Assembly (NCBI RefSeq): GCF_006716425.1 | Contig: NZ_VFOZ01000001.1 | Location: 2,418,001-2,482,000, forward strand | Length of the DNA: 64,000 nt | Direction of reading: 5' to 3' | Source of the DNA: Actinoallomurus bryophytorum | Lineage (GTDB): Bacteria > Actinomycetota > Actinomycetes > Streptosporangiales > Streptosporangiaceae | Shown here: positions 1 through 64,000 of the stretch, piece by piece | Position numbering within the stretch: the first letter of the stretch is position 1 | How the letters are laid out: the number at the start of each line of letters is the position of its first letter | Translations under genes and position numbers: made by a program | Notes under the pieces: generated by a model | What the model was told of the DNA's origin: nothing | Databases searched by the model: none | Seen by the model: only the letters and a program-made list of their open reading frames with translations

Positions 1-654
1 CCGCTGGAAGAGACCCTGGAGGCGCTGGACTCCCTGGTCACCTCCGGCAAGGTCCGCTACGTCGGGGCGTCGAACTACGCCGGCTGGCAGCTGATGAAGG
101 CGCTCGGCACGGCCGACCGGCTCGGTCTCCCCCGCTTCGTCAGCCAGCAGATCTACTACTCGCTGCAGGCGCGCGAGGCCGAGTACGAGCTCGTCCCGGC
201 GGCGATCGACCAGGGGCTGGGCATCCTGGTCTGGAGCCCGCTCGCCGGCGGCCTGCTGTCGGGCAAGTACCGCCGCGGGGTGACGGCGCCGGAGGGGTCC
301 CGGCAGCTCACCGACTGGGACGAGCCCCCGGTCTATGACGAGGACAAGCTGTACGACACCGTCGACGTCCTCGTGGAGATCGCCGACGCCCGTGGAGTCT
401 CGGCCGCACGGGTGGCCCTGGCGTACCTGCTCACCAAGCCGGCCGTGACCTCGCTCGTCATCGGCGCGCGTACGAGCGAGCAGCTTGCCGACAACCTCGC
501 CGCCGCCGACCTGACCCTGGACGAGGACGAACGCGCGCGGCTGGACAAGGTCAGCGCGGTGCCGCTGAACTACCCCTACTGGCACCAGGCCCGTACCGCG
601 AGCGACCGCCTCTCGCCGGCCGACCTGTCCCTACTCGGCCCGCACATCGGCTGA
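1..654 (+). CDS. Aldo/keto reductase, 5'-truncated by the window edge
   Basis: The reading frame is open from base 1 (PLEETLEALDSLVTSGKVRY) to the TGA at 652-654, so only the C-terminal two thirds of the protein is present. It carries typical AKR segments: the GKVRYVGASNYAGWQ strand-helix, QQIYYSLQAREAEYELVPAA, the WSPLAGGLLSGKY loop and the C-terminal cofactor site around SLVIGARTSEQLADNL. The family reduces aldehydes and ketones with NADPH in the cytoplasm; the substrate cannot be told. The catalytic Asp/Tyr/Lys lie upstream of the window. A second, complete AKR occurs at 37346-38428. Confidence 0.93.
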   Translation, partial: PLEETLEALDSLVTSGKVRYVGASNYAGWQLMKALGTADRLGLPRFVSQQIYYSLQAREAEYELVPAAIDQGLGILVWSPLAGGLLSGKYRRGVTAPEGSRQLTDWDEPPVYDEDKLYDTVDVLVEIADARGVSAARVALAYLLTKPAVTSLVIGARTSEQLADNLAAADLTLDEDERARLDKVSAVPLNYPYWHQARTASDRLSPADLSLLGPHIG

Positions 655-802
655 CGACGGCCAAACCTTAGACCTCCCCGGCCATGCCCTCAGGCGGCGC
701 CGGGGAGACCGCCCGCTGCGGCCGGCCGCGGCATCTTGGCAGCCGGAGTACCGGCCGGTCAGAGCTCGCCGACGATGCCGTCCCTGGGCTGGCCGACCGG
801 CG

Positions 803-839
803 AACGCCTCACCCGCCGGGGGCGGGCGGGTGAGGCGTT
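803..839. terminator. Perfect 15-bp-arm hairpin between convergent genes
   Basis: Bases 803-817 (AACGCCTCACCCGCC) are the exact reverse complement of 825-839, with a 7-base loop. It sits ten bases beyond the stop of the minus-strand gene at 849 and downstream of the plus-strand aldo/keto reductase, so it can stop transcription from both sides. There is no T tract, as is usual for actinomycete hairpin terminators. The remaining gap 655-802 shows nothing else. Confidence 0.6.
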
Positions 840-848
840 GAGCGTCCG

Positions 849-1079
849 TTAGTGGAACTGCGGGACGATCAGGTAGATCCCGTACGCCGCGATGAGCGCG
901 CAGGCGAGGAAGCACAGGCCCGCTGCGGCGTTGCCGAGTGTTCCGCCTCGCGACGGGGCACCGTCGTCGCTGCCCTGTGCCGAGGCGAGGATGCCGACCG
1001 AGAAGATCACGACGATCGCCACGCCGACGGCGAAGCTGACCAGGGCCACCTCGCCGAGCGCGCTCCATTTGATGTCCAT
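849..1079 (-). CDS. Small two-TM membrane protein downstream of pit
   Basis: A 76-residue protein starting MDIKWSALGEVALVSF. The ATG at 1079 is preceded by AAGGGGGCAGCGAAG, a good ribosome site, so the longer in-frame extension reading back into pit is not used. Two hydrophobic segments (about residues 10-31 and 53-72) flank a short polar loop with SAQGSDDGAPSRG. It begins 13 bases after the pit stop codon and is almost certainly cotranscribed. It probably acts with the phosphate transporter, but this is inferred only from linkage; I do not recognise a named family. Confidence 0.8.
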   Translation of the reverse strand: MDIKWSALGEVALVSFAVGVAIVVIFSVGILASAQGSDDGAPSRGGTLGNAAAGLCFLACALIAAYGIYLIVPQFH

Positions 1080-1092
1080 CTTCGCTGCCCCC

Positions 1093-2226
1093 TTACGCCG
1101 CGGTCGCCGACATGGCGGGCGCCATCGGCTCGTCGTTGACGTTCTTGGAGTCGATCGGGTTGCGCCGCGAGATGACGTAGATACCGGCGGCGACCGCCAG
1201 GGCGGCCACACAGATGATGACGACTCCGGCCGTACCACGCTTGGCCACTGCCGCGGCCACGCCGCCCACCGCCGCCGCGGCGGGAAGGGTGAACAGCCAG
1301 GCCAGTGCCATCCGGCCGGCCACGCTCCAGCGCACCTCGGCGAGCCGACGGCCGATGCCCGCGCCGAGGATCCCGCCGGAGCACACCTGGGTCGTGGAGA
1401 GCGCGAAGCCCAGGTGGGACGAGGCGAGGATCACCGTGGTCGACGCGGTCTCGGCGGCGAAGCCCTGCGGTGACTGGATGTCGGTCAGGCCCTTGCCCAT
1501 GGTCCGGATGATCCGCCAGCCGCCGACGTAGGTTCCGAGCGCGATCGCCAGGCCCGCCATCAGAACGACCCACCAGGGCGGGCCCGAGCCGTGGGTCAGG
1601 ACGCCGGCCGAGATCAGCGTGAGCGTGATGACGCCCATCGTCTTCTGCGCGTCGTTGGTGCCGTGCGCCAGGGAGACCAGCGACGCGGAGGCCACCTGCC
1701 CGTACCGGAAGCCGCGTGAGACCTCACGCTCGCGGCCGCGCCGCGTGATCACGTACGCGAGGTAGGTCGCCACCATCGCGACCAGACCGGCGACCAGCGG
1801 GGAGGCGATGGCGGGAATGAGGATCTTCTCGGTGACCGTGTCGAAGTGGACGCCGTGCACACCGGCGCCCACCCAGACCGCCCCGATCAGCCCGCCGAAC
1901 AGGGCGTGGGACGAGCTGGACGGGAGTCCGAACAGCCAGGTCAGCAGGTTCCACACGATGGCACCCACCAGCCCGGCGAAGATCATCGCTGGGGTGACCA
2001 GGGCATCGTTCACGATCCCGCCCGAGATCGTCTTGGCGACCTCCGTGGACAGGAACGCCCCGACCAGGTTGAGGACTCCAGAGATCCCGACGGCGACCCG
2101 AGGAGGCAGGGCTCCCGTCGCGACCGAGGTCGCCATCGCGTTCGCGGTGTCGTGGAAGCCGTTGGTGAAATCGAATGCCAGTGCCGTGATCACGACGACC
2201 ACGACCAGGAACGACCAGTGACTCAT
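1093..2226 (-). CDS. pit: Low-affinity inorganic phosphate transporter (PiT family)
   Basis: A 377-residue integral membrane protein of the PiT/PHO4 family, which moves metal-phosphate with protons. The two inverted signature repeats are visible: GFHDTANAMATSVATGAL near residue 23 and AHGTNDAQKTMGV near residue 187. About ten hydrophobic helices are present and the length is normal for the short actinobacterial type without a long central loop. It is the first gene of a two-gene unit with the 76-residue membrane protein at 849. A PHO-box-like repeat lies about 55 bases upstream. Confidence 0.95.
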   Translation of the reverse strand: MSHWSFLVVVVVITALAFDFTNGFHDTANAMATSVATGALPPRVAVGISGVLNLVGAFLSTEVAKTISGGIVNDALVTPAMIFAGLVGAIVWNLLTWLFGLPSSSSHALFGGLIGAVWVGAGVHGVHFDTVTEKILIPAIASPLVAGLVAMVATYLAYVITRRGREREVSRGFRYGQVASASLVSLAHGTNDAQKTMGVITLTLISAGVLTHGSGPPWWVVLMAGLAIALGTYVGGWRIIRTMGKGLTDIQSPQGFAAETASTTVILASSHLGFALSTTQVCSGGILGAGIGRRLAEVRWSVAGRMALAWLFTLPAAAAVGGVAAAVAKRGTAGVVIICVAALAVAAGIYVISRRNPIDSKNVNDEPMAPAMSATAA

Positions 2227-2279
2227 CAGGTCTTTGCCTCCTCGACGACGGTGGCGGCAACTGCGACCAGGCTAAATTC

Positions 2280-2302
2280 CGGTGATGAACGGAAAGTGAA
2301 GT
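2280..2302 (-). promoter_or_regulatory. Candidate PHO box upstream of pit
   Basis: On the minus strand the sequence ACTTCACTTTCCGTTCATC has two TTCA-type half units exactly 11 bp apart (TTCACTTTCCG then TTCATCACCGG). Streptomyces PhoP boxes are 11-bp direct repeats resembling GTTCACC. It is followed by an AT-rich TTTAGCC that could serve as -10 region. Location before a phosphate transporter supports phosphate control; the match is imperfect. Confidence 0.45.
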
Positions 2303-2348
2303 GCGTCCGGATAAGGGCGACATTCGCCCTGGACGGCGGGGCTTTTCG

Positions 2349-3602
2349 TCAGGCGAGCGAACGGCGTTCGCGCTCCAGGAAGTCGCGTTCCGCGGTGTTG
2401 CCCGTACGGTCGATCGCCCTCTCGTAGGCCTGGGCCGCCTCCGCGTCGCGACCCAGGCGCCGGAGCAGGTCGGCGCGGATGGCGTGGAACAGGTGGTAAC
2501 CGTCCAGGTCGAGCCCGTCGACGAGGGCCAGGGCGGCGGACGGTCCCTCGACCTCGGCCACCGCGACCGCACGGTTGAGGGCGACGACCGGCGTCGGGGT
2601 GAAGGACAGGAGCTGGTCGTACAGCCGCACGATCTGCCGCCAGTCGGTGCCGGACACGGCCGCCGCGTCGCTGTGGACCGCGTTGATCGCCGCCTGGATC
2701 TGGTACGGGCCCGGCCGGTCGCGCTGGAGGCACCGCCGTACGATGGCCTGGCCCTCGGCGATGAGATCGCGGTCCCACAGACCACGGTTCTGGTCGGCCA
2801 GCAGGATGAGGTCACCGTCCGAGGTCGTACGCGCGGTGCGGCGCGACTCCAGGAGCAGCATCAGCGCGAGCAGGCCCATGGTCTCCGGCTCGTCGGGCAT
2901 GAGGGCGTCCAGCAGCCGGCCGAGACGGATGGCCTCCGCACAGAGGTCCGTGCGGACCAGCCGGTCTCCGGAGCTGGCGGCGTACCCCTCGTTGAAGATC
3001 AGATACACGACGGCCAGCACGGCACGGAGGCGACTGGGCAGGTCGGCCTCGCCCGGCACCCGGTAGGGGATGCCCGCGTCACGGATCTTGCCTTTGGCGC
3101 GGACCAGCCGCTGGGCCATCGTCGGCTCGGGCACCAGGAAGGCGCGCGCGATCTCGGCGGTCGTGAGGCCGCCCAGCAACCGGAGCGTCAGCGCGACCCG
3201 GACGCCGGTACCCAGGGCGGGGTGGCAGCAGGTGAAGATCAGGCGCAGCCGCTCATCGCGCACGGCGCCCTGCTCGGCGGGTTCGTCCTGGGCGTTGAGC
3301 AGGGCCGCCTGTGCGTGCCGGTCGTCGCGCGACGCCTCCCTGCGGAGGCGGTCGATGGCCCGGTTGCGAGCCGTGGTGATGATCCATCCGGCCGGACTCG
3401 GCGGCAGGCCGGAGGACGGCCAGCGCCGTACCGCCTCGGTGAACGCCTCCTGGACGGCCTCCTCGGCGATGTCGATGTCACCGAAGACGCGGACGAGAAC
3501 GGCGACCGCGCGACCGTACTCGGCACGGAACACGCGCTCTATCCGCGCCGCCGTGACATCGGCCGCACCCGCCGAGCCGGCCGTCACCCGGCGCCTCGGC
3601 AA
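2349..3602 (-). CDS. ECF sigma factor, ECF42-like (long, C-terminal TPR-like domain)
   Basis: A 417-residue sigma-70 family protein. The N-terminal 180 residues hold sigma region 2 ([47 protein letters not shown]) and region 4 ([34 protein letters not shown]). The remaining 230 residues form the DUF6596/TPR-like extension with FNEGYAAS and [14 protein letters not shown] that marks group ECF42. It has no anti-sigma factor nearby. ECF42 genes normally sit beside DGPF/YCII proteins; here only a short remnant is found just upstream. The called start is TTG at 3602; a GTG six codons in is the alternative. Confidence 0.9.
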
Positions 3603-3655
3603 GGCCGTACCCCGCTCGGCAGCGTGGCCACCTCACTGAGCAGGTACTGCTTCAT
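3584..3655 (-). pseudogene. Probable remnant of a DGPF/YCII-domain gene
   Basis: An ATG at 3655 with an excellent ribosome site (GAGGAG, six bases upstream) opens a 23-codon frame beginning [17 protein letters not shown] proteins encoded next to ECF42 sigma factors typically start MKQYLLS. After nine residues the similarity ends and the frame closes with TGA at 3584-3586 inside the sigma-factor start region. The simplest reading is an internal deletion that fused the 5' end of the partner gene to the sigma gene. It could alternatively be a translated leader; the identification rests on a very short stretch. Confidence 0.45.
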
Positions 3656-3689
3656 CGGATGCTCCTCTTCGATGCCGGCCTCTCACTCT

Positions 3690-4508
3690 CTACACGAACG
3701 GCCGGTGGCCGGATCGATTCGGGCGGCAGCGGTCCCTGGATTCTCCACGTCTCGCGGGGAGCATCTTCCTCCCTGTACGTGAGAGCGCGTGGTCGCGCAG
3801 CGGCCCTGCGGTCAGGCCGCGCCCGCGCACATCCGCCAAGAGAGATGGGAGCGCGCCGAGCGTCCTCCGCCACGAGTCAGGCGCCGAGGTGCAGTCGGAG
3901 TCGTGCAGGAGCACCGTTCCTCCCCCGCGCAGATCGCGGGTGACCGTGGCGCGGACGGACGCCGAAGTGGCGGAACGGGTCCAGTCGCGGCCCCAGTTCG
4001 TCCACAGCACCGGTGTGAGGCCGAGGCGGCGCGCCGCGACCAGCGCCGGCAGGCTCAGCACACCGTACGGCGGCCGGTACCAGCGCGGCACAGTGCCGGT
4101 CGTCCGGACGACGGCGTCCATCGCCCTGGCGAGTTCGTCGTACGTCGCGGCCGGTCCGCGCAGCAGCATGCAGCGGTGTTCCCAGCCGTGCACGGCGACC
4201 TCGTGCCCGGCGTCCGTCAGCTCCCTGCCCAGGTCCGGCGCGGCCCGCAGCATCCGGCCCAGCAGGAAGAACGTGGCGCTGACCTGGTGTTCGGCCAGCA
4301 CATCGAGGAAAGCCGGGGTCGAGCGCGGGTCCGGCCCGTCGTCGAAGGTCAGGGCGACGTGGCCGGGATCCCCCATACCGGCCAGGCCGGGGAAGAGCCG
4401 CCTGCGCAGCGGCCCGAGCGAGGTGACCGCGGGCGCGGCGTGCGCGGCGGCCAGCACGCCGGCCGCGCCGAGCACGACGGCACGGACCTGCCGGGACGTC
4501 TCGATCAC
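3690..4508 (-). CDS. Polysaccharide deacetylase (NodB homology, CE4)
   Basis: A 272-residue protein with a hydrophobic N-terminus (residues 8-30) that may anchor it outside the membrane. CE4 motifs are all present: TFDDGPD at 54-60 (catalytic base and metal Asp57), the metal histidines in HGWEH at 107-111, RPPYG at 145-149 and LHDSD at 201-205. The family removes N- or O-acetyl groups from peptidoglycan or other polysaccharides. The GTG start overlaps the stop of the glycosyltransferase gene (GTGA), showing translational coupling. The last 25 residues are Arg-rich and lack homology features. Confidence 0.92.
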   Translation of the reverse strand: MIETSRQVRAVVLGAAGVLAAAHAAPAVTSLGPLRRRLFPGLAGMGDPGHVALTFDDGPDPRSTPAFLDVLAEHQVSATFFLLGRMLRAAPDLGRELTDAGHEVAVHGWEHRCMLLRGPAATYDELARAMDAVVRTTGTVPRWYRPPYGVLSLPALVAARRLGLTPVLWTNWGRDWTRSATSASVRATVTRDLRGGGTVLLHDSDCTSAPDSWRRTLGALPSLLADVRGRGLTAGPLRDHALSRTGRKMLPARRGESRDRCRPNRSGHRPFV

Positions 4509-5626
4509 GGCGCCTCCCCGGCGAGGGCCGGTTCCCGCGTCGCGGGCAGGACGGCGGCCGGCCCCGCGGTGTCACAGCGCGCGAGCCCGGCGACGATCTC
4601 GGCCGGGTCCACCGCGGAAGCGTGCGGCGTCTGTGGTGGCCGGGCCAGCGCCATGGCCAGCATGCCGGGCAGGTCTTCCGGCCGGCGCGCCCATGGCGCC
4701 CAGCCGGCCTGGTCGAGAGCGGCGGCGTTCGTACTCCCGTGCCCAGGAAGGCAGCGATAGCTGATCACCGGCAGCCCGGACGCCAGTGCCTCAAGAGAGC
4801 TCAGGCCGCCCGCGTTCTGGATCACGACGTCGCAGGCACGCATCAGGGTGGGCATGTCGTCGACCCAGCCCAGCGTGATCCCCGCGCCGGACCGGGCGAG
4901 CGCCTCCCGCAGCACCGCGTTGCGCCCGCAGGCGACGACCGGTGTCGCCAGCCCGGACGCGGCCACGTCGCGTGCCGTCGCCGCGACGTCGCCGGTCCCC
5001 CACGCACCCGCGACCACCAGGGCCAGGGGCCGTCCGGTGCGCAGGCCGAACCGCAGGCGCGAGGCGTTCCGTTCGAGCGCGGACTCCGGGGGCCGGAACC
5101 CGGGCCGTACGGCGGGTCCGGAGACCCGTACGTCGGCGGCGCCCAGCCGCCGCGCCTGAGCCGCCGCCGTCGGATGCAGCGCCAGATGGGCGTCCACCCC
5201 CTCGGCGACCCACAGCGGATGCACGGACATGTCGGTGAGGTAAGTGATCACGGGGACCTCCAGCAGACCGCGTCGCCGCAGTCCGCCCAGCACCTGACCG
5301 GCGAGCGGATACGTCGAGACGACGGCGGCGGAGCCCGGCGCGACCGTACGTGCGACGCCGCGCGCGGCGAGGCCGCATGCCGCCGCGGCGAGTCCCGGAC
5401 GCCGTTCGAGGGCGGTGAACAACCGTCCCCAGCTCTCCGGCGCGGCCCGCAGCTGCATCGCGTACGCCTGCCGCAGCAGCCGTCCGAGCGAGGCGGGGAG
5501 CATGTCGAGGAAGTCGTGGCAGTCGACGGAGAATCCGCTCTCGCGCAGCCGCCGGGCCAGCTCCGCCGCCGCGCCGTCATGTCCGGCGCCCACACTGGCC
5601 GACACGATCGTGATGTGCCTTGTCAC
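4505..5626 (-). CDS. Glycolipid glycosyltransferase (MGDG synthase-like, GT28)
   Basis: A 373-residue GT-B fold enzyme. The N-terminus ITIVSASVGAGHDGAAAELARRL matches the MGDG_synth domain, with YLTDMSVHPLWV in its middle; the C-terminal half has the nucleotide-sugar site (LVVAGAWGTG near 205 and VVIQNAGGLSSLEALASGLPVI near 285). Relatives add galactose or glucose to diacylglycerol or make MurG-like transfers at the cytoplasmic face. It is preceded 31 bases upstream by a membrane protein gene and coupled to the deacetylase, suggesting a surface glycolipid or glycan. The precise acceptor is unknown. Confidence 0.88.
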   Translation of the reverse strand: MTRHITIVSASVGAGHDGAAAELARRLRESGFSVDCHDFLDMLPASLGRLLRQAYAMQLRAAPESWGRLFTALERRPGLAAAACGLAARGVARTVAPGSAAVVSTYPLAGQVLGGLRRRGLLEVPVITYLTDMSVHPLWVAEGVDAHLALHPTAAAQARRLGAADVRVSGPAVRPGFRPPESALERNASRLRFGLRTGRPLALVVAGAWGTGDVAATARDVAASGLATPVVACGRNAVLREALARSGAGITLGWVDDMPTLMRACDVVIQNAGGLSSLEALASGLPVISYRCLPGHGSTNAAALDQAGWAPWARRPEDLPGMLAMALARPPQTPHASAVDPAEIVAGLARCDTAGPAAVLPATREPALAGEAP

Positions 5627-5657
5627 CTGCTGTTGCCTTTCATCGAGGTGGCGCGGA

Positions 5658-6110
5658 TCAGGATTCGCGCCGGGGGAAGGTCCGGAGGGCCAGCACGGCG
5701 CACGCGGACGCGATCGGCACCTCGAGGAGGACCGCCAGGAGCAGCGCCATCAGGTGGTCGGCTCCCGGGGCCGAGGTGGTCACGTCGAACCAGGCGTCGA
5801 CCAGCAGCAACGTCGCGGTGGCGGCCGCCGCGAGGCAGCGCCGCTCGTCACGGAGGCGCACCAGTACGCCGGTCGTGACCAGGCCGAGGGCCTCCATCGT
5901 GTCCAGGCCCACCCAGGCCGTGGCCCAGTGCTGGGCCCGCACGCTGGGGGGAAGCCGAACGGCGAGCGCGACCAGCCAGGGGATCATCGCGAGGCCGGCC
6001 GCGATCAGCGCGCGTGCGAGCCACGGTGACCGCGAGGTGGCGGCACTCTCGTGTTCCGCGAGGCCGATGGGCGCCCTGACCCGGCCGCGTCGAGCGTCGA
6101 TCGTCACCAT
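5658..6110 (-). CDS. Four-TM membrane protein of unknown function
   Basis: A 150-residue protein with about four hydrophobic spans: ALIAAGLAMIPWLVALAV (34-51), a span near ALGLVTTGVLV, LAAAATATLLLVDAWFDV, and LMALLLAVLLEVPIASACAVLAL. Between spans 1 and 2 lies the conserved-looking WATAWVGLDTMEA segment. The ATG overlaps the stop of the upstream gene by one base (TGATG). No family is assigned with confidence; the pattern resembles small actinobacterial membrane proteins of unknown role. Its place in the operon links it to envelope glycan or lipid work. Confidence 0.8.
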   Translation of the reverse strand: MVTIDARRGRVRAPIGLAEHESAATSRSPWLARALIAAGLAMIPWLVALAVRLPPSVRAQHWATAWVGLDTMEALGLVTTGVLVRLRDERRCLAAAATATLLLVDAWFDVTTSAPGADHLMALLLAVLLEVPIASACAVLALRTFPRRES

Positions 6111-6505
6111 CAGCGGACCTTCCGCATCCGCAGGCGCCCGCGGCGGGCACCGCGATGACTGACGGTGACGTTGTTGAAGGTTCCGTGCGCGACGGCCAGC
6201 CAGCAGAACCCGCCGACCGCGATCACTCCGGCGGCGTGCACGTCACGGTGCCGCCGGCCCCGGCCGAAAAGCACTGTGAGGGCGCCGGCTTCCAGGGGGA
6301 GGCGACCCCACGCGAAGGCGGACCGGTGTCCGCGGCGGGCGCCCCGCAGGATCTCCGGCGCCACTCGTGTCGCGACGACGACATCGATGAGGGACTCCGC
6401 GTCGTACACCTCGAGGGCGGTTCGCCCCTCCGAGGCCCGGCCGAGCCGGACCGACCACGGTGTGCCGGTCAGGCACCGATCACTCGGATCCGCACTGGTA
6501 GCCAT
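6110..6505 (-). CDS. Hypothetical protein, first gene of the envelope operon
   Basis: A 131-residue protein starting MATSADPSDRCLTGTPW, with a strong GGAGGAG ribosome site before the ATG. The middle reads ALEVYDAESLIDVVVATRVAPEIL, then a single hydrophobic segment VIAVGGFCWLAVAHG near 92-106 and a basic tail. I do not recognise it. It is divergent from the histidine kinase at 6677, with 171 bases between them holding both promoters, and overlaps the next gene, so the four genes to 3690 form one transcription unit. Confidence 0.7.
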   Translation of the reverse strand: MATSADPSDRCLTGTPWSVRLGRASEGRTALEVYDAESLIDVVVATRVAPEILRGARRGHRSAFAWGRLPLEAGALTVLFGRGRRHRDVHAAGVIAVGGFCWLAVAHGTFNNVTVSHRGARRGRLRMRKVR

Positions 6506-6676
6506 GAGGTCGATCTCCTCCCGCGCCCGGCTTGTCGGGCACGGCCACCAGCGTCGCGGTCCGGCGGATCGATTCCAGTAACGCGGATATCCGACCTTGT
6601 GGTGGCGTTAGCACCACCTTCAACCGTGAAGCGAGGTTCATGGAAACACCCCACCTGGGGAAACTACGGTTACCTC

Positions 6677-7918
6677 ATGACATCGACCGGTGCGCTCACG
6701 CACGCTCCGTGGTCGGCCCGTGCGTGGCGGGACACCACGTTCGTCGCGGCCGGTGTGCCGGTGCAGCTCGCCGCGTTCGTGGTCCTCATGTCGCCGTGGA
6801 CGGTGTGGGTGCCGGTCACGACGACCGAGATCCTGCTCGCGCTCGTCGTCCCGCTCGCGCTGATCCTGGTCGGCGCCCATGCGCTGACGGCGGCGCAGCG
6901 ACGACGGTTCTGGGCCCTCTTGGGCATGGACGTGCCGGCGACCGCGGAAAGCCTCAGCTGGCGCGGGGTGACGGCGTCGGTGCGCTCGGAGGCCACCTGG
7001 CGGCAGGTCGGCTACCACCTGGTGGCGGGGCCGGTCCTCGCCGCGGGCGGAGTGCTGACCGTCCTCACCTGGGCGGCGGGGTTCGCGCTGGCGACCGTCT
7101 TCGGCTACGGATGGGCGTTTCCGCGCTCGCTTCGCCCGGGCGGCTGGACCGGCAGGGATGCCTACCTCACCCTGGCCGGCTTGCTGCTCCTCCTGGCCGC
7201 CCCCTGGGTGGCGGCCGGCGTCACCCGGCTCGACTCCCGCCTGGCGGCGTCCCTCCTGGGGCCGAGCCGGGCCAAAGAGCTCCAGCGCAGGGTCGAGGAC
7301 CTCACCGAGAGCCGCGCGGGCGTCGTGGACGCGGCGGACACCGAGCGGCGCCGGATCGAGCGGGACCTGCACGACGGCGCCCAGCAGCGACTGGTGTCTC
7401 TGGCCCTGAACCTCGGGCTCGCGCGGGAGACCCTCACCGATGTGCCGGATGACGCCATGCGGGTCATCGTGGAGGCGCACGAGGAGGCGAAGGAGGCCCT
7501 CACCGAACTGCGCGACCTCGTGCGCGGCCTGCATCCGGCCGTGCTGGACGCACGCGGCCTGGACGCCGCGCTGTCGGGCATCGCGGCGCGAGCACCGTTG
7601 CCGGTACGCCTGCGGGTCGACGTTCCCGAACGAGCCTCGCCGACGGTGGAGGCCGTCGCGTACTTCGTCGCCTCCGAGGCGCTCACCAACGTCAGCAGGC
7701 ACGCCCGTGCGTCTCACATGGAGATCACGGTGGAGCGGCTCGACGGCGTGCTGCGGATGGTCCTGTCCGACGACGGGGTGGGCGGCGCGGACCCGTCCGG
7801 GGGAACCGGATTGGCCGGTCTCGCGCGGCGGGTCCGTTCGGTGGACGGTACGTTCCGGATCACCAGCCCCCCGGGGGGACCGACCATCATCACCGCGGAG
7901 TTGCCGTGCGAATCGTGA
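6677..7918 (+). CDS. NarL-type sensor histidine kinase with putative-sensor membrane domain
   Basis: A 413-residue kinase from the ATG at 6677; the open frame extends further 5' but that part reads like non-coding sequence. Residues 20-185 form a four-helix membrane sensor domain of the actinobacterial putative-sensor kind. HisKA_3 dimerisation follows, with ERRRIERDLHDGAQQRL carrying phospho-acceptor His232, then HATPase_c: N box EALTNVSRHA (334-343), G1 DDGVGG (365-370), G2 GTGLAGL (376-382). It overlaps the response regulator gene by 13 bases. The signal is unknown; such kinases often sense membrane-active antibiotics. Confidence 0.93.
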   Translation: MTSTGALTHAPWSARAWRDTTFVAAGVPVQLAAFVVLMSPWTVWVPVTTTEILLALVVPLALILVGAHALTAAQRRRFWALLGMDVPATAESLSWRGVTASVRSEATWRQVGYHLVAGPVLAAGGVLTVLTWAAGFALATVFGYGWAFPRSLRPGGWTGRDAYLTLAGLLLLLAAPWVAAGVTRLDSRLAASLLGPSRAKELQRRVEDLTESRAGVVDAADTERRRIERDLHDGAQQRLVSLALNLGLARETLTDVPDDAMRVIVEAHEEAKEALTELRDLVRGLHPAVLDARGLDAALSGIAARAPLPVRLRVDVPERASPTVEAVAYFVASEALTNVSRHARASHMEITVERLDGVLRMVLSDDGVGGADPSGGTGLAGLARRVRSVDGTFRITSPPGGPTIITAELPCES

Positions 7919-8550
7919 TCGCGGAGGACTCCGTCCTGCTGCGTGTCGGCCTGATCAAGCTGGTCGAGACCGCGGGCTATGAGGTGGCCGCGGCGGTCGG
8001 CGACGCGGCCGGCCTGCTGACGGCGGTGGAGGAGCACCGGCCGGACGCGGTGATCGTGGACGTACGGATGCCGCCCGCCTTCACCGACGAGGGCGTACGC
8101 GCGGCCCTGGTGATCAGACGGCAGTGGCCCGAGATCGCGGTGCTGGTGCTCTCCCAGTACGTCGAGGAGCGGTACGCGGCCGAACTGCTGTCGGCGAACA
8201 CGAGCGGGGTCGGCTACCTGCTGAAGGACCGGGTCGCCGACGTCTCGGCGTTCCTCGACGCGCTACGCCGGGTCATCGCGGGAGGGACCGCCCTGGACCC
8301 GGAGGTCGTCTCACAGCTGCTGCTCCGCCGGCGAAGCGACCCTCTCGACCGGCTGACACCGCGCGAACGCGACGTGCTGGCGCTCATGGCCGAGGGGCGT
8401 TCCAACGCCGGCATCGCCGAGAAACTCGTGGTCGGGGACAGCGCCGTCGCCAAACACATCAACAACATCTTCGCCAAGCTCGACCTGTCCGCCGCCGACG
8501 CCGACCACCGCCGCGTGCTCGCCGTACTGCGGTTCCTGAGCGTGGGGTGA
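7906..8550 (+). CDS. LuxR/NarL-family response regulator
   Basis: A 214-residue regulator. The receiver domain has the acidic pair ED at 7-8, phosphorylation site Asp52 in VIVDVRMPP, and the conserved Lys in GYLLKDRV. The C-terminal LuxR-type helix-turn-helix reads RLTPRERDVLALMAEGRSN with AVAKHINNIFAKLDL as recognition and dimer helices. It is the cognate partner of the overlapping kinase. The next gene begins four bases after its stop, so the three form an operon. Confidence 0.95.
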   Translation: MRIVIAEDSVLLRVGLIKLVETAGYEVAAAVGDAAGLLTAVEEHRPDAVIVDVRMPPAFTDEGVRAALVIRRQWPEIAVLVLSQYVEERYAAELLSANTSGVGYLLKDRVADVSAFLDALRRVIAGGTALDPEVVSQLLLRRRSDPLDRLTPRERDVLALMAEGRSNAGIAEKLVVGDSAVAKHINNIFAKLDLSAADADHRRVLAVLRFLSVG

Positions 8551-8554
8551 GGGC

Positions 8555-9352
8555 ATGACCGGGCCTGAGCGACCCCGGCGGCGGGGAATCTGGATCGCCG
8601 TCGCCGTGGTGACCGCGTTCGTGATCGTCGTGCCCCTCGGCGTGCAGATCTGGGGACGGCTCATCCGCCAGACGCGTACCGACACCGTCTCGTACCGCCA
8701 CCCGATCAGGGCGCTGGAGATCGACTCTCCGGACGGTGCCGTGACGGTCGGCGCGGGGCCGTCGGGCCAGGTGAGCGTACGCCGCACGCTGACCTGGGCG
8801 CTGAGCAGGCCGAACGTCCGGCAGACGTGGGACGGCGACACCCTGCGGATCGACGTCACGTGCAGGCGGGCGGAGCTGTACAGCAGTCTGGAATGTGGAG
8901 CCGACCTCGACCTGCGGGTGCCGGCCGACGTGTCGGTGCGCGCGTCGGTGACCTCCGGGAGGATCGACGTAAGGAACATCGCCGGCGGTCTCCATCTGCG
9001 GACGACGACGGGGATCGTGCGGATGACCGATGTGTCGGGCGGAATATGGGCCAGGTCGCGCTCGGGCACGGTCGCCGGGACGGCACTCACCGCGCCGAAG
9101 GTCGACGCCGAGGTGACCTCGGGACAGATCCGGCTCGGATTCACCGGCCCACCTGAGCAGGTCACCGCTGCCACCACCTCCGGCACCGTGTCGATCGGTG
9201 TTCCGCCAGGCTTCCGTTACCGGGTCGATGGCACGACGGCGAGCGGCTCTCGCCACGTCGATCCGGCCCTCGTCGACGCCGGATCGAGCCGCGCCATAAC
9301 CCTGACGGCCGTGTCCGGGGCGGTCACCCTCGGCTATCCGCCACCTTCGTGA
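8555..9352 (+). CDS. DUF4097-family beta-strand-repeat membrane protein
   Basis: A 265-residue protein with a cytoplasmic basic start, one transmembrane helix (IWIAVAVVTAFVIVVPLGV, about 12-30) and an extracellular domain of repeating short beta strands such as VRASVTSGRIDVRNIAGGLHL, TTTGIVRMTDVSGGI and ARSRSGTVAGTAL, the pattern of DUF4097 (bactofilin-like adhesin fold). Function is unknown; these proteins are often encoded with two-component systems or ECF anti-sigma modules and may act in envelope stress sensing. Here it is four bases from the response regulator, implying the same operon. Confidence 0.85.
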   Translation: MTGPERPRRRGIWIAVAVVTAFVIVVPLGVQIWGRLIRQTRTDTVSYRHPIRALEIDSPDGAVTVGAGPSGQVSVRRTLTWALSRPNVRQTWDGDTLRIDVTCRRAELYSSLECGADLDLRVPADVSVRASVTSGRIDVRNIAGGLHLRTTTGIVRMTDVSGGIWARSRSGTVAGTALTAPKVDAEVTSGQIRLGFTGPPEQVTAATTSGTVSIGVPPGFRYRVDGTTASGSRHVDPALVDAGSSRAITLTAVSGAVTLGYPPPS

Positions 9353-9522
9353 CCCTGAACGCGTCGCGGTGGCCATGAAGCACGGGCCCACCTTCTGGAG
9401 ATGACGGGCGACCGGCGGGGTGCCGTCGAGACTTATCGCGCGGCCGCCGCCCGTACGACGAGCGGCCCCGAGCACCGCTACCGCGCGGCTCGCTGCGCCG
9501 TAAGCCCGTTCTGTGGGTACAT

Positions 9523-9538
9523 CTACCCGTATGGGTAG
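9523..9538. promoter_or_regulatory. Palindrome upstream of the alcohol dehydrogenase
   Basis: CTACCCGTATGGGTAG is a perfect palindrome with six-base arms, ending 18 bases before the dehydrogenase start. A related half site, GTGGGTA, lies ten bases earlier. Position at the promoter of a single gene fits a repressor operator. The rest of the 9353-9556 gap has no other recognisable feature. Confidence 0.4.
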
Positions 9539-9556
9539 TTCGCCAGGGCAGCCGGG

Positions 9557-10729
9557 ATGAGAGCCGTCGTCTTCACCGGCACCCGCTCGGTCATGGTCCA
9601 GGACGTGCCGGACGCGGAGCTGGAAGAACCCACCGACGTCGTCGTGCGGGTCACCTCGAGTGCGATCTGCGGGACCGATCTGCACATGTACGACGGCCGG
9701 ACCGGGGCCGAGCCGGGCCTGGTCTTCGGGCACGAACCGCTGGGCGTGGTCGAGCGGGCCGGTTCCGCGGTGGAGATGGTCGAGCGCGGGGACCGCGTGG
9801 TGATCCCGACCCACCTGTACTGCGGCGTGTGCGTCAACTGCGCGCGCGGGCTCTCGGCCGCCTGCCTGCGGGTGCGCCCGGGAGGGTTCGGGGCGGCGTA
9901 CGGCTACGCCGGCATGGGCGCGTACCGCGGCGCGCAGGCCGAACTCCTGCGGGTGCCCTACGCCGACGCCAACTGCGTCCCGGTGCCCGGTGAGCCCGGG
10001 GACGACCTCGAGGACGATCTGGTCCTGCTGGCCGACGCGTTCGTGACCGGCTGGCACGCGACCGAGCTGGCGGAGATCCGGGCGGGTTCGACCGTCGCGG
10101 TGTTCGGCGCCGGGACGATCGGCCTGCTGGCCGCGTACGGCTCGCTGCTGAAGGGCGCCGCCGAGGTCTACGTCGTGGACGCGGTGCCCGACCGGCTGGA
10201 CAAGGCGGGTGAGCTGGGCGCCGTCCCGGTCGACTACCGGCAGGGCGACCCGGTCGAGCGGATCCGCGAACTGCGCAGGAAGGGCGGGCTGCCGATCGGC
10301 GAGGAGGCGATGGGCGGCGTGGAGGCGGCAATCGACGCGGTCGGGTTCCAGGCATGTGACCGTTCGGTGCCCGGGGAGGAGAACCCCGCCCAGGTCATCG
10401 CGGACCTCGCCCGCCTGGTGAACCCGGCCGGCCACATTGGGATCATCGGCGTCCACACCGAGAAGGATCTGCATCCGGCTCCCCAGGGGTACGCCGACGG
10501 GCGTCTCACGGTGCCCTGGGCCACCTTCTTCGCCAAGGGGGTCTCGGTCCGCTTCGGCCGTACGCACGACCGCCGGTACACCGTCCTGCTCCGCGACCTC
10601 GTCCTGTCCGGCCGCGCCCGGCCGAGCACGGTCGTCAGCCATCACGGCGGACTCGATGACGCACCGGTGCTGTACCGATCGTTCGACCGGCGGGCCGACG
10701 GCGTCATCAAGGCGGTCCTGCGCCCCTAA
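9557..10729 (+). CDS. Zinc-dependent alcohol dehydrogenase, formaldehyde-dehydrogenase-like
   Basis: A 390-residue MDR enzyme. Catalytic zinc ligands are Cys38 (SAICGTDLH) and His59-Glu60 (FGHEPLG); the structural zinc cysteines are 89, 92, 95 and 103 (YCGVCVNC...AAC). The NAD site is AVFGAGTIGLLAA near residue 173. The long insert with YRQGDPVERIRELRRKGG and the NPAGHIGIIGVHTEKD region match glutathione-independent formaldehyde dehydrogenases rather than simple alcohol dehydrogenases. It would oxidise aldehydes or alcohols with NAD+. The stop codon abuts a dispersed repeat element. Confidence 0.9.
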   Translation: MRAVVFTGTRSVMVQDVPDAELEEPTDVVVRVTSSAICGTDLHMYDGRTGAEPGLVFGHEPLGVVERAGSAVEMVERGDRVVIPTHLYCGVCVNCARGLSAACLRVRPGGFGAAYGYAGMGAYRGAQAELLRVPYADANCVPVPGEPGDDLEDDLVLLADAFVTGWHATELAEIRAGSTVAVFGAGTIGLLAAYGSLLKGAAEVYVVDAVPDRLDKAGELGAVPVDYRQGDPVERIRELRRKGGLPIGEEAMGGVEAAIDAVGFQACDRSVPGEENPAQVIADLARLVNPAGHIGIIGVHTEKDLHPAPQGYADGRLTVPWATFFAKGVSVRFGRTHDRRYTVLLRDLVLSGRARPSTVVSHHGGLDDAPVLYRSFDRRADGVIKAVLRP

Positions 10730-11035
10730 GGTCTGGCTCATAGCCATGCTGTTGCCGGGTGGCGCCGCCTTGGCTGTGCCTGGGCGGGGTTATCCACAGA
10801 ACCCCGCTCTACTTCCGCCCGCCGCTGTTCTGGCTGGACAATGAGAGTGGGATGGCACCCCCGGGCGGGTGGGCTCCAGGTGGGTGGGCTCCATCCCGGA
10901 CGGGGCCCAGACGGGAGGGCTCCAGGTGAGTGAGCTCCAGCCCGGACGGGGCCCAGACCGGACGGGGCCCAGACCGGACGGGGCCCAGACCGAGCGGCCC
11001 CAAACCGAGGACTTCGAGACAGGCCCTGCGGCCTA
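10730..11035. repeat. MITE-like dispersed repeat, uninterrupted copy
   Basis: About 306 bp without a credible gene. Three parts: (A) 10735-10857, including GGTTATCCACAGAACCCCGC and GCTGGACAATG; (B) a 16-bp-period tandem block with CCGGACGGGGCCCAGA repeated four times between 10896 and 10990, preceded by GCGGGTGGGCTCC units; (C) the end ACTTCGAGACAGGCC at 11010-11024. All three recur at 57.6-59.2 kb, where an IS110 element splits them. The left end AGGTCTGGCTCATAG is a degraded inverted copy of C. The element fills the gap between two genes exactly, starting after a TAA stop and ending on a CTAG that supplies the next gene's stop. Confidence 0.7.
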
Positions 11036-11821
11036 GATCACCGCGGCGGTCTCGACGGCGAGCTGGAACAGGTCGGCGCGTACGTCCGCCGTGGTCCAGC
11101 CGCGGTGGTCCCAGGCCTCACCGCTGAGGTCGTCTCCGGCATAGAGGTACTGCACGAAACGCACGTCACGGAACGCGGCGACGGCGAGGAAGGCCGCGGT
11201 CTCCATCTCGACGGTCACGCAGCCTTCGTCCCGCCGGGCGCGTACCCGTGCCGGGGTCTCCCTGAAGACGCCGTCCGTGGTCCAGGTCATGCCAATGGTG
11301 TACGGGACGCCGCGGGCGACGAGGGTCGCCACCGCCCTGTCCACCAGGGACGGGTCCACCCGGATGACCCGCGCGGGCGGAGCGTAGTGGTAGGAGGTGC
11401 CCTCGTCGCGTACGGCGGCGTCCGGGACGACCACATGGCCGAGTGCGAGTCCGGGCTGGATGGCCCCCGCGCCACCGCAGGCGACGAAGGACCGTCCGCC
11501 TGCGGCGATCGCCCGTTCGAGGTGCTGGACGGCCAGCGGCGCACCGACGCCCGGGTGGAAGACGGCCACCGGGATCCCGTCGTGGACCAGCCGATAGATC
11601 CGGTGGCCCCCGATCTCACGGGAGAACTCACCGATCCGCCGCCCTGCGTGGGTGGCCACCAGGTCGTCGACCACCTCGGGGAAGAAGCACATCACGACCC
11701 GCTCCGGCAGCGGCTCGGTCAGGGCCGGCGGAGTCGGAGTGATCAGAGCCGTGAAGTTCGGGTCGAACTCCGTCAGTGGAAGATCCACACCATGATCCTG
11801 TCTGGGGATGAAGGACCGCAC
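11033..11821 (-). CDS. Nucleoside phosphorylase (PNP/UDP family)
   Basis: A 262-residue enzyme of the trimeric/hexameric purine-uridine phosphorylase superfamily, which splits nucleosides with phosphate. Seen are VAVFHPGVGAPLAVQHLERAI, the phosphate/ribose loop CGGAGAIQPGL and the signature EMETAAFLAVAAF near residue 208. The C-terminus departs from classic uridine phosphorylases, so substrate is open. The GTG at 11821 is taken as start. It is third in a minus-strand row after the kinase and FHA genes. Its TAG stop coincides with the end of the repeat at 11035, so the last codon may have been altered by that insertion. Confidence 0.88.
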   Translation of the reverse strand: MRSFIPRQDHGVDLPLTEFDPNFTALITPTPPALTEPLPERVVMCFFPEVVDDLVATHAGRRIGEFSREIGGHRIYRLVHDGIPVAVFHPGVGAPLAVQHLERAIAAGGRSFVACGGAGAIQPGLALGHVVVPDAAVRDEGTSYHYAPPARVIRVDPSLVDRAVATLVARGVPYTIGMTWTTDGVFRETPARVRARRDEGCVTVEMETAAFLAVAAFRDVRFVQYLYAGDDLSGEAWDHRGWTTADVRADLFQLAVETAAVI

Positions 11822-11846
11822 CAGGCTAGACAGGCCGGGCGGCGCG

Positions 11847-12671
11847 TCACTCCTGGGGGCGTTCGTCGCCGTCGAGCGCGGCCAGGTCGAGCACGGCCAG
11901 GTCGGGCGGGACCAGAGTGGTCGAGAGCAGCAGCTCCCGTAGGAGGTTGTGGTTGAGGGCGTTGCCGACCGGCTCGCCGATCTCGGCGCGGGTCAGGCCG
12001 GCGACGCCGTCCGCGGACAGGCGGTTGCGTACGCCGACGACGAGGTGCTCGACCCGTTTCCTGGTCCAGCCCGCTTCGGGCGCCAGCTCGGCAAGCTGGG
12101 CGGCGGCCACGTGCCAGGGCAGCGGCTGTGGCCGTGGCTCGTGCAGCAGGTAGCGCTGGCCGAGGACGATCAGCGCGAGGCGTTCGTCCTCGTCGAGCGT
12201 CCAGATCCTGGGCGGCTGCGTGATGTCGCGGTGCCTCGGCGCGGGCCGCCGGCCGTCGGCACCGGTCACGTAGATCTCGAGCAGATGCTCGCGGTGGTTG
12301 GACCCGCGGACGAACAGCGGCGTGTAGCCCTCCTCCAGCGGCACCGGCTCTTCGTTCTCGAACAGCAGGCGGGAGCCGGGCAGCCGGATCGGCACCCGTC
12401 CGTGGTTGTGCACCCACCACTTCTTCCCGAGGTGCACGAGCGCGCCCTGCCTGCGGCTCACCCGCAGGTCGTCCTCGCCGAGGCAGACATGCACCTCGGG
12501 CCGGTTACGGCCGAACACGACCGTACGGCCCTCCCCCGGGCCCAGCGCGACGCCGCCGGCCAGGGTCAGCGTGAAGATCGTCCCCGGCGCCGACGAGGGG
12601 ACGCCGCGCGCCAGGCTGCCATGGCTCTCCGGCAGGATCCGGCCGGCCGTCATCCGACGGATCTCGCTCAC
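11847..12671 (-). CDS. FHA-domain protein, likely partner of the adjacent kinase
   Basis: A 274-residue soluble protein. The segment from about 35 to 130 is FHA-like: TVVFGRNRPEVHVCLGEDDLRVSRRQG followed by WWVHNHGRVPIRLPG has the Gly-Arg, Ser-Arg-Arg and Asn-His-Gly positions used for phosphothreonine binding. The C-terminal half has a winged-helix-like region (WHVAAAQLAELAPEAGWTRKRVEHLVVGVRNRL) seen in actinobacterial FHA proteins. It starts 54 bases after the Ser/Thr kinase gene and is probably recruited by its phosphorylation. Downstream output is unknown. Confidence 0.85.
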   Translation of the reverse strand: MSEIRRMTAGRILPESHGSLARGVPSSAPGTIFTLTLAGGVALGPGEGRTVVFGRNRPEVHVCLGEDDLRVSRRQGALVHLGKKWWVHNHGRVPIRLPGSRLLFENEEPVPLEEGYTPLFVRGSNHREHLLEIYVTGADGRRPAPRHRDITQPPRIWTLDEDERLALIVLGQRYLLHEPRPQPLPWHVAAAQLAELAPEAGWTRKRVEHLVVGVRNRLSADGVAGLTRAEIGEPVGNALNHNLLRELLLSTTLVPPDLAVLDLAALDGDERPQE

Positions 12672-12725
12672 CTGGCCCTCCCGAGAAGGCTCGTCCCGAC
12701 AGGTGTCCCCGGCGTACGGTCCGCG

Positions 12726-14516
12726 TCAGCCGGCCGGCAGCCTGGCCGCGGCGGCCGACGCGAGGGTCTCGGCGCTGTCGCACAGCCGCCCGCCGGCCTC
12801 TCCGCCGGAGACCACGAGGAAGACGAGCTCGGCGGTGGTGTTCCCGCTCGTGTCCCGGTAGGAGCGGTGGACCACCTGGACCAGGCAGGTGCCGCGCCCG
12901 TCCCCACCGGGCGTGATGTACGCCGGGTGGCCGCCGAGCCGCCTCGGATGGCCGTCCGGCGCGGTCAGCGGACCGTCGCGGTCGAAGCGGAGCTGGATCG
13001 TGGTGTCGCCGGTGCCGCTGTGCCAGTGGCAGTCCCACCGGCCGAACCCCGCCTCGGGATGCGCGCCGTCGATGCCGCGTACCCGCGAGAGCGCGGCGGG
13101 GTCGAGGAGCCCGCAGGCGTCCAGGTTGCCCAGCGACCGTGCCGGCAGCGCGTGGGCACGCCGTGGGATCCGGCCGCGGCCGAGCACCGTCGCCGCACGG
13201 TCGGTGGCGAGCGTGGCGGCGGCGCAGAGGTCCACCGTGCCGTGGCCCGTACGCTGCGCCGTGACCTCCACGAGGTTCCCGTCGGCCAGGACCAGCGTCC
13301 GATCGCACTCGCCGCCGCTCGCCGGCTCGGCCACGATCTCGATCGATCCCCGCCGCTCGACCTGGTCCTGTGAGCCCGGCTCGGGCGCCGGGCCGTTCGC
13401 GAGTTCGACCTTCACGTCCGCCAGGTCGTCATCGCCGCGCCGGATGAGGACGTCGCAGCGGTTGAAGTTGCCGTAGTCGGTGGACAGCTCCGCCTGCCCG
13501 AACCGCTCGAATCCGGCAGGATCCATCAGGGCGCACGGATCGGCCGTACGCGGGTCGCCGATGGCCGAGACCGGGGTGGCCGCCGGCGTGGCCGGCCCGC
13601 CCGCCGGCGCGGAACCCGCCGACCGGGATACCAGCGACGCGCCGGCCAGCACCATCGCGGCACCGGCCGCGAGCGCGACGAGTCCTAATCGGCGAGGTGG
13701 CGCCGGTTCGGGGACGGCACGGAGCCCGAGGAGGCGCTCGGCCTCGGCGGCGTCGGGCCGGTCGGCCGGCTCCAGGGCCAGCATCGCCGACAGGGCGGCG
13801 CCGAGCGGCCCCGGGGAGCTGGGGGCGGCGACGTGCCCGGAGGCGGCACGCCAGACCACGGTCAGGGGGTTGTCGCCCGAGCCGAGCGGCGAGACTCCCT
13901 CCGCCGCGGCGAACAGGGTCGCGCCGAGGGAGAAGACGTCGGCGGGCGGAAGCGGCTTCGCCCCGCGGGCCACTTCCGGGGCGACGTAGGCCGGGGTGCC
14001 GCGGAACAGGCCACTGTCGCTGATGGTCTCATCGCCCCAGAGGGCCCGCGCGACGCCGAAGTCGGTGAGCTTGGCATCGCCGGCCTCGGTGATCAGGACG
14101 TTCCCCGGTTTCACGTCGCCGTGGACGATGCCCAGGGCGTGCACGGCGGCCAGTGCCTCGGCGAGCTGGCGTCCGATACGGGCGACGTCTTCGGGGGGCA
14201 GGACGCCGCCCGCGCCGATAAGGTCGGCCAGATCGCGGGCGGGGACGTACTCCATGACCAGCCAGGTAGCGGCATCGTCGGTGACCAGGTCGTACAGCGC
14301 CACGACCCGTGGATGGTCGATGCCACCCGCGATGCGCGCCTCGCGGGAGAGCTGGCGCAGCCGGCGTTCGTCGGCCGCGGGATGAGCGCGCTTGAGCGCC
14401 ACCGGACGGTCAAGGTCCTCGTCTGTGGCCAGCCATACGGCGCCCATCCCCCCCGAGCCGATCTGGCGTTCGACCCGGTAACGACCCGCGATCAAGGCAC
14501 CGGTGCGTACCGTCAC
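12726..14516 (-). CDS. Transmembrane Ser/Thr protein kinase (Pkn family)
   Basis: A 596-residue receptor-type kinase. The catalytic domain (14-265) has the glycine loop GSGGMGAVW at 20-28, ATP-binding Lys42, HGDVKPGN with catalytic Asp134, DFG at 152-154 and GTPAYVAPE. One transmembrane helix spans 277-296. The roughly 300-residue outer part contains two related segments around DPCALMDPAGFERFGQAEL and LDACGLLDPAALSRVRG, each with cysteines, so it looks like a duplicated sensor fold rather than PASTA repeats. HGD instead of HRD is common in this actinobacterial subgroup. It heads the kinase-FHA-phosphorylase cluster. Confidence 0.93.
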   Translation of the reverse strand: MTVRTGALIAGRYRVERQIGSGGMGAVWLATDEDLDRPVALKRAHPAADERRLRQLSREARIAGGIDHPRVVALYDLVTDDAATWLVMEYVPARDLADLIGAGGVLPPEDVARIGRQLAEALAAVHALGIVHGDVKPGNVLITEAGDAKLTDFGVARALWGDETISDSGLFRGTPAYVAPEVARGAKPLPPADVFSLGATLFAAAEGVSPLGSGDNPLTVVWRAASGHVAAPSSPGPLGAALSAMLALEPADRPDAAEAERLLGLRAVPEPAPPRRLGLVALAAGAAMVLAGASLVSRSAGSAPAGGPATPAATPVSAIGDPRTADPCALMDPAGFERFGQAELSTDYGNFNRCDVLIRRGDDDLADVKVELANGPAPEPGSQDQVERRGSIEIVAEPASGGECDRTLVLADGNLVEVTAQRTGHGTVDLCAAATLATDRAATVLGRGRIPRRAHALPARSLGNLDACGLLDPAALSRVRGIDGAHPEAGFGRWDCHWHSGTGDTTIQLRFDRDGPLTAPDGHPRRLGGHPAYITPGGDGRGTCLVQVVHRSYRDTSGNTTAELVFLVVSGGEAGGRLCDSAETLASAAAARLPAG

Positions 14517-14704
14517 TCCCTCTCACCCCGCTGACGGATCTGTCGGTGGTGTTCGCATTGTCACCAGAACACTACGGCGTGACACCATCGCGCGTGGTGC
14601 GTACGGAGTCTGCTAGAACAAGCTCTGCACAACGCGGGAGCCGCGGAGCCCGACATGGGAACGTTGCAACGCGACGGCACCACACAGCTTTTGGCGGACA
14701 CCCC

Positions 14705-15529
14705 ATGGCAGATGACGACAGGCCGCTCGCCACCCAGATCGACACCGGCAGACCGAGCGTCGCCCGCATGTACGACTACTACCTCGGCGGCAAGGACAAC
14801 TACGTCGTCGACCGGGCCGCGGCGGACCAGATGATGTCGGCGGTGCCGGAGTCGAGGGAGATGGTCGCGGCCAACCGCGCGTTCCTCGCACGTGCGGTGC
14901 ACCATCTGGCCGCGGAGATGGGAATCCGCCAGTTTCTCGACATCGGATCCGGCCTGCCGACCCAGCAGAACGTTCACGAGGTCGCGCAGGCCGTCGACCC
15001 GGACAGCAGGGTCGTGTACGTGGACCACGATCCCCACGCCGTCGTCCACGGCCGGGCGCTGCTGGCCACCGGCAAGAACACCTTGTTCACACACGGCGAC
15101 CTGCTGAGGCCGGAGGAGATCCTCAACGATCCGAAGGTGCGGGCCCTGATCGACTTCGACCGGCCCGTGGCGATCCTGATCGTCGCCATCCTGCACTTCG
15201 TCTCCGACGAGGACGACCCCACCGGCATTCTGCACCGCCTGCACGAGGCCATGGCGCCGGGTAGCTACCTGGCCATCTCCCACATCCTGGACGATCCGCG
15301 TACGCATGCCATCGGAAAGATCCTGACCGCCTCGGGCGCGCCTCCGTGGTACCCACGGTCCCGTTCGGAGATCACCGGCTTCTTCGACGGGTTCGAGCTG
15401 GTCGACCCGGGCGTGACGGTCCTTCCGCAGTGGCGTCCGCCGGCGTCGGCCGCGGTGCCGCTGCACCACACGCCCGACTCCGCGCAGGAGCTGCGCTGGC
15501 AGGTCGCGGGCATCGCTCGTCGCGACTAA
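14705..15529 (+). CDS. SAM-dependent methyltransferase, DUF574 (Methyltransf_19) type
   Basis: A 274-residue protein from the ATG at 14705 (MADDDRPLATQIDTGRPSVA). The hallmark start RMYDYYLGGKDNYVVDR and SAM motif I FLDIGSGLPTQQNVHEVAQ (77-95), then VVYVDHDP as acidic loop, identify the actinomycete-expanded DUF574 family. Members are numerous in Streptomyces and relatives and their substrates are mostly unknown. The frame is open further upstream but lacks family similarity there. An AT-richer TGCTAGAAC at about 14611 may be its -10 region. Confidence 0.93.
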   Translation: MADDDRPLATQIDTGRPSVARMYDYYLGGKDNYVVDRAAADQMMSAVPESREMVAANRAFLARAVHHLAAEMGIRQFLDIGSGLPTQQNVHEVAQAVDPDSRVVYVDHDPHAVVHGRALLATGKNTLFTHGDLLRPEEILNDPKVRALIDFDRPVAILIVAILHFVSDEDDPTGILHRLHEAMAPGSYLAISHILDDPRTHAIGKILTASGAPPWYPRSRSEITGFFDGFELVDPGVTVLPQWRPPASAAVPLHHTPDSAQELRWQVAGIARRD

Positions 15530-15561
15530 GGCGGCCCGCGACCTGACGTTCGCCTCGCCTG

Positions 15562-16134
15562 TCAGGCGGCGGTGCGCAGCGGCTTGAGCGCCTCGCTCCA
15601 CGCGACGACCTGGTCCAGCGTCGCCTCGAGGGCCGGCAGCTGGTAGTCGCCGGGCTTGAAGACGCTGTAGTTCTCGAACTCCGTGGCCAGCGAGAGCGCC
15701 ACCTGGGCGCGTACGTCGGCCAGCTGGAGCTCGCCGGCGATGAGCCGCAGGTGCTCCACGGCGCGAGCGCCGCCGACCGAGCCGTAGCTGACGAAACCGC
15801 AGGCCTTGTTGTTCCACTCGGCGTACAGGAAGTCGATGGCGTTCTTCAGCGCGCCGGACGTGGAGTGGTTGTACTCCGGCGTGACGAAGACGAAGCCGTC
15901 GAAGGAGGCGATCTTGGCGGCCCACGCCTGGGTGTGCGGCTGGGAGTACTGCCCCATCGACGGGGGCACCGCCTCGTCGAGGTGCGGGAGGTTGTAGTCG
16001 AGCAGGTCGACCAGCTCGTACTCCGCGTCGCCACGCCGTACGGCGTTGTCGTACACCCAGCGGGCCACGGACTCGCCGACGCGCCCTGGCCGGGTGCTGC
16101 CGATGATGATCCCGATCTTGGTCGTCATTGTCAT
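15562..16134 (-). CDS. NADPH-dependent FMN reductase
   Basis: A 190-residue flavodoxin-fold protein starting MTMTTKIGIIIGSTRPGR; the ATG at 16134 follows GGCGAGGAGAG. GSTRPGRVGESVARWV is the FMN phosphate loop, and FVFVTPEYNHSTSGALKNAIDFLYAEWNNK is the isoalloxazine-binding loop typical of the NADPH-FMN reductase/azoreductase family. It would reduce free flavins or quinones. It is divergent from the MarR regulator, with a repeat-rich operator between them, so MarR control is expected. Confidence 0.92.
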   Translation of the reverse strand: MTMTTKIGIIIGSTRPGRVGESVARWVYDNAVRRGDAEYELVDLLDYNLPHLDEAVPPSMGQYSQPHTQAWAAKIASFDGFVFVTPEYNHSTSGALKNAIDFLYAEWNNKACGFVSYGSVGGARAVEHLRLIAGELQLADVRAQVALSLATEFENYSVFKPGDYQLPALEATLDQVVAWSEALKPLRTAA

Positions 16135-16173
16135 CTCTCCTCGCCCGGGCCATGCGGGACGGCCCGGCACGTT

Positions 16174-16243
16174 TACTTGCCGCGTGAAGTACTTGCTGTG
16201 TGAAGCAAATACGCTTGTCCGTTGCTTTGTCAAACAAGTACCC
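16174..16243. promoter_or_regulatory. Operator array between FMN reductase and MarR genes
   Basis: Two abutting 16-bp direct repeats, TACTTGCCGCGTGAAG (16174-16189) and TACTTGCTGTGTGAAG (16190-16205), differ at two positions. A third related copy lies inverted at 16225-16240 (minus-strand TACTTGTTTGACAAAG). The whole array occupies the 116-base divergent promoter region, which is unusually AT-rich here. Most likely it is the MarR binding region; the third copy runs to within about ten bases of the marR start. Confidence 0.55.
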
Positions 16244-16250
16244 TGAGGAC

Positions 16251-16736
16251 ATGCCCGCAGCCCAGGAGCGCAGCACGCAGGAAACGGCGTCTCCGCAGAA
16301 GCCACTGAGCCCCGACGAGGAGGCGGTCGCACGGGCGATCGGGCGGGCGATCATCGTCGTGCCCCGCGCGATCGACGCCGATCTGATGCGGGAGCAGCGG
16401 CTGACGCTCAATGAGTACGCCGCGCTGATGCACCTCTCCGAGGCGCCCGACCGCCACCTACGGATGAGCGAGCTCGCGGCGGAGTGCGACGTCTCGCTGA
16501 GCGGCATGACCCGCATCGTCGGCCGGCTGGAGGCCGACCGCCTGGTCGAACGCGTTCAGTGTGCCGAGGACGCACGCGGGTCCAACGCCGTGCTCACCGA
16601 CCTCGGGCTGGCCCGCCTCGAAGAGGCCTACCCCACCCATCTGGCCAGCGTCCGGCGGCACGTCATGGACCACCTCGGCGAGATCGACCTCGTCAGGCTC
16701 GCCGCGGCACTTCGGCGCTTCGCGACCGCGCCCTAA
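16251..16736 (+). CDS. MarR-family transcriptional regulator
   Basis: A 161-residue winged-helix repressor taken from the ATG at 16251 behind TGAGGAC; an in-frame ATG at 16200 lies inside the operator repeats and is less likely. The core reads LTLNEYAALMHLSEAPDRHLRMSELAAE then VSLSGMTRIVGRLEADRLVERVQ, with the wing EDARGSNAVLTDLGLARLEEA. MarR proteins bind palindromes and are released by phenolic or oxidative ligands; a neighbouring flavin reductase fits oxidant or quinone response. Confidence 0.92.
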   Translation: MPAAQERSTQETASPQKPLSPDEEAVARAIGRAIIVVPRAIDADLMREQRLTLNEYAALMHLSEAPDRHLRMSELAAECDVSLSGMTRIVGRLEADRLVERVQCAEDARGSNAVLTDLGLARLEEAYPTHLASVRRHVMDHLGEIDLVRLAAALRRFATAP

Positions 16737-16746
16737 CGCGGGCGCC

Positions 16747-17202
16747 TCAGCCGCTCACCTGGCCGGCCGCGCCCCAGCCCTCGACCTCGAACCGCGGCGT
16801 CATGGAGTCGGAGGGCACGTCGCCCCCACAGGCACGGCAGACGACCTTCGCCTCGAAGTCGGCGCCGCAGCTGTGCTCGAAGACCAGTGGCGGCCGGTCG
16901 GCGAGATAACGGTCGCCCCAGCGCAGAAGCGTGAGCAGCACGCCCCGCAGCTCCCGGCCGGCCTCCGTCGGACGGTACTCATAGCGGAGCGGACGCGTGC
17001 TGTACGGCGCCTTCTCCAGCACACCGGCCTCGACCAGGTGGTTCAGGCGTGCCGTCAGGACGTCACGGGGGGCGCCGATGTTGCGGGCCATGTCGTTGAA
17101 GCGCCGGACTCCGAAGAAGACCTCGCGCAGGACGAGCAGGGAGTACTTCTCTCCGACCACGCTGAGCGTGTCGGCGATCGAACAGGGGCGCGGCGTGGTC
17201 AT
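16747..17202 (-). CDS. HxlR-family transcriptional regulator
   Basis: A 151-residue protein beginning MTTPRPCSIADTLSVVGEKY; the ATG at 17202 is preceded by GGAG. The winged helix includes CSIADTLSVVGEKYSLLVLREVFFGVRRFND and RNIGAPRDVLTARLNHLVEAGVLEK, with the Cys near the start that is conserved in redox-sensing HxlR members. A small C-terminal zinc-ribbon-like part, CGADFEAKVVCRACGGDVP, has four cysteines. It faces the thiolase gene across a strong inverted repeat and ends ten bases from the end of marR. Confidence 0.92.
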   Translation of the reverse strand: MTTPRPCSIADTLSVVGEKYSLLVLREVFFGVRRFNDMARNIGAPRDVLTARLNHLVEAGVLEKAPYSTRPLRYEYRPTEAGRELRGVLLTLLRWGDRYLADRPPLVFEHSCGADFEAKVVCRACGGDVPSDSMTPRFEVEGWGAAGQVSG

Positions 17203-17228
17203 GACTCCACCGTAGATGTGTGCGTTTG

Positions 17229-17270
17229 CTTTTCCAACCCACCGGATCCTACAGTGGGTTGGTTTTCCAA
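17229..17270. promoter_or_regulatory. Inverted-repeat operator between hxlR and thiolase
   Basis: CCAACCCAC at 17234-17242 is the exact inverse of GTGGGTTGG at 17254-17262, centred on an 11-base spacer. A direct repeat TTTTCCAA also occurs at both ends (17230-17237 and 17263-17270). The site lies mid-way in the 94-base divergent region and can control both genes. Assigning it to the HxlR protein rests on position. Confidence 0.6.
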
Positions 17271-17296
17271 ACTCTGTACGCGGGGAGATGAGCAGC

Positions 17297-18481
17297 ATGC
17301 GTGACGCCGTCATCGTGGAGGCAGTGCGTACGCCGATCGGCAAGGGCAGGCCCACCGGCACGCTCGCGAGTGTCCATCCGGTCGAACTGCTCGCCCACAC
17401 CCTGCGCAGCCTGGTCGGACGCAGCGGCATCGATCCCGAGCTCGTCGACGACGTCATCGGCGGCTGCGTGGACCAGGTCGGCGAGCAGGCCATGAACACC
17501 ACCCGCAACGCCTGGCTGTCGGCCGGCCTGCCCGACTCCGTGCCGGCGACCACGATCGACCGGCAGTGCGGCTCCTCCCAGCAGGCCGTCCACTTCGCCG
17601 CCCAGGGAGTGATCTCCGGGGCGTACGACGTGGTCGTCGCCTGCGGGGTCGAGTCGATGAGCCGTGTTCCGATGTGGTCGAACGTGCCGGCGGGCACCGA
17701 TCCGTTCGGCCCCGGCGTCGCGGCACGTTTCCCCGGCGGCCTGGTCCCCCAGGGCATCAGCGCCGAGCTGATCGCCGCCAAGTGGTCGATCAGCCGCGAG
17801 CAGATGGACGAGTTCGCCGGCCGCTCGCACCAGCGCGCGGCCGCGGCGCACGCCGAGGGCCTGTTCGCCGCCGAGCTGGCCCCGGTCAGGACGGACGCGG
17901 GCCTGGTCACGGGCGATGAGTCCGTACGGCCGGGCACTTCGCCCGAGGTGCTCGCGAGCCTGCGCCCGGCCTTCGCCGACCCCGCCTACGCCGAGCGTTT
18001 CCCCCAGATCGAGTGGTCGGTGACCGCGGGCAACAGCAGCCCGATCAACGACGGTGCCTCGGCGATCCTCATCACCTCCAGCGAGACCGCGGCACGGCTC
18101 GGCCTGCGGCCCGTCGCACGCCTGCACAGCTTCGCGGTGACCGGCTCGGATCCGCTCCTGATGCTGACCGGAGTCATCCCGGCCACCGAGAAGGTGCTGC
18201 GCAGGGCCGGGCTGCGCCTGGCGGACATCGACCTGTTCGAGGTCAACGAGGCCTTCGCCAGCGTGGTCCTGGCGTGGCTCCAGGAGACCGGCGCCGGCGC
18301 GGAGAAGGTGAACGTGAACGGCGGCGCGATCGCCCTCGGCCACCCACTCGGCGCGAGCGGCACCCGGCTGATGACCACACTCGTCGGCGCCATGCGCCGA
18401 CGCGGCGCACGGTACGCGCTGCAGACCATGTGCGAGGCCGGCGGCCTCGCCAACGCGACCATCCTTGAGAGCCTGGCGTAG
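17297..18481 (+). CDS. Thiolase (acetyl-CoA acyltransferase)
   Basis: A 394-residue degradative/biosynthetic thiolase. Nucleophile Cys91 is in TIDRQCGSSQQA, His349 in GHPLGASG, and the second Cys379 in MCEAGGLANA. The GGGGAG ribosome site at 17282-17287 fits the ATG at 17297 (nine bases) better than the ATG at 17288, which it touches. It would cleave 3-ketoacyl-CoA in beta-oxidation or condense acetyl-CoA. No other beta-oxidation gene is adjacent, so the pathway is open; control by HxlR suggests degradation of a specific compound. Confidence 0.93.
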   Translation: MRDAVIVEAVRTPIGKGRPTGTLASVHPVELLAHTLRSLVGRSGIDPELVDDVIGGCVDQVGEQAMNTTRNAWLSAGLPDSVPATTIDRQCGSSQQAVHFAAQGVISGAYDVVVACGVESMSRVPMWSNVPAGTDPFGPGVAARFPGGLVPQGISAELIAAKWSISREQMDEFAGRSHQRAAAAHAEGLFAAELAPVRTDAGLVTGDESVRPGTSPEVLASLRPAFADPAYAERFPQIEWSVTAGNSSPINDGASAILITSSETAARLGLRPVARLHSFAVTGSDPLLMLTGVIPATEKVLRRAGLRLADIDLFEVNEAFASVVLAWLQETGAGAEKVNVNGGAIALGHPLGASGTRLMTTLVGAMRRRGARYALQTMCEAGGLANATILESLA

Positions 18482-18502
18482 GGACGCGGCCGGCGTCGAG
18501 AC

Positions 18503-18799
18503 CTACGAGACCAGCCGCTCACCCTCGCCGCGACCTGATCCCGCGGCCGCGCCGTCCGGCCGGTTGACCTCCGCCCACAGCGCATCGAGAGAAAGGCCGA
18601 GGACGTCGGCGATCGCAGCGATGGTCGGGAAGGCAGGGGTGGCCACACGACCGGACTCGATCTTCCGAAGAGTCTCCGGTGAGACGCCGGCGTCCAGCGC
18701 GGTGTTGAGCATCGAGCTCTGCCCCCGCGCACGTCGCAGGAGGGCGCCGAGGCGCTGCCCGCGTTCGACCTCTGCGGGAGTGAGCGGCAGTCTGACCAT
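18503..18799 (-). CDS. XRE-family transcriptional regulator
   Basis: A 98-residue protein made almost entirely of a Cro/C1-type helix-turn-helix: GQRLGALLRRARGQSSMLNTALDAGVSPETLRKIESGR followed by PTIAAIADVLGLSLDALWAEV. The C-terminal 20 residues are Gly/Arg-rich. It is divergent from the methionine aminopeptidase gene and the shared promoter region carries repeated TACCGGGATA motifs. It probably represses both genes. Confidence 0.9.
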   Translation of the reverse strand: MVRLPLTPAEVERGQRLGALLRRARGQSSMLNTALDAGVSPETLRKIESGRVATPAFPTIAAIADVLGLSLDALWAEVNRPDGAAAGSGRGEGERLVS

Positions 18800-18810
18800 G
18801 ACACCGATTA

Positions 18811-18843
18811 TAGTACCGGGATACTATTACCGGGATAGTTATT
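18811..18843. promoter_or_regulatory. Repeated operator between XRE regulator and map
   Basis: TACCGGGATA occurs twice, 15 bases apart, within an AT-rich island in GC-rich DNA. The second copy is centred in ACTATTACCGGGATAGT, a palindrome with five-base arms, and the first in AGTACCGGGATACT. The island overlaps where -10 elements of both divergent genes must lie (66 bases between starts). Binding by the XRE protein is inferred. Confidence 0.6.
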
Positions 18844-18865
18844 GGTTGTACGGAGAAGGTGCCAG

Positions 18866-19642
18866 ATGATCGAAATCTTGAACCCGGCGGAACTGCCACG
18901 GGCCAGGGCGGCAGGTGCCCTGGTCGCCGGCATCCTGCGGACGCTGAAGAGCCGCTGCGAGGTGGGCACGAACCTCCGGGACATCGACCGGTGGACCCAG
19001 ACCATGATCGCAGAGGCCGGAGCGCAGTCCTGCTACGTCGACTACGAGCCGTCCTTCGGACGCGGGCCGTTCGGTCACTACATCTGCACGTCGGTCAACG
19101 ACGCCGTGCTCCACGGGCGGCCCTACGACTATGCGCTTACCGACGGCGACCTGCTGACGCTCGACCTCGCCGTCGCCAAAGGCGGAGTCGTCGCGGACTC
19201 CGCCATCAGCTTCATCGTGGGCGAGAAGTCCCCGGAGAGCGTTGCCATGATCAGCGCGACCGAGCGCGCGCTGAGCGCGGGGATCGCCGCGGCTCGCCCC
19301 GGAGCTCGCATCGGAGACATCTCCCACGCCATCGGCACGGTCCTCGGCGAAGCCGGATATCGGATCAGCACCGAGTTCGGCGGTCACGGCATCGGCTCGA
19401 CGATGCACCAGGACCCGCACGTCCCGAACATGGGGCGCCCCGGTCGTGGATACAGGCTGCGCCCCGGGCTTCTGCTGGCACTGGAGCCGTGGATCATGGC
19501 GGACACCGCCGAGCTCGTCACGGACACCGATGGCTGGACACTCCGGAGCGCGACGGGCTGCCGGACCGCACACAGTGAACACACGATCGCCATCACCAGC
19601 GACGGAGCCGAGGTTCTCACCTTGCCGGAACAGCGTCCGTGA
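18866..19642 (+). CDS. map: Methionine aminopeptidase, type I
   Basis: A 258-residue metallopeptidase that removes the initiator methionine. All ligands are present: Asp100, Asp111, His174 (FGGHGIG), Glu207 (ALEPW) and Glu238 (HSEHT), plus His83 in VLHGRP. The ATG at 18866 follows GGAGAAGG. The length equals other MetAP-I without the N-terminal zinc finger. Housekeeping map genes lie in ribosomal-protein clusters (adk-map); this one, next to its own XRE repressor, is likely an additional, conditional copy. Confidence 0.94.
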   Translation: MIEILNPAELPRARAAGALVAGILRTLKSRCEVGTNLRDIDRWTQTMIAEAGAQSCYVDYEPSFGRGPFGHYICTSVNDAVLHGRPYDYALTDGDLLTLDLAVAKGGVVADSAISFIVGEKSPESVAMISATERALSAGIAAARPGARIGDISHAIGTVLGEAGYRISTEFGGHGIGSTMHQDPHVPNMGRPGRGYRLRPGLLLALEPWIMADTAELVTDTDGWTLRSATGCRTAHSEHTIAITSDGAEVLTLPEQRP

Positions 19643-19662
19643 GGCGGCCGGGGCCGGCCGCC
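19643..19662 (+). terminator. GC hairpin immediately after map
   Basis: GGCGGCC at 19643-19649 pairs with GGCCGCC at 19656-19662 around a six-base loop, starting directly after the map stop codon. There is no T tract. It is a plausible terminator for map. Confidence 0.45.
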
Positions 19663-20116
19663 GGTCCCAGCCGACACGTCCCCACCTTCGGCAACACCCG
19701 TCGGAGAGGAGAGCCGTCCGCTGCTGTATACGAAATACGGAACCTGCCCACATGGGCGATACGGAGAGCGCGGCGTTAGCAGAACATGAAGTGGTCGCCA
19801 CCTCGAGCCGGAGGTGAGGGTGTTCGGCCAACTGAGCCCGATCTGGGGGCGGCGGCTCAGCAGCGTCGGGGGATACCGACCCGGTGGCCGGCGCCGCCGC
19901 CTTGGCTCGCGGGCGACATACGGATCGGCTGGGCCTCGGCATCGGTTCCGGGGGGGCGCGCTGAGGCCCAGCCGACCGCTACGAACGGTTCGCCGCATGA
20001 CCGGGTCCGCCCCGCCCGTACCCGCCACACCCCATGGTCGCTCACGTACCAGCTACCCGCGCACCACCCGTTCGGGCAGGATGGCATACGCATTGACCAG
20101 GTAAGTTGTAAATCTG
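19663..20116. other. 454-bp gap with one long inverted repeat
   Basis: No credible gene. The one clear element is a perfect 13-bp inverted repeat, TCGGCTGGGCCTC at 19925-19937 and its complement at 19963-19975, with a 25-base G-rich loop. Near 19729-19758 an AT-rich patch (TATACGAAATACGG, then GCCCACATGGGC) may be a promoter or operator. The 60 bases before the LuxR gene turn AT-rich (GTAAGTTGTAAATC) and probably hold its promoter. Confidence 0.5.
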
Positions 20117-23068
20117 GTGTCACACGGACCTACGGTGGGCGCACCGCCGTCAGCCTCGGATACCGCGGCCGGAGGAGTCGACCTCGGGCGCTCATCGCGG
20201 CGTGGCTGGCGTGGCCGAAGCCGGGAGTGGAAGATCGTCACCGCCCTCTTGCGTGCCGCGGAGGAGAGCCGTGGCGGCGTCCTGCTGATCGAAGGCCAGT
20301 CCGGCATGGGCAAGAGCCGGTTGCTCGCCGACGCGATCGAGGCCGCGGCCGGCCGCGGCTTCATGCTCGCCCACGGCGCGGCGGACGAGCCCAGTCAGCT
20401 GGCACCGCTGGTTCCGCTGATGATGGCGCTCGGAGAGTCGCCGCAGACGCTGCGCGAGGTCAAGGGACCGCCTTCTGACACGGTCGACCTGCGGTTGTGG
20501 CTGATAGAGCAGTTGCAGGCGCGGCTGGAGGAGCGGGTGTCACACGGCCCGCTCCTGATCGCCCTCGATGACCTGCAGTGGGCCGACCCGACCACCTTGC
20601 TGGCCCTGCGGTCGCTGATCCCCGAGCTGGCCTCGTACCCGCTGGTATGGATCCTTTCCTGTACGACCGGCCACACCGCCTGCGGCGTGGACCGGCTGTA
20701 CGAGGTCCTGCAGCGCGACGGCGCCGGCCGCGTCGTCCTGGAGCCGCTGGGCGAACGCGCGGTCGCCGAGATCGTCGCGGACGTACTCGGAGCGGCGCCC
20801 TCCCCCGAGCTGCTCGCGCTCACAGGAGCGACGGGGGGCAACCCGTTCATGCTGGTCGAGCTGCTCCGCGGTCTCAGGGACGAGGGTGCGGCCGCGATCG
20901 CTGACGGCCAGGTACAGCTCGTCTCGCGGCGGCTGCCGCGGCGGGTGCAGGAGATCGCCCGCACCCGGCTGGGCCGGCTGTCGCCGCACACCCGCCATCT
21001 GCTCCAGGTCGCGGCGATCCTGGGCCGTTCGTTCCGCGTCGACGACCTGGCCGACATGTTCGCCGAGCCGCCGAGCCGGCTCCTGCCCGCGCTGGAGGAG
21101 GCGGAGACGGCCGGGGTGGTGGTTCCGTCCGGCGATCAGCTGATGTTCCGGCACGATCTGCTGTGGCAGGCCGTGACCGAGACCGTCACGATGCCGGTAC
21201 GCCACGCGCTGCACCGGCAGGCGGCCGAGATGCTGCTGAAACGCGGTGGTTCGGCCATTCCCGCGGCCGCGCACCTGATGCACTACGCGCGACCCGGCGA
21301 CGCCCATGCGCTCGAAGGCCTCGACCATGCCGTCGGCGAGGTGCTGCCGTCCTCGCCGCAGAGCGCCGCCGACCTCGCGGTACGCGCCCTCGAACTCACC
21401 GCCTCCAGTGATCCTGGCCGGTTCGACCGTACGGTCACCGCCGTCTATGCCCTGACGACCTCCGGACGGCTGCCCGAGGCCGCGGAGTTCGCCCGCACCG
21501 CGATGAGCCAGGCGTCGCAGCCCGGTCAGGCCGCACGCCTGCGGTACGAGCTCGCGTACGCCCTGCTGCTGGCCGGCCGTCCGCTGGAGGCGGTGACCGA
21601 GGCCGAGACGGCACTGGGCCAGCCGGACCTGCCCGACGAACTACGTGGACTGGCCGAGCAGGTGCTGTTCCGTGCCCTGTACGCCTGCCACGACTACCGG
21701 CGGGGCCGCGAGCGGGCAGAGGTGATCGTGGCGGCCAAGCGCGACCACAGTCACGCCGCGCAGGTCGGCGCGCACATGCTGCTCTCCTACAGCGCGTGGG
21801 CGGACGGCCGTTCCGCCGGCGGGATCGATCACATCCGCGAGGCCGTGCGCATCGCGCCCCGCGACCAGGTACAGGCACGGCGCGCCCATCCCCGCCTCCA
21901 CCTGGCCTTCATCCTCACCGACATGCGGATGCTGGAGGAGGCCGAGGCCCAGCTCCAGAGCGCGTCCGAGGAGATCACGGCGCTCGGGCACACCGCGTAC
22001 GCCTCCTGCCCCGCGATCTTTCGCGCGCGACTTCGGCTCGCCGAGGGCCGGCTCGACGACGCGACCGCCGAGGCGCAGGCCGGCCTGGCCATCGCGGACG
22101 AGATGAGCATGGACGCGTTCGTCCTCGTGGGTCTCGCGGTGCTCATGATCGTCGCGGTGCACCGCGGGGACATGGACACCGCGACCGCCCACGCCCAGCG
22201 TTATGAGGACCGGCGCCAGGCGGGCGCGAGGTTCGGGATCACCTGGGGCACCTGGGCCCTGGCGCTGCTCGCCGACGCACAGGACGGCCCGCGCAAGGCC
22301 CTGGATCTGCTCCACGCCGCGTACACCGATCCTGCCGAGCAGCGCTACCTGCTCATGAGCGAACCCGACGCCGCCGCCTGGCTGACCCGGACCGCGCTCG
22401 AAGCCGGCGACCGGGCCGGCGCCGAGACCGTCGCCGCCACGGCCGGACGGCTCGCCGGCGACAACCCGGACTTCCCCAGTCTCGCCGCCGCTGCCGCGCA
22501 CGCCCAGGGCATCCTGCGGGGCGACCGGATGGAGCTCTCCCGCGCGGCCACCACCCATCTGGGTCCCTGGAGCCGCGCCTCGGCCGCGGAGGACCTCGGG
22601 GTCCTGCTCGCGGCACCGGCCGGCGACTCCGGCCGGCTCGACTCCGCTCAGCAGGGCTGCGATCACCACGGTTCCGGTCGCCACGGCTGTGATCACGAGG
22701 CGGCGATCGAGGCCCTGGACGAGGCGCTCGACGGCTACCAGCGGATCGGCGCGGGCCGGGACGCGGCCCGTATCCGCGCCCGGCTGCGCCGGCTCGGCGT
22801 GCGGCGCCGCCACTGGACCCAGTCGGAGCGCCCGGTGTCGGGATGGTCCAGCCTCACCGACACCGAGCGCAACGTGGCCGCGCTCGCCGCACAGGGCCTG
22901 ACGAACCCGCAGGTCGCCACGCAGATGTTCGTCTCGCCGCACACCGTGAAGTTTCACCTGCGGCAGGTGTTCCGCAAGCTCGGTATCGCGTCGCGGGTCG
23001 AGCTCGCGCGTCTCGCCACCGAGCACACCGCGGACGGCGGCGTGACCGGGCACCCGGAAGCGTCCTAG
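20117..23068 (+). CDS. Large ATP-binding LuxR-family regulator (LAL)
   Basis: A 983-residue STAND-type regulator. Walker A GQSGMGKS at 60-67 and Walker B LLIALDDLQWAD at 147-158 mark the N-terminal ATPase; the middle 500 residues are helical TPR-like repeats; the C-terminal 65 residues are a LuxR helix-turn-helix (LTDTERNVAALAAQGLTNPQ, SPHTVKFHLRQVFRKLGIAS). Such proteins activate secondary-metabolite or sugar-utilisation genes after ligand binding. A His/Gly-rich insert (QQGCDHHGSGRHGCDHEAA near 855) looks metal-binding. The start is GTG. It is monocistronic and its stop overlaps the convergent gene. Confidence 0.92.
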   Translation: MSHGPTVGAPPSASDTAAGGVDLGRSSRRGWRGRSREWKIVTALLRAAEESRGGVLLIEGQSGMGKSRLLADAIEAAAGRGFMLAHGAADEPSQLAPLVPLMMALGESPQTLREVKGPPSDTVDLRLWLIEQLQARLEERVSHGPLLIALDDLQWADPTTLLALRSLIPELASYPLVWILSCTTGHTACGVDRLYEVLQRDGAGRVVLEPLGERAVAEIVADVLGAAPSPELLALTGATGGNPFMLVELLRGLRDEGAAAIADGQVQLVSRRLPRRVQEIARTRLGRLSPHTRHLLQVAAILGRSFRVDDLADMFAEPPSRLLPALEEAETAGVVVPSGDQLMFRHDLLWQAVTETVTMPVRHALHRQAAEMLLKRGGSAIPAAAHLMHYARPGDAHALEGLDHAVGEVLPSSPQSAADLAVRALELTASSDPGRFDRTVTAVYALTTSGRLPEAAEFARTAMSQASQPGQAARLRYELAYALLLAGRPLEAVTEAETALGQPDLPDELRGLAEQVLFRALYACHDYRRGRERAEVIVAAKRDHSHAAQVGAHMLLSYSAWADGRSAGGIDHIREAVRIAPRDQVQARRAHPRLHLAFILTDMRMLEEAEAQLQSASEEITALGHTAYASCPAIFRARLRLAEGRLDDATAEAQAGLAIADEMSMDAFVLVGLAVLMIVAVHRGDMDTATAHAQRYEDRRQAGARFGITWGTWALALLADAQDGPRKALDLLHAAYTDPAEQRYLLMSEPDAAAWLTRTALEAGDRAGAETVAATAGRLAGDNPDFPSLAAAAAHAQGILRGDRMELSRAATTHLGPWSRASAAEDLGVLLAAPAGDSGRLDSAQQGCDHHGSGRHGCDHEAAIEALDEALDGYQRIGAGRDAARIRARLRRLGVRRRHWTQSERPVSGWSSLTDTERNVAALAAQGLTNPQVATQMFVSPHTVKFHLRQVFRKLGIASRVELARLATEHTADGGVTGHPEAS

Positions 23069-23574
23069 CCCATGGTCTTGGCCCCGTCGAGGGACTCGCG
23101 GATGATGTCGGCGTGCCCGGAGTGCTGGGCGGTCTCGGCCAGAACGTGCAGGAGCACCCGGCGGGCCGTCCAGCTCGCGCCCGGCTCGAACCAGGGCGCC
23201 TCGGGCAGTGGATGCGACACCTCCAGGTCGGGCAGGCTCGTCACGATCCTCTCCGTCACGACGGCGACTTCCTCATACCCCTTGAGCACTCCGGCCAGCG
23301 TCTCGCCCTCCCGCATGCGGAACAGGGCGTCCCAGCCCTCCTCGGCGCCCTCCATCGACGGAGCACCGTGGACGATGAAGTCGATCCACCCGCGCTCGAC
23401 CTCGGTGACGTGCTTGATCAGGCCGCCCAGGCACAGCGCGCTCGCCGTGGTGCGCAGACCGGCCTGTTCGTCGGTCAGGTCGCGGACCGTCTGGCGCAGG
23501 AAGGACCGCTGCCTGGCCAGGGTCTGCAGGAGTACGGCGGGCTCGGTGTTCGCGGACTCGGCGGTGATGGTCAT
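23065..23574 (-). CDS. DinB/DUF664-family protein
   Basis: A 169-residue four-helix protein starting MTITAESANTEPAVLLQTLARQ. GLIKHVTEVERGWIDFIVHG in helix 2 and VLLHVLAETAQHSGHADIIRESLDG at the end supply the three histidines of the DinB metal site; the pattern matches DUF664 (mini-circle type) proteins. Some members are mycothiol- or bacillithiol-dependent S-transferases, which would suit an actinomycete, but that is inference. Its stop codon overlaps that of the large LuxR gene tail to tail. Confidence 0.9.
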   Translation of the reverse strand: MTITAESANTEPAVLLQTLARQRSFLRQTVRDLTDEQAGLRTTASALCLGGLIKHVTEVERGWIDFIVHGAPSMEGAEEGWDALFRMREGETLAGVLKGYEEVAVVTERIVTSLPDLEVSHPLPEAPWFEPGASWTARRVLLHVLAETAQHSGHADIIRESLDGAKTMG

Positions 23575-23657
23575 ATGTCGTCCCCTTTCGCTTTCCTCCT
23601 GACCGACGTTAGGGACGACTGCGGTCGGTTTCCGTCCTCAATAGGCGGCGGAACACG

Positions 23658-23684
23658 AAAAGGCCCCCGGGTTCGCCGGGAGCC
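23658..23684 (-). terminator. Intrinsic terminator of the S33 peptidase gene
   Basis: On the minus strand GGCTCCCGG and CCGGGGGCC form a nine-pair stem (one G-U) around CGAAC, followed directly by TTTTCG. It begins 17 bases after the peptidase stop and is the best Rho-independent terminator in the window. Confidence 0.8.
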
Positions 23685-23700
23685 CATCGCGCGAGCGGGA

Positions 23701-25347
23701 TTACTGGAGGGCGTGGCTCGGCTCCGCCTTGCTCTTGGCGGAGGCGGCCGGCGGGACCGGGTCACCGAGCTGCGAGACGTGCACGGTGTCGGTCTTGGGC
23801 AGGGCGCCGTTCAGGAAGTAGGCGTCGAAGTAGGAGTCGACGCCGCCGGGACGGAGGTCACCGCGGTGCACGATGCAGTGCGTGCGGTCGCCGTCCTGGA
23901 CCACGAGGTGCGAGCCGCGAAGGATCTTGTGCAGCTCGAGCGCTCCGGCGTACGGCGTGGCCGCGTCCTCGGTGGCCTGGAACATCAGGATGTTGCTCGG
24001 CAGGTCCTTGGTGTGGCCGACGTCGACCGGCGTGCCGGCCTTGGCGTGCCAGTACAGGCAGGGCGCGTTGAACCAGACGTTGCCCCAGGTCAGGAAGGGG
24101 CTGGTCTTGTTGGTGCGCACCGCGTCGGCGTGCCACTTCGCCCAGCTGAGCGGCCACTGGGTGTCGGTGCACTGGACGGCGAGGTAGACGGCGAAGGAGT
24201 TGTCATCGCTGCCACCGGTGGTCGCGGCGCCGAAGGTGCCCGCGAACGTCGCGACGTCGCCGGCCTTGTAGGCCGACAGCGCGGCGGCGTAGGAGTTCCA
24301 CACGGCCTGGCTGCGGCGGTACGCCGCGTTCTGGATGTTGTCCACCAGCTCGTCCTCGCCGACCGCGACGGTCTGGCCGCCGCCGGTGTAGGTCAGCGGG
24401 TGCTCGGCCAGCTTGTCCTGCAGCTTGTAGTAGAAGCTGCGGACGGCGCTCTGGGTGGCGCCCAGGTGGTAGGTCGAGTCGTACTTCGCGATCCAGCCGA
24501 AGTAGTAGTCCATGTCCTTGTTGAAGGCCACGTCCTGGTTGAGCTGCGCGTCGTACCAGACGCCCTTGGGGCCGACGTTCCCGTCCAGGACCATGCGCCC
24601 GACGTTCTTGGGGAACACCGTGGCGTAGGTCTGGCCGAGGTACGTGCCGTAGGAGGCGCCGTAGTAGTCGAGCTTCTTGTCGCCCAGCGCCTGGCGGATC
24701 GAGTCCATGTCCTGGACCGAGTCGATGGTCTTGATGTGGTCGAGCAGGTCGACCTTGGCGTGGGCGCCGAAGTTCTTGTAGCACGCGTCGGCGTAGTCCT
24801 TGGACTTCTTCAGCCACTCCGCGTCGTCCCGGCGGCCGCCCGTGCCGTAATCCGGCCGCGGGGCGTTGCTGTAGTTGACGTCGCAGGTCAGCTTGGGCGT
24901 GCTGAAGCCGATGCCACGCGGGTCGAAGCCGATGACGTTGTACGCCGCCTGCATCGAGGCGGAGTTCTGGGCGTAGACGCGGGGGCCGAACAGAGCGCCC
25001 TCGCCGCCCGGGCCACCCGGGTTGACCACGATGTCGCCCTTGGCGGCACCCGTGCCCTGATGCGGGGTCTTGGTCAGCTCCAGAGTGATCTGCTGACCGT
25101 TCGGCCGGGCGTGGTCCAGCGGCACCTTCAGCTCAGCGCACTGGATGATCGTCGAAACCTTGACCGGGCCGAGGCCGTCGTAGGCCTGCGCCCCTGTCAC
25201 GATGTCCGGCTGGCAGGCGTGCCAGGTGAGGCTCGCCGGCCGGAAGGCGCCGGACGTGCCCGCGGTCGCCGACGCGCTTGTGGCGCCCAGACCGAGCCCA
25301 GATAGGCCCAGGCCTGCTGCCGCGGCCACGGCAAGAAGCTTCTTCAC
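23701..25347 (-). CDS. Secreted S33-family alpha/beta-hydrolase peptidase
   Basis: A 548-residue exported protein with a signal peptide (MKKLLAVAAAAGLGLSGLGL, cleavage near SASA-TA). It resembles tripeptidyl aminopeptidases of Streptomyces: oxyanion region NPGGPGGEG, then FDPRGIGFST, nucleophile in YYGASYGTYLGQ, acid Asp in QATEDAATPY and His in DGDRTHCIVHRG. It would trim peptides outside the cell. The start is GTG after AAGGGGG. A hairpin sits in the leader just upstream and a strong terminator follows, so it is monocistronic. Confidence 0.92.
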   Translation of the reverse strand: MKKLLAVAAAAGLGLSGLGLGATSASATAGTSGAFRPASLTWHACQPDIVTGAQAYDGLGPVKVSTIIQCAELKVPLDHARPNGQQITLELTKTPHQGTGAAKGDIVVNPGGPGGEGALFGPRVYAQNSASMQAAYNVIGFDPRGIGFSTPKLTCDVNYSNAPRPDYGTGGRRDDAEWLKKSKDYADACYKNFGAHAKVDLLDHIKTIDSVQDMDSIRQALGDKKLDYYGASYGTYLGQTYATVFPKNVGRMVLDGNVGPKGVWYDAQLNQDVAFNKDMDYYFGWIAKYDSTYHLGATQSAVRSFYYKLQDKLAEHPLTYTGGGQTVAVGEDELVDNIQNAAYRRSQAVWNSYAAALSAYKAGDVATFAGTFGAATTGGSDDNSFAVYLAVQCTDTQWPLSWAKWHADAVRTNKTSPFLTWGNVWFNAPCLYWHAKAGTPVDVGHTKDLPSNILMFQATEDAATPYAGALELHKILRGSHLVVQDGDRTHCIVHRGDLRPGGVDSYFDAYFLNGALPKTDTVHVSQLGDPVPPAASAKSKAEPSHALQ

Positions 25348-25362
25348 GAAACCCCCTTAGAG

Positions 25363-25384
25363 GCCGGGCGGGGATTCGCCCGGC
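25363..25384 (-). promoter_or_regulatory. Leader hairpin before the S33 peptidase
   Basis: GCCGGGCG (25363-25370) and CGCCCGGC (25377-25384) form a perfect eight-pair stem ending about 15 bases before the GTG, just ahead of the AAGGGGG ribosome site. It could limit translation or stabilise the message. It has no T tract in either direction. Confidence 0.4.
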
Positions 25385-25666
25385 AAATGGTGTGAACCAG
25401 GGGAGATTGTCGCGGCGCCGAATGAGGGGCAGAAGACGGCGGTCTGGATGGTTGCCAAATCGTGACAAATTACTCAAGTAGCCATAGGGCAGCCGTGAGC
25501 CGCCGTCCGCCACCAGGAGGTGCGCACCGCCCCAGGACCCCCTTCCGGCACGCTGAAGATCGCGAGTTAGGTGCCGAAAGGGTGAATGCGCCGGCTTTCC
25601 GCGCCGAACACCCTCATGCGCGGTGTCGCCAGAGACGAGCACGGCCTTCATTGGAGCCCCCAGTAC

Positions 25667-25787
25667 GGTGTACGCATGTGAATGTACGGCGTATACATAT
25701 GTCCGCCAACTGGGTATTTGTAGGATCCTGTACTAGGTCAGACCAGCATATTTTGCTCTCGATCCCGCTAACCCCTGTACTAGTACA
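25667..25787 (+). promoter_or_regulatory. Promoter and operators of the GntR-TetR regulator
   Basis: TGTACTAGTACA at 25776-25787 is a perfect 12-bp palindrome 17 bases before the GTG start; a half copy, CTGTACTAGG, lies at 25728-25737. Further up, GTGTACGC and GGCGTATAC (25667-25695) form a looser inverted pair. The region is AT-rich compared with its surroundings. Two palindrome classes suit a protein with two DNA-binding domains, and autoregulation is likely. The rest of the 25348-25804 gap carries the divergent peptidase leader. Confidence 0.55.
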
Positions 25788-25804
25788 AAAGACGGGAGGC
25801 CCCG

Positions 25805-26608
25805 GTGGCCGCGAAAGCCGATCCGCCGTATCTGCGAATCGCCGCCGAGCTCCGCCGGCGCATCGCCGACGGCGAGCTGGCGCCCGGCGACCGGGTGCCC
25901 TCGACCCGGCAGATCACGCGCGAGTGGGGCGTCGCCCTCGCCACCGCCACCAAGGCCCTGGCCACGTTGCGCAGGGACGGGTTCGTGCTGGCCAAGCCCC
26001 GCGCCGGCCATGTGGTGTCAGGGCACGGGCCCGGCCCGGCACGGCGGCACCGCGGTACCGACCAGGAGCTGAACCGCGAACGCGTCGTCCGTGCCGCCAT
26101 CGAGATCGCCGACACCGAGGGCCTCGCCGCGCTATCCATGCGGGGCGTCGCGTCCCGGCTGGGTGTCGCCGCCATGTCGCCGTACCGCTACGTCGACGGC
26201 AAGGACGACCTCGTGATCCTGATGGCGGACGCGGCGTACGGCGAGGGGGCCTTTCCCGCCGAGCTGCCGGAGGGCTGGCGCGCCCGTATGGAACTGGGCG
26301 CCCGCGTCCTGTGGACCCTGCACCGCAGGCATCCCTGGCTCGCGCGGATCGGCTCGCCGACCCGGCCGCCGCCCCCGGTCCACGCGGAGTGGGCGCTGAG
26401 CGCGCTGGACGGCCACGGTCTGGACCCGGCGACCATCCTCGACGTGCACCTGGCGGCCTGCGGCTATGTCCGGGGCATCGCGGCCGGCCTGGAACACCCG
26501 GTGTTCGCCGCCGGCGGGCGGGACCGCGATGACCTGGACCTCGACGAGCTCTTCGAGACCGGCCTCAAGCTGATACTCGACGGCCTGGCCCTGCGCATCG
26601 ATCCCTAG
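25805..26608 (+). CDS. GntR-TetR fusion transcriptional regulator
   Basis: A 267-residue protein with two DNA-binding domains in series. Residues 7-72 are a GntR winged helix (YLRIAAELRRRIADGELAPGDRVPSTRQITREWG, ATATKALATLRRDGFV). Residues 88-140 are a TetR helix-turn-helix (RERVVRAAIEIADTEGLAALSMRGVASRLGVAAMSPYRYVDGKDDL), followed by a TetR C-terminal ligand domain. This GntR-TetR arrangement is known from actinomycetes. The GTG start follows GGGAGG. It stands alone, with its targets not evident beyond its own promoter palindromes. Confidence 0.92.
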   Translation: MAAKADPPYLRIAAELRRRIADGELAPGDRVPSTRQITREWGVALATATKALATLRRDGFVLAKPRAGHVVSGHGPGPARRHRGTDQELNRERVVRAAIEIADTEGLAALSMRGVASRLGVAAMSPYRYVDGKDDLVILMADAAYGEGAFPAELPEGWRARMELGARVLWTLHRRHPWLARIGSPTRPPPPVHAEWALSALDGHGLDPATILDVHLAACGYVRGIAAGLEHPVFAAGGRDRDDLDLDELFETGLKLILDGLALRIDP

Positions 26609-26688
26609 GGACGACGTTTCCTCAATGTTTCCCGGCGCGGTGCCACAACGCGGTCGCCCTGTCGCGCAGCGCGGTCACGCTCACGGCC

Positions 26689-27804
26689 GTGAGGATCGCG
26701 ATTGTCACTGAGTCCTTTCTCCCCCATGTCAACGGGGTGACCAACTCCGTCTGCCGTGTCCTGGAGTACCTGGCCCGCCACGGGCACGAGGTGCTCGTCG
26801 TCGCGCCGGGGCCCGGCCCCGCCGACCACGACGACCGGCTGCGGCTGACACCCGGCGTTCCCCTTCCCTTCTACCGGTCGTTCGTCGTGGGGCTGCCCAC
26901 GCGTCAGGTGACGGCGACCCTGCGCGCGTTCCGGCCCGACGTCGTCCATCTCGCCTCGCCCCTGATGCTCGGCACCTCCGGCATCGCGGCAGCGCGCCGG
27001 CTCGACGTCCCCACGGTCGCGGTGTTCCAGACCGATCTCGCCGGGTTCGCCCGCCGGTACGGCCTGCGCGGTGCCGACTCGATCGTGTGGGCGTGGCTCC
27101 GCCACATCCACGAGCGGACAGACCGCACGCTGGTGCCATCCCGGCCCACCCTGAACGAACTGCGGCGCCGTGGCTTCCCGCGGCTCGCGCTCTGGGCCCG
27201 TGGAGTGGACGACCAGCGCTTTCATCCCCGGCACCGCTCGGCGGAGCTGCGCGCGCGGCTGGCACCCGGCGGCGAGGTGCTGGTGGGTTACGTCGGGCGG
27301 CTCGCGCCGGAGAAGCGCCCGTGGATGCTCTCCCACCTCAGCGATCTGCCCGGCGTACGCCTCGTGGTCGTCGGGGACGGGCCGGCCAAGCGGCGGCTCG
27401 AGCGCCTGCTGCCCGGGGCCGCCTTCACCGGCTTCCGTACCGGCGCCGAGCTGTCGGCGCTGGTCGCGTCGATGGACGTCTTCGTCCACACCGGTGCGGA
27501 CGAGACGTTCGGCCAGGCCGTACAGGAAGGGCTCGCCGCCGGGTTGCCGGTCGTCGCGCCCGCCTCCGGCGGTCCGCTGGACCTCGTACGCCCGGGCCAC
27601 AACGGCCTGCTCTACCCGCCCGACGACCCGGCCGCGATGCGAGCCGCCGTCGCCACCCTGGCGGCGGACGCCTCGCTGCGGACCCGCATGGGCGCGCACG
27701 CGCGCCTGTCCGTGCACGGTCGCGACTGGGCCGCCATCTGCGACCAGCTGATCGGCCACTACGAGGCCGTCCTGCACGGCACGGACGCGGTACAGGCGGC
27801 ATGA
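26689..27804 (+). CDS. GT4 glycosyltransferase, MgtA-like alpha-mannosyltransferase
   Basis: A 371-residue GT-B enzyme. IVTESFLPHVNGVTNSVCRVLEYL at the start and the C-terminal GTGADETFGQAVQEGLAAGLPVVAP (with the EX7E motif) match the GDP-mannose-dependent transferases such as mycobacterial MgtA, which mannosylates glucuronic-acid diacylglycerol or PI mannosides at the membrane. GYVGRLAPEKRPWML is the second-domain start. The GTG at 26689 is used. A small membrane protein gene follows after seven bases, likely in the same operon. Confidence 0.9.
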   Translation: MRIAIVTESFLPHVNGVTNSVCRVLEYLARHGHEVLVVAPGPGPADHDDRLRLTPGVPLPFYRSFVVGLPTRQVTATLRAFRPDVVHLASPLMLGTSGIAAARRLDVPTVAVFQTDLAGFARRYGLRGADSIVWAWLRHIHERTDRTLVPSRPTLNELRRRGFPRLALWARGVDDQRFHPRHRSAELRARLAPGGEVLVGYVGRLAPEKRPWMLSHLSDLPGVRLVVVGDGPAKRRLERLLPGAAFTGFRTGAELSALVASMDVFVHTGADETFGQAVQEGLAAGLPVVAPASGGPLDLVRPGHNGLLYPPDDPAAMRAAVATLAADASLRTRMGAHARLSVHGRDWAAICDQLIGHYEAVLHGTDAVQAA

Positions 27805-27811
27805 CCGGCCG

Positions 27812-28126
27812 ATGAGGAGGGCACTGCCGTACGCCGCGCTCGCCGGGATCGCCGTCAGCGTGTCGCTGATGGTGCTGGTGGGCCTGTGCCGGTTCCCGGT
27901 GGCGCGGCTGGAATGGGTGCAGCTCGCCCGCACGCTCGTGGCGACGATCGGCTGCCTGCCCGGACTCGCCGTCCGGTTCGGCGACTCATGGCTGCGCACC
28001 GGGCCACTTCCGTACGTGGTACCCGGTGCGCTGCTTCTTCTCGTGCTCGTGCTGGCCGGCGACGCCGTACTCAGGCCGAGATCTGGACCGGTGTTCCCAG
28101 CGGCAGCATCTTCGCCAGCTTCGTGA
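27812..28126 (+). CDS. Small two-TM membrane protein downstream of GT4
   Basis: A 104-residue protein with hydrophobic segments ALAGIAVSVSLMVLVGL (about 9-25) and YVVPGALLLLVLVLAGDAVL (about 68-87). It starts seven bases after the glycosyltransferase stop. The last 56 bases overlap the 3' end of the convergent L,D-transpeptidase gene, which makes the C-terminus suspect. I do not recognise a family; the phasing and hydrophobicity support a real gene. Confidence 0.6.
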   Translation: MRRALPYAALAGIAVSVSLMVLVGLCRFPVARLEWVQLARTLVATIGCLPGLAVRFGDSWLRTGPLPYVVPGALLLLVLVLAGDAVLRPRSGPVFPAAASSPAS

Positions 28127-28835
28127 TCATCGGGTTGCTGATGCGGATGCATCCGTGGCTGACCGAGGTGCCCAGCAGCTTCGGCTCGTCGGTGCCGTGG
28201 ATGCCGATGACCGGGTCGTGGCCGTTGAAGTCGGTGAGCGCCGTCGACTGCCCCGACAGCCCGTACGCGTACGGGCCGTAGTCGCCGTTCGGGTTCGGCG
28301 GCTGGAGCAGCTCGGTGAGGTAGTAGGCGCCGCCGGGCGTCGGGGTGTCGCTCTTCCCGATCGCCGCCGGGGTGCTGATCAGCACCTGCTTGCCCTTGTA
28401 GAGCTTCAGGCGGTGACCCGACTGGAGGACCTGGACCCAGTAGTTGGTCTTGGCGGTGCGGACCTCGCGGGAGGCGATCCAGCCCGTGCTGCCGTTCGGC
28501 TGTACGGGCAGGAAGACGTGCAGCCAGCCGGCCTTGCGCTCCATCACGAGGAACACCCGGGGTGCTCCGTCGGGGTTCGGGCTGGCCAGCGTGATGCTCG
28601 GCGACGCGTCGCCGGCGTTCTTGTAGATGTTGACCTTCGCGTTACGCGCGGTGGCGATCGTGCTCGGGCCGCTCCCGAAGTCATACGACGCGGCCTTCGG
28701 CTTGGCCGCCGGGGCACTCCCGGCAGGCTGGGTGCTCGCGGCTTTGTCGCTGGAGCCGCCGCAGCCGGCCAGCGTGAGGCCCAGCACGGCACCGGTCGTC
28801 ACGACGGCCGCTCGCGTTCCCAGGCTGATTGACAT
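28071..28835 (-). CDS. Lipoprotein L,D-transpeptidase (YkuD)
   Basis: A 254-residue lipoprotein from the ATG at 28835 (GAGGAG six to ten bases upstream). The lipobox is LTLAGC with lipidated Cys25. A short SH3-like region (NVNIYKN-type strand near 65-120) precedes the YkuD domain: HGTDEPKLLGTSVSHGCIRISN with His213, His227 and catalytic Cys229. It forms 3-3 crosslinks in peptidoglycan or attaches proteins to it, outside the membrane. It is second after the 170-residue secreted protein gene, separated by a hairpin. Confidence 0.94.
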   Translation of the reverse strand: MSISLGTRAAVVTTGAVLGLTLAGCGGSSDKAASTQPAGSAPAAKPKAASYDFGSGPSTIATARNAKVNIYKNAGDASPSITLASPNPDGAPRVFLVMERKAGWLHVFLPVQPNGSTGWIASREVRTAKTNYWVQVLQSGHRLKLYKGKQVLISTPAAIGKSDTPTPGGAYYLTELLQPPNPNGDYGPYAYGLSGQSTALTDFNGHDPVIGIHGTDEPKLLGTSVSHGCIRISNPMITKLAKMLPLGTPVQISA

Positions 28836-28870
28836 CGGTACTGCTCCTCGAAGGCGTCGTTGATGCGGAC

Positions 28871-28905
28871 GGCCCGGGAACACGATCGTTCCCGGGCCGG
28901 CCTTT
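28871..28905. terminator. Strong hairpin between secreted protein and L,D-transpeptidase genes
   Basis: GGCCCGGGAAC at 28871-28881 and GTTCCCGGGCC at 28888-28898 form a perfect 11-pair stem with a six-base loop. The T run (CCTTTTC, 28901-28907) follows on the plus strand only, so it could stop transcripts leaking past the L,D-transpeptidase gene on the plus strand; on the minus strand it lies between two co-oriented genes and may act as a partial terminator or mRNA stabiliser. Confidence 0.6.
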
Positions 28906-28915
28906 TCGATCTTCG

Positions 28916-29428
28916 TCAGCCGGTGAACTCAGGCTGTGCGTGCACCGGGGTCGCGGGACCGGCCTCGCCACTCGGCGGGGTGACGGGCTTGGGGGCCTCG
29001 CTCTTCTTGGTCGGCTCCACCGTCGGCTTCGGCTTCTCCGTCGGCTTGGTCGACGGAGTGTCGCCCTTGCAGCTCAGCAGGGCGCCGGCCGCACCGTGCC
29101 GCTGCCAGACCGGCAGGTTCTGCTGGTCGATCCGGTAGGCGGTGACGAGCACCTTGGTGGCGTGCGTCGGCAGCGGGACGGAACTGCGGGCCGGCACGTT
29201 GATCTTCTCGGCGCTCTTGCCACCCTTGTTGTCGATCCAGGTGGCGGGCACCCCGAAGGAGTTGGGGTTGCTCAGCGTCCAGTTCGGACCCACCTTGCCG
29301 CAGAGCGAGTCGAGCTTCAGGGCGGGGTCACGGTCGTTGCATGCCCACGCGGGGGACGCGGCCATGGTGGTTACGGCGACGGCAGCTGCCGCACCGGCAA
29401 AGGTAAGACTCGCCTTCTTCAGGCGCAT
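28916..29428 (-). CDS. Secreted protein with Thr/Pro/Lys-rich tail
   Basis: A 170-residue exported protein. The signal peptide MRLKKASLTFAGAAAAVAVT ends at about SPAWA-CN. The mature part has three cysteines (Cys30, LDSLCGK, LLSCKG) and a beta-rich core (WTLSNPNSFGVPATWID, VLVTAYRID), then a low-complexity segment of KPTEKPKPTVEPTKKSE type that may span the cell wall. There is no LPXTG motif or C-terminal helix. Function is unknown; co-orientation with the L,D-transpeptidase suggests a cell-wall role. Confidence 0.82.
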   Translation of the reverse strand: MRLKKASLTFAGAAAAVAVTTMAASPAWACNDRDPALKLDSLCGKVGPNWTLSNPNSFGVPATWIDNKGGKSAEKINVPARSSVPLPTHATKVLVTAYRIDQQNLPVWQRHGAAGALLSCKGDTPSTKPTEKPKPTVEPTKKSEAPKPVTPPSGEAGPATPVHAQPEFTG

Positions 29429-29717
29429 GGAGATCCTCCAGCTAAGGAGTGGTCGGTGGCACGTCGTGAGACTGAAACATCATCGACGCATCGAGCACAC
29501 TAGCGGTCAGAAGACTCTAATGCCTCTTTAGTAACAAGCCTTTACCATACGGTCACGTCGCCGTCGTCGCCCCTTATACGGAGCAACTCCCCACATCTGC
29601 CTCGCTGACCTGCGACGTCTGGGCGACCGGTGGGTGGGCCGGAAGCGGAGGTGGACGAACCGCCATCTAACCCCACAATCAACCTGTCATGGGCCCACAT
29701 GGGATACTCGGTCCGCC

Positions 29718-30767
29718 ATGGACCCACTTCATGATCCCTCCACGCGGGGCTTCAACAGCGACAACTGCGCCGGAGTCCATCCGGAGATCCTCGCCGCGAT
29801 CGAAGTGGCCAATGGCGGCCACCAACCCTCGTACGGCGGCGACGTCTACACGGCGCGTCTGACAGAGGTCTTCCGGGCGCATTTCGGCGAGCGGGCCGAG
29901 GCGTACCCGGTCTTCAACGGCACCGGCGCCAACGTGACCGGCCTGCAGGCGATGACCGAACGCTGGTCGGGAGTGATCTGTGCGGAGAGCGCCCACATCA
30001 ACATCGACGAGGGCGGCGCTCCCGAACGGGTCGCCGGGCTGAAGCTTCTGCCCGTACCGGCCACGGACGGCAAGCTGACGCCCGCGCTGATCGACCGGCA
30101 GGCACACGGCTGGGGCGACGAGCACCACGCACAGCCGCGGGTCGTCTCGATCACCCAGAGCACCGAGCTGGGCACGGTCTACACGCCCGGGGAGATCGCC
30201 GCGATCTGCGCGCACGCCCACGACCTCGGCATGACGGTGCACGTGGACGGCACGCGGCTGGCGAACGCCGCGGCAGCGCTCGACCTCCCCTTCCGCGCCT
30301 TCACCACCGACGTCGGTGTCGACGTGCTGTCGTTCGGCGGCACCAAGAACGGCCTGCTGTACGGCGAGGCCATCGTGGTGCTGACCCCGGAGGCCGCAGG
30401 GGGCCTGACCTACCTCCGCAAGTCCGCGATGCAGCTCTCCTCCAAGATGCGGTTCGTGTCCGCCCAGTTCATCGCGCTTCTCGAGGGTGACCTCTGGCTC
30501 CGCAACGCCCGCCACTCCAATGCGATGGCGACGCGTCTCCACGCGGCGGTACAGGGGCTGCCGGGCGTCTCGGTGCGGCGCGTCCCTCAGGCCAACGCGG
30601 TGTTCGCGCGGATCGACAAAGGCGTCGCCGAACGGCTGGCGAAGCGGTTCCGCTTCGAGACGTGGGACGGGGAGACCGGCGAGGTCCGCTGGGTGTGCTC
30701 GTTCGACACGACCGAGGCCGACGTCGACGGCTTCGCAGCGGTCCTCGCCGATGAGGCGCGCGCATGA
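29718..30767 (+). CDS. ltaE: Low-specificity L-threonine aldolase
   Basis: A 349-residue PLP enzyme of fold type I, beginning MDPLHDPSTRGFNSDNCAG. The cofactor lysine is Lys210 in LSFGGTKNGLLYGEA; HVDGTRLANAA carries the Asp that holds the pyridine nitrogen. It splits threonine and allo-threonine to glycine and acetaldehyde. The ATG at 29718 is chosen because family similarity starts there, although the frame is open back to 29634. It is convergent with the hemerythrin gene and appears monocistronic. Confidence 0.93.
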   Translation: MDPLHDPSTRGFNSDNCAGVHPEILAAIEVANGGHQPSYGGDVYTARLTEVFRAHFGERAEAYPVFNGTGANVTGLQAMTERWSGVICAESAHINIDEGGAPERVAGLKLLPVPATDGKLTPALIDRQAHGWGDEHHAQPRVVSITQSTELGTVYTPGEIAAICAHAHDLGMTVHVDGTRLANAAAALDLPFRAFTTDVGVDVLSFGGTKNGLLYGEAIVVLTPEAAGGLTYLRKSAMQLSSKMRFVSAQFIALLEGDLWLRNARHSNAMATRLHAAVQGLPGVSVRRVPQANAVFARIDKGVAERLAKRFRFETWDGETGEVRWVCSFDTTEADVDGFAAVLADEARA

Positions 30768-30773
30768 CGTCGC

Positions 30774-31385
30774 TCAGATCCCCCAGAGGTGCCGGCCGCG
30801 GTAGCGCGGGCTCCACAGCAGCCGGTTGAGCGACCGGAGCGGGGCGGGGAACCTCGCCAGGAACCCACGCCGTTCGGACGGCGGCATCCCGTCGGTGATC
30901 CACGGAATCCAGTTGGCCACGCCCCGTACCCCCTGTCTGCGGGCCATGGCGCGGCCGAAGTCGCGCCAGTCCCGTGGTGTCATCACGGACTGGATGAGGG
31001 GCAGTGCCTCTTCCTCTTCGTGTTCGAGATGCCGGCCGAGCACCGCGCCGAGCTCCTTGGCCCGTACGGCGAGGTCGGGCGTGCCTTCCGCCAGCGCCTC
31101 GTCGTAGGACTCGATCAGCGGATCGAGCAGCGCGTGCTCGGCCTCCATGTCCGCCAGCAGGGCGAGCTCGGCGGGGTCCTGCACGAGCTCGGTGAGGCGG
31201 GGCCACAGCCAGGCGTCCTCGACGCTGTGGTGGACGAGGAGCTGGGCCTTGAAGTTCTCCCAGCCCGCGCGTACCTCCGGGCCGGCGGCCTCACCCGCGC
31301 GGGCGGCGGCCTCCAGGCGTTCGAGGTCGCGGCGGAACGCGTCGTGGGTGACGTACATCTCGGTGAAGTCGATCCTGTCTGTCAT
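30774..31385 (-). CDS. Hemerythrin HHE-domain protein
   Basis: A 203-residue protein. Iron ligands of an HHE four-helix bundle are visible: YVTHDAFRRDL, LVHHSVEDAWLWPRL, MEAEHALLDPL and RHLEHEEEEALPLI. Such proteins bind O2, NO or act as iron/oxygen sensors in the cytoplasm. The basic C-terminal 60 residues with WIPWITDG are not part of the bundle. It lies 12 bases downstream of the MFS exporter gene, so the two are probably cotranscribed and controlled together. Confidence 0.9.
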   Translation of the reverse strand: MTDRIDFTEMYVTHDAFRRDLERLEAAARAGEAAGPEVRAGWENFKAQLLVHHSVEDAWLWPRLTELVQDPAELALLADMEAEHALLDPLIESYDEALAEGTPDLAVRAKELGAVLGRHLEHEEEEALPLIQSVMTPRDWRDFGRAMARRQGVRGVANWIPWITDGMPPSERRGFLARFPAPLRSLNRLLWSPRYRGRHLWGI

Positions 31386-31397
31386 CGTTCCTCTTCC

Positions 31398-33005
31398 TCA
31401 GCCGCGCTGGGCGGCGAGTTCCTCGTCGGAGACCGGAAGGCCGTGCGGGTTGGCGGACGGACCGCGGACGCTCCTGACGAAGAGGCACGCGATCAGGCCG
31501 GCGAGGAGCACCCCGGCCGAGACGAAGATCGTGGGCCGCATCGCGTCGACGAACCCGTGCCCGAACACCTGGGCGGCCACGACCTCGACGCGGTGGGCGA
31601 CGTCGGCCGGGAGGTTCGCGGGCCGGCTGCCGCCACCGATCTCCAGGTGCCCCCCGGTCTGGTCGAAGCCCTGGACGAACCGGTCGCGGTAGGCCGCGGG
31701 GATCTCACCGGCCCGCTGCTGCGCCTGCTCCCGGAGTGAGGAGGCGAGACGGGCCTGGAGTACGGCGCCGACCACGGCCGCCGCGAGCACCGACCCGACC
31801 TGCCGCAGGGCGTTGTTGACCCCGGAGGCCGCCCCGGACAGCCGCGCCGGGACGTTGCGCATGACCTCGGACGCCATCGGGGTGAACGTGCAGCCGGCGC
31901 CGAGGCCCGTGACGAACAGGGGGGCGATGACGACGCCTCCGCCACTGCCGGCTCCGGCCGCCGCCGCGACCCAGACCATTCCGCCGCCGAACGCCGTGAG
32001 GCCGGCCATCAGGATGTACTTGCCGCCGAGCCGCTGGGACAGTACGCCGGCGGGTCCGGCGCTGATGACCGCTCCGGCTGCCAGGGGCAGCATCAGGAGC
32101 CCGGCCTTGACCGCGCTGAACCCGAGGACCGACTGCAGGTAGATCGTCAGCGGCAGGGACAGCCCGACGATGCCGAACGACACCGCGACACCGACGAAGT
32201 TGATGAGGGTGAACCCGCGCTCCCTGAACAGCTCGAACGGCACCAGCGGCTCATTGTCCTGCTGACCGCGCTGGTAGACCAGGAAGATCGCCATGGTGAC
32301 GACGGCGACCGCGATCATCGCCTGGATCAAGCCGTTCCAGTCGTACTTCTCCCCCTCGATCAGCCCGAAGGCCAGGCAGAAGAGCGAGATCGAGGCGAGG
32401 ACCACACCGGGGACGTCGAACCGGTGCCGGACGGTACGCTTCGCCGCCGGCATGACCACCAGGCCGGCGGCGATCACGAGCACGCCGATCGGCACGTTGA
32501 CGAAGAAGATCCACCGCCAGTCGAGCCGGCTGACCAGCAGTCCGCCGAAGCTCGGCCCTACGGCGCCGGACAGGCCCGCGGTCGCGCCCCAGACACCGAG
32601 CGCCGCGCCGCGCTTCTCGGCCGGGAACACCTCGATGATCATCGACAGGGTCTGCGGGATGAGCATCGCCGCCCCGATCCCCTGGATCGCGCGGAACGCG
32701 ATCAGCTGTCCCGGCCCCTGTGCGAGACCGCAGGCCAGGCTGGCCAGGGTGAACAGACCCACGCCCGACAGGTAAAGGGTCTTCTTTCCGCGCAGGTCAC
32801 CGAGCCGTCCCGCGGTGATCAGCAGAACGGCCAGCGCCAGGGCGTACGCGTTGACCACCCACAGGATCTGGTCCAGCGACGCGTCCAGCCTGCCGACCAT
32901 GTCGGGGATCGCGATGTTGACGATGGTCAGGTCCAGCAGCGTCATGAAGAACCCGAGCGAAAGGACCGCCAGGATCGCCCAGGGATTCCCACGCCATTTG
33001 TTCAT
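31398..33005 (-). CDS. MFS multidrug exporter, DHA2 (14-TM, EmrB/QacA) family
   Basis: A 535-residue proton antiporter with 14 predicted helices. Motif D1 LDLTIVNIAIPDM is in helix 1, motif A GRLGDLRGKK in the 2-3 loop, motif C near GATAGLSGAVGPSFGGLL, and WRWIFFVNVPIG is typical of the 14-TM group. It should export lipophilic drugs or an endogenous metabolite. The ATG at 33005 follows AAGAGGA. It is divergent from the ECF41 sigma factor and followed closely by the hemerythrin gene. Confidence 0.93.
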   Translation of the reverse strand: MNKWRGNPWAILAVLSLGFFMTLLDLTIVNIAIPDMVGRLDASLDQILWVVNAYALALAVLLITAGRLGDLRGKKTLYLSGVGLFTLASLACGLAQGPGQLIAFRAIQGIGAAMLIPQTLSMIIEVFPAEKRGAALGVWGATAGLSGAVGPSFGGLLVSRLDWRWIFFVNVPIGVLVIAAGLVVMPAAKRTVRHRFDVPGVVLASISLFCLAFGLIEGEKYDWNGLIQAMIAVAVVTMAIFLVYQRGQQDNEPLVPFELFRERGFTLINFVGVAVSFGIVGLSLPLTIYLQSVLGFSAVKAGLLMLPLAAGAVISAGPAGVLSQRLGGKYILMAGLTAFGGGMVWVAAAAGAGSGGGVVIAPLFVTGLGAGCTFTPMASEVMRNVPARLSGAASGVNNALRQVGSVLAAAVVGAVLQARLASSLREQAQQRAGEIPAAYRDRFVQGFDQTGGHLEIGGGSRPANLPADVAHRVEVVAAQVFGHGFVDAMRPTIFVSAGVLLAGLIACLFVRSVRGPSANPHGLPVSDEELAAQRG

Positions 33006-33053
33006 GATTCCTCTTTCTCGTGACTTCGCAGTTGAGAGAGGAGGCACGCGGTC

Positions 33054-33123
33054 AGATGTGACACGACGTGGGATGGGTCACATCTCGTTCCCGGATGTCA
33101 CACTGCGAGCGGTGACGGCCCTC
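33054..33123. promoter_or_regulatory. Divergent ECF41-type promoter region with GTCACA repeats
   Basis: Facing the sigma gene, TGTCACA at 33096-33102 is followed after 17 bases by CCTC, close to the known ECF41 promoter pattern TGTCACA-16-CGTC. An exact inverted repeat, AGATGTGAC at 33054-33062 and GTCACATCT at 33077-33085, lies between it and the exporter gene and contributes GTCACA motifs in both orientations. Autoregulation of the sigma factor and control of the exporter are predicted. Confidence 0.5.
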
Positions 33124-33155
33124 TTGGGGGAGAGCGCGTCACGAGGAGGCCGACC

Positions 33156-34040
33156 ATGTCCGACCGCGTTACCGACGAGGCGACACAGGTGTTCGTCGAC
33201 CACAGGGAATTGCTGTTCTCCGTCGTCTACAACCTGCTCGGCAGCGTCGCGGACACCGACGACGTACTCCAGGAGACCTGGCTGTCATGGGCGGGCCGCA
33301 GTTCGCAGCCGATGCCGATCGAGAACCCCCGCGCGTACCTCGTGCGGATCGCCGTCAACCAGGCTCTGGCCCGGCAGGCGACCATCAGCCGGCGCCGGGA
33401 GAGCTATGTCGGGCCGTGGCTGCCCGAGCCCCTGCCCACCGACGAGGCGGTGGACCCGGCCGTACGCACCGAATCGGTCTCGATGGCGCTGCTCGTGGTG
33501 CTGGAGACGCTCACTCCCCTGGAACGGGCCGTCTTCGTGCTCCATGAGGTCTTCGGCTACGCCCACACCGAGATCGCCGACATCCTGGACCGCTCACCGT
33601 CGGCCGTACGGCAGCTGGCCCACCGCGCCCGCGCCCACGTGCACGCACGCCGGCCGCGCCACCAGGCGGACCGGCGCGTACAGCGGCAGGTGACGAAGAG
33701 GTTCGTGGAGGCGGCGTTCGGCGGGGACATCACGGCCCTGATGGAGATCCTGGCGCCGGACGTGACCCTGTGGACGGACGGCGGGGGCAGAGGCAGGTCG
33801 AGCGCGCTCCATCCGATTCGTGGCCGCGAGAAGGTCGCCCGGCTCATCTCGGGCGTCACGGCCCGCCTGCCGAGGGACCTCGCGGTCCGCTACCAGCACG
33901 TCAACGGCGATCCGTCCGCGGTGGTGTTCGCGGACGACTCTCCGTTCGCCGTGATGGTCCTCGACCTGGATCCCGAAGACGACCGGGTGCGCGGCATCTA
34001 CGGCGTGACCAACCCCGACAAGCTGTCCGGTCTGGGCTGA
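33156..34040 (+). CDS. ECF41-group sigma factor with SnoaL-like C-terminal domain
   Basis: A 294-residue sigma factor. Region 2 is LLFSVVYNLLGSVADTDDVLQETWL and region 4 LTPLERAVFVLHEVFGYAHTEIADILDRS. The group marks are all there: WLPEP in the linker (near 89), DGGG in DVTLWTDGGGRGRS, and NPDKL near the end. ECF41 proteins lack a separate anti-sigma factor; the SnoaL-like domain both inhibits and assists the sigma core. No carboxymuconolactone decarboxylase or oxidoreductase, the usual partner, is adjacent; instead a drug exporter is divergent. Confidence 0.95.
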   Translation: MSDRVTDEATQVFVDHRELLFSVVYNLLGSVADTDDVLQETWLSWAGRSSQPMPIENPRAYLVRIAVNQALARQATISRRRESYVGPWLPEPLPTDEAVDPAVRTESVSMALLVVLETLTPLERAVFVLHEVFGYAHTEIADILDRSPSAVRQLAHRARAHVHARRPRHQADRRVQRQVTKRFVEAAFGGDITALMEILAPDVTLWTDGGGRGRSSALHPIRGREKVARLISGVTARLPRDLAVRYQHVNGDPSAVVFADDSPFAVMVLDLDPEDDRVRGIYGVTNPDKLSGLG

Positions 34041-34058
34041 GGTTCCCCGGCGCGCCCG

Positions 34059-34463
34059 TCACATGGCGTACGGCGACGCGGCGATGGCCCGCGCCCGGCC
34101 CACCATGTCGGCCGCCCACGCCCCGGTGTGCTGAGCCGACGGAAACTGCACCGAGTGGTAGAGCCCCATGCCCGTCACCGTGATCGTGACGAAGCCGGTG
34201 TAGCGCCTCTCTTTCATGAGCAGGAACAGCAGTCCGATGAGGCAGAACCAGACGAAGACAATGGTCAGGATGATTGCCACGGCCGGAATGCTCTCCGTCA
34301 CCTGTGTCGAGTCCTGCACCGCCCAGGTGGTCCCTTGAACGGGAAACCGCCCCTGCGGAACATGGACCTGGGTCTGGGTAACAGAAATGTCGCCGATCGA
34401 CAGCAGCACGGGATCATTCCCGGGAGGTGGTGTCATCCCCGGCGGCGGAGGTGGGTAGCCCAT
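34059..34463 (-). CDS. Single-TM protein with Pro-rich N-terminus
   Basis: A 134-residue protein. It begins MGYPPPPPGMTPPPGNDPVL, then a beta-like stretch with SVTQTQVHVPQGRF, one transmembrane helix AVAIILTIVFVWFCLIGLLFLLM (about 61-83) and a conserved-looking tail YTGFVTITVTGMGLYHSVQFPS. The tail resembles a small domain found in many actinobacterial membrane proteins; I cannot name it securely. It is convergent with the ECF41 gene and 237 bases from the next gene start. Confidence 0.8.
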   Translation of the reverse strand: MGYPPPPPGMTPPPGNDPVLLSIGDISVTQTQVHVPQGRFPVQGTTWAVQDSTQVTESIPAVAIILTIVFVWFCLIGLLFLLMKERRYTGFVTITVTGMGLYHSVQFPSAQHTGAWAADMVGRARAIAASPYAM

Positions 34464-34700
34464 AAGGCTTCACAGTACGGCTTTAACGAGGCAGGGGGCC
34501 AGACGGTGACCGCGGTGCCGAATGCCCATTCTTGAACGACAACGCGAGCATAGGCGCACGAAGATTTCGGCATGCTTTCGTGCGGCACGAACGCTCGAGT
34601 TACCCGCCTTCAGGCGCTGCGGCGTACTCACGTCCGACGTCGCCGGAGAGACACCACCGACACGCAAGGTGACTCATTACGGCTTGCTAGAGTGTCCGAC

Positions 34701-35600
34701 GTGTCCGAGATGCGGCGTGGGGTCCTCAGCGGGGTCGCGGCCTACGTCCTGTGGGGGCTGTTCCCCCTCTACTGGCCTCTCCTGAAGCCCGCCGGATCGG
34801 TCGAGATCCTCGCTCACCGGATCATCTGGTCGCTCGTCGCCGTCGGCGTCATCCTCGGGGTGCGCCGGCACTGGGGCTGGATCAAGGATCTGCGAGCGAA
34901 GCGCGTCGCCCTTCTCGCCATCGCGGCGCTCGTCATCACGGTCAACTGGGGCACCTACATCTACGCCGTGAACAGCGGTCACACGATCGAGGCCGCCCTC
35001 GGCTACTTCATCAACCCCCTGGTCAGCGTCCTGCTCGGCGTGGTCGTCCTGCGAGAACGCCTGCGTCCCTGGCAGTGGGTCGCGGTCGGCATCGGTACGG
35101 CCGCGGTCGTGGTCCTGGCGATCGACTACGGCCGGCCGCCCTGGATCGCACTCACCCTCGCGTGCAGCTTCGGCACTTACGGCCTGCTCAAGAAGTTCGC
35201 CAGCACACCCTCGGCGGAGAGTCTCGCGGTCGAGACGGCCGTGCTCTTCCTGCCGGCGCTAGCCTTCGTCCTTCTCCAGCCGCGTCCGACGTTCACCGGG
35301 CACGGTGGAAGCCACATCGCGCTGCTGGTCGGCGCCGGGCTGGTCACCGCGGTGCCGCTGATGTTCTTCAACTCCTCCGCGACCCGCGTGCCGCTCACGG
35401 TGATCGGGATGCTCCAGTACCTCGCGCCGATCCTGCAGTTCGCCATCGGCCTGCTGGTCCAGCACGAGGCGATGCCGGCCAGCCGCTGGATCGGCTTCCT
35501 GCTCGTCTGGGCCGCGCTGGTCATCCTCAGCGTCGACGCCGTACGCTCCGCCACGTCGACCCGGCGCCGTGCACGGGAGCCGGAACCCGTCGCCGCGTAG
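34701..35600 (+). CDS. rarD: EamA-family transporter RarD
   Basis: A 299-residue, ten-helix DMT-superfamily permease. Typical RarD stretches are RRGVLSGVAAYVLWGLFPLYW, EILAHRIIWSL, NWGTYIYAVNSGHTIEAALGYFINPL and RVPLTVIGMLQYLAPILQF. Family members move metabolites such as amino acids; the substrate is unknown here. The GTG at 34701 lies about seven bases after a -10-like TAGAGT (34689-34694) with no ribosome site, so the message is probably leaderless; the ATG at 34710 is the alternative. Confidence 0.93.
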   Translation: MSEMRRGVLSGVAAYVLWGLFPLYWPLLKPAGSVEILAHRIIWSLVAVGVILGVRRHWGWIKDLRAKRVALLAIAALVITVNWGTYIYAVNSGHTIEAALGYFINPLVSVLLGVVVLRERLRPWQWVAVGIGTAAVVVLAIDYGRPPWIALTLACSFGTYGLLKKFASTPSAESLAVETAVLFLPALAFVLLQPRPTFTGHGGSHIALLVGAGLVTAVPLMFFNSSATRVPLTVIGMLQYLAPILQFAIGLLVQHEAMPASRWIGFLLVWAALVILSVDAVRSATSTRRRAREPEPVAA

Positions 35601-35603
35601 GGA

Positions 35604-36482
35604 TCAGGCCTGGTTGTTCGCGGTGGCCATCAAGGTGGCCACCCCGGCGGTGAACAGCGGGCTGTAGGACCGCCACTCCTCGCTGCCGCCCTCCTGGTAT
35701 CCGCCGATCACGCCGATCACGTGACCGCTCTGCGTGCGGTTGTCGTAGTCGCTGAGCCACGGGCTGCCGCTGGTGCCCCCGTAGAAGCCGTGGCAGTCGA
35801 ACCTCAGCTGAAACCGCGCCTGCCGGTGCGTCTGCCCCGCGCAGCCGACCGGGCGGTCGGCCGGGTTGTTCTCCTTCGCCGGGTAGCCGGCCACCAGGAT
35901 CCGGTTCGTGTACCCCCGGTTGACCTGCAGGGCGTTCGCCCCGACGACGTCGGCGATCCGCCGGCCACGCATGACCTGCACCGCGGCGAACGCGTAGTCC
36001 AGGTCCGGATCTCCCTGGTCGATCCAGCGCTTGTCCGCCACCATCAGCCAGACCGGCCAGGTGCCGTACGGGCGCCTGCCCGCGCTGTAGCGCGGGACGA
36101 ACACGATGTGCCGGTGCCAGTCGTGGGTGGCCTGGTTGTAGAGGCAGTGCGCCGCGGTGAGCAGCATGTTCCTCTTGGGCGTACGGATCACGCTGGCGGT
36201 GCAGTAGTGGCCCCCCGTCCCGTTGTTGAAGAACAGCGCGCCGATCACCTTGCTGCCCGCCACGCCCCGAGCCGACGGAATGCCCACCTCCGGTACGTCC
36301 TCGGCCACCCGGCGGCCGAGCGGGGTCGCTGCCGCCATACGGGCCGAGGTCCAGTACGCCACGCCGGTGAGCTCGCCGGAGGCCACCACCTGGCTGCTGC
36401 CGCGGGCCGCCAGGGCCACCGGCCCGGCCGGCAGCAACGGCGCGGTCGCGAGGACACCACAGAGCAGCCGTCTGCCTATCAC
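35604..36482 (-). CDS. Secreted trypsin-like serine protease
   Basis: A 292-residue exported protein with signal peptide MIGRRLLCGVLATAPLLPAG and a pro-region. The catalytic triad is His112 (LLTAAHCLYN), Asp162 (DPDLDYAFAAV) and Ser238 (YGGTSGSPWL), with cysteines placed for a disulfide around the active His. It resembles the V8/glutamyl-type trypsin-like peptidases of actinomycetes. It would degrade or process extracellular protein. The stop is three bases from the convergent rarD stop. Confidence 0.92.
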   Translation of the reverse strand: MIGRRLLCGVLATAPLLPAGPVALAARGSSQVVASGELTGVAYWTSARMAAATPLGRRVAEDVPEVGIPSARGVAGSKVIGALFFNNGTGGHYCTASVIRTPKRNMLLTAAHCLYNQATHDWHRHIVFVPRYSAGRRPYGTWPVWLMVADKRWIDQGDPDLDYAFAAVQVMRGRRIADVVGANALQVNRGYTNRILVAGYPAKENNPADRPVGCAGQTHRQARFQLRFDCHGFYGGTSGSPWLSDYDNRTQSGHVIGVIGGYQEGGSEEWRSYSPLFTAGVATLMATANNQA

Positions 36483-36706
36483 CGAGCCTCCGCGTGTGCG
36501 TGACGTTACGACGAGTTACATCGTCGTTCAAAGACAGATCGGATTCCCGCAGGTCGGCCGCGTGTCGCGATCACTGATGCGGCCGCTTCACCGTGGTTTG
36601 GTAAACACCCGCCCTAGCGTCGCTCTTACGCCGCGGAACCCGTACCGGCCTGAACTAACGTGCGGACGAGAGTGCTTTCCACCGGGGGATTCCAAAGGGG
36701 GATGGA

Positions 36707-37147
36707 ATGCGCGCGATCCTCGCCTGCGCGGCCGTGCTGGTCTGTGGCGCCTGGTCCGGGGGCGCGCAGAACATCGTCGTCACGCCGACCGCGCCGCATC
36801 CCGGACAGCGGGTGCACATCAGCGTCCCCGGATGCGGTACCGGCCCGACGCCGCACATCGCGATCTCCACGGCCTTCACCGGCGACGTCATGCTCTTCGG
36901 CAAGGCCGACAGCGGGGACGCCGACCCCACGATCAGGCAAGAGCTGAGGCCCGGCACGTATCCCATCACCGCACACTGCGGGGCTAACCACACCGTGCAG
37001 GGACAGATCGCCGTAACGGCCAGCGGCCCCTCGGCGGGCCATGAGCAAAATCGGCGGACCGCGGACTACTGGCTGATCGCGTCGGCGGCCGTCATCCTGG
37101 CCGCCATCGCGGGCGCCGTCCTGCTGCGCAGGCGCGGACGAGCGTGA
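36707..37147 (+). CDS. Secreted, C-terminally anchored hypothetical protein
   Basis: A 146-residue protein with a signal peptide (MRAILACAAVLVCGAWSGG), a 90-residue outer beta domain with two cysteines (VPGCGTG, AHCGANH) probably forming a disulfide, and a C-terminal transmembrane helix (YWLIASAAVILAAIAGAVLL, about 121-140) followed by Arg-rich RRRGRA. There is no LPXTG, so it is held by the membrane helix. The fold looks immunoglobulin-like. Function is unknown. AAAGGGG precedes the ATG. Confidence 0.8.
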   Translation: MRAILACAAVLVCGAWSGGAQNIVVTPTAPHPGQRVHISVPGCGTGPTPHIAISTAFTGDVMLFGKADSGDADPTIRQELRPGTYPITAHCGANHTVQGQIAVTASGPSAGHEQNRRTADYWLIASAAVILAAIAGAVLLRRRGRA

Positions 37148-37345
37148 CGACCCACCGGATCGCCCGGCCGCAGGAAGGCTTGAGGGCGTGTCCGGCCGGC
37201 TCCGCGAGAAGTGGCCGGCGATGGGCACGGCGTTGAAGTCGACAGGATCGTGCAAGGGGCCGGCAGTATCGGTCTAACGTTCCCGCAGGTCGTGGCGTTT
37301 TACTCGAGGAGTCGGTTTTCCATCCCCGATCGCGGGAGCACAAGC

Positions 37346-38428
37346 ATGGCACTCGATTCCTACGTCAGCCTCGGCCGCTCCGGCCTCAAGGTGAGCCCCT
37401 TCTGCCTGGGCGCGATGAACTTCGGCGAGGACGGCGGGCTGGGCTGCGGCGTCGAAGAGTCGCAGAAGATCCTGCGGACCTACCTCGACCGCGGCGGCAA
37501 CTTCATCGACACCGCCAACTTCTACACGAACGGCCACTCGGAGAAGATCCTCGGCGACTTCTTCGCCCAGCACCCGGGGCTGCGCGACCGCGTCGTCCTC
37601 GCGACCAAGTTCTTCGGCAACCTGCACCTGGGCGATCCCAACGGCGGCGGTGCCGGCCGCAAGGCCATCCTCGGGCAGCTGGAGGACTCGCTACGCCGCC
37701 TGCGGACCGACTACGTCGACCTGTACTGGCTGCACAACTACGACTGGTCCACGCCCGTGGAGGAGACCCTGCGGACGCTGGACGACCTCGTCAGCGCGGG
37801 CAGGATCCGCTACGTCGGCTTCTCCGACACCCCCGCCTGGTTCACCGCGAAGGCGCACACCACGGCCCTGCTGCGCGGCTGGGCACCCGTCACGGCTCTG
37901 CAGATGGAGTACTCCCTCCTGGAGCGCACGATCGAGGGAGAGCTGATCCCGCTCGCACAGGACGCCGGTATGGGTGTTCTGCCCTGGAGTCCGCTCAAGA
38001 GCGGGTACTTGTCCGGGAAGTACACCCGTGACAACGAGATTCCGGCGGACACCAGGCGCTCGGCGGTGCTCGGCGCCCCCAGCGAGGCCCAGTACAAGGT
38101 GATCGAAGCGCTCGCCGCCGTCGCCGAAGAGGCCGGCGCGAGCTCCGCCGCGGTCGCCCTCGCCTGGGTCCAGAGCCGTCCCGGCGTCAGCTCCACGCTC
38201 ATCGGCCCCCGCCGCGTCGACCATCTCGAAGCGAACCTCGCCGGGCTGGAGGTGCGGCTGACGCAGGAGCAGAGGGCCCTCCTGGACGACGTGTCGGCAC
38301 CCAGTCTGAACTTCCCCGCCGACCTCAACCACCAGGTCGGGCCCATGCTCAAGTACGCGGGCGCCACGGTCGACGGACAGCGGACGTTCGCGTACCCGCC
38401 CCTGCTGGAGAGCGCCACCCGCTACTGA
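37346..38428 (+). CDS. Aldo/keto reductase
   Basis: A 360-residue complete AKR beginning MALDSYVSLGRSGLKVSPFC. The catalytic tetrad is visible: Asp and Tyr in FIDTANFYTNGHSEKILG, Lys in LATKFFGN, His in YWLHNYD. WSPLKSGYLSGKY and STLIGPRRVDHLEANL bind NADPH. It is related to, but not a copy of, the truncated AKR at the left window edge. The ATG at 37346 has GGGAG upstream. The preceding 198-base gap shows no other element. Confidence 0.94.
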   Translation: MALDSYVSLGRSGLKVSPFCLGAMNFGEDGGLGCGVEESQKILRTYLDRGGNFIDTANFYTNGHSEKILGDFFAQHPGLRDRVVLATKFFGNLHLGDPNGGGAGRKAILGQLEDSLRRLRTDYVDLYWLHNYDWSTPVEETLRTLDDLVSAGRIRYVGFSDTPAWFTAKAHTTALLRGWAPVTALQMEYSLLERTIEGELIPLAQDAGMGVLPWSPLKSGYLSGKYTRDNEIPADTRRSAVLGAPSEAQYKVIEALAAVAEEAGASSAAVALAWVQSRPGVSSTLIGPRRVDHLEANLAGLEVRLTQEQRALLDDVSAPSLNFPADLNHQVGPMLKYAGATVDGQRTFAYPPLLESATRY

Positions 38429-38458
38429 GCCGGCCGTACGAGATGGGTCCGGAAGGGG

Positions 38459-39454
38459 TCAGCTCGTACGGGTGAGAACGTAGTCGCAGAGTGCCATGAA
38501 CGCCGTACGCGCCCGCAGGTCCGGCAGTGTCGCCAGCTCCGCACGGGCCTCGTCGACCCACTGCCGCAGGTCGGCGCGGGCGCGGTCCATGGCCGGGTGG
38601 GCACGCAGCAGCGCGAGCGCCTCCGCGTGCCGCGCGTCGTCGGACAGGTCCGAGACGAGGAGCTCGCGCAGGTGCGCGTCATCCGGGTCGGTGGAGCGCA
38701 GGACGTGCAGCACCGGCAGGGTGTGGACGCCCTCCCGAAGGTCGGTGCCGGGGGTCTTCCCCGACTCGTCCGACTCCGAGGAGACGTCGAGGATGTCGTC
38801 GGACAGCTGGAAGGCGATGCCGACTTTCTCGCACACCGACGTCAGCGTGCTCACGACCTCCGGCTCGGCGCCCGCGAGAAGCGCGCCCAGGTGCCCCGAG
38901 GCGGCGATGAGCGACCCCGTCTTGCCCGCGAGGACGCCGAGGTAGTGCTCCAGCGGATCAGCGCCCTCGGCCGGCCCTGTGGTCTCCTCGATCTGGCCCT
39001 GGACCAGCCGGGCGAAGGTGCGGGCCTGGATGCGCACCGCCTCGGGGCCGAGGTCGGCCAGGATGTCGGACGCACGGGCGAAGAGATAGTCGCCGGTGAG
39101 GATGGCGACCGTGTTGTCCCAGCGCGAGTTGGCCGAGGCCTCGCCGCGGCGCATCACGGCCTCGTCCATGACGTCGTCGTGGTACAGCGTGGCCAGGTGG
39201 GTCAGCTCGACCACCACCGCGGCCGGGATCACGCCCGGCGCGGCGGGGTCGCCGAACTCCGAGGCGAGGAGTACCAGCATGGGGCGGAAACGCTTGCCAC
39301 CGGCCTCGGCGAGGTGCCGGGAGCTGTCGGCGAGGAGCGAGTGCTCGCTCTTCACCGCTACCCGCAGCATGTCCTCGACCGAGGTCAGTCGCTCGGAGAT
39401 GTCCGCTGCGAGTGTGTCATCGACGGCCGGAAGGCCCAGAAGGCCACTACTCAC
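38459..39454 (-). CDS. Long-chain polyprenyl diphosphate synthase (menaquinone side chain)
   Basis: A 331-residue trans-prenyltransferase from the GTG at 39454 (GGGAGA upstream). First Asp-rich motif DDVMD at 93-97, second DDILD at 219-223. The residue five before the first motif is Ala88, a small residue that permits long products such as C35-C45. It starts 16 bases after nuoN, so it is the last gene of the complex I operon. It most likely makes the isoprenoid tail of menaquinone, the electron acceptor of the complex encoded upstream. Confidence 0.92.
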   Translation of the reverse strand: MSSGLLGLPAVDDTLAADISERLTSVEDMLRVAVKSEHSLLADSSRHLAEAGGKRFRPMLVLLASEFGDPAAPGVIPAAVVVELTHLATLYHDDVMDEAVMRRGEASANSRWDNTVAILTGDYLFARASDILADLGPEAVRIQARTFARLVQGQIEETTGPAEGADPLEHYLGVLAGKTGSLIAASGHLGALLAGAEPEVVSTLTSVCEKVGIAFQLSDDILDVSSESDESGKTPGTDLREGVHTLPVLHVLRSTDPDDAHLRELLVSDLSDDARHAEALALLRAHPAMDRARADLRQWVDEARAELATLPDLRARTAFMALCDYVLTRTS

Positions 39455-39470
39455 AGACTCTCCCGAGGGG

Positions 39471-41033
39471 TCAGCGAACGAAGAACTGGCTGGCGGCTGA
39501 CTGGGCCAGGTGAAGCGCAGGCCCCGGCACCACGCCGAGTACAACAGTAGCCAACGCCCCGACCGCCACCGCCGCCGTGCTGGTCGGACTGGACACCACG
39601 AGGGGACCGTCGACAGCGGGGTCGTTGAAGAACATCAGCACGATCACGCGGACGTAGAAGAACGCGGCGATCGCCGAGGAGAGCACACCGACGATGACCA
39701 GAGGAGTCGCACCGCCCGCGACCGCGGCCTGGAAGACCGCGAACTTTCCGGTGAATCCGCTGGTCAGCGGGATACCGGCAAAGGCCAGCAGGAACAGCGC
39801 GAACGTCCCGGCGAGAAGCGGATGATGTTTTCCGAGCCCGGCCCAGCGCGACAGGTGCCACGCCTCGCCTCCCGCGTCACGGACCATCGTGATGATCGCG
39901 AACGCGCCGACCGTCGTGAAGCCGTACGCGGCCAGGTAGAACAGCGTGCTCGACAGGCCGGCCTGGTTCGTCGCGATGACGCCCGTCAGCAGGAAGCCGC
40001 CGTGCGCGATCGAGGAGTAGGCGAGCATCCGCTTCACGTCCGTCTGCGTGATCGCGACGATCGCGCCGAGGAGCATGGTGAGGATGGCGACGGCCCACAT
40101 CATCGGCCGCCAGTCCCAGCGCAGCGTCTCGAACCCGACGTAGAACACGCGCAGGATCCCGCCGACGGCCGAGACGAGCGTGCACGAGGCCATCAGCGCC
40201 GTGATCGCGGTGGGAGCGCCCTGGTACACGTCGGGCTTCCACACCTGGAACGGCACCGCGCCCATCTTGAACAGCAGCCCGACGCTCAGCAGCGCGACGC
40301 CCGCGAGCAGCAGCGGCTCGGTACCGGCCTTGCTGCTGATGGCGGTGGCGATGTCGGACAGCCGCACCGAGCCGGCGTAGCCGTACAGCAGCGCGGTGCC
40401 GTACAGGAAGAACGCCGAGGAGAACGCGCCCAGCAGGAAGTACTTGACCGCCGCCTCCTGCGAGAGGAGCCGGCGCCGGCGGGCCAGACCGCACAGGAGG
40501 TACAGCGGCAGCGACAGGACCTCGAGCGCCACGAACATGGTCAGCAGGTCGTTGGCGGCCGGGAAGATCAGCATGCCGCCGACCGCGAACAGCATCAGCG
40601 GGAAGACCTCGGTCTGCGTGATCCCCGCGACCAGGCTCTCGCGCTCCTCCGGGCTGCCCGGCACCGACGACGCCTGCGCGGTGAACGGGCTCGGCTCGTG
40701 CCGGCGCTCGGCGATCAGCAGCAGGGACATCAGCGCGAGCGCGAGGATGGTGCCCTGGATGAAGAGGGTCGGCCCGTCGACGCCGATGGCGCCCATCGCC
40801 GCGACGTGGTGCGGCGTGCTGGACACGCCCAGCGCGACCGTCCAGGCGAACGCCCCCACCAGGCCGAGCAGCGACACTTGCACCTGCGCCCAGTAGCGCT
40901 GCTCGCGGCCGAGGAACGCCTCGATGAGCACACCCACCGCCGCCGCGCCGAGCACGATCAGGATCGGCGCGAGCTTCCCGTACTCGATCGTTGGGGGGGA
41001 GATGTTCCCTGCCGCGATGTTGACGTAACTCAC
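39471..41033 (-). CDS. nuoN: NADH-quinone oxidoreductase subunit N
   Basis: A 520-residue antiporter-like membrane subunit, about 14 helices, one of three proton channels in the membrane arm. Typical stretches are LLTMFVALEVLSLPLYLLCG with the channel Glu, KYFLLGAFSSAFFLYGTALLYGY with the channel Lys, and KRMLAYSSIAHGGFLLTGV. The GTG start overlaps the nuoM stop (GTGA). The C-terminus is of normal length. Confidence 0.97.
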   Translation of the reverse strand: MSYVNIAAGNISPPTIEYGKLAPILIVLGAAAVGVLIEAFLGREQRYWAQVQVSLLGLVGAFAWTVALGVSSTPHHVAAMGAIGVDGPTLFIQGTILALALMSLLLIAERRHEPSPFTAQASSVPGSPEERESLVAGITQTEVFPLMLFAVGGMLIFPAANDLLTMFVALEVLSLPLYLLCGLARRRRLLSQEAAVKYFLLGAFSSAFFLYGTALLYGYAGSVRLSDIATAISSKAGTEPLLLAGVALLSVGLLFKMGAVPFQVWKPDVYQGAPTAITALMASCTLVSAVGGILRVFYVGFETLRWDWRPMMWAVAILTMLLGAIVAITQTDVKRMLAYSSIAHGGFLLTGVIATNQAGLSSTLFYLAAYGFTTVGAFAIITMVRDAGGEAWHLSRWAGLGKHHPLLAGTFALFLLAFAGIPLTSGFTGKFAVFQAAVAGGATPLVIVGVLSSAIAAFFYVRVIVLMFFNDPAVDGPLVVSSPTSTAAVAVGALATVVLGVVPGPALHLAQSAASQFFVR

Positions 41034-42565
41034 GGGCGGGTTCCCTTCTCGGCGACGGTCGGCTTCGGATCATGTTGGTCGACCCGGACCATCGTCTGCT
41101 TCACGGACGGGTTGATCATGTCCAGCGCGGGCTTGGGGTAGAAGCCCAGCACCACGAGGAGCGCCAGCACCGGCGCGATCACGACCAGCTCACGCTTGGA
41201 CAGGTCCCGCATGCCCGCGACCTTCTCGGTCGTCGGGCCGGTCATCGTGCGCTGGTACATCCACAGGATGTAGACGGCGGCCAGGATGATGCCGCTGGTC
41301 GCGATGATCGCCGGCACCTTGTAGCGCGTGAACGTGCCCACCAGCACCAGGAACTCCGACACGAACGTGGACAACCCCGGCAGCGACAGGCCGGACAGGC
41401 CGGCGACGAGGAAGGTGCCGGCCAGCAGCGGCGCGACGTTCTTCACCCCACCGAACGCGTCGATACGGGACGAGCCACGCCGGGCGATGAGGAAGCCCGC
41501 GACGAGGAACAGCGCGCCGGTCGAGAAGCCGTGGTTGACCATGTAGAGCGTCGCGCCGGTCTGGCCCTGCGTGGTCATCGCGAAGATGCCCAGCGTGATG
41601 AAGCCGAAGTGGGAGATCGACGTGTAGGCGATCAGACGCTTGAGGTCGACCTGACCGATCGCCAGCACCGCGCCGTACACGATGCCGATCACCGACAGCG
41701 TCAGCACCACCGGGGTGAACCACTTGGCGGCGCCGGGGAACAGCTCGATGCAGAAGCGCAGCATGCCGTAGGTGCCGACCTTGTCGAGCACGCCCACGAG
41801 CAGCACCGCCGCGCCGGCGGGCGACTGGCCCGCGGCGTCCGGCAGCCAGGTGTGGAAGGGCACCAGCGGCGCCTTGATCGCGAAGGCGATGAAGAAGCCG
41901 AGGAAGAGCCACTTGGCGGTCGTCGGCTGGATGTGCAGCTGGGTGAGCTCGTCGAACAGGAACGTGCCGTGCCCGGCGTTCGCCGACACGACGTACAGGC
42001 CGATCACCGCGGCGAGCATGAGCAGGCCGCCGAACAGGGAGTACAGCAGGAACTTCACCGCGGCGTACGAGCGCTGCGGGCCGCCGTAGGACCCGATGAT
42101 GAAGTACATCGGGATCAGCATGGCCTCGAAGAACACGTAGAACAGGAAGATGTCGGTCGCCGCGAAGACGCCGATCATCATCGCCTCGAGGCTCAGCAGC
42201 AGCGCGAAGTAGGCCTTCACCGACCGCTTGGGAGGCTCTTCGACTCCACCGGAGCGTTCCGCGTCGTTCCAGGACGCGAGCACGACCACCGGCACCAGGA
42301 TCGCCGACAGCAGGATCAGCACCAGCGCGACGCCGTCCACGCCGACCGCGTAGTGCACGTTGAACTGGCGGATCCACCAGTACTTCTCGACGAACTGGAA
42401 GCGTGGCCCGCCGTTGTCGAACCGGATCGCCATCACCACGGTGAGGACCGCGACGACCAGCGTCACGCCGAGCGCGGTGTACTTGGCCAGCGCGTCCTTG
42501 TCCTTCGGCAGGAGCCCGACCAGCAGCGCGCCGAGTGCGGGGATGGCGATGAGCGCTGTCAGCAT
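41030..42565 (-). CDS. nuoM: NADH-quinone oxidoreductase subunit M
   Basis: A 511-residue antiporter-like subunit. YAVGVDGVALVLILLSAILVPV, FYVFFEAMLIPMYFIIGSYGG with the conserved Glu, and KRLIAYTSISHFGFITLGIF identify it. It provides a proton path in the membrane arm of complex I. It begins one base after the nuoL stop region and overlaps nuoN. Subunit length and helix number are normal. Confidence 0.97.
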   Translation of the reverse strand: MLTALIAIPALGALLVGLLPKDKDALAKYTALGVTLVVAVLTVVMAIRFDNGGPRFQFVEKYWWIRQFNVHYAVGVDGVALVLILLSAILVPVVVLASWNDAERSGGVEEPPKRSVKAYFALLLSLEAMMIGVFAATDIFLFYVFFEAMLIPMYFIIGSYGGPQRSYAAVKFLLYSLFGGLLMLAAVIGLYVVSANAGHGTFLFDELTQLHIQPTTAKWLFLGFFIAFAIKAPLVPFHTWLPDAAGQSPAGAAVLLVGVLDKVGTYGMLRFCIELFPGAAKWFTPVVLTLSVIGIVYGAVLAIGQVDLKRLIAYTSISHFGFITLGIFAMTTQGQTGATLYMVNHGFSTGALFLVAGFLIARRGSSRIDAFGGVKNVAPLLAGTFLVAGLSGLSLPGLSTFVSEFLVLVGTFTRYKVPAIIATSGIILAAVYILWMYQRTMTGPTTEKVAGMRDLSKRELVVIAPVLALLVVLGFYPKPALDMINPSVKQTMVRVDQHDPKPTVAEKGTRP

Positions 42566-42566
42566 G

Positions 42567-44492
42567 TTAGAGCCTCACCAGGAGCAGGGCGCCGACCACG
42601 AGCGCGGCGCCGAAGAACATGGACAGTGCGTACGAGCGGACGAAGCCCGTCTGCACCCGCCGCAGCCGTCCCGATGTGCCGCCCACGAAGGCGGCGACGC
42701 CGTTGACGATGCCGTCGACGCCACGTCCGTCGAAGTAGACCGTCAGGCGGGTCAGCCACTGGCCGGGCCGCATGAACAGCGACTCGTTGAGCGCGTCGCC
42801 GTACAGGTCCTTGCGGGCCGCGACGACGGGGAAGCGCCCCGCCGGAGCCGTACGCGGGACCGGACGGCGCAGGTACTGGAGGTACGCGAGGCCCATACCG
42901 GCGGCCATCAGCGCGAACACGACGTAGGTGTACGGCGTGATGACCTTGTGGGACTCCTCGGGGCCGCCGACGACCGGGGCGAGGAAGTTCGCGAACCGGT
43001 CCCCCGCGATCAGGAAGGCGCCGCCCGCGATGGAGCCGACGGCCAGCAGGATCAGCGGGATCGTCATCACCCAGGGCGACTCGTGCGGGTCGGCGTCGTC
43101 GTCCCAGCGCTTCTCGCCGAAGAAGGTCATGAACATCACGCGCGACATGTAGTACGCCGTGATGCCCGCGCCGATCAGCGCCACCCAGCCGAGGATCTGG
43201 CCGGACGTGCCGCCCTTGTCGAAGGCCGAGTCGATGATGCCGTCCTTGGTCCACCAGCCGGACAGGCCGGGGAAGCCGATGATGGCCAGGTAGCCGAGGC
43301 CGAACGTCGCGAAGGTGATCGGCATGACCGTCCGCAGCGCGCCGTACTTGCGCATGTCGACGTCGTCGTTCATGCCGTGCATGACCGAGCCGGCGCCGAG
43401 GAAAAGCCCGGCCTTGAAGAAACCGTGCACGATCAGGTGCGCGATCGCGAAGACGTACCCGGCCTTGCCGATCCCGGCGGCCAGCATCATGTAGCCGATC
43501 TGCGACATCGTCGAGCCCGCCAGGGCCTTCTTGATGTCGTCCTTGGCGCAACCGATGATCGCGCCGAAGATCAGCGTGGCCGCTCCGACGATCATCACCA
43601 GGAGCCGCGCCTGCGCCGACAGCTCGAAGATCACGTGAGAACGGACGATCAGATAGACGCCCGCGGTCACCATCGTCGCGGCGTGGATGAGCGCCGACAC
43701 GGGGGTCGGGCCCTCCATCGCGTCCAGGAGCCAGGACTGAAGCGGGAGCTGTGCGGACTTGCCGCAGGCGCCGAGCAGGAGCAGCAGGCCGATCGCGGTG
43801 ATGGTGCCGTGCGACGCCTGTGAGGCGTGCCCGAAGACGTCCTGGAAGTTGATCGAGCCGAACGTCAGGAACATCAGCATGATCGCCACGGACAGGCCGA
43901 AGTCACCGACCCGGTTGACGATGAACGCCTTCTTGGCCGCGGTGGCCGCGCTCGGCTTGTGCTGCCAGAACCCGATCAGCAGGTACGAGGCGAGACCCAC
44001 GCCCTCCCAGCCGACGTACAGGGTGAGGAAGTTGTCGGCGAGCACCAGCAGCAGCATCGCCGCGACGAACAGGTTGAGGTACGCGAAGAACCTGCGCCGC
44101 TCCGGGTCGTGCGCCATGTAGCCGATCGAGTAGATGTGGATCAGCGAGCCCACACCGGTGATCAGCAGCACGAAGCTGATGGACAGCGGGTCGATCAGGA
44201 GGTTGACGTCCGCCTTGAACGACCCGACCGAGACCCACTGGTACAGGTGGACCAGACGGGTCCGCCCGTCTCCGGGCTGGCCCAGCATCTGCACGAACAC
44301 GGCGACGCCGACGACGAAGGACGCCAGCGACATCGCGACGCCGAGCAGGTGTCCCCATTTGTCGGTACGGCGGCCGCCGAGCAGCAGGATCGCGGCGCCC
44401 GCGAGCGGGAAGGCGATCAGCAGCCATGTGGCGGACTGCATGCCGTGGGCCGCCTGCGCATGCAGCTGCGGATCGGCTAGGAGGTTCGTCAT
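42567..44492 (-). CDS. nuoL: NADH-quinone oxidoreductase subunit L
   Basis: A 641-residue distal membrane subunit, whose C-terminal lateral helix braces the other antiporter-like subunits. [29 protein letters not shown]-type channel segment [19 protein letters not shown] and [27 protein letters not shown] are signature regions. The ATG lies ten bases after nuoK. The lateral helix region near residues 520-580 precedes the final helix [18 protein letters not shown]. Confidence 0.97.
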
Positions 44493-44502
44493 CGAGATGT
44501 CC

Positions 44503-44799
44503 TCAGTACTTCAGCAGGTTCGCGTCGTCGACGGACGAGGACTTGCGGCTTCGGAAGATCGCCATGATGATCGCCAGTCCCACGACGACCTCGGCGGCGG
44601 CCACGACCATCACGAAGAAGGCGATGATCTGACCGTCGAGAGTGCCGTGCATGCGGGAGAAGGCGACGAACGCCAGGTTGGTGGCGTTCAGCATGAGCTC
44701 GACGCACATGAAGATCACGATGGCGTTCCGGCGAATCAGCACGCCGATCGCCCCGATCGTGAACAGGATGGCGGAGAGAGCCAGGTAGTGGCCGGTCAT
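44503..44799 (-). CDS. nuoK: NADH-quinone oxidoreductase subunit K
   Basis: A 98-residue three-helix subunit. [20 protein letters not shown] and [20 protein letters not shown] carry the two buried glutamates needed for proton transfer. The ATG overlaps the nuoJ stop (ATGA). The length is that of other bacterial NuoK. Confidence 0.97.
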
Positions 44800-45680
44800 T
44801 CCTTCTTCCCCTCATCCTCGTCGCCGAGCTCGACCTGTCCTTCGGTCTGACCCTTGAGCACCGCCTTGAGTGTGGCGGCCTCGCGCCGGACGGCGGCCTC
44901 GGGGCCCTCGCCGTGCAGGTCGTCGTGCGAGCCACCACGCCGGCGGGCGATGACCGAGCTGACCGACAGCTCGGACACGGTGCCGTCCGGAAGCAGGGCC
45001 GGCATGTCGACGGCGTTGTGGCGGGCGTACGTGCCGGGCGGCGGCAGCGGCGTGACCTGGTCACTCCTGATCCGCGCCTCGGACAGCTGGCGTTGCGTGG
45101 GCTTGGGCGTCAGGCGCTCGCGGTGGGCGAGCACCATCGCACCCAGCGCCGCGGTGATCAGCAGGGCGCTGGTCACCTCGAAGGCGAAGATGTAGCTCCC
45201 CATCGTGTTGCCCGGCCGGGTGTTGCTGCCGAACAGCAGCCGCGCCAGGCCCATCACGTTGCCGCCGTCGGCGTTGGCGGTGCTCAGGCCCTTGGACGAC
45301 GGCAGCGCGGCGTTACCGATGCCGAGCATCAGCAGCACGGCGAACCCGATACCCGCGATCGCCGCGGCGACACGCTGGCCCTTGATCGTCTCGACCATGG
45401 ACTCGGTGGAGCTGACGCCGACGACCATGATGACGAACAGGAAGAGCATCAGCACCGCGCCGGTGTAGACGATCACCTGTACGAACGCCAGGAAGGGCGC
45501 CTCGTTCACCGCGTAGAACACCGCCAGGGACAGCATCACCACGGCGAGCAGCAGTGCGGAGTAGACGACCTTCCGCATGAAGATCATGCCAAGGGCGGCG
45601 GCGACGGACACGATGGCCAGGAACCAGAAGATCCCCGACTCACCGGTCTGATGGGCGCCGGCCGCCATGACGGGGTTCAT
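44796..45680 (-). CDS. nuoJ: NADH-quinone oxidoreductase subunit J
   Basis: A 294-residue subunit; the first 180 residues are the five-helix NuoJ core ([52 protein letters not shown]). The C-terminal 100 residues are a hydrophilic extension ([20 protein letters not shown] onwards, acidic end [10 protein letters not shown]) seen in actinobacteria but absent from E. coli. Its start follows AAGGAGGGCTC, 55 bases after nuoI, the only sizeable gap inside the nuo part of the operon. Confidence 0.97.
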
Positions 45681-45735
45681 GAGCCCTCCTTCGTCGGCGG
45701 GGCGACCAGAGAGCCGTGCTTTCCGATTCGCTCGC

Positions 45736-46263
45736 TCATTTGGCGCCCTCGTCGTGTTCGCTCGCGGCGCCGAGGAGGTAGTAGTCCTCTTCGGTCTCCC
45801 CGAGCCGCATCTCGTGCGGCGGCGTCTCCATGCCCTCGATCAGCGGGGCGAGCAGCATCTCCTTGGTGTAGATGAGGCTCTCCCTGCTGTCGTTGGCCAG
45901 CTCGTATTCGTTCGTCATCGTGAGCGCCCGCGTCGGGCACGCCTCGATGCACAGGCCGCAGAGGATGCAGCGCAGATAGTTGATCTGGTAGGTCCGGCCG
46001 TAGCGCTCGCCCGGCGAGTAGCGCGCGTCCTCGCTGTTGTCGGCGCCCTCGACGTAGATCGCGTCCGCGGGGCAGGCCCACGCGCACAGCTCACAGCCGA
46101 TGCACTTTTCCAGGCCGTCGGGCCAGCGGTTGAGCTGGTGACGGCCGTGGAAACGCGGCGCGGTCGGCTTCTTGACCTCGGGGTATTCGACCGTCTCCAC
46201 CTTCATGAACAGCTGGTGGAAGGTGACGCCGAACCCCTTGACCGGGTTCAGGAAATCAAGCAC
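45736..46263 (-). CDS. nuoI: NADH-quinone oxidoreductase subunit I
   Basis: A 175-residue subunit with two 4Fe-4S ferredoxin motifs, [12 protein letters not shown] and [12 protein letters not shown], carrying clusters N6a and N6b. GTG at 46263 ([19 protein letters not shown]) is preferred because GGAGG lies seven bases upstream; it overlaps the end of nuoH by eight bases. An ATG at 46305 would add 14 Pro-rich residues. The acidic C-terminal tail after the second motif is usual for actinobacteria. Confidence 0.95.
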
Positions 46264-47653
46264 GGGTGGCCTCCGCGGACTTGTCGGCGCGGGCATCTCC
46301 GGCACCGTGGTAGTGCGGTGCGTCGAGCGGGGGCACCGGGAACCCGCCCGCCATCGGATCCGGCTCGGGCTCGGCGGCCTCCTCGGCCGCTCCCGCCTTG
46401 CCGCTCCCGGACGCTCGCTCCCAGATCGCCGACACCACCAGCAGGATCACGATCAGCACGGCCGCGCCCAGCATCACCGGGCGCATGTCGTGCTTCTCGT
46501 TGCGCAGCGCACGCACCGCGGACACGAAGAGGATCCAGCCCAGCGACACCGGGATCAGGACCTTCCAGCCCAGCCGCATCAGCTGGTCGTACCGGACACG
46601 CGGCAGCGAGGCGCGGACCCAGACGAAGAAGAAGATGAACATCCACAGCTTGATCAGGAACCACAGGATCGGCCACCAGCCGGAGTTGGCTCCGGACCAG
46701 ATCCCGGTGATCGGCCACGGCGCGCGGTAGCCACCGAGGAACAGCGTGGTGCACAGCGCCGACAGCGTCGCCATGTTGATGTACTCGGCGAGGTAGAACA
46801 TCAGGAACTTCAGCGAGGAGTACTCGGTGTGGTAGCCGGCCACCAGCTCGCCCTCGCCCTCGGGCAGGTCGAACGGGATGCGGCCGGACTCCCCCATCAT
46901 CGTGAACAGGTAGATCACGAATGACGGGAACAGCAGCACGACGTACCAGGACGGAAGGTGTCCCGTCATGCCGAGGAAGTGGTACGTGCCGCCGTGCGCC
47001 TGGGCGTTCACGATCTCGGAGGTGGACAGCGACCCGGCGAACAGGAACACCGCCACGAACGACAGGCCCATCGCGATCTCATAGGAGATCACCTGGGCGC
47101 TGGAACGCATGCCGCCGAGCAGGGAGTACGGCGACATCGACGACCAGCCGGCGAGCACGAAGCCGTACACGCCCATCGAGGACATCGCCAGGACCAGCAG
47201 CACCGCGACCGGAAGGTCGGTGAGCTGCAGGGGCGTCTTGTGGCCGCCGATCGACACGATCCCGCCGAACGGGATGATCGAGAACGACACGAGCGCGGGC
47301 GCGGCGGCCATCACCGGGGCGAGGAAGAAGACGACCTTGTCCACGCCGCGGGGGACGATGTCCTCCTTGGTCGCGCCCTTGATGCCGTCGAGCAGCGACT
47401 GCAGCAGGCCGAACGGGCCGGCGCGGTTCGGGCCGGGGCGCAGCTGCATGCGGCCGATGACCCGGCGCTCGAACCAGACGGACAGCAGCACCGTCAGCAG
47501 CAGGAACACGAAGATGACCAGCGCCTTGGCGCCGACCAGCCACCAGGGGTCGCAACCGAACGACCCCAGGCCGTACGGCTTGCCGGTGCACTGCTCGGTC
47601 CGCGGTGTGGCGGCCAGCGCATCCGCGAGCAGGTGGGTGGTGGGGACGTTCAT
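46256..47653 (-). CDS. nuoH: NADH-quinone oxidoreductase subunit H
   Basis: A 465-residue membrane subunit forming much of the quinone chamber. [32 protein letters not shown] is the signature loop near residue 65, and [35 protein letters not shown] the second quinone-site stretch. The C-terminal 60 residues form a charged, Glu/Pro-rich extension ([11 protein letters not shown]). The ATG overlaps the nuoG stop (ATGA). Confidence 0.97.
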
Positions 47654-50091
47654 GCGACGCTCCCGTTCTGGATCTTCACGACGTCTCCGGCCTGGACGCC
47701 GAGGTCGCGGTAGACCGCCGACCCCGGTGAGTTGGCGGGCAGCCAGACCACGCGGTCCGGCATGTCGGTGATCTCCAGCGGCAGAGTGATCTCGCCGTGA
47801 GCCGTGGCCACGGTGACCTTCCCGTCCGCTCCGATCTCCTCGGCGGTCGCCGCGCTCAGCCGGGCGACCGCGGTCTTCGCGGTGCCGGCGAGGAACGGCT
47901 CACCGGCCTGCAGCGTGCCCGCGTCGAGCAGCATCCGCCAGGTGCCCAGGATCGCCTCGCCGACGCCGGGCTCGCCCGGCACCGCGGCGGTGATGCTCGG
48001 ATGGCCCGGCCGGGTGCCCTTGAACCCGCCGAGTGTGGCGAGCTCGCGGCGCACCGAGGCGGAGTCGGGCAGGGCGAGGTGGACGTCCATCAGGTCGGCG
48101 ATCGCGCGCAGCACCTTCAGGTCCGACATCACCTGCGGGACCTTGAGCACGGCCTCGAACGGACGGCCGCGGCCCTCCCAGTTGACGAAGGTGCCGGCCT
48201 TCTCCGTGATCACCGCGACCGGGAGCACGACGTCGGCGCGGTCCGTGACGGCGCTGACGTGCTGCTCGAGGCTCACGATGAACGGCGTGGCCTCCAGTGC
48301 GGCCAGCACCTCGTCGGGGTTCGGCAGGTCGTACGGGTCGACGCCGCCGATGAGCAGGGCGTCGATCTCCTCCGCGCGGGCGGCGGCGAGGATGCCGGCG
48401 GTGTCGCGGCCGGGCGTCTCGGGCAGGGCCGCGACGCCCCAGGCGCGTGCCACCTCGGCACGCGCGGCCGCGTCGACCACCGGGCGGCCGATCGGCAGCA
48501 GGCCGGGCAGGGCGCCCGCCTCGATGGCGCCGCGCTCACCGGCACGGCGCGGTATCCAGGCGATCCGTGCGCCGGTGGCCGCGACGAGGCGGGCGGCGGC
48601 CGACAGCGCGCCCGGTACGGCGGCGAGACGCTCACCGATGAGGATGACGGCACCTTCGGTCTTCAGCAGCTCGACGGCGGCCTTGCCCGCGTCGTCGAGT
48701 CCGACGCCGGTGATGAGGTTGCCGAGAGCCTCGGCCTCTCCGCCGGGCGCCGTCGAGACGAGCGTGCCGCCGACCTTGGCCAGGCCACGGGTCGCGAAGG
48801 GCGCGATCGAGTGGACCTTGAGGCCGTGCTTGCGCACCGCCTTGCGGAGCCGCAGGAAGACGATCGGCGACTCCTCCTCCGGCTCGAAGCCGGCCAGCAG
48901 CACCGCGGGGGCCTTCTCCAGCTCGTCGTAGGTGACGGTGATCGGGCTGCCCGCGACGGACGCCGCGATGAAGTCGGCCTCCTCGCGGGAGTGCGCGCGG
49001 GCGCGGAAGTCGATGTCGTTGGTGCGGAGCGCGAGCCGGGCGAACTTGGCGTACGCGTAGGCGTCCTCGAGCGTGACCCGGCCGCCGGTCAGGACGCCCG
49101 CTTTACCGCGGGCCCTGCTCAGGCCCTCGGCCGCGATGCTCAGGGCCTCCGGCCAGGACGCCGGCTCCAGCACGCCGTCCTCGTTGCGTACCAGCGGGTG
49201 GGTCAGCCGGTCGGGTGCGGTGGTGTGGGTGAACGCCCACCGGCCCTTGTCGCAGTTCCACTCCTCGTTGACCTGCGGGTCGTCACCGGCGAGGCGCCGG
49301 GTGACCTTGCCGCGCCGGTGGTCGGTGCGCTGGGCGCAGCCGGAGGCGCAGTGCTCGCAGACGCTCGGCGTGGAGACGAGGTCGAACGGCCGGGAACGGA
49401 AGCGGTACGCCGATCCGGTCAGCGCGCCGACCGGGCAGATCTGCACCGTGTTGCCGGAGAAGTAGGACTGGAACTCATGGCCGGGCGCGATGCCGACCTG
49501 CTCCTTGGCGCCGCGGTCGAACAGGTCGATGAAGGCGTCACCGGCGATCTCGTCGGAGAACCGGGTGCAGCGGGTGCACTGGATGCACCGCTCGCGGTCC
49601 AGCAGCACCTGGCTCGACAGGGCGATCGGCTTGGGGAACGTGCGCTTCTTCTCGACGAACCGCGTCTCGCCACGGCCGTTGGACATCGCCTGGTTCTGCA
49701 GCGGGCACTCGCCGCCCTTGTCGCAGATCGGGCAGTCCAGCGGGTGGTTGATGAGCAGCAGCTCCATCACGCCGTGCTGGGCCTTGTCGGCCACCTCGGA
49801 GGTGAGCTGGGTCTTGATGACCATGCCCGGCATGACGGTGACGGCGCAAGCCGGCTGCGGCTTGGGCATGCCGCGCCCGTTGCCGGCGTCCGGGATCTCC
49901 ACCAGGCACTGGCGGCAGGCGGCCACCGGGTCGAGCAGCGGGTGCTCGCAGAAGCGAGGGATCTGGACGCCCAGCAGCTCGGCGGCCCGGATGATCAGCG
50001 TGCCCTTGGGCACGCTGATCTCGAACCCGTCGATCGTGACGGAGATCAGGTCCTCGCGCTTCTCGACCTGGGTGCTGTCGGTGACGGTCAC
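47650..50091 (-). CDS. nuoG: NADH-quinone oxidoreductase subunit G
   Basis: An 813-residue iron-sulfur subunit of the peripheral arm. The N-terminal 2Fe-2S site includes CRQCL, the HxxC/4Fe-4S sites [10 protein letters not shown] and [10 protein letters not shown], and a further cluster motif CEHCASGC near 235, the N7 type. A degenerate molybdopterin-oxidoreductase domain fills the rest. GTG at 50091 overlaps the nuoF stop (GTGA); the frame is open further 5' but inside nuoF. Ala-rich content in residues 330-600 is normal for actinobacteria. Confidence 0.96.
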
Positions 50092-51422
50092 TGTGCTCCA
50101 CCCCCGGTAACTACGCCCGCCGCCCCCGTGGCACCTGCCCACACAGTGGAGGCGGCCTGGTCGAACGGGCAGGCGCCCGTCTCGAAGTGCCGGATGTACT
50201 CGTCGCGGAAGTACTGGATGCTGGAGGTGACCGGACTGGTGGCACCGTCGCCCAGCGCGCAGAACGAGCGGCCGAGGATGTTGTCGGACAGGTCGAGCAG
50301 CGTGTCGAGGTCCTCTTCGCTGCCCTGGCCGTTCTCCAGACGCTTCAGCATCTGCTTGTACCAGTACGTGCCCTCGCGGCACGGTGTGCACTTGCCGCAG
50401 GACTCGTGCGCGTAGAACTCGCTCCAGCGGAGCACCGCGCGTACGACACAGGTCGTCTCGTCGAAGATCTGCAGCGCACGGGTACCCAGCATCGACCCCG
50501 CGGCGCCCACGGACTCGAAGTCCAGCGGAACATCGAGGTGCTCGTCGGTGAAGAGCGGGGTGGACGAGCCGCCCGGGGTCCAGAACTTCAGCTGGTGGCC
50601 GGCGCGTACGCCGCCCGCCATGTCGAGCAGCTCGCGCAGCGTGATGCCGAGCGGCGCCTCGTACTGGCCGGGCCGGGTGACGTGGCCGGACAGGCTGAAG
50701 ATGCCGAAGCCCTTGGACTTCTCGGTGCCCATCGAGGCGAACCAGTCGGCGCCGTTGGTGATGATCGAGGGGACGCTGGCGATCGACTCGACGTTGTTGA
50801 TGACGGTGGGGCCGCCGTAGAGGCCCGCCACCGCCGGGAACGGCGGCTTGAGCCGAGGCTGGCCGCGGAAGCCCTCGAGGGAGTCCAGCAGCGCCGTCTC
50901 CTCACCGCAGATGTAGGCGCCCGCGCCGCTGTGCACGACGAGCTCCAGGTCGAACCCGGAGCCGAGGATGTCGGTGCCGATGTAGCCGGCCGCGTACGCG
51001 TCCGCGACGGCCTGCTGGAGGCGGCGGATGACGTGCAGCACCTCGCCACGCACGTAGATGAAGGCGATGTTCGCGCGGATGGCGAAGGCGCTGATGATCA
51101 CGCCCTCGACCAGCGCGTGCGGGTTGGCCATCATCAGCGGGATGTCCTTGCACGTGCCCGGCTCGGACTCGTCCGCGTTGACGACCAGGTAGTGCGGCCT
51201 GCCGTCACCCTGCGGGATGAAGCCCCACTTCATGCCGGTGGGGAAGCCCGCGCCGCCACGGCCGCGCAGGCCGGAGTCCTTCACCGCCTGGACGATGTCG
51301 TCCTGCGGCATCTCCAGTGCGGTGCGCAGCGCCTGGTAGCCGCCGTCGTCCTCGTACGCCGCGAAGGTGAAGGAGTCGGGCCGGTCCCAGATCTTGGTCA
51401 GGATCGGCGTGAGGGTGGTCAC
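50088..51422 (-). CDS. nuoF: NADH-quinone oxidoreductase subunit F (NADH- and FMN-binding)
   Basis: A 444-residue subunit where NADH gives electrons to [19 protein letters not shown] near 49-64 binds [27 protein letters not shown] is the FMN region, and [10 protein letters not shown] with a later Cys ([10 protein letters not shown]) holds 4Fe-4S cluster N3. Start GTG overlaps the nuoE stop. The C-terminus reads through to Gly/Ala-rich residues of no clear role. Confidence 0.97.
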
Positions 51423-52093
51423 TCGGCACCTCTTTCAGGCTCGGGCGCCGCCCAGCCGGAGTCCTTGGCGAGCTGGAGACCGCGCAGTGACGCGTAGCCG
51501 GCCTGCGTGCCCTCGCCCGCACGGCCGTCGTTGAAGCCGGCCAGCACCCGGGACGCCTGCTTCCAGGTGCACACCGAGTCCGCGCCGCGGGTCGGGGCGA
51601 CCTGCTTGCCGGCCCGCAGGTCATCGACGAGCTGCTTGGCCTTGGCCGGAGTCATGTCGTCGAAGAACTCCCAGTTGACCATCATCACCGGGGCATAGTC
51701 GCAGGCCGCGTTGCACTCGATGCGCTCGAGGCTGACCTTGCCGTCGTCGGTCGCCTCGTCGTGACCGACACCGACGTACTCGCTCAGCTCGCGCCAGATC
51801 TGGTCGCCGCCCATGATCGCGCACAGGCTGTTGATGCAGACGCCGACGTGGAAGTCGCCGACCGGGTGCTGTTTGTACTGGGTGTAGAAGGTCACCACAC
51901 CGGTCACCTGCGCCGGTGTGATGCCGAGCGCGTCCGCGCAGAACTGGATGCCGGCCTCGGAGATGTACCCCTCCTCGGACTGCACCAGGTGCAGCAGCGG
52001 CAACAGCGCCGACCGCGGCTTGGGGTACTTCGCGATGATCTCCTTAGCGTCCCTTTCGAGACGCTCCAGGATCTCGGGCTCGAACTCAGTCAC
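51419..52093 (-). CDS. nuoE: NADH-quinone oxidoreductase subunit E
   Basis: A 224-residue thioredoxin-like subunit with a 2Fe-2S cluster: CINSLC (CX4C) and CNAAC (CX3C) supply the four ligands. [29 protein letters not shown] is the helical N-terminal part. Start GTG overlaps the nuoD stop. The C-terminal 50 residues with [15 protein letters not shown] extend beyond the E. coli protein, as in other actinobacteria. Confidence 0.97.
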
Positions 52094-53433
52094 CGGTCCA
52101 CTCCCCCCATCACCGGGTCGATGCTCGCGACTGCGGCGATGATGTCGGCCACCATCGCCCCTTCCGAAGCGGCCGGGATGGCCTGCAGGTTCGTGAAGGA
52201 CGGGTCGCGGAAGTGCGCGCGGTACGGCCGGGTGCCGCCGTCACTCACCAGGTGGCAGCCGAGCTCGCCGCGCGGCGACTCGACCGGGGCGTAGACCTGC
52301 CCGGCCGGCACGCGGAATCCTTCGGTGACCAGCTTGAAGTGGTGGATGAGGGCCTCCATGGACTGGCCCATGATGTGCGCGATGTGGTTGGGCGAGTTGC
52401 CCATGCCGTCCGGGCCCAGCGCGAGCTGGGCAGGCCAGCCGATCTTCTTGTCCTGGATCATCACCGGGCCCGACTTGGCCGAGCCGGAGCTCAGCCGGTC
52501 GAGGCACTGCTCGATGATTTTCAGCGATTCTTCCATCTCCTGCATGCGCACGAGATAGCGGCCATAGACATCGCAGGTGTCCTGGGTGGCGACGTCGAAG
52601 TCGTAGGTCTCGTAACCGCTGTACGGCTGGGACTTTCGCAGGTCCCAGGGCAGCCCCGTGCTGCGGAGAACCGGCCCGGTCACGCCCAGCGCCATGCAGG
52701 CGGTCAGGTCGAGGTAGGCGATGTTCTTGGTGCGCGCGAGGTAGACGGGGTTGGCGTCGAGCAGCTTGCGCAGCTGACCGAAGCGGTGCCGCTCGCGCTT
52801 GACGAAGTCGCCGATCTTGTCGATGGCGCCCGGGGGCAGGTCCTGCGCGACGCCGCCCGGCCGGATGTAGGCCATGTTCATGCGCAGCCCGGCGATCATC
52901 TCGAAGATGTCGAGGGCGTACTCACGCTCAAGGAAGCCGTTCAGCATGACCGTGGTCGCGCCGAGTTCGAGGCCGAACGTCGCGATCGCGACCAGGTGGG
53001 AGGAGATCCGGTTGACCTCCATCATCATGACCCGGATGACCTGCGCGCGCTCGGGGATGTCATCGGTGATGCCGAGCAGCTTCTCCACGGCCAGGCAGTA
53101 CGCCGTCTCGTTGAAGATCGGCGCGAGGTAGTCCATGCGAGTGACGAACGTGGTCCCCTGGGTCCACGTCCGGTACTCCATGTTCTTCTCGATGCCGGTG
53201 TGGAGGTAGCCGATCCCGACGCGGGCCTCGTCCACGGTCTCGCCGTCGAGGGTGAGGACCAGCCGGAGCACACCGTGCGTGGACGGGTGCTGCGGGCCCA
53301 TGTTCACGACGAGGCGGTCGTCCTCGGACTCCTGGGCGCCCTGGACGACCTCGTCCCAGTCCTGCCCGGAGACGTTGAAGACGGTGCCTTCGGTCGCCTC
53401 ATCCGTCCCGTACGCGTCATAAGTGGTGCTCAT
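52090..53433 (-). CDS. nuoD: NADH-quinone oxidoreductase subunit D
   Basis: A 447-residue subunit forming the quinone pocket with NuoB and Nuo[23 protein letters not shown] is the signature start, with the His of the quinone site; [15 protein letters not shown] and the FTNLQAIP end are also conserved. The ATG at 53433 overlaps the nuoC stop (ATGA); the frame runs on into nuoC but that part is not NuoD. NuoC and NuoD are separate proteins, not fused. Confidence 0.97.
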
Positions 53434-54176
53434 ACGTACGACCTCCGCTCGTCCGGCGGTGGCACCGTGGCCCCGCGGTACTCGACGGGGATGCCGCCGA
53501 GGGGGTAGTCCTTGCGCTGCGGGTGGCCCATCCAGTCGTCCGGCATCATGATCCGGGTCAGCGCCGGGTGCCCGTCGAAGATCAGACCGAAGAAGTCGTA
53601 CGTCTCGCGCTCGTGCCAGTCGTTGGTCGGGTAGACCGACACGATCGAGGGGATGTGCGGGTCCTCGTCCGGGCAGGTCACCTCGACCCGTACGCGCCGG
53701 TTGTGCGTCATCGACAGCAGCGGGTAGACCGCGTGCAGCTCGGCGCCCGCGTCCGCCGGGTAGTGGACGCCGGAGACGCCGGTGCACAGCTCGAAGCGCA
53801 GGGCGGGGTCGTCGCGCAGGACCTGCATGACCTCCAGGAGGTTCTCGCGGCGTACGACGAAGGTCAGCTCGCCGCGGTCGACGACGACGCGCTCGATCCC
53901 GTCGCCGAAGCCGGGGTAGGCCCGTTCGAGGAGGTTCGCGACCTCGTCGAACTCCCCCTCGGCGCCGGTCGTGCGCGGCCCGCCGTACGGCCGGTCGCTG
54001 CCGACCTTGGGCGACTGGCGGACGACGAGGCCGCCGAAGCCGGAGGTGTCGCCGGTCGTCCCCGCGCCGAACATGCCGCGGCGCGCGATCGGCTGCTCCG
54101 CGCGTTCTTCCTCGCGCTGCGCGGGAAGCTGGTCGGCGGCCTGCTCGGCCTTCTGCTCAGGGTGCTGAGAGCTCAT
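53430..54176 (-). CDS. nuoC: NADH-quinone oxidoreductase subunit C
   Basis: A 248-residue subunit. The family core runs from about 90: [26 protein letters not shown], then [41 protein letters not shown], the signature ending. The first 85 residues are a charged, Gln/Glu-rich extension ([20 protein letters not shown]) of low complexity. The start ATG overlaps the nuoB stop. Confidence 0.97.
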
Positions 54177-54733
54177 GAGGTGGTCACCTGCCGCGGCTGG
54201 TCAAGAAGGGGAAGCTGCCGGAGGCGTGCGCGCTCCAGCTCCTCGATCTCCTTCTTGCGGTGCGGGCCCATCTTGGTGTTCTGGATCTTGTCGTGCAGCT
54301 TGAGGATCGCGTCCAGGAGCATCTCCGGCCGCGGCGGGCAGCCGGGCAGGTAGACGTCGACCGGCACGATGTGGTCGACGCCCTGGACGATCGCGTAGTT
54401 GTTGAACATGCCGCCCGAGGAGGCGCACACGCCCATGGCGATGACCCACTTCGGCGAGGCCATCTGGTCATAGATCTGCCGCAGCACGGGCGCCATCTTC
54501 TGGCTCACCCGGCCCGCGACGATCATCAGGTCCGCCTGCCGCGGCGAGCCTGAGGCGCGTTCCATGCCCCAGCGGGAGAAGTCGTGACGCGGATCGCCCG
54601 TCGCCATCATCTCGATGGCGCAGCAGGCGAGGCCGAACGTCGCCGGCCAGACCGAACTCCTGCGCGCCAGGCCGATGACCTGCTCGACCGTGGTGAGCAT
54701 GACACCGCTGGGGAGCTTCTCTTCTAGACCCAT
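54173..54733 (-). CDS. nuoB: NADH-quinone oxidoreductase subunit B
   Basis: A 186-residue subunit with terminal cluster N2. [11 protein letters not shown] supplies the tandem cysteines, [10 protein letters not shown] and [10 protein letters not shown] the other two. The ATG at 54733 ([17 protein letters not shown]) lies one base beyond the nuoA stop; the upstream in-frame extension overlaps nuoA and is not NuoB-like. The short C-terminal tail is basic. Confidence 0.97.
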
Positions 54734-54734
54734 C

Positions 54735-55094
54735 TCAGTCCCACTCCAGACCACCGCGACGCCAGACATAGGCGTACGCGATGAGGACGGTGACGATGAA
54801 CAGCACCATTTCGACGAGGCCGAACAGTCCCAGGTGGTCGAAGGCGACCGCCCACGGATAGAGGAAAATGATCTCGATGTCGAAAACGATGAAAAGCATC
54901 GCCGTCAGGTAGTACTTCACCGGGAACCGCCCGCCGCCGACCGGCTGCGGGGTGGGTTCGATGCCGCATTCGTACGCTTCGAGCCGGGCGCGGTTCCAGC
55001 GCTTTGGGCCGGTCAGCGACCCCATGACCACCGAGAAGCCCGCGAAACCCAGCGCTAGTACGCCAAGCACGACAATCGGAACGTAGAGGCTCAA
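54735..55094 (-). CDS. nuoA: NADH-quinone oxidoreductase subunit A
   Basis: A 119-residue three-helix subunit with the conserved loop [42 protein letters not shown]. It starts with TTG at 55094 ([16 protein letters not shown]). The TTG overlaps the stop of the small ORF upstream (TTGA), so translation may depend on coupling. A G-rich stretch, GAGGGGGG, lies about ten bases before. Confidence 0.95.
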
Positions 55095-55195
55095 ATCTCT
55101 ACACCCCCCTCTCGGTGAATGCCATTGGGGCGCGCGTCCGGCGCGGCACGGTCGTCGGGCACGACCGGGATTTCCATCCTAGGCACGGCGATCAT
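55091..55195 (-). CDS. Candidate 34-residue ORF coupled to nuoA
   Basis: The ATG at 55195 (or GTG at 55198) follows AGAGAAGAAG and opens [20 protein letters not shown], ending GGVEI. Its TGA overlaps the nuoA TTG start by sharing TTGA. It lies wholly between the geranylgeranyl reductase stop at 55215 and nuoA. The overlap matches the coupling style of the rest of the operon and would explain how a weak TTG is used. It could be a leader peptide or a real microprotein; there is no family recognition. Confidence 0.45.
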
Positions 55196-55214
55196 CACTT
55201 CTTCTCTCGGGGTG

Positions 55215-56495
55215 TCACGCTGCGGGTGCGAGTTTGGACATCGCGTTGATGACGCGGTCCATCGCGTCGCCACCCCGCGGATCCGTGAGATTGGCGAGGA
55301 GCTTGAGCGTGAACCTCATCAGTGTGGGGTGCGGGAGCCCGTGGCGCGTGGCGAACTTCATCAGGCGGGGATCCCCGATCGCCTTCACGAAGACCCGGCC
55401 GAGCGTGTAGTAGCCGCCGTAGGCCTCCTTGAGCACGCGCGGGTAGTCGTGCAGCGCGCGCTCACGCTGGGCGGCGGTCGGCCGTCCGAGGGCCTGCACG
55501 ATGACCTCCGCCGCCATCTCGGCGGACTCCATCGCGTACGCGATGCCCTCGCCGTTGAACGGGTTGATCATCCCGCCGGCGTCGCCGACGAGCAGCAGAC
55601 CGCGGGTGTAGTGCGGCGTGCGGTTGAAGCCCATCGGGAGCGCGGCGCCGCGTACCGGCCCGGTGGCGTTGTCCTCCTGGTAGCCCCACTCTTCGGGCAT
55701 GCCGGCCAGCCAGCTCTTGAGCAGGCCCCGGTAGTCGACGTTCTTGAACGCGTCGCTCGTGTTGAGCAGGCCCAGGCCGACGTTGGAGGTGCCGTCGCCG
55801 ACGCCGAAGACCCAGCCGTAGCCGGGCAGCAGGCGTTCGCCGTCCCACAGCTCCAGCCAGGACTCGAGGTAGTCGTCGTCGTGGCGCGGGCTCGTGTAGT
55901 AGCGCCGCACGGCCACGCCCATCGGGCGGTCGTCGCGCTTGCGCAGGCCCATCGCCAGCGAGAGCCGGGTGGAGTTGCCGTCCGCGGCCACGACGAGCGG
56001 CGCCGTGAACCGGGCCTCGCCGTCGGGGGTCTTGGCGATCACGCCGGTGATCCGCCCGGTGTCGTCCACGATCGGCTCGGTCACCGAGGTGTTCAGCCGC
56101 AGTTTCGCACCGACCGCGACCGCGCGCTCGGCGAGGATCTGGTCGAAGTCCATCCGCGTGCGGACCAGGCCGTAGTCGGGGTAGCTCGCCAGATCGGGCC
56201 AGGGCAGTTCCATGCGGACGCCGCCGCCGATGATGCGCAGGCCCTTGTTGCGGATCCAGCCCGGAGCGTCGAGGTCGACGCCCATCTTGATCAGCTGCTT
56301 GGTGGCGCGGGGGGTGAGGCCGTCACCGCAGACCTTCTCGCGCGGGAACACCGTCTTTTCGAGCAACAGGACGTCGAGACCGGCCTGGGCCAGGTGGTAA
56401 GCGGCGGTCGAGCCCGACGGACCGGCACCGACGACGATCACGTCGGCCTCCGTCGCGGAGAGGTCCTGCCTAATCTCGGCGCGTGTCTCGATCAC
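55215..56495 (-). CDS. Geranylgeranyl reductase family flavoprotein (menaquinone tail reduction)
   Basis: A 426-residue FAD enzyme counted from GTG at 56495 ([20 protein letters not shown]), with GGAGGAG upstream. [13 protein letters not shown] near 24-36 binds [18 protein letters not shown] and [25 protein letters not shown] are family signatures. Members reduce isoprenoid double bonds; actinobacterial MenJ-type enzymes saturate one unit of the menaquinone tail. It heads the nuo operon. Two further in-frame GTG starts at 56564 and 56633 arise from a 69-bp tandem duplication and could add 23 or 46 residues. Confidence 0.9.
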
Positions 56496-56630
56496 GGGCC
56501 CTCCTCCGTCGGCCTTACGACCGGCGGTGCTGTGTTCGTCGGTTCCCTCGCTGCGCTCGGTCACGAGCCCTCCTCCGCTGGTCTCGCGACCGGCGGTGCT
56601 GTGTTCGCTGGTTCCCTTGCTGCGCTCGGT
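56493..56630. repeat. 69-bp in-frame tandem duplication at the ggr start
   Basis: Bases 56493-56561 and 56562-56630 are about 87% identical. On the minus strand each unit begins GTGACCGAGCGCAGC and ends GGAGGAGGGC followed by the next GTG, so three GTG codons 69 bases apart each have a ribosome site. The duplication keeps the frame (23 codons). The encoded [15 protein letters not shown]-type segment is low-complexity and not part of the enzyme family. Confidence 0.75.
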
Positions 56631-56757
56631 CACGGGAATCCTCTGTGGGCTGGTCGGTGGTGTCGCCTGGGGAGGGCGGGCTCGATGCCGTGCCGGATCG
56701 TACGGCCCTGGAGGAGGCTCGGTGCGACCCGGGGTGCCATCTTCGGGTCTTGTTCAT

Positions 56758-56775
56758 TTGTGAAGCGCTTCACAA
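56758..56775. promoter_or_regulatory. Rex operator (ROP) in the ggr-nuo / menG divergent region
   Basis: TTGTGAAGCGCTTCACAA is a perfect 18-bp palindrome and matches the known actinomycete Rex consensus TTGTGAANNNNTTCACAA at every fixed position. Rex represses respiratory genes when NAD+ is high and leaves DNA when NADH rises; in Streptomyces coelicolor nuo is a known target. It lies 263 bases before the GTG at 56495 and 120 bases before menG, so it may act on either or both. Confidence 0.85.
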
Positions 56776-56894
56776 GCGTGCCACACGCTGAGTCTAAACC
56801 TTCTCGGGGGTTGGTCGGGAACCGTGCGGCCGTGCGGATCGTTCGGGCGAGGCCCATGCCCGGACACCCCGCGACTTGCGTAGGCTCGACGACC

Positions 56895-57599
56895 ATGACG
56901 CGCGCATCCCTGGACAAGCAGCCGGCCGAGGTCGCGGCCATGTTCGACCGCACGGCCGCGCGCTATGACCTGCTCAACGACCTGATGACCGGCGGGCTGG
57001 CCCGCTCCTGGCGTCGTGAGGTCGTCCGCGCGGTGGCCGCACGGCCGGGTGAGCTGGTACTCGACGTGGCCGCCGGTACGGGCACCTCTTCGGTGCCGTT
57101 CGCCGAGGCAGGCGCGCTGACCGTAGCGTGCGACTTCTCCCTCGGCATGCTAGAGCAGGGCGTACGCCGTCAGGCCGGGAAACGCGGCCTCGCCTTCACG
57201 GCCGGCGACGCGCTCCGGCTGCCGTTCGGCGACGCGTCCTTCGACGCGGTCACGATCTCCTTCGGCATCCGCAACGTCAGCGACACGCCCGCCGCGCTGA
57301 CGGAGATGCTCCGGGTGACCAAGCCAGGCGGCCGACTGGTGATCTGCGAGGTCAGCCATCCGCCGAACCCCGTACTGCGGCGGATGCACGGCCTGCACCT
57401 CAAGGTCGGCCTGCCGCTCATGGCGAGGGTCAGCTCCAACCCGGACTCGTACCACTACCTGGCCGAGTCGACCGCCGCGTGGCATGACCAGGAGGCCTTG
57501 GCCGGCCTGCTGCGACAGGCGGGCTGGGAGTCGGTCCGCTACCGCAACCTGACGTTCGGCGTGGTCGCACTACACCACGCCTGGCGGCCGACCGAGTAG
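56895..57599 (+). CDS. menG: Demethylmenaquinone methyltransferase
   Basis: A 234-residue UbiE/MenG-type enzyme performing the last ring methylation of menaquinone. It begins [25 protein letters not shown], with SAM motif [19 protein letters not shown], and carries [12 protein letters not shown] plus [18 protein letters not shown]. The ATG at 56895 has no ribosome site; TAGGCT at 56881-56886 is placed as -10 for a leaderless message. It is divergent from ggr-nuo and shares the Rex-site region. Confidence 0.95.
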
Positions 57600-57612
57600 A
57601 CGGGCGGCCCCA

Positions 57613-57732
57613 CGGCCTGTCTCGAAGTCGTCGGCCGGGACCCGCACCCGTCGTGGAGCCCACCCGCCGTGAAGCCCACCCGCCGTGAAGCCCACCCGCC
57701 GTGAAGCCCACCCGCCGTGAAGCCCACCCGCC
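57613..57732. repeat. Left part of the dispersed repeat interrupted by IS110
   Basis: GGCCTGTCTCGAAGTC (57614-57629) is the inverted end motif, followed by five 16-bp units of GTGAAGCCCACCCGCC type from 57653 to 57732 (the first has GTGGAG). The fifth unit ends where the IS begins. The same end motif and the GCGGGTGGGCTYC units occur in the uninterrupted copy at 10.73-11.03 kb. The end motif starts 14 bases after the menG stop. Confidence 0.75.
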
Positions 57733-57787
57733 AGTGAGAATGGTGGGGCAGGCGATGCTGGTGTGGTTTGGCTCTTTGCCCGCCCGA

Positions 57788-57955
57788 CCTCGTGAGTGAG
57801 TGTCTTTCCCCGGATCTGTCGGCCGTGCTGGTGTGTCTGCGGGGTGTGCGCTGGGCCGGTGCCGTGACTTGATAAGAGCTCGGCCTAGGAGCCTCATCAC
57901 TGGTCTGTCCGATGCACCGGCCCAGCGCGTGCCACGTCTCGTTTCCCTCACGAGG
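57788..57955 (+). ncRNA. Candidate IS110 bridge RNA
   Basis: CCTCGTGAG (57788-57796) pairs perfectly with CTCACGAGG (57947-57955), enclosing 168 bases. Inside, GCGCTGGGCCGGTGC (57848-57862) pairs perfectly with 57914-57928 around a 51-base loop that can fold further (GTGA with TCAC, GAG with CTC). IS110-group elements encode a bridge RNA of similar length in this 5' position that specifies target and donor DNA. The identification rests on position, size and structure; guide loops were not proven. Confidence 0.65.
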
Positions 57956-57970
57956 ATTGGCAGGTTCAGG

Positions 57971-59053
57971 ATGGCACGCAGGAGCAGGCGACCGGACAAG
58001 CGGCGGGTCGTGGGTGGGGTCGACACCCACCACGACACCCATCACGCCGCGGTGGAGTTGATGAACGGCGGCCGGATCGCGGACGCGCAGTTTCCCGCCA
58101 CGGTTGAGGGCTATGCGCGGTTGCTGGCCTGGATGGAAGGCTTCGGCCGGATCCACGCGGTCGGGGTGGAGGGCACCGGCTCCTACGGAGCGGGCCTGAC
58201 CCGGTACCTGCGCGGTCAAGGTGTCACCGTGGTGGAGGTGAACCGGCCCGACCGCCGTCAGCGCCGCAGTGTCGGTAAGTCCGATCCGTTGGATGCTTAT
58301 GCCGCCGCTGATGCGGTGCTGGCCGGCCGCGCCCGCGCACTGCCCAAAGGCAACGACGGGATCGCCGAATCGATCCGGGTGCTGCACCTGACCCGGACCG
58401 GAGCCATCAAGGCCCGCACCGCAGCCATCAACGAACTACGAGCCGTGCTGGTCACCGCACCGGCACAACTTCGCGAACACCTCACCGGCAAACCCACCCC
58501 GGCACTGATCAGCGCATGCGCACGGCTGCGCCCAGGCACCGACCTGACCGACCCGCTCCACGCCACCAAACACGCCCTCCGCGCGCTGGCCCACCGCCAC
58601 CAGCACCTGACCACCGAAATCGATGGTCTCAACCTGCACCTGAAAGCCTTGATCACCCAGACCCGCCCCGACCTGCTCGCCATTTACGGCGTCGGGGTCG
58701 AGACCGCCGCACAGCTGCTGATCACCTGCGGCGACAACCCCGACCGCCTCACCACCCCAGCCGCCTTCGCCGCTCTGTGCGGGGTGGCCCCGATCCCTGC
58801 TTCCAGTGGCAAGACCACCCGGCACCGGCTCTCACGCGGCGGAGACCGCCAAGCCAACCGCGCCCTCTACCTGATCACCATCACCCGCATGAGCCACTGC
58901 GCCCGAACCCGAACCTACGTCCAACGCCGCACCAGCCAAGGCAAACCCAAACCCGAGATCATCCGCTGCCTCAAACGCTACCTCGCACGCGAACTCTTCA
59001 AAGCCCTCACCAGCACAAACACCACACCCAGCGACCTACCAGCCGCCGCTTGA
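57971..59053 (+). CDS. IS110-family transposase (DEDD/bridge-RNA-guided recombinase)
   Basis: A 360-residue enzyme starting MARRSRRPDKRRVVGGVDTH. The N-terminal RuvC-like DEDD domain shows Asp in GGVDTHHDTHHAAVEL, Glu in VGVEGTGSYGAGL, and the final Asp pair in SVGKSDPLDAYAAADAVL. A coiled-coil linker follows, then the Transposase_20 domain with GVGVETAAQLLI and the likely catalytic Ser in IPASSGKTTRHRL, continuing RGGDRQANRALYLI. All key residues are present and the frame is intact, so the element may be active. Confidence 0.95.
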   Translation: MARRSRRPDKRRVVGGVDTHHDTHHAAVELMNGGRIADAQFPATVEGYARLLAWMEGFGRIHAVGVEGTGSYGAGLTRYLRGQGVTVVEVNRPDRRQRRSVGKSDPLDAYAAADAVLAGRARALPKGNDGIAESIRVLHLTRTGAIKARTAAINELRAVLVTAPAQLREHLTGKPTPALISACARLRPGTDLTDPLHATKHALRALAHRHQHLTTEIDGLNLHLKALITQTRPDLLAIYGVGVETAAQLLITCGDNPDRLTTPAAFAALCGVAPIPASSGKTTRHRLSRGGDRQANRALYLITITRMSHCARTRTYVQRRTSQGKPKPEIIRCLKRYLARELFKALTSTNTTPSDLPAAA

Positions 59054-59072
59054 CACCACATAAGAGCATCCA

Positions 59073-59213
59073 GGGGGAACCATCCCACTCACATTGTCCA
59101 GCGGGAACAGCGGCAGGCGAAAGTAGAGCGGGGTTCTGTGGATAACCCTGGCGGTGGCGCCACCCAGGCGGCACCACCAGGCAGCAGCACGACTTTGAGA
59201 CAGGGCCTGGCTA
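59073..59213. repeat. Right part of the interrupted dispersed repeat
   Basis: From GGGGAACCATCCCACTC through CGGGGTTCTGTGGATAACC to the end motif GACTTTGAGACAGGGCCTG (59190-59208) this is the inverse of the A part at 10735-10857, about 80% identical over 110 bases. It ends in CTAG, whose CTA is the stop codon of the DUF4229 gene. With 57613-57732 it gives a roughly 260-bp element bounded by inverted copies of GGCCYTGTCTCRAAGTC. Confidence 0.75.
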
Positions 59214-59453
59214 GTCGGCGTCCTCGCGGGCGGCGCCCTCGGCCATGTTGTCGCGGATGCGGCCTGCCCGCTCGGTCACCGAGTTGGAGACCGCGTCACG
59301 CTGGCGTGACAGCAGGACGAAGCTGATGACGCCGCTGATCAGAATGGCCAGCCCGAGCAGCAGAAATCCGCGTGCCCCGACCAGGAAGAGCACGCCGGCG
59401 GTGGCGGCGAACAGCGCGAGCCGCGAGAGGCTGTAGATGAGTACGGAACGCAT
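59211..59453 (-). CDS. DUF4229 membrane protein
   Basis: An 80-residue protein with two hydrophobic helices, LFAATAGVLFLVGARG and LLLGLAILISGVISFVLL, then SRQRDAVSNSVTERAGRIRD, the conserved hydrophilic tail of DUF4229. It is widespread in actinobacteria, often near menaquinone genes, with unknown function. Its TAG stop lies in the CTAG at the end of the dispersed repeat, so the final residues (AREDAD) may have been set by that insertion. Confidence 0.88.
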   Translation of the reverse strand: MRSVLIYSLSRLALFAATAGVLFLVGARGFLLLGLAILISGVISFVLLSRQRDAVSNSVTERAGRIRDNMAEGAAREDAD

Positions 59454-59504
59454 GGCCTTCTGAGGCTATCCCCCTCGGCCGCGTACCTCACCATCCCCCT
59501 CGTG

Positions 59505-60479
59505 TTACGCGCCCTGGCGCAGGATTTCCGCGTACATCGCGGGATCGGCGTTGCCGCCGGACACCACCGCGACGAAGCGCCCGCGGCCACCCGCGTCGAC
59601 CCTTGACAGATAGGCCGCGGTCGCGACGGCGCCGCCGGGTTCGGCGACGAGCCGGGCGCGCTGGGCGAGCTGCCGCATCGCGTCGGCGATCTCCTCTTCG
59701 CTCACGGTCACGATGTCGTCGACGTAGGCGCGCAGATGCTCGAACGGCAGCTCCCCGACGCACTCGACGCGGAGGGAGTCGGCGATCGTACGGTGCGTGT
59801 CGGCGCTGGGCCAGGCGATCCGGCGGCCGGCGCGGAAGGAGGCGCGCGCGTCGGCGGCGAACTCGGGCTCGACGCCGATCACCCGGACGTCGGACCGCTT
59901 CGCCTTGATCGCGGCGGCGATTCCGGAGACCAGCCCGCCACCGCTGATCGGTACGAGCACCGTGCTCACGTCCGGCGCGTCCTCGAGGATCTCAAGCCCG
60001 ATCGTGCCCTGGCCCGCGATGACGTGACGGTCGTCGAACGGAGAGACGAGGGCGTAGTCGTGCGCGACGGCCAGCCGTTCGGCCGTCTCGACACGGGCCT
60101 CGATGGTCGGCTCCACGAAGACGATCTCGGCGCCCAGCAGACGGCACGCGTCGGCCTTGATCGCCGGAATCGTGTTCGGCACCACGAGCACCGCCGGGAC
60201 GCCGAGCACCTTCGCCGCGTACGCGACCGCCTGGGCGTGGTTGCCGCTCGAGTGCGCGATGACGCCGTTCTTACGGTCGGTCTCGGGAATGTTACTGATC
60301 GCGGTGTAGGCACCGCGCAGTTTGAACGAGCCGACCGGTTGAAGTGATTCCGGCTTCAGTTGGAGGGAGGGAGCCGAGGGCGATTTCGCGGAGAATGTGA
60401 CCAGCGGCGTACGGAGGATGATGCCGTCAAGCTCGCGAGCGGCATCCTCGATCTCCTCCAACGTAACAAGATCGGACAT
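59505..60479 (-). CDS. Threonine/serine dehydratase (PLP fold type II)
   Basis: A 324-residue enzyme. PLP lysine Lys53 lies in PVGSFKLRGAY, the phosphate loop is ISGGGLVSG and SSGNHAQAVAYAA is the substrate loop. It deaminates threonine or serine to the keto acid. It lacks the C-terminal ACT regulatory domain of biosynthetic IlvA, so it is of the catabolic or serine-racemase-like class. Conserved EPTIEARVETAERLA and EPGGAVATAAYLS fit. It is divergent from bldC. Confidence 0.92.
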   Translation of the reverse strand: MSDLVTLEEIEDAARELDGIILRTPLVTFSAKSPSAPSLQLKPESLQPVGSFKLRGAYTAISNIPETDRKNGVIAHSSGNHAQAVAYAAKVLGVPAVLVVPNTIPAIKADACRLLGAEIVFVEPTIEARVETAERLAVAHDYALVSPFDDRHVIAGQGTIGLEILEDAPDVSTVLVPISGGGLVSGIAAAIKAKRSDVRVIGVEPEFAADARASFRAGRRIAWPSADTHRTIADSLRVECVGELPFEHLRAYVDDIVTVSEEEIADAMRQLAQRARLVAEPGGAVATAAYLSRVDAGGRGRFVAVVSGGNADPAMYAEILRQGA

Positions 60480-60616
60480 ACCCGAACCCTAAGGGGCCGC
60501 AAAGACCTCGTGAGAACCGGGCACCCACGAGCGGAGCGGCCCGATCGGACGACCCAAACTGCAACCGGCCGATCACATCTGGTCATTACTGCATGTCACA
60601 AAACTACGTAGCGTGA

Positions 60617-60631
60617 TGTTTTCCGAAAACA
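60617..60631. promoter_or_regulatory. Palindrome in the bldC upstream region
   Basis: TGTTTTCCGAAAACA has seven-base arms around a single C and stands out as AT-rich in this genome. It lies 79 bases before the bldC start, where an operator or transcript leader would be expected. The gap 60480-60709 also contains AT-rich CATGTCACAAAACTACGTAG just upstream, a probable promoter. Confidence 0.45.
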
Positions 60632-60709
60632 AGGGAGAAACCATGCTTCAACCGGCACACTTAGAAACAGTCCTTCCGCCACGAGAGCGGGACAAAGGGG
60701 GAAGAAAAC

Positions 60710-60916
60710 GTGGAGAGCACGAGCGAGCGCCTGCTGACCCCAGGCGAGGTCGCTGCCCTGTTCCGGGTCGATCCGAAAACTGTGACACGCTGGGCCGCCG
60801 CCGGCCGGATCAGTAGCATCCGGACTCCCGGTGGACATCGCCGTTTCAGAGAGTCAGAGGTGCACGCGCTACTACGCGGCGAGGAGGCCGTCGACTCCCA
60901 CGATCTCAGCCGCTAG
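60710..60916 (+). CDS. bldC: BldC-type MerR-like developmental regulator
   Basis: A 68-residue protein consisting of one winged helix: LLTPGEVAALFRVDPKTVTRWAAAGRISSIRTPGGHRRFRESEV, nearly identical to the BldC core of Streptomyces, which binds direct repeats head to tail and delays sporulation. It starts GTG after AAAGGGGGAAG. The length equals Streptomyces BldC. Its presence implies a filamentous, probably sporulating organism. An upstream out-of-frame ORF from ATG 60643 (GGGAG before it) overlaps its start. Confidence 0.95.
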   Translation: MESTSERLLTPGEVAALFRVDPKTVTRWAAAGRISSIRTPGGHRRFRESEVHALLRGEEAVDSHDLSR

Positions 60917-60966
60917 GCGATCGTCTCTCGGAGTCCTCGCGACCGGCACCTGCCCCCGGTGTCCCG

Positions 60967-61239
60967 TCACTCTTCGGCCTGCTCGGCTTTGAATTCCTCG
61001 AACTCACGGCGTAGCGCCTCGTCTTCGGCGCGCCATCGGCGGTGCTTGTCCGCCAGCTCCTCCTCCGTGATGGACTGATCGAGAAGGCGCTGATAGTCAG
61101 GGTCATCGGGCCCGATCTCGACATAGGCCTGCCCGATCACGCGCCCGGTATCGCCCTGCGCCCTCCTCCCCTCACGCCCGGGTCCCACCGCCCCCACGGG
61201 CACCCGAAGGGTCCCGTCGGGGAGTCTGATGACGTACAT
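60967..61239 (-). CDS. Small acidic protein next to the metallopeptidase
   Basis: A 90-residue protein: MYVIRLPDGTLRVPVGAVGP, a middle with RVIGQAYVEIGPDDPDYQRLLDQS, and a charged helical end (RRWRAEDEALRREFEEFKAE) likely to form a coiled coil. I recognise no family. It starts ten bases after the HExxH gene stop, so the two are an operon. By analogy with peptidase-inhibitor or toxin-immunity pairs it could be a partner, but nothing in the sequence proves it. Confidence 0.72.
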   Translation of the reverse strand: MYVIRLPDGTLRVPVGAVGPGREGRRAQGDTGRVIGQAYVEIGPDDPDYQRLLDQSITEEELADKHRRWRAEDEALRREFEEFKAEQAEE

Positions 61240-61249
61240 CGCCCCTCCC

Positions 61250-62185
61250 CTAAATTCCGTATTTGCGGTTGAAGAAAAGCATCACATTGAGCGCGGCGCG
61301 AGTGTTGCCGCCGAGCATGTCGACAAGTGCAGGCCGTTGTCGAGACGCGATCGCCGCGAAGGCATCGGCGAAGAACTCATGGCGCCCGAGATCGTCGGTG
61401 CCAATGTGAAAATCACTCGCAAAATGCGGAAGGCATTGCTCGTACAGTGCACGGAACTCGGCACTGTCGGACTGCCATTGTCGTGGCCCGTCTTCGACGA
61501 TCCGGCCATCGATGTCATCGAGCGCATGGCCGATCTCATGCAACATCACGTCGGGAGTCGGGGAAGGGCGATCACCGACGACGATGGTCCGATCCCCGTA
61601 CGCACCGGCGCAGATGTCCCACGTTGCCTTGCCGGACGGCAACGGTGCCCCGCGCAGGTACTGCATGTCGTCAAGGTCGGGGACACCGCCGGATCCGACA
61701 TAGATTCCGTCGAGGCCCTCGGCGAGCTTGTCCTTGAGCGCCTCGGGGAGCTCCGCGAGGCTGTCCACGGCGCGTACGGCGTCCGGAGGGGCCGAGCGGC
61801 CGTCCGCGGCCCACTGGCGGTACAGGATGCCTTCGAGGGCGCCACAGTGGCGCCGGCCGTCCCTGAGGTCGACCGCGTCGGCCGGATGCGGCGCCGCGCG
61901 CGGGAGGTCCTCGTCGAGCTCGAAGTCGCGCCACGTGTAACGAGGCTTGGCCCGATCCTCGGGAACGGCGTCCCCGTCGCGCGCACCGCTCAGCCGGTCC
62001 GCGGGCTCGATCTTGCGGAACCGTCCGCGCGCGTCCCTGGGCTGGAGGCGGCGCGGCCGGCCGGCGGCCCGCTCGACCGTGGCCGGACGATCGTGCTCGC
62101 CGACCGAGTCCTTGGACCGCCGATGCCGCCCGCGGCTGTCGGTGGCCGAGACCTCGACCTGACGGCGGTTCCCCCGGTAGCGCAT
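61250..62185 (-). CDS. HExxH metallopeptidase, lethal-factor/PPEP-like
   Basis: A 311-residue protein from ATG 62185, behind GAGGGGGCG; an ATG at 62248 would add 21 residues but has no ribosome site. The C-terminal 100 residues hold the zinc site HEIGHALDD (216-224) and, 54 residues on, HEFFADAFA with Glu270 as third ligand, as in anthrax lethal-factor-type and Pro-Pro endopeptidases. The first 90 residues are very basic and repeat-poor (RGRHRRSKDS, DARGRFRK), with no signal peptide. Substrate and site of action are unknown. Confidence 0.75.
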   Translation of the reverse strand: MRYRGNRRQVEVSATDSRGRHRRSKDSVGEHDRPATVERAAGRPRRLQPRDARGRFRKIEPADRLSGARDGDAVPEDRAKPRYTWRDFELDEDLPRAAPHPADAVDLRDGRRHCGALEGILYRQWAADGRSAPPDAVRAVDSLAELPEALKDKLAEGLDGIYVGSGGVPDLDDMQYLRGAPLPSGKATWDICAGAYGDRTIVVGDRPSPTPDVMLHEIGHALDDIDGRIVEDGPRQWQSDSAEFRALYEQCLPHFASDFHIGTDDLGRHEFFADAFAAIASRQRPALVDMLGGNTRAALNVMLFFNRKYGI

Positions 62186-62409
62186 CGAACGCCCCCTCAG
62201 CACCTCCGTGCCCCGCGCACGCCTGCCCGGGGCTGGTGTCTGTTTCATACGCCGGTGCCCTACTGCGCTGCGGGCGAGGCTTATGAGACGGACCTAGGCC
62301 GTAGCGTAAGCCGGATTCTCGGACTCCGTCACCCACCGCCCCCGCGTACGAACGGCCCGCACTGGCCATGCGACGTCGGCGCTTGCAGGCCCGAGCTACG
62401 CTGCGAAGC

Positions 62410-62754
62410 ATGCTCGTCCTTGCCGCCGTGCTCATCCTGGTCGCACTCGGCGTCTGGCTTTTCTGCCTCTTCGAGGTGCTGTCCATCACTGAGGGCGATG
62501 CCCGTCATCTGCCAAAATTCGCCTGGTTCATGATCGTGCTGCTTCTCTTCGATCTCGGCGCGATCGCCTGGCTCGTCTTCGGACGCCGTCGCGGGTACGT
62601 CACCGCCGACGTCTCCGCCTGGCCCCCGGACTTCCTCATGTCCGGAGACGGCGGCCCACAGGAGCCGGACGCACCGCTTCCCGTGGGACCCGACGACGAT
62701 CCGGAGTTCCTCCGTCAGCTCGACCGCCGCCTGCGAGGCGACGACCAGGGCTGA
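62410..62754 (+). CDS. PLDc_N-domain membrane protein
   Basis: A 114-residue protein with two helices, LAAVLILVALGVWLFCLFEVLS and FAWFMIVLLLFDLGAIAWLVFG, the latter matching the phospholipase-D-nuclease N-terminal (PLDc_N) domain. The tail is acidic with PVGPDDDPEFLRQL. Many actinobacteria carry such stand-alone proteins; function is unknown. ATG 62410 is chosen; TACGCT at 62397-62402 suggests a leaderless message. Upstream in-frame codons are Arg-rich and not family-like. Confidence 0.85.
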   Translation: MLVLAAVLILVALGVWLFCLFEVLSITEGDARHLPKFAWFMIVLLLFDLGAIAWLVFGRRRGYVTADVSAWPPDFLMSGDGGPQEPDAPLPVGPDDDPEFLRQLDRRLRGDDQG

Positions 62755-62771
62755 CCTGAACCGCTTTGCAA

Positions 62772-62809
62772 CGACCGGGGAGGAGGGCCGCGGCCCTCCT
62801 CCCCGGTCG
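62772..62809. terminator. Perfect 38-bp palindrome after the PLDc_N gene
   Basis: Bases 62772-62790 are the exact reverse complement of 62791-62809 (CGACCGGGGAGGAGGGCCG and its inverse), with no spacer. It begins 18 bases after the stop codon, a likely strong hairpin terminator, though without a T tract. Confidence 0.65.
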
Positions 62810-63300
62810 AAGCGCCAGCCTCGCCACGCCGCCACCACGCCGTACGGCGGCCGCGACCCCGCGTGGGGCAACCGGCCCCGGTCGACCGGCACCGGCCCCC
62901 GGTCGACCGACACGGGGCTTCCAGCGGCATCGCCGCCTCAGGAAGCCCTGCCGGACCAGGCATGCGCCCACCACATCCGGTCGGGCGCTCGCGTCCCCAC
63001 CGCGCGGCGCCGACTCATGGCGGCGCCTTCCTCCGTGACCACGACCGCCACCAGGAACACGCACCTGCGCCAGATCACGAACGCCCTGACGAGCCAAACC
63101 GGGCGCGCCCGGCCATCGGCCTCGGCACCTGACACCCACCCGCATCTCGCTCCGCTCCGCAGAGGGCGAGAACCACGTAGGTGGGTGTCAACCACGTAGG
63201 TAGAGGCATGAAGGAACCGCATCGGCCATCGACAGGGTCCTGACGGCTACCCCGGGACGGCCTCCGTCCACCGCCATCCCCGGAGGTCTCCGGTGCCGGG
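62810..63300. other. Non-coding stretch with one compound hairpin and direct repeats
   Basis: No ORF here has credible coding features. TGACACCCACC at 63130-63140 pairs exactly with GGTGGGTGTCA at 63180-63190, and within it TCTCGC pairs with GCGAGA, forming a long compound stem. AACCACGTAGGT occurs twice (63171-63182 and 63190-63201), the first overlapping the stem. It may be a terminator or operator. Confidence 0.4.
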
Positions 63301-64000
63301 TGGCGGTTGGTGGCCGGTGGCGGGGTGGCCCGTCGTGGGTAGCGGGCGGCGGTTGACCGGTGAACGGTAGCGGGTGGCGGGTGGCCCACGGGCCTATGGG
63401 CCCGTGGGTGGGCCCATGGCCATGGCCGGTGGCGGGCGGGCGGTGACCCGTAGCCGGGACGGCCTGTCGTGGGTAACCGGCGGCGGGGCCCCATGGTCGA
63501 CGGCGGAGGGCCGATGAGCGTTAACGAGTAGCCCGTGGCCCGTGGCCCGTGGCCCATGGCCGGGGGCCGGGGGCCGGGGGCCGGGGCCGGTAGCGGGCGG
63601 GCGGTGACCCGTAGCGGGGACGGCACGTCGTAGGTAACCGGCGGCGAGACGCCATGGTCGGCGACGGTTGGCCGGTAAGCGGTAACGGGTGGCCGAGGCC
63701 AGGGGGCCGGGAACCCATGGCCCATGGCCCATGGCCCATGGCCCATGGCCCGGGGTCAGTGGCCGGGAGGCCATGACCGGTGACCTATAGCCCGTGGCGG
63801 GCGGCCGGTGACCCGTAGCCGGGAAGGCGTGTCGTGGGTAACCGGCGGCGGGGCGCGCATGGTCGACGGCCGGAGGCCCGGTGAGCGGTAGCGGGTGGCC
63901 GGTGGCCCATAACCCGGGGCGGACCCGGTGGCGAGTGGCCCGTGACCTGCAGTCGGGGCGGGTGGCGGAAGGTGGCTTTCCGCCGAGAGGCCGGGCCGGT
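63301..64000. repeat. Degenerate GC-rich repeat region to the window edge
   Basis: Built of short GGTGGC, GGCCCGTGGC and CCCATGG units. A longer motif containing GGCGGTGACCCGTAGCCGGG then TCGTGGGTAACCGGCGGCG and ATGGTCG recurs at about 63431, 63593 and 63795, with a weaker relative near 63302. At 63714-63748 CCCATGG is repeated five times. Frames that stay open encode only low-complexity peptides. It is probably a decayed satellite-like array; it continues beyond the window. Confidence 0.7.

What the first reader, a model, noticed from the sequence alone, without database searches (positions are those of the whole stretch)
57788..57955. Candidate bridge RNA in the 5' end of the IS110 element
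A 168-base segment before the transposase is closed by a 9-bp stem and contains a 15-bp stem with a 51-base loop. IS110-group elements (for example IS621) encode a bridge RNA here with separate target and donor loops. The segment TTTCCCCGG (57806-57814) and CTGCGGGGTG (57838-57847 area) resembles the two sides of the actual target (GTTCCCCC and CTGGCGGGTG on the minus strand), a possible target-guide pair. An intact transposase makes a working RNA-guided recombinase plausible.
Basis: partly seen in the sequence, partly recalled or inferred. Interest (0 to 1): 0.75.

Follow-up and report, generated by a model that had tools for sequence, protein, structure and literature searches.

The report
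RNA guide of an IS110 mobile element
A small mobile DNA element in this actinomycete carries, just before its enzyme gene, the DNA for a folded guide RNA that matches both the element's own ends and the repeated sequence into which its five copies have inserted, so it is very probably a bridge RNA of the recently discovered IS110 type.

Summary
The element is an intact IS110-group insertion sequence (57732-59070; five copies in this genome). Its left end does encode a bridge RNA, at about 57746-57930 rather than 57788-57955. A covariance model built from 30 relatives, none from this genome, finds it at 57746-57922 (87.7 bits, E 4.6e-19; next hit 10.2 bits). Together they spell the unoccupied target CCCGC-CC-GGGG (31 of 34 sites exact). 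Guide-target matches covary across relatives (left 349 against 268 +/- 5, right 176 against 62 +/- 7 on permutation). One feature differs from IS621: donor and target share a single core base, C; the second core base differs between them in 37 of 39 elements and each loop reads its own. Activity is untested. The window copy has a G.U-rich target-loop stem and an atypical right flank.

The parts
57732..59070 (+). IS110-group element, from shared core C at the left to shared core C at the right
   Evidence: Five copies with different outer flanks against 34 unoccupied sites
57727..57732 (+). Left target half CCCGC plus core C (target DNA)
   Evidence: unoccupied sites read CCCGC-CC-GGGG in 31 of 34
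57732..57743 (+). Left end of the element: donor core CA and right donor (CA-GTGAGAATGG)
   Evidence: second core base complementary to the right donor guide in 42 of 42 elements
57746..57922 (+). Bridge RNA as found by the covariance model; the donor stem continues to about 57930. The true transcript ends are not known
   Evidence: Model R1, built without sequences of this genome: 87.7 bits, E 4.6e-19
57748..57772 (+). 5' arm of the outer stem of the target-binding loop
   Evidence: helix covaries in relatives
57779..57785 (+). Left target guide CCCGC-CC
   Evidence: Position by alignment with relatives; left guide against left target permutation test
57786..57804 (+). Small hairpin between the two target guides (GACCTC...GAG-T-GTC)
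   Evidence: Fold; three of its pairs counted (helix 2, 97.8% paired)
57808..57813 (+). Right target guide CCCC-GG
   Evidence: six contiguous matches to the unoccupied right target; family permutation test
57818..57840 (+). 3' arm of the outer stem of the target-binding loop; bases 57822-57834 differ as a block in copy L005
57848..57862 (+). 5' arm of the donor-loop stem
57872..57879 (+). Left donor guide ATAAGAGC (copies the right end of the element)
   Evidence: 8 of 8 match to the element's right end; 34 of 39 elements match 8 of 8
57882..57893 (+). Small hairpin between the donor guides (GGC...GCC)
   Evidence: Model alignment; one pair G-C/U-A covaries (19 and 9 of 30)
57897..57902 (+). 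Right donor guide TCACTG (pairs with CAGTGA of the left end)
57914..57928 (+). 3' arm of the donor-loop stem
57971..59053 (+). Transposase/recombinase, 360 aa; D18, E67 and S279 align with IS621 D11, E60 and S241; D105 and D108 in a KSDPLDA motif
   Evidence: the KSDPLDA motif is read by eye and lies outside the printed alignment
59050..59055 (+). TTGACA, overlapping the stop codon: candidate -35 box of a promoter completed when the ends are joined in the circle
   Evidence: TTGAC in 38 of 39 elements at 19 or 20 bases before the core; function inferred
59060..59070 (+). Right end of the element: left donor ATAAGAGCAT and core C
59070..59081 (+). Right target flank of this copy (CCAGGGGGAACC), differing from the unoccupied repeats (CCGGGGGTG)

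Best explanation
The left non-coding end of this IS110-group element encodes a bridge RNA of the IS621 plan. A 5' target-binding loop holds a left guide (CCCGC-CC, a copy of the target's top strand) and a right guide (CCCC-GG, complementary to the target's top strand), separated by a small hairpin and closed by an outer stem. A second loop, inside the strong 15-bp stem, holds the donor guides: ATAAGAGC for the element's right end and TCACTG for its left end. The excised circle joins right end to left end, completes a promoter (TTGACA in the right end) and transcribes the RNA. The DEDD recombinase uses the RNA to bring the circle junction together with the site CCCGC-CC-GGGG, which occurs in a dispersed repeat (about 55 unoccupied copies), and inserts there in one orientation. 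Shown here: anatomy, family-wide covariation of target guides, donor guides and stems, and junctions against unoccupied sites. Inferred: transcription, promoter, binding, catalysis and activity of this copy.
For: Covariance model without own-genome sequences hits 57746-57922 at 87.7 bits. Left guide against left target: 349 matches in 42 elements, permuted 267.9 SD 5.3; right guide against right target: contiguous runs 176 in 39 elements, permuted 61.9 SD 6.5; both hold without hand-set junctions (249 against 195.3 SD 4.8, n = 30; 126 against 46.8 SD 6.2, n = 29). Left donor guide 8 of 8 in 34 of 39 and right donor guide base complementary in 42 of 42. Stems: (93.3% of cells paired against 79.3% shuffled; covariation score 0.468 against 0.216 SD 0.019). 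Five of five insertions lie at the same point and in the same orientation in the repeat. All 42 genome occurrences of CCCGCCCGGGGGTG lie in the repeat. The protein matches IS621 (8wt6) and ISCro4 (9t56) at E 6.9e-12.
Against: No transcript or activity was seen. In the window copy the outer stem of the target loop is no better than swapped arms (-23.6 against -24.3, rank 20 of 37) and relies on G.U pairs. The window's own right flank matches the right guide over 2 bases only. In the clade that inserts at stop codons the right flank is hardly constrained (G158, G240, G124). Two of the five measures are weaker: pairs with a change on both sides 9 against 7.0 (31 of 500 shuffles reach it), further pair types 28 against 23.7 (3 of 500). 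No Rfam family matches.
Confidence: 0.93

Rival explanations
1. The structured segment is a cis-regulatory leader of the transposase mRNA, and the resemblance of its loops to the target is chance in G+C-rich DNA.
Against: That stem is not conserved. The loops follow the target and the donor across relatives far beyond permutation.
Confidence: 0.03
2. It is a bridge RNA by descent, but the window-type copies (L001-L004) no longer work: the 13-base block 57822-57834 weakened the outer stem, and copies spread or were altered by exchange between copies rather than by transposition.
For: Stem rank 20 of 37 against 35 of 37 elements better than swapped; L005 has a different block with a stronger duplex (-27.6 against -23.6); L001 and L005 share the 3' end of the gene and the atypical right flank, which suggests exchange between copies.
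Against: The arms can still pair over 23 positions with G.U pairs, the transposase frame is intact in all five, and the outer flanks of the five copies differ.
Confidence: 0.25
3. The insertion site is chosen by the protein or by the repeat's own properties, for example its shape or bound proteins, with the RNA needed only as a scaffold.
For: All five copies are in one repeat family.
Against: Relatives with other guides sit in other, guide-matching targets; PMC11208160 showed guide-directed insertion for IS621 (sections read).
Confidence: 0.03

Closest known systems
IS621 and its bridge RNA (IS110 group; PMC11208160, PMC11208158)
   Same: Bridge RNA in the left end, target loop before donor loop, left guides copying the top strand and right guides pairing with it, TTGACA-type promoter element split over the ends, short right end, DEDD plus Ser protein (E 6.9e-12), target in a dispersed repeat.
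   Different: Donor and target share one core base (C) instead of CT; the second core base differs between donor and target in 37 of 39 elements. IS621-type 5' extra stem-loop was not looked for here.
seekRNA of IS1111 and IS110 types (PMC11187229, passages only)
   Same: [quoted passage not shown] upstream of the transposase in the IS110 type.
   Different: IS1111 members carry it downstream, with the segments in reverse order (passage); here it is upstream.
ISCro4 transposase (PDB 9t56)
   Same: Same protein family, E 6.9e-12.
   Different: Only the protein was compared.
IS elements that insert into REP sequences (PMC1525189, listing and start of abstract only)
   Same: Insertion of an IS110-type element at a fixed point of a high-copy intergenic repeat.
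   Different: The repeat here is unrelated in sequence as far as known and was found in none of 7 other genomes of the genus.

Membership tests
IS110-group insertion sequence with bridge RNA | DEDD RuvC-like domain plus Transposase_20 domain | tested here: met
   PF01548 83.9 bits and PF02371 67.1 bits, both above cut-off
IS110-group insertion sequence with bridge RNA | Catalytic residues D, E, D, D and S | tested here: met
   D18, E67, S279 by alignment with IS621; D105 and D108 by motif only, read by eye
IS110-group insertion sequence with bridge RNA | Long left end with the RNA, short right end | tested here: met
   About 240 against 16 bases; RNA at 57746-57922
IS110-group insertion sequence with bridge RNA | Two loops whose sides match target and donor, with covariation | tested here: met
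IS110-group insertion sequence with bridge RNA | Conserved secondary structure with covariation | tested here: met
   weak for the window copy's own target-loop stem
IS110-group insertion sequence with bridge RNA | Core CT shared by donor and target (a feature of IS621 and close orthologues) | tested here: not met
   Only the first core base is shared: donor CA or CT, target CN. This is not a defining feature of the whole group as far as I could read
IS110-group insertion sequence with bridge RNA | RNA expressed, bound by the recombinase and required for recombination | not testable with these tools
   Needs RNA-seq and an assay
IS1111 group | RNA downstream of the transposase (long right end) | tested here: not met
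   The right end is 16 bases

The most novel reading that the evidence does not exclude
This actinomycete branch of IS110 elements recombines through a single shared core base. Donor (CA or CT) and target (CN) agree only in the first base; the second is read separately by the donor loop and the target loop and is almost never the same. If so, the shared two-base core of IS621 is not a general rule, the strand cuts or the resolution of the junction must differ from IS621, and donor and target cores are independent.
Probability: 0.6. Interest if true: 0.65.

Novelty: new member of a known kind. Interest (0 to 1): 0.5.

Why it matters
It turns a sequence-only guess into a well-supported bridge RNA with all four guides located, and it corrects where they are. 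The relatives form a natural series of reprogrammed guides whose targets include a dispersed repeat, stop codons and genes. The single shared core base is a definite, testable departure from IS621 and bears on how such recombinases cut, resolve and can be aimed.

Tried and rejected
Rfam searches gave nothing. I first thought that one C was lost at insertion; a single shared core base explains the junctions without loss. I first judged the outer target-loop stem of the window copy to be broken by the 13-base block. One search seemed to show this but used cut-off arms; with full arms the stem can form through G.U pairs, yet it is still no better than swapped arms. RNAalifold on the whole alignment did not place the arms of variable length well, so arm swaps and a hand-written structure were used. 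No structure prediction of the protein was run.

Rows dropped before counts: of 77 loci, 19 were left out (copies with the same left end as another locus, and loci with truncated, composite or unclear left ends) and L148 (no junction set), leaving 57 loci and 42 distinct guide regions. Three of the 42 had no recognised right end (L050, L151, L147). Five of the 42 were left out of the arm-swap test (L057, L058, L147, L144, L151) and two of the closing-stem test (L057, L058). One search listed 34 of the 42 for the model (left out: L057, L058, L050, L001, L147, L151, L144, L158); I gave 30 of these 34, leaving out L140, L087, L141 and L134. The left junction of 17 of the 57 loci was set by hand with the guide in view; one search repeats both tests without them. 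In some searches the L001 row uses the unoccupied-site right target, not its own flank. The anchor of L057 and L058 is misplaced; they were kept there and. Counts are over related elements, not independent events.

Full report
What is there. The window lies in a 9.47-Mb genome in 3 contigs (G000). It holds five copies of one element; the other four are 98% identical to the window copy over the matched stretch. A relative in G004, which the tool places in the same genus, has the same sequence as a locus titled Actinoallomurus sp. RYN_226, so the genus is probably Actinoallomurus. The element runs from core C 57732 to core C 59070. It has a left end of about 240 bases, a 360-aa DEDD transposase (57971-59053) and a right end of 16 bases after the stop codon.

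Target. The element sits in a dispersed repeat. One search lists 62 matches to the repeat's signature: five beside the element copies, two with another sequence in the middle that look unrelated, and 55 unoccupied. In 34 unoccupied copies fetched the site is uninterrupted; 31 of 34 hold exactly CCCGCCCGGGG and the other three CCCACCCGGGG. In all five occupied copies the left junction is CCCGC-C-AGTGAG. The right junction is GCAT-C-CGGGGGTG in three and GCAT-C-CAGGGGGAACC in two (L001, which is the window copy, and L005). If one C is shared, no base is lost. All five insertions have the same orientation to the repeat. The string CCCGCCCGGGGGTG occurs 42 times in the genome, each time at the same offset in a repeat (compared by eye).

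The RNA. Relatives were found in 47 of 341 genomes of the family at E <= 1e-90 (at most 5 candidates per genome were scored) and as 12 loci in named genomes. Their left ends share one layout: outer stem, left guide, small hairpin, right guide, conserved GATCTGTCGG, outer stem, linker, donor stem, ATAGGAGC-like left donor guide, small hairpin, CATCACTG-like right donor guide, donor stem. A covariance model from 30 relatives, none from this genome, with 15 hand-set pairs finds 57746-57922 in the window at 87.7 bits, E 4.6e-19; the next of nine hits has 10.2 bits. In the whole genome it finds the five copies (87.7 bits four times, L005 82.3), a degenerate relative (36.9 bits) and one weak hit (22.6 bits, E 0.06). 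On the alignment 93.3% of 449 cells pair against 79.3% when shuffled, and the covariation score is 0.468 against 0.216 +/- 0.019; slid structures give 0.07-0.16. Pairs changed on both sides (9 against 7.0) and further pair types (28 against 23.7) are weaker. Swapping arms between elements weakens both long stems: target loop from -39.2 to -27.3 (own better than the swapped mean in 35 of 37), donor loop from -35.2 to -27.4 kcal/mol (34 of 37).

Guides. The left guide copies the left target: 349 matches in 42 elements against 267.9 +/- 5.3 when targets are permuted; L068 TTTCCGGCAC, L152 GTGGGACAAC and L082 ATCGGCTGAC match 10 of 10. The right guide is the reverse complement of the right target: contiguous matches 176 in 39 elements against 61.9 +/- 6.5, for example 8 bases in L065 and L152. 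Both tests hold without the hand-set junctions. For the window element the guides are CCCGC-CC (57779-57785) and CCCC-GG (57808-57813); together they match CCCGC-CC-GGGG. The left donor guide ATAAGAGC equals the right end; in 34 of 39 elements the match is 8 of 8 (two have 7; three, out of register, have 2-4). The right donor guide base is complementary to the donor's second core base in 42 of 42 elements (21 A:T, 21 T:A).

The core. The second core base of the target is C, A, G or T in 18, 13, 6 and 2 of 39 elements, and the right guide carries its complement in 37 of 39. The donor's second core base is A or T and equals the target's in only 2 of 39. Unoccupied versions of two other targets agree with a single shared C: GAGCGCTTGAG-NAC-ATCACGCTC in 31 of 32 hits in 338 genomes searched, the other hit having a longer spacer, and GTGTGGGACAACCTCAACACCCA in 8 of 8 hits in 338 genomes. 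In the seven multi-copy sets (23 copies), all copies of a set keep the same second core base at the left junction, while the right side varies, for example C, C, C, G and T in G158. IS621 has CT in both partners (PMC11208160, sections and passages read; PMC11208158, passages). With a two-base overlap one would expect some copies with the bases exchanged. That step is inference; strand-biased repair could mimic it, and my junction pattern required C followed by A or T.

Promoter. TTGAC lies in the right end of 38 of 39 elements (TTGACA in 31), 19 or 20 bases before the core. In the circle a -10-like GANNNT in the left end would follow after 17 or 18 bases, by inspection. This fits the promoter formed on excision that PMC11208160 describes, but the -10 match is weak and the elements are related by descent.

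The overall idea, the right guide and the 15-bp stem hold. The closing stem does not. The second guide does not: CTGCGGGGTG is kept in L064, whose left target is ACCAAACC.

Weak points. The window copy's outer target-loop stem pairs through many G.U pairs and is no better than swapped arms (rank 20 of 37). The 13-base block 57822-57834 is shared by four copies and different in L005. The window's own right flank matches the right guide over two bases, against six for the unoccupied repeats. In the clade that inserts at stop codons the right flank is hardly constrained. Nothing here shows transcription or activity.

Literature. Searches. Seen: outline, sections 5, 6, 7 and 12 and passages of PMC11208160; passages of PMC11208158 and PMC11187229; listing and start of abstract of PMC1525189; listings for the rest. 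In these searches and passages I met no description of a single-base core. Figures and supplements were not available, so it may be in print there. That D11, E60, D102, D105 and S241 are the catalytic residues is from PMC11208158.

Noticed in passing
window 59070-59215 and unoccupied loci L009-L042: The target is a dispersed intergenic-looking repeat of about 55 unoccupied copies; 34 of 34 fetched copies hold TTATCCACA (the DnaA-box consensus, recalled) on the minus strand, and the repeat was found in none of 7 other genomes of the genus at E <= 1e-10. What it is remains unknown.
   Followed up: partly
window 57650-57731: A tandem array of a 15-16 base unit (GTGAAGCCCACCCGCC-like) lies just left of the insertion point, and similar arrays stand left of many unoccupied copies.
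   Followed up: no
window 57822-57834 against the same place in L005: A 13-base block in the stem arm differs completely between four copies and L005 although the rest is nearly identical; the four-copy version resembles the opposite arm in the same sense (11 of 13; 217 of 100000 shuffles reach this).
   Followed up: partly
window 59070-59090; L005 right flank: L001 and L005 share an atypical right flank (CCAGGGGGAACC...CTCAC) and the same 3' end of the gene, unlike L002-L004, which suggests exchange between copies that reached into the flank.
   Followed up: no
L006 / L165, G000:C1:4702230-4702954: A degenerate relative of the element in the same genome (70% identity over part of it; 36.9 bits with the RNA model).
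   Followed up: no
L122-L133 (G158, G240, G124): A related clade inserts directly after stop codons (TGA-C) of genes, with a guide ending in CTGAC and little constraint on the right flank.
   Followed up: partly
L152, L157, L091, L146: Another clade inserts in a sequence that would read WDNLN, as in some transposase genes (family name recalled); 8 of 8 unoccupied hits keep the frame.
   Followed up: partly
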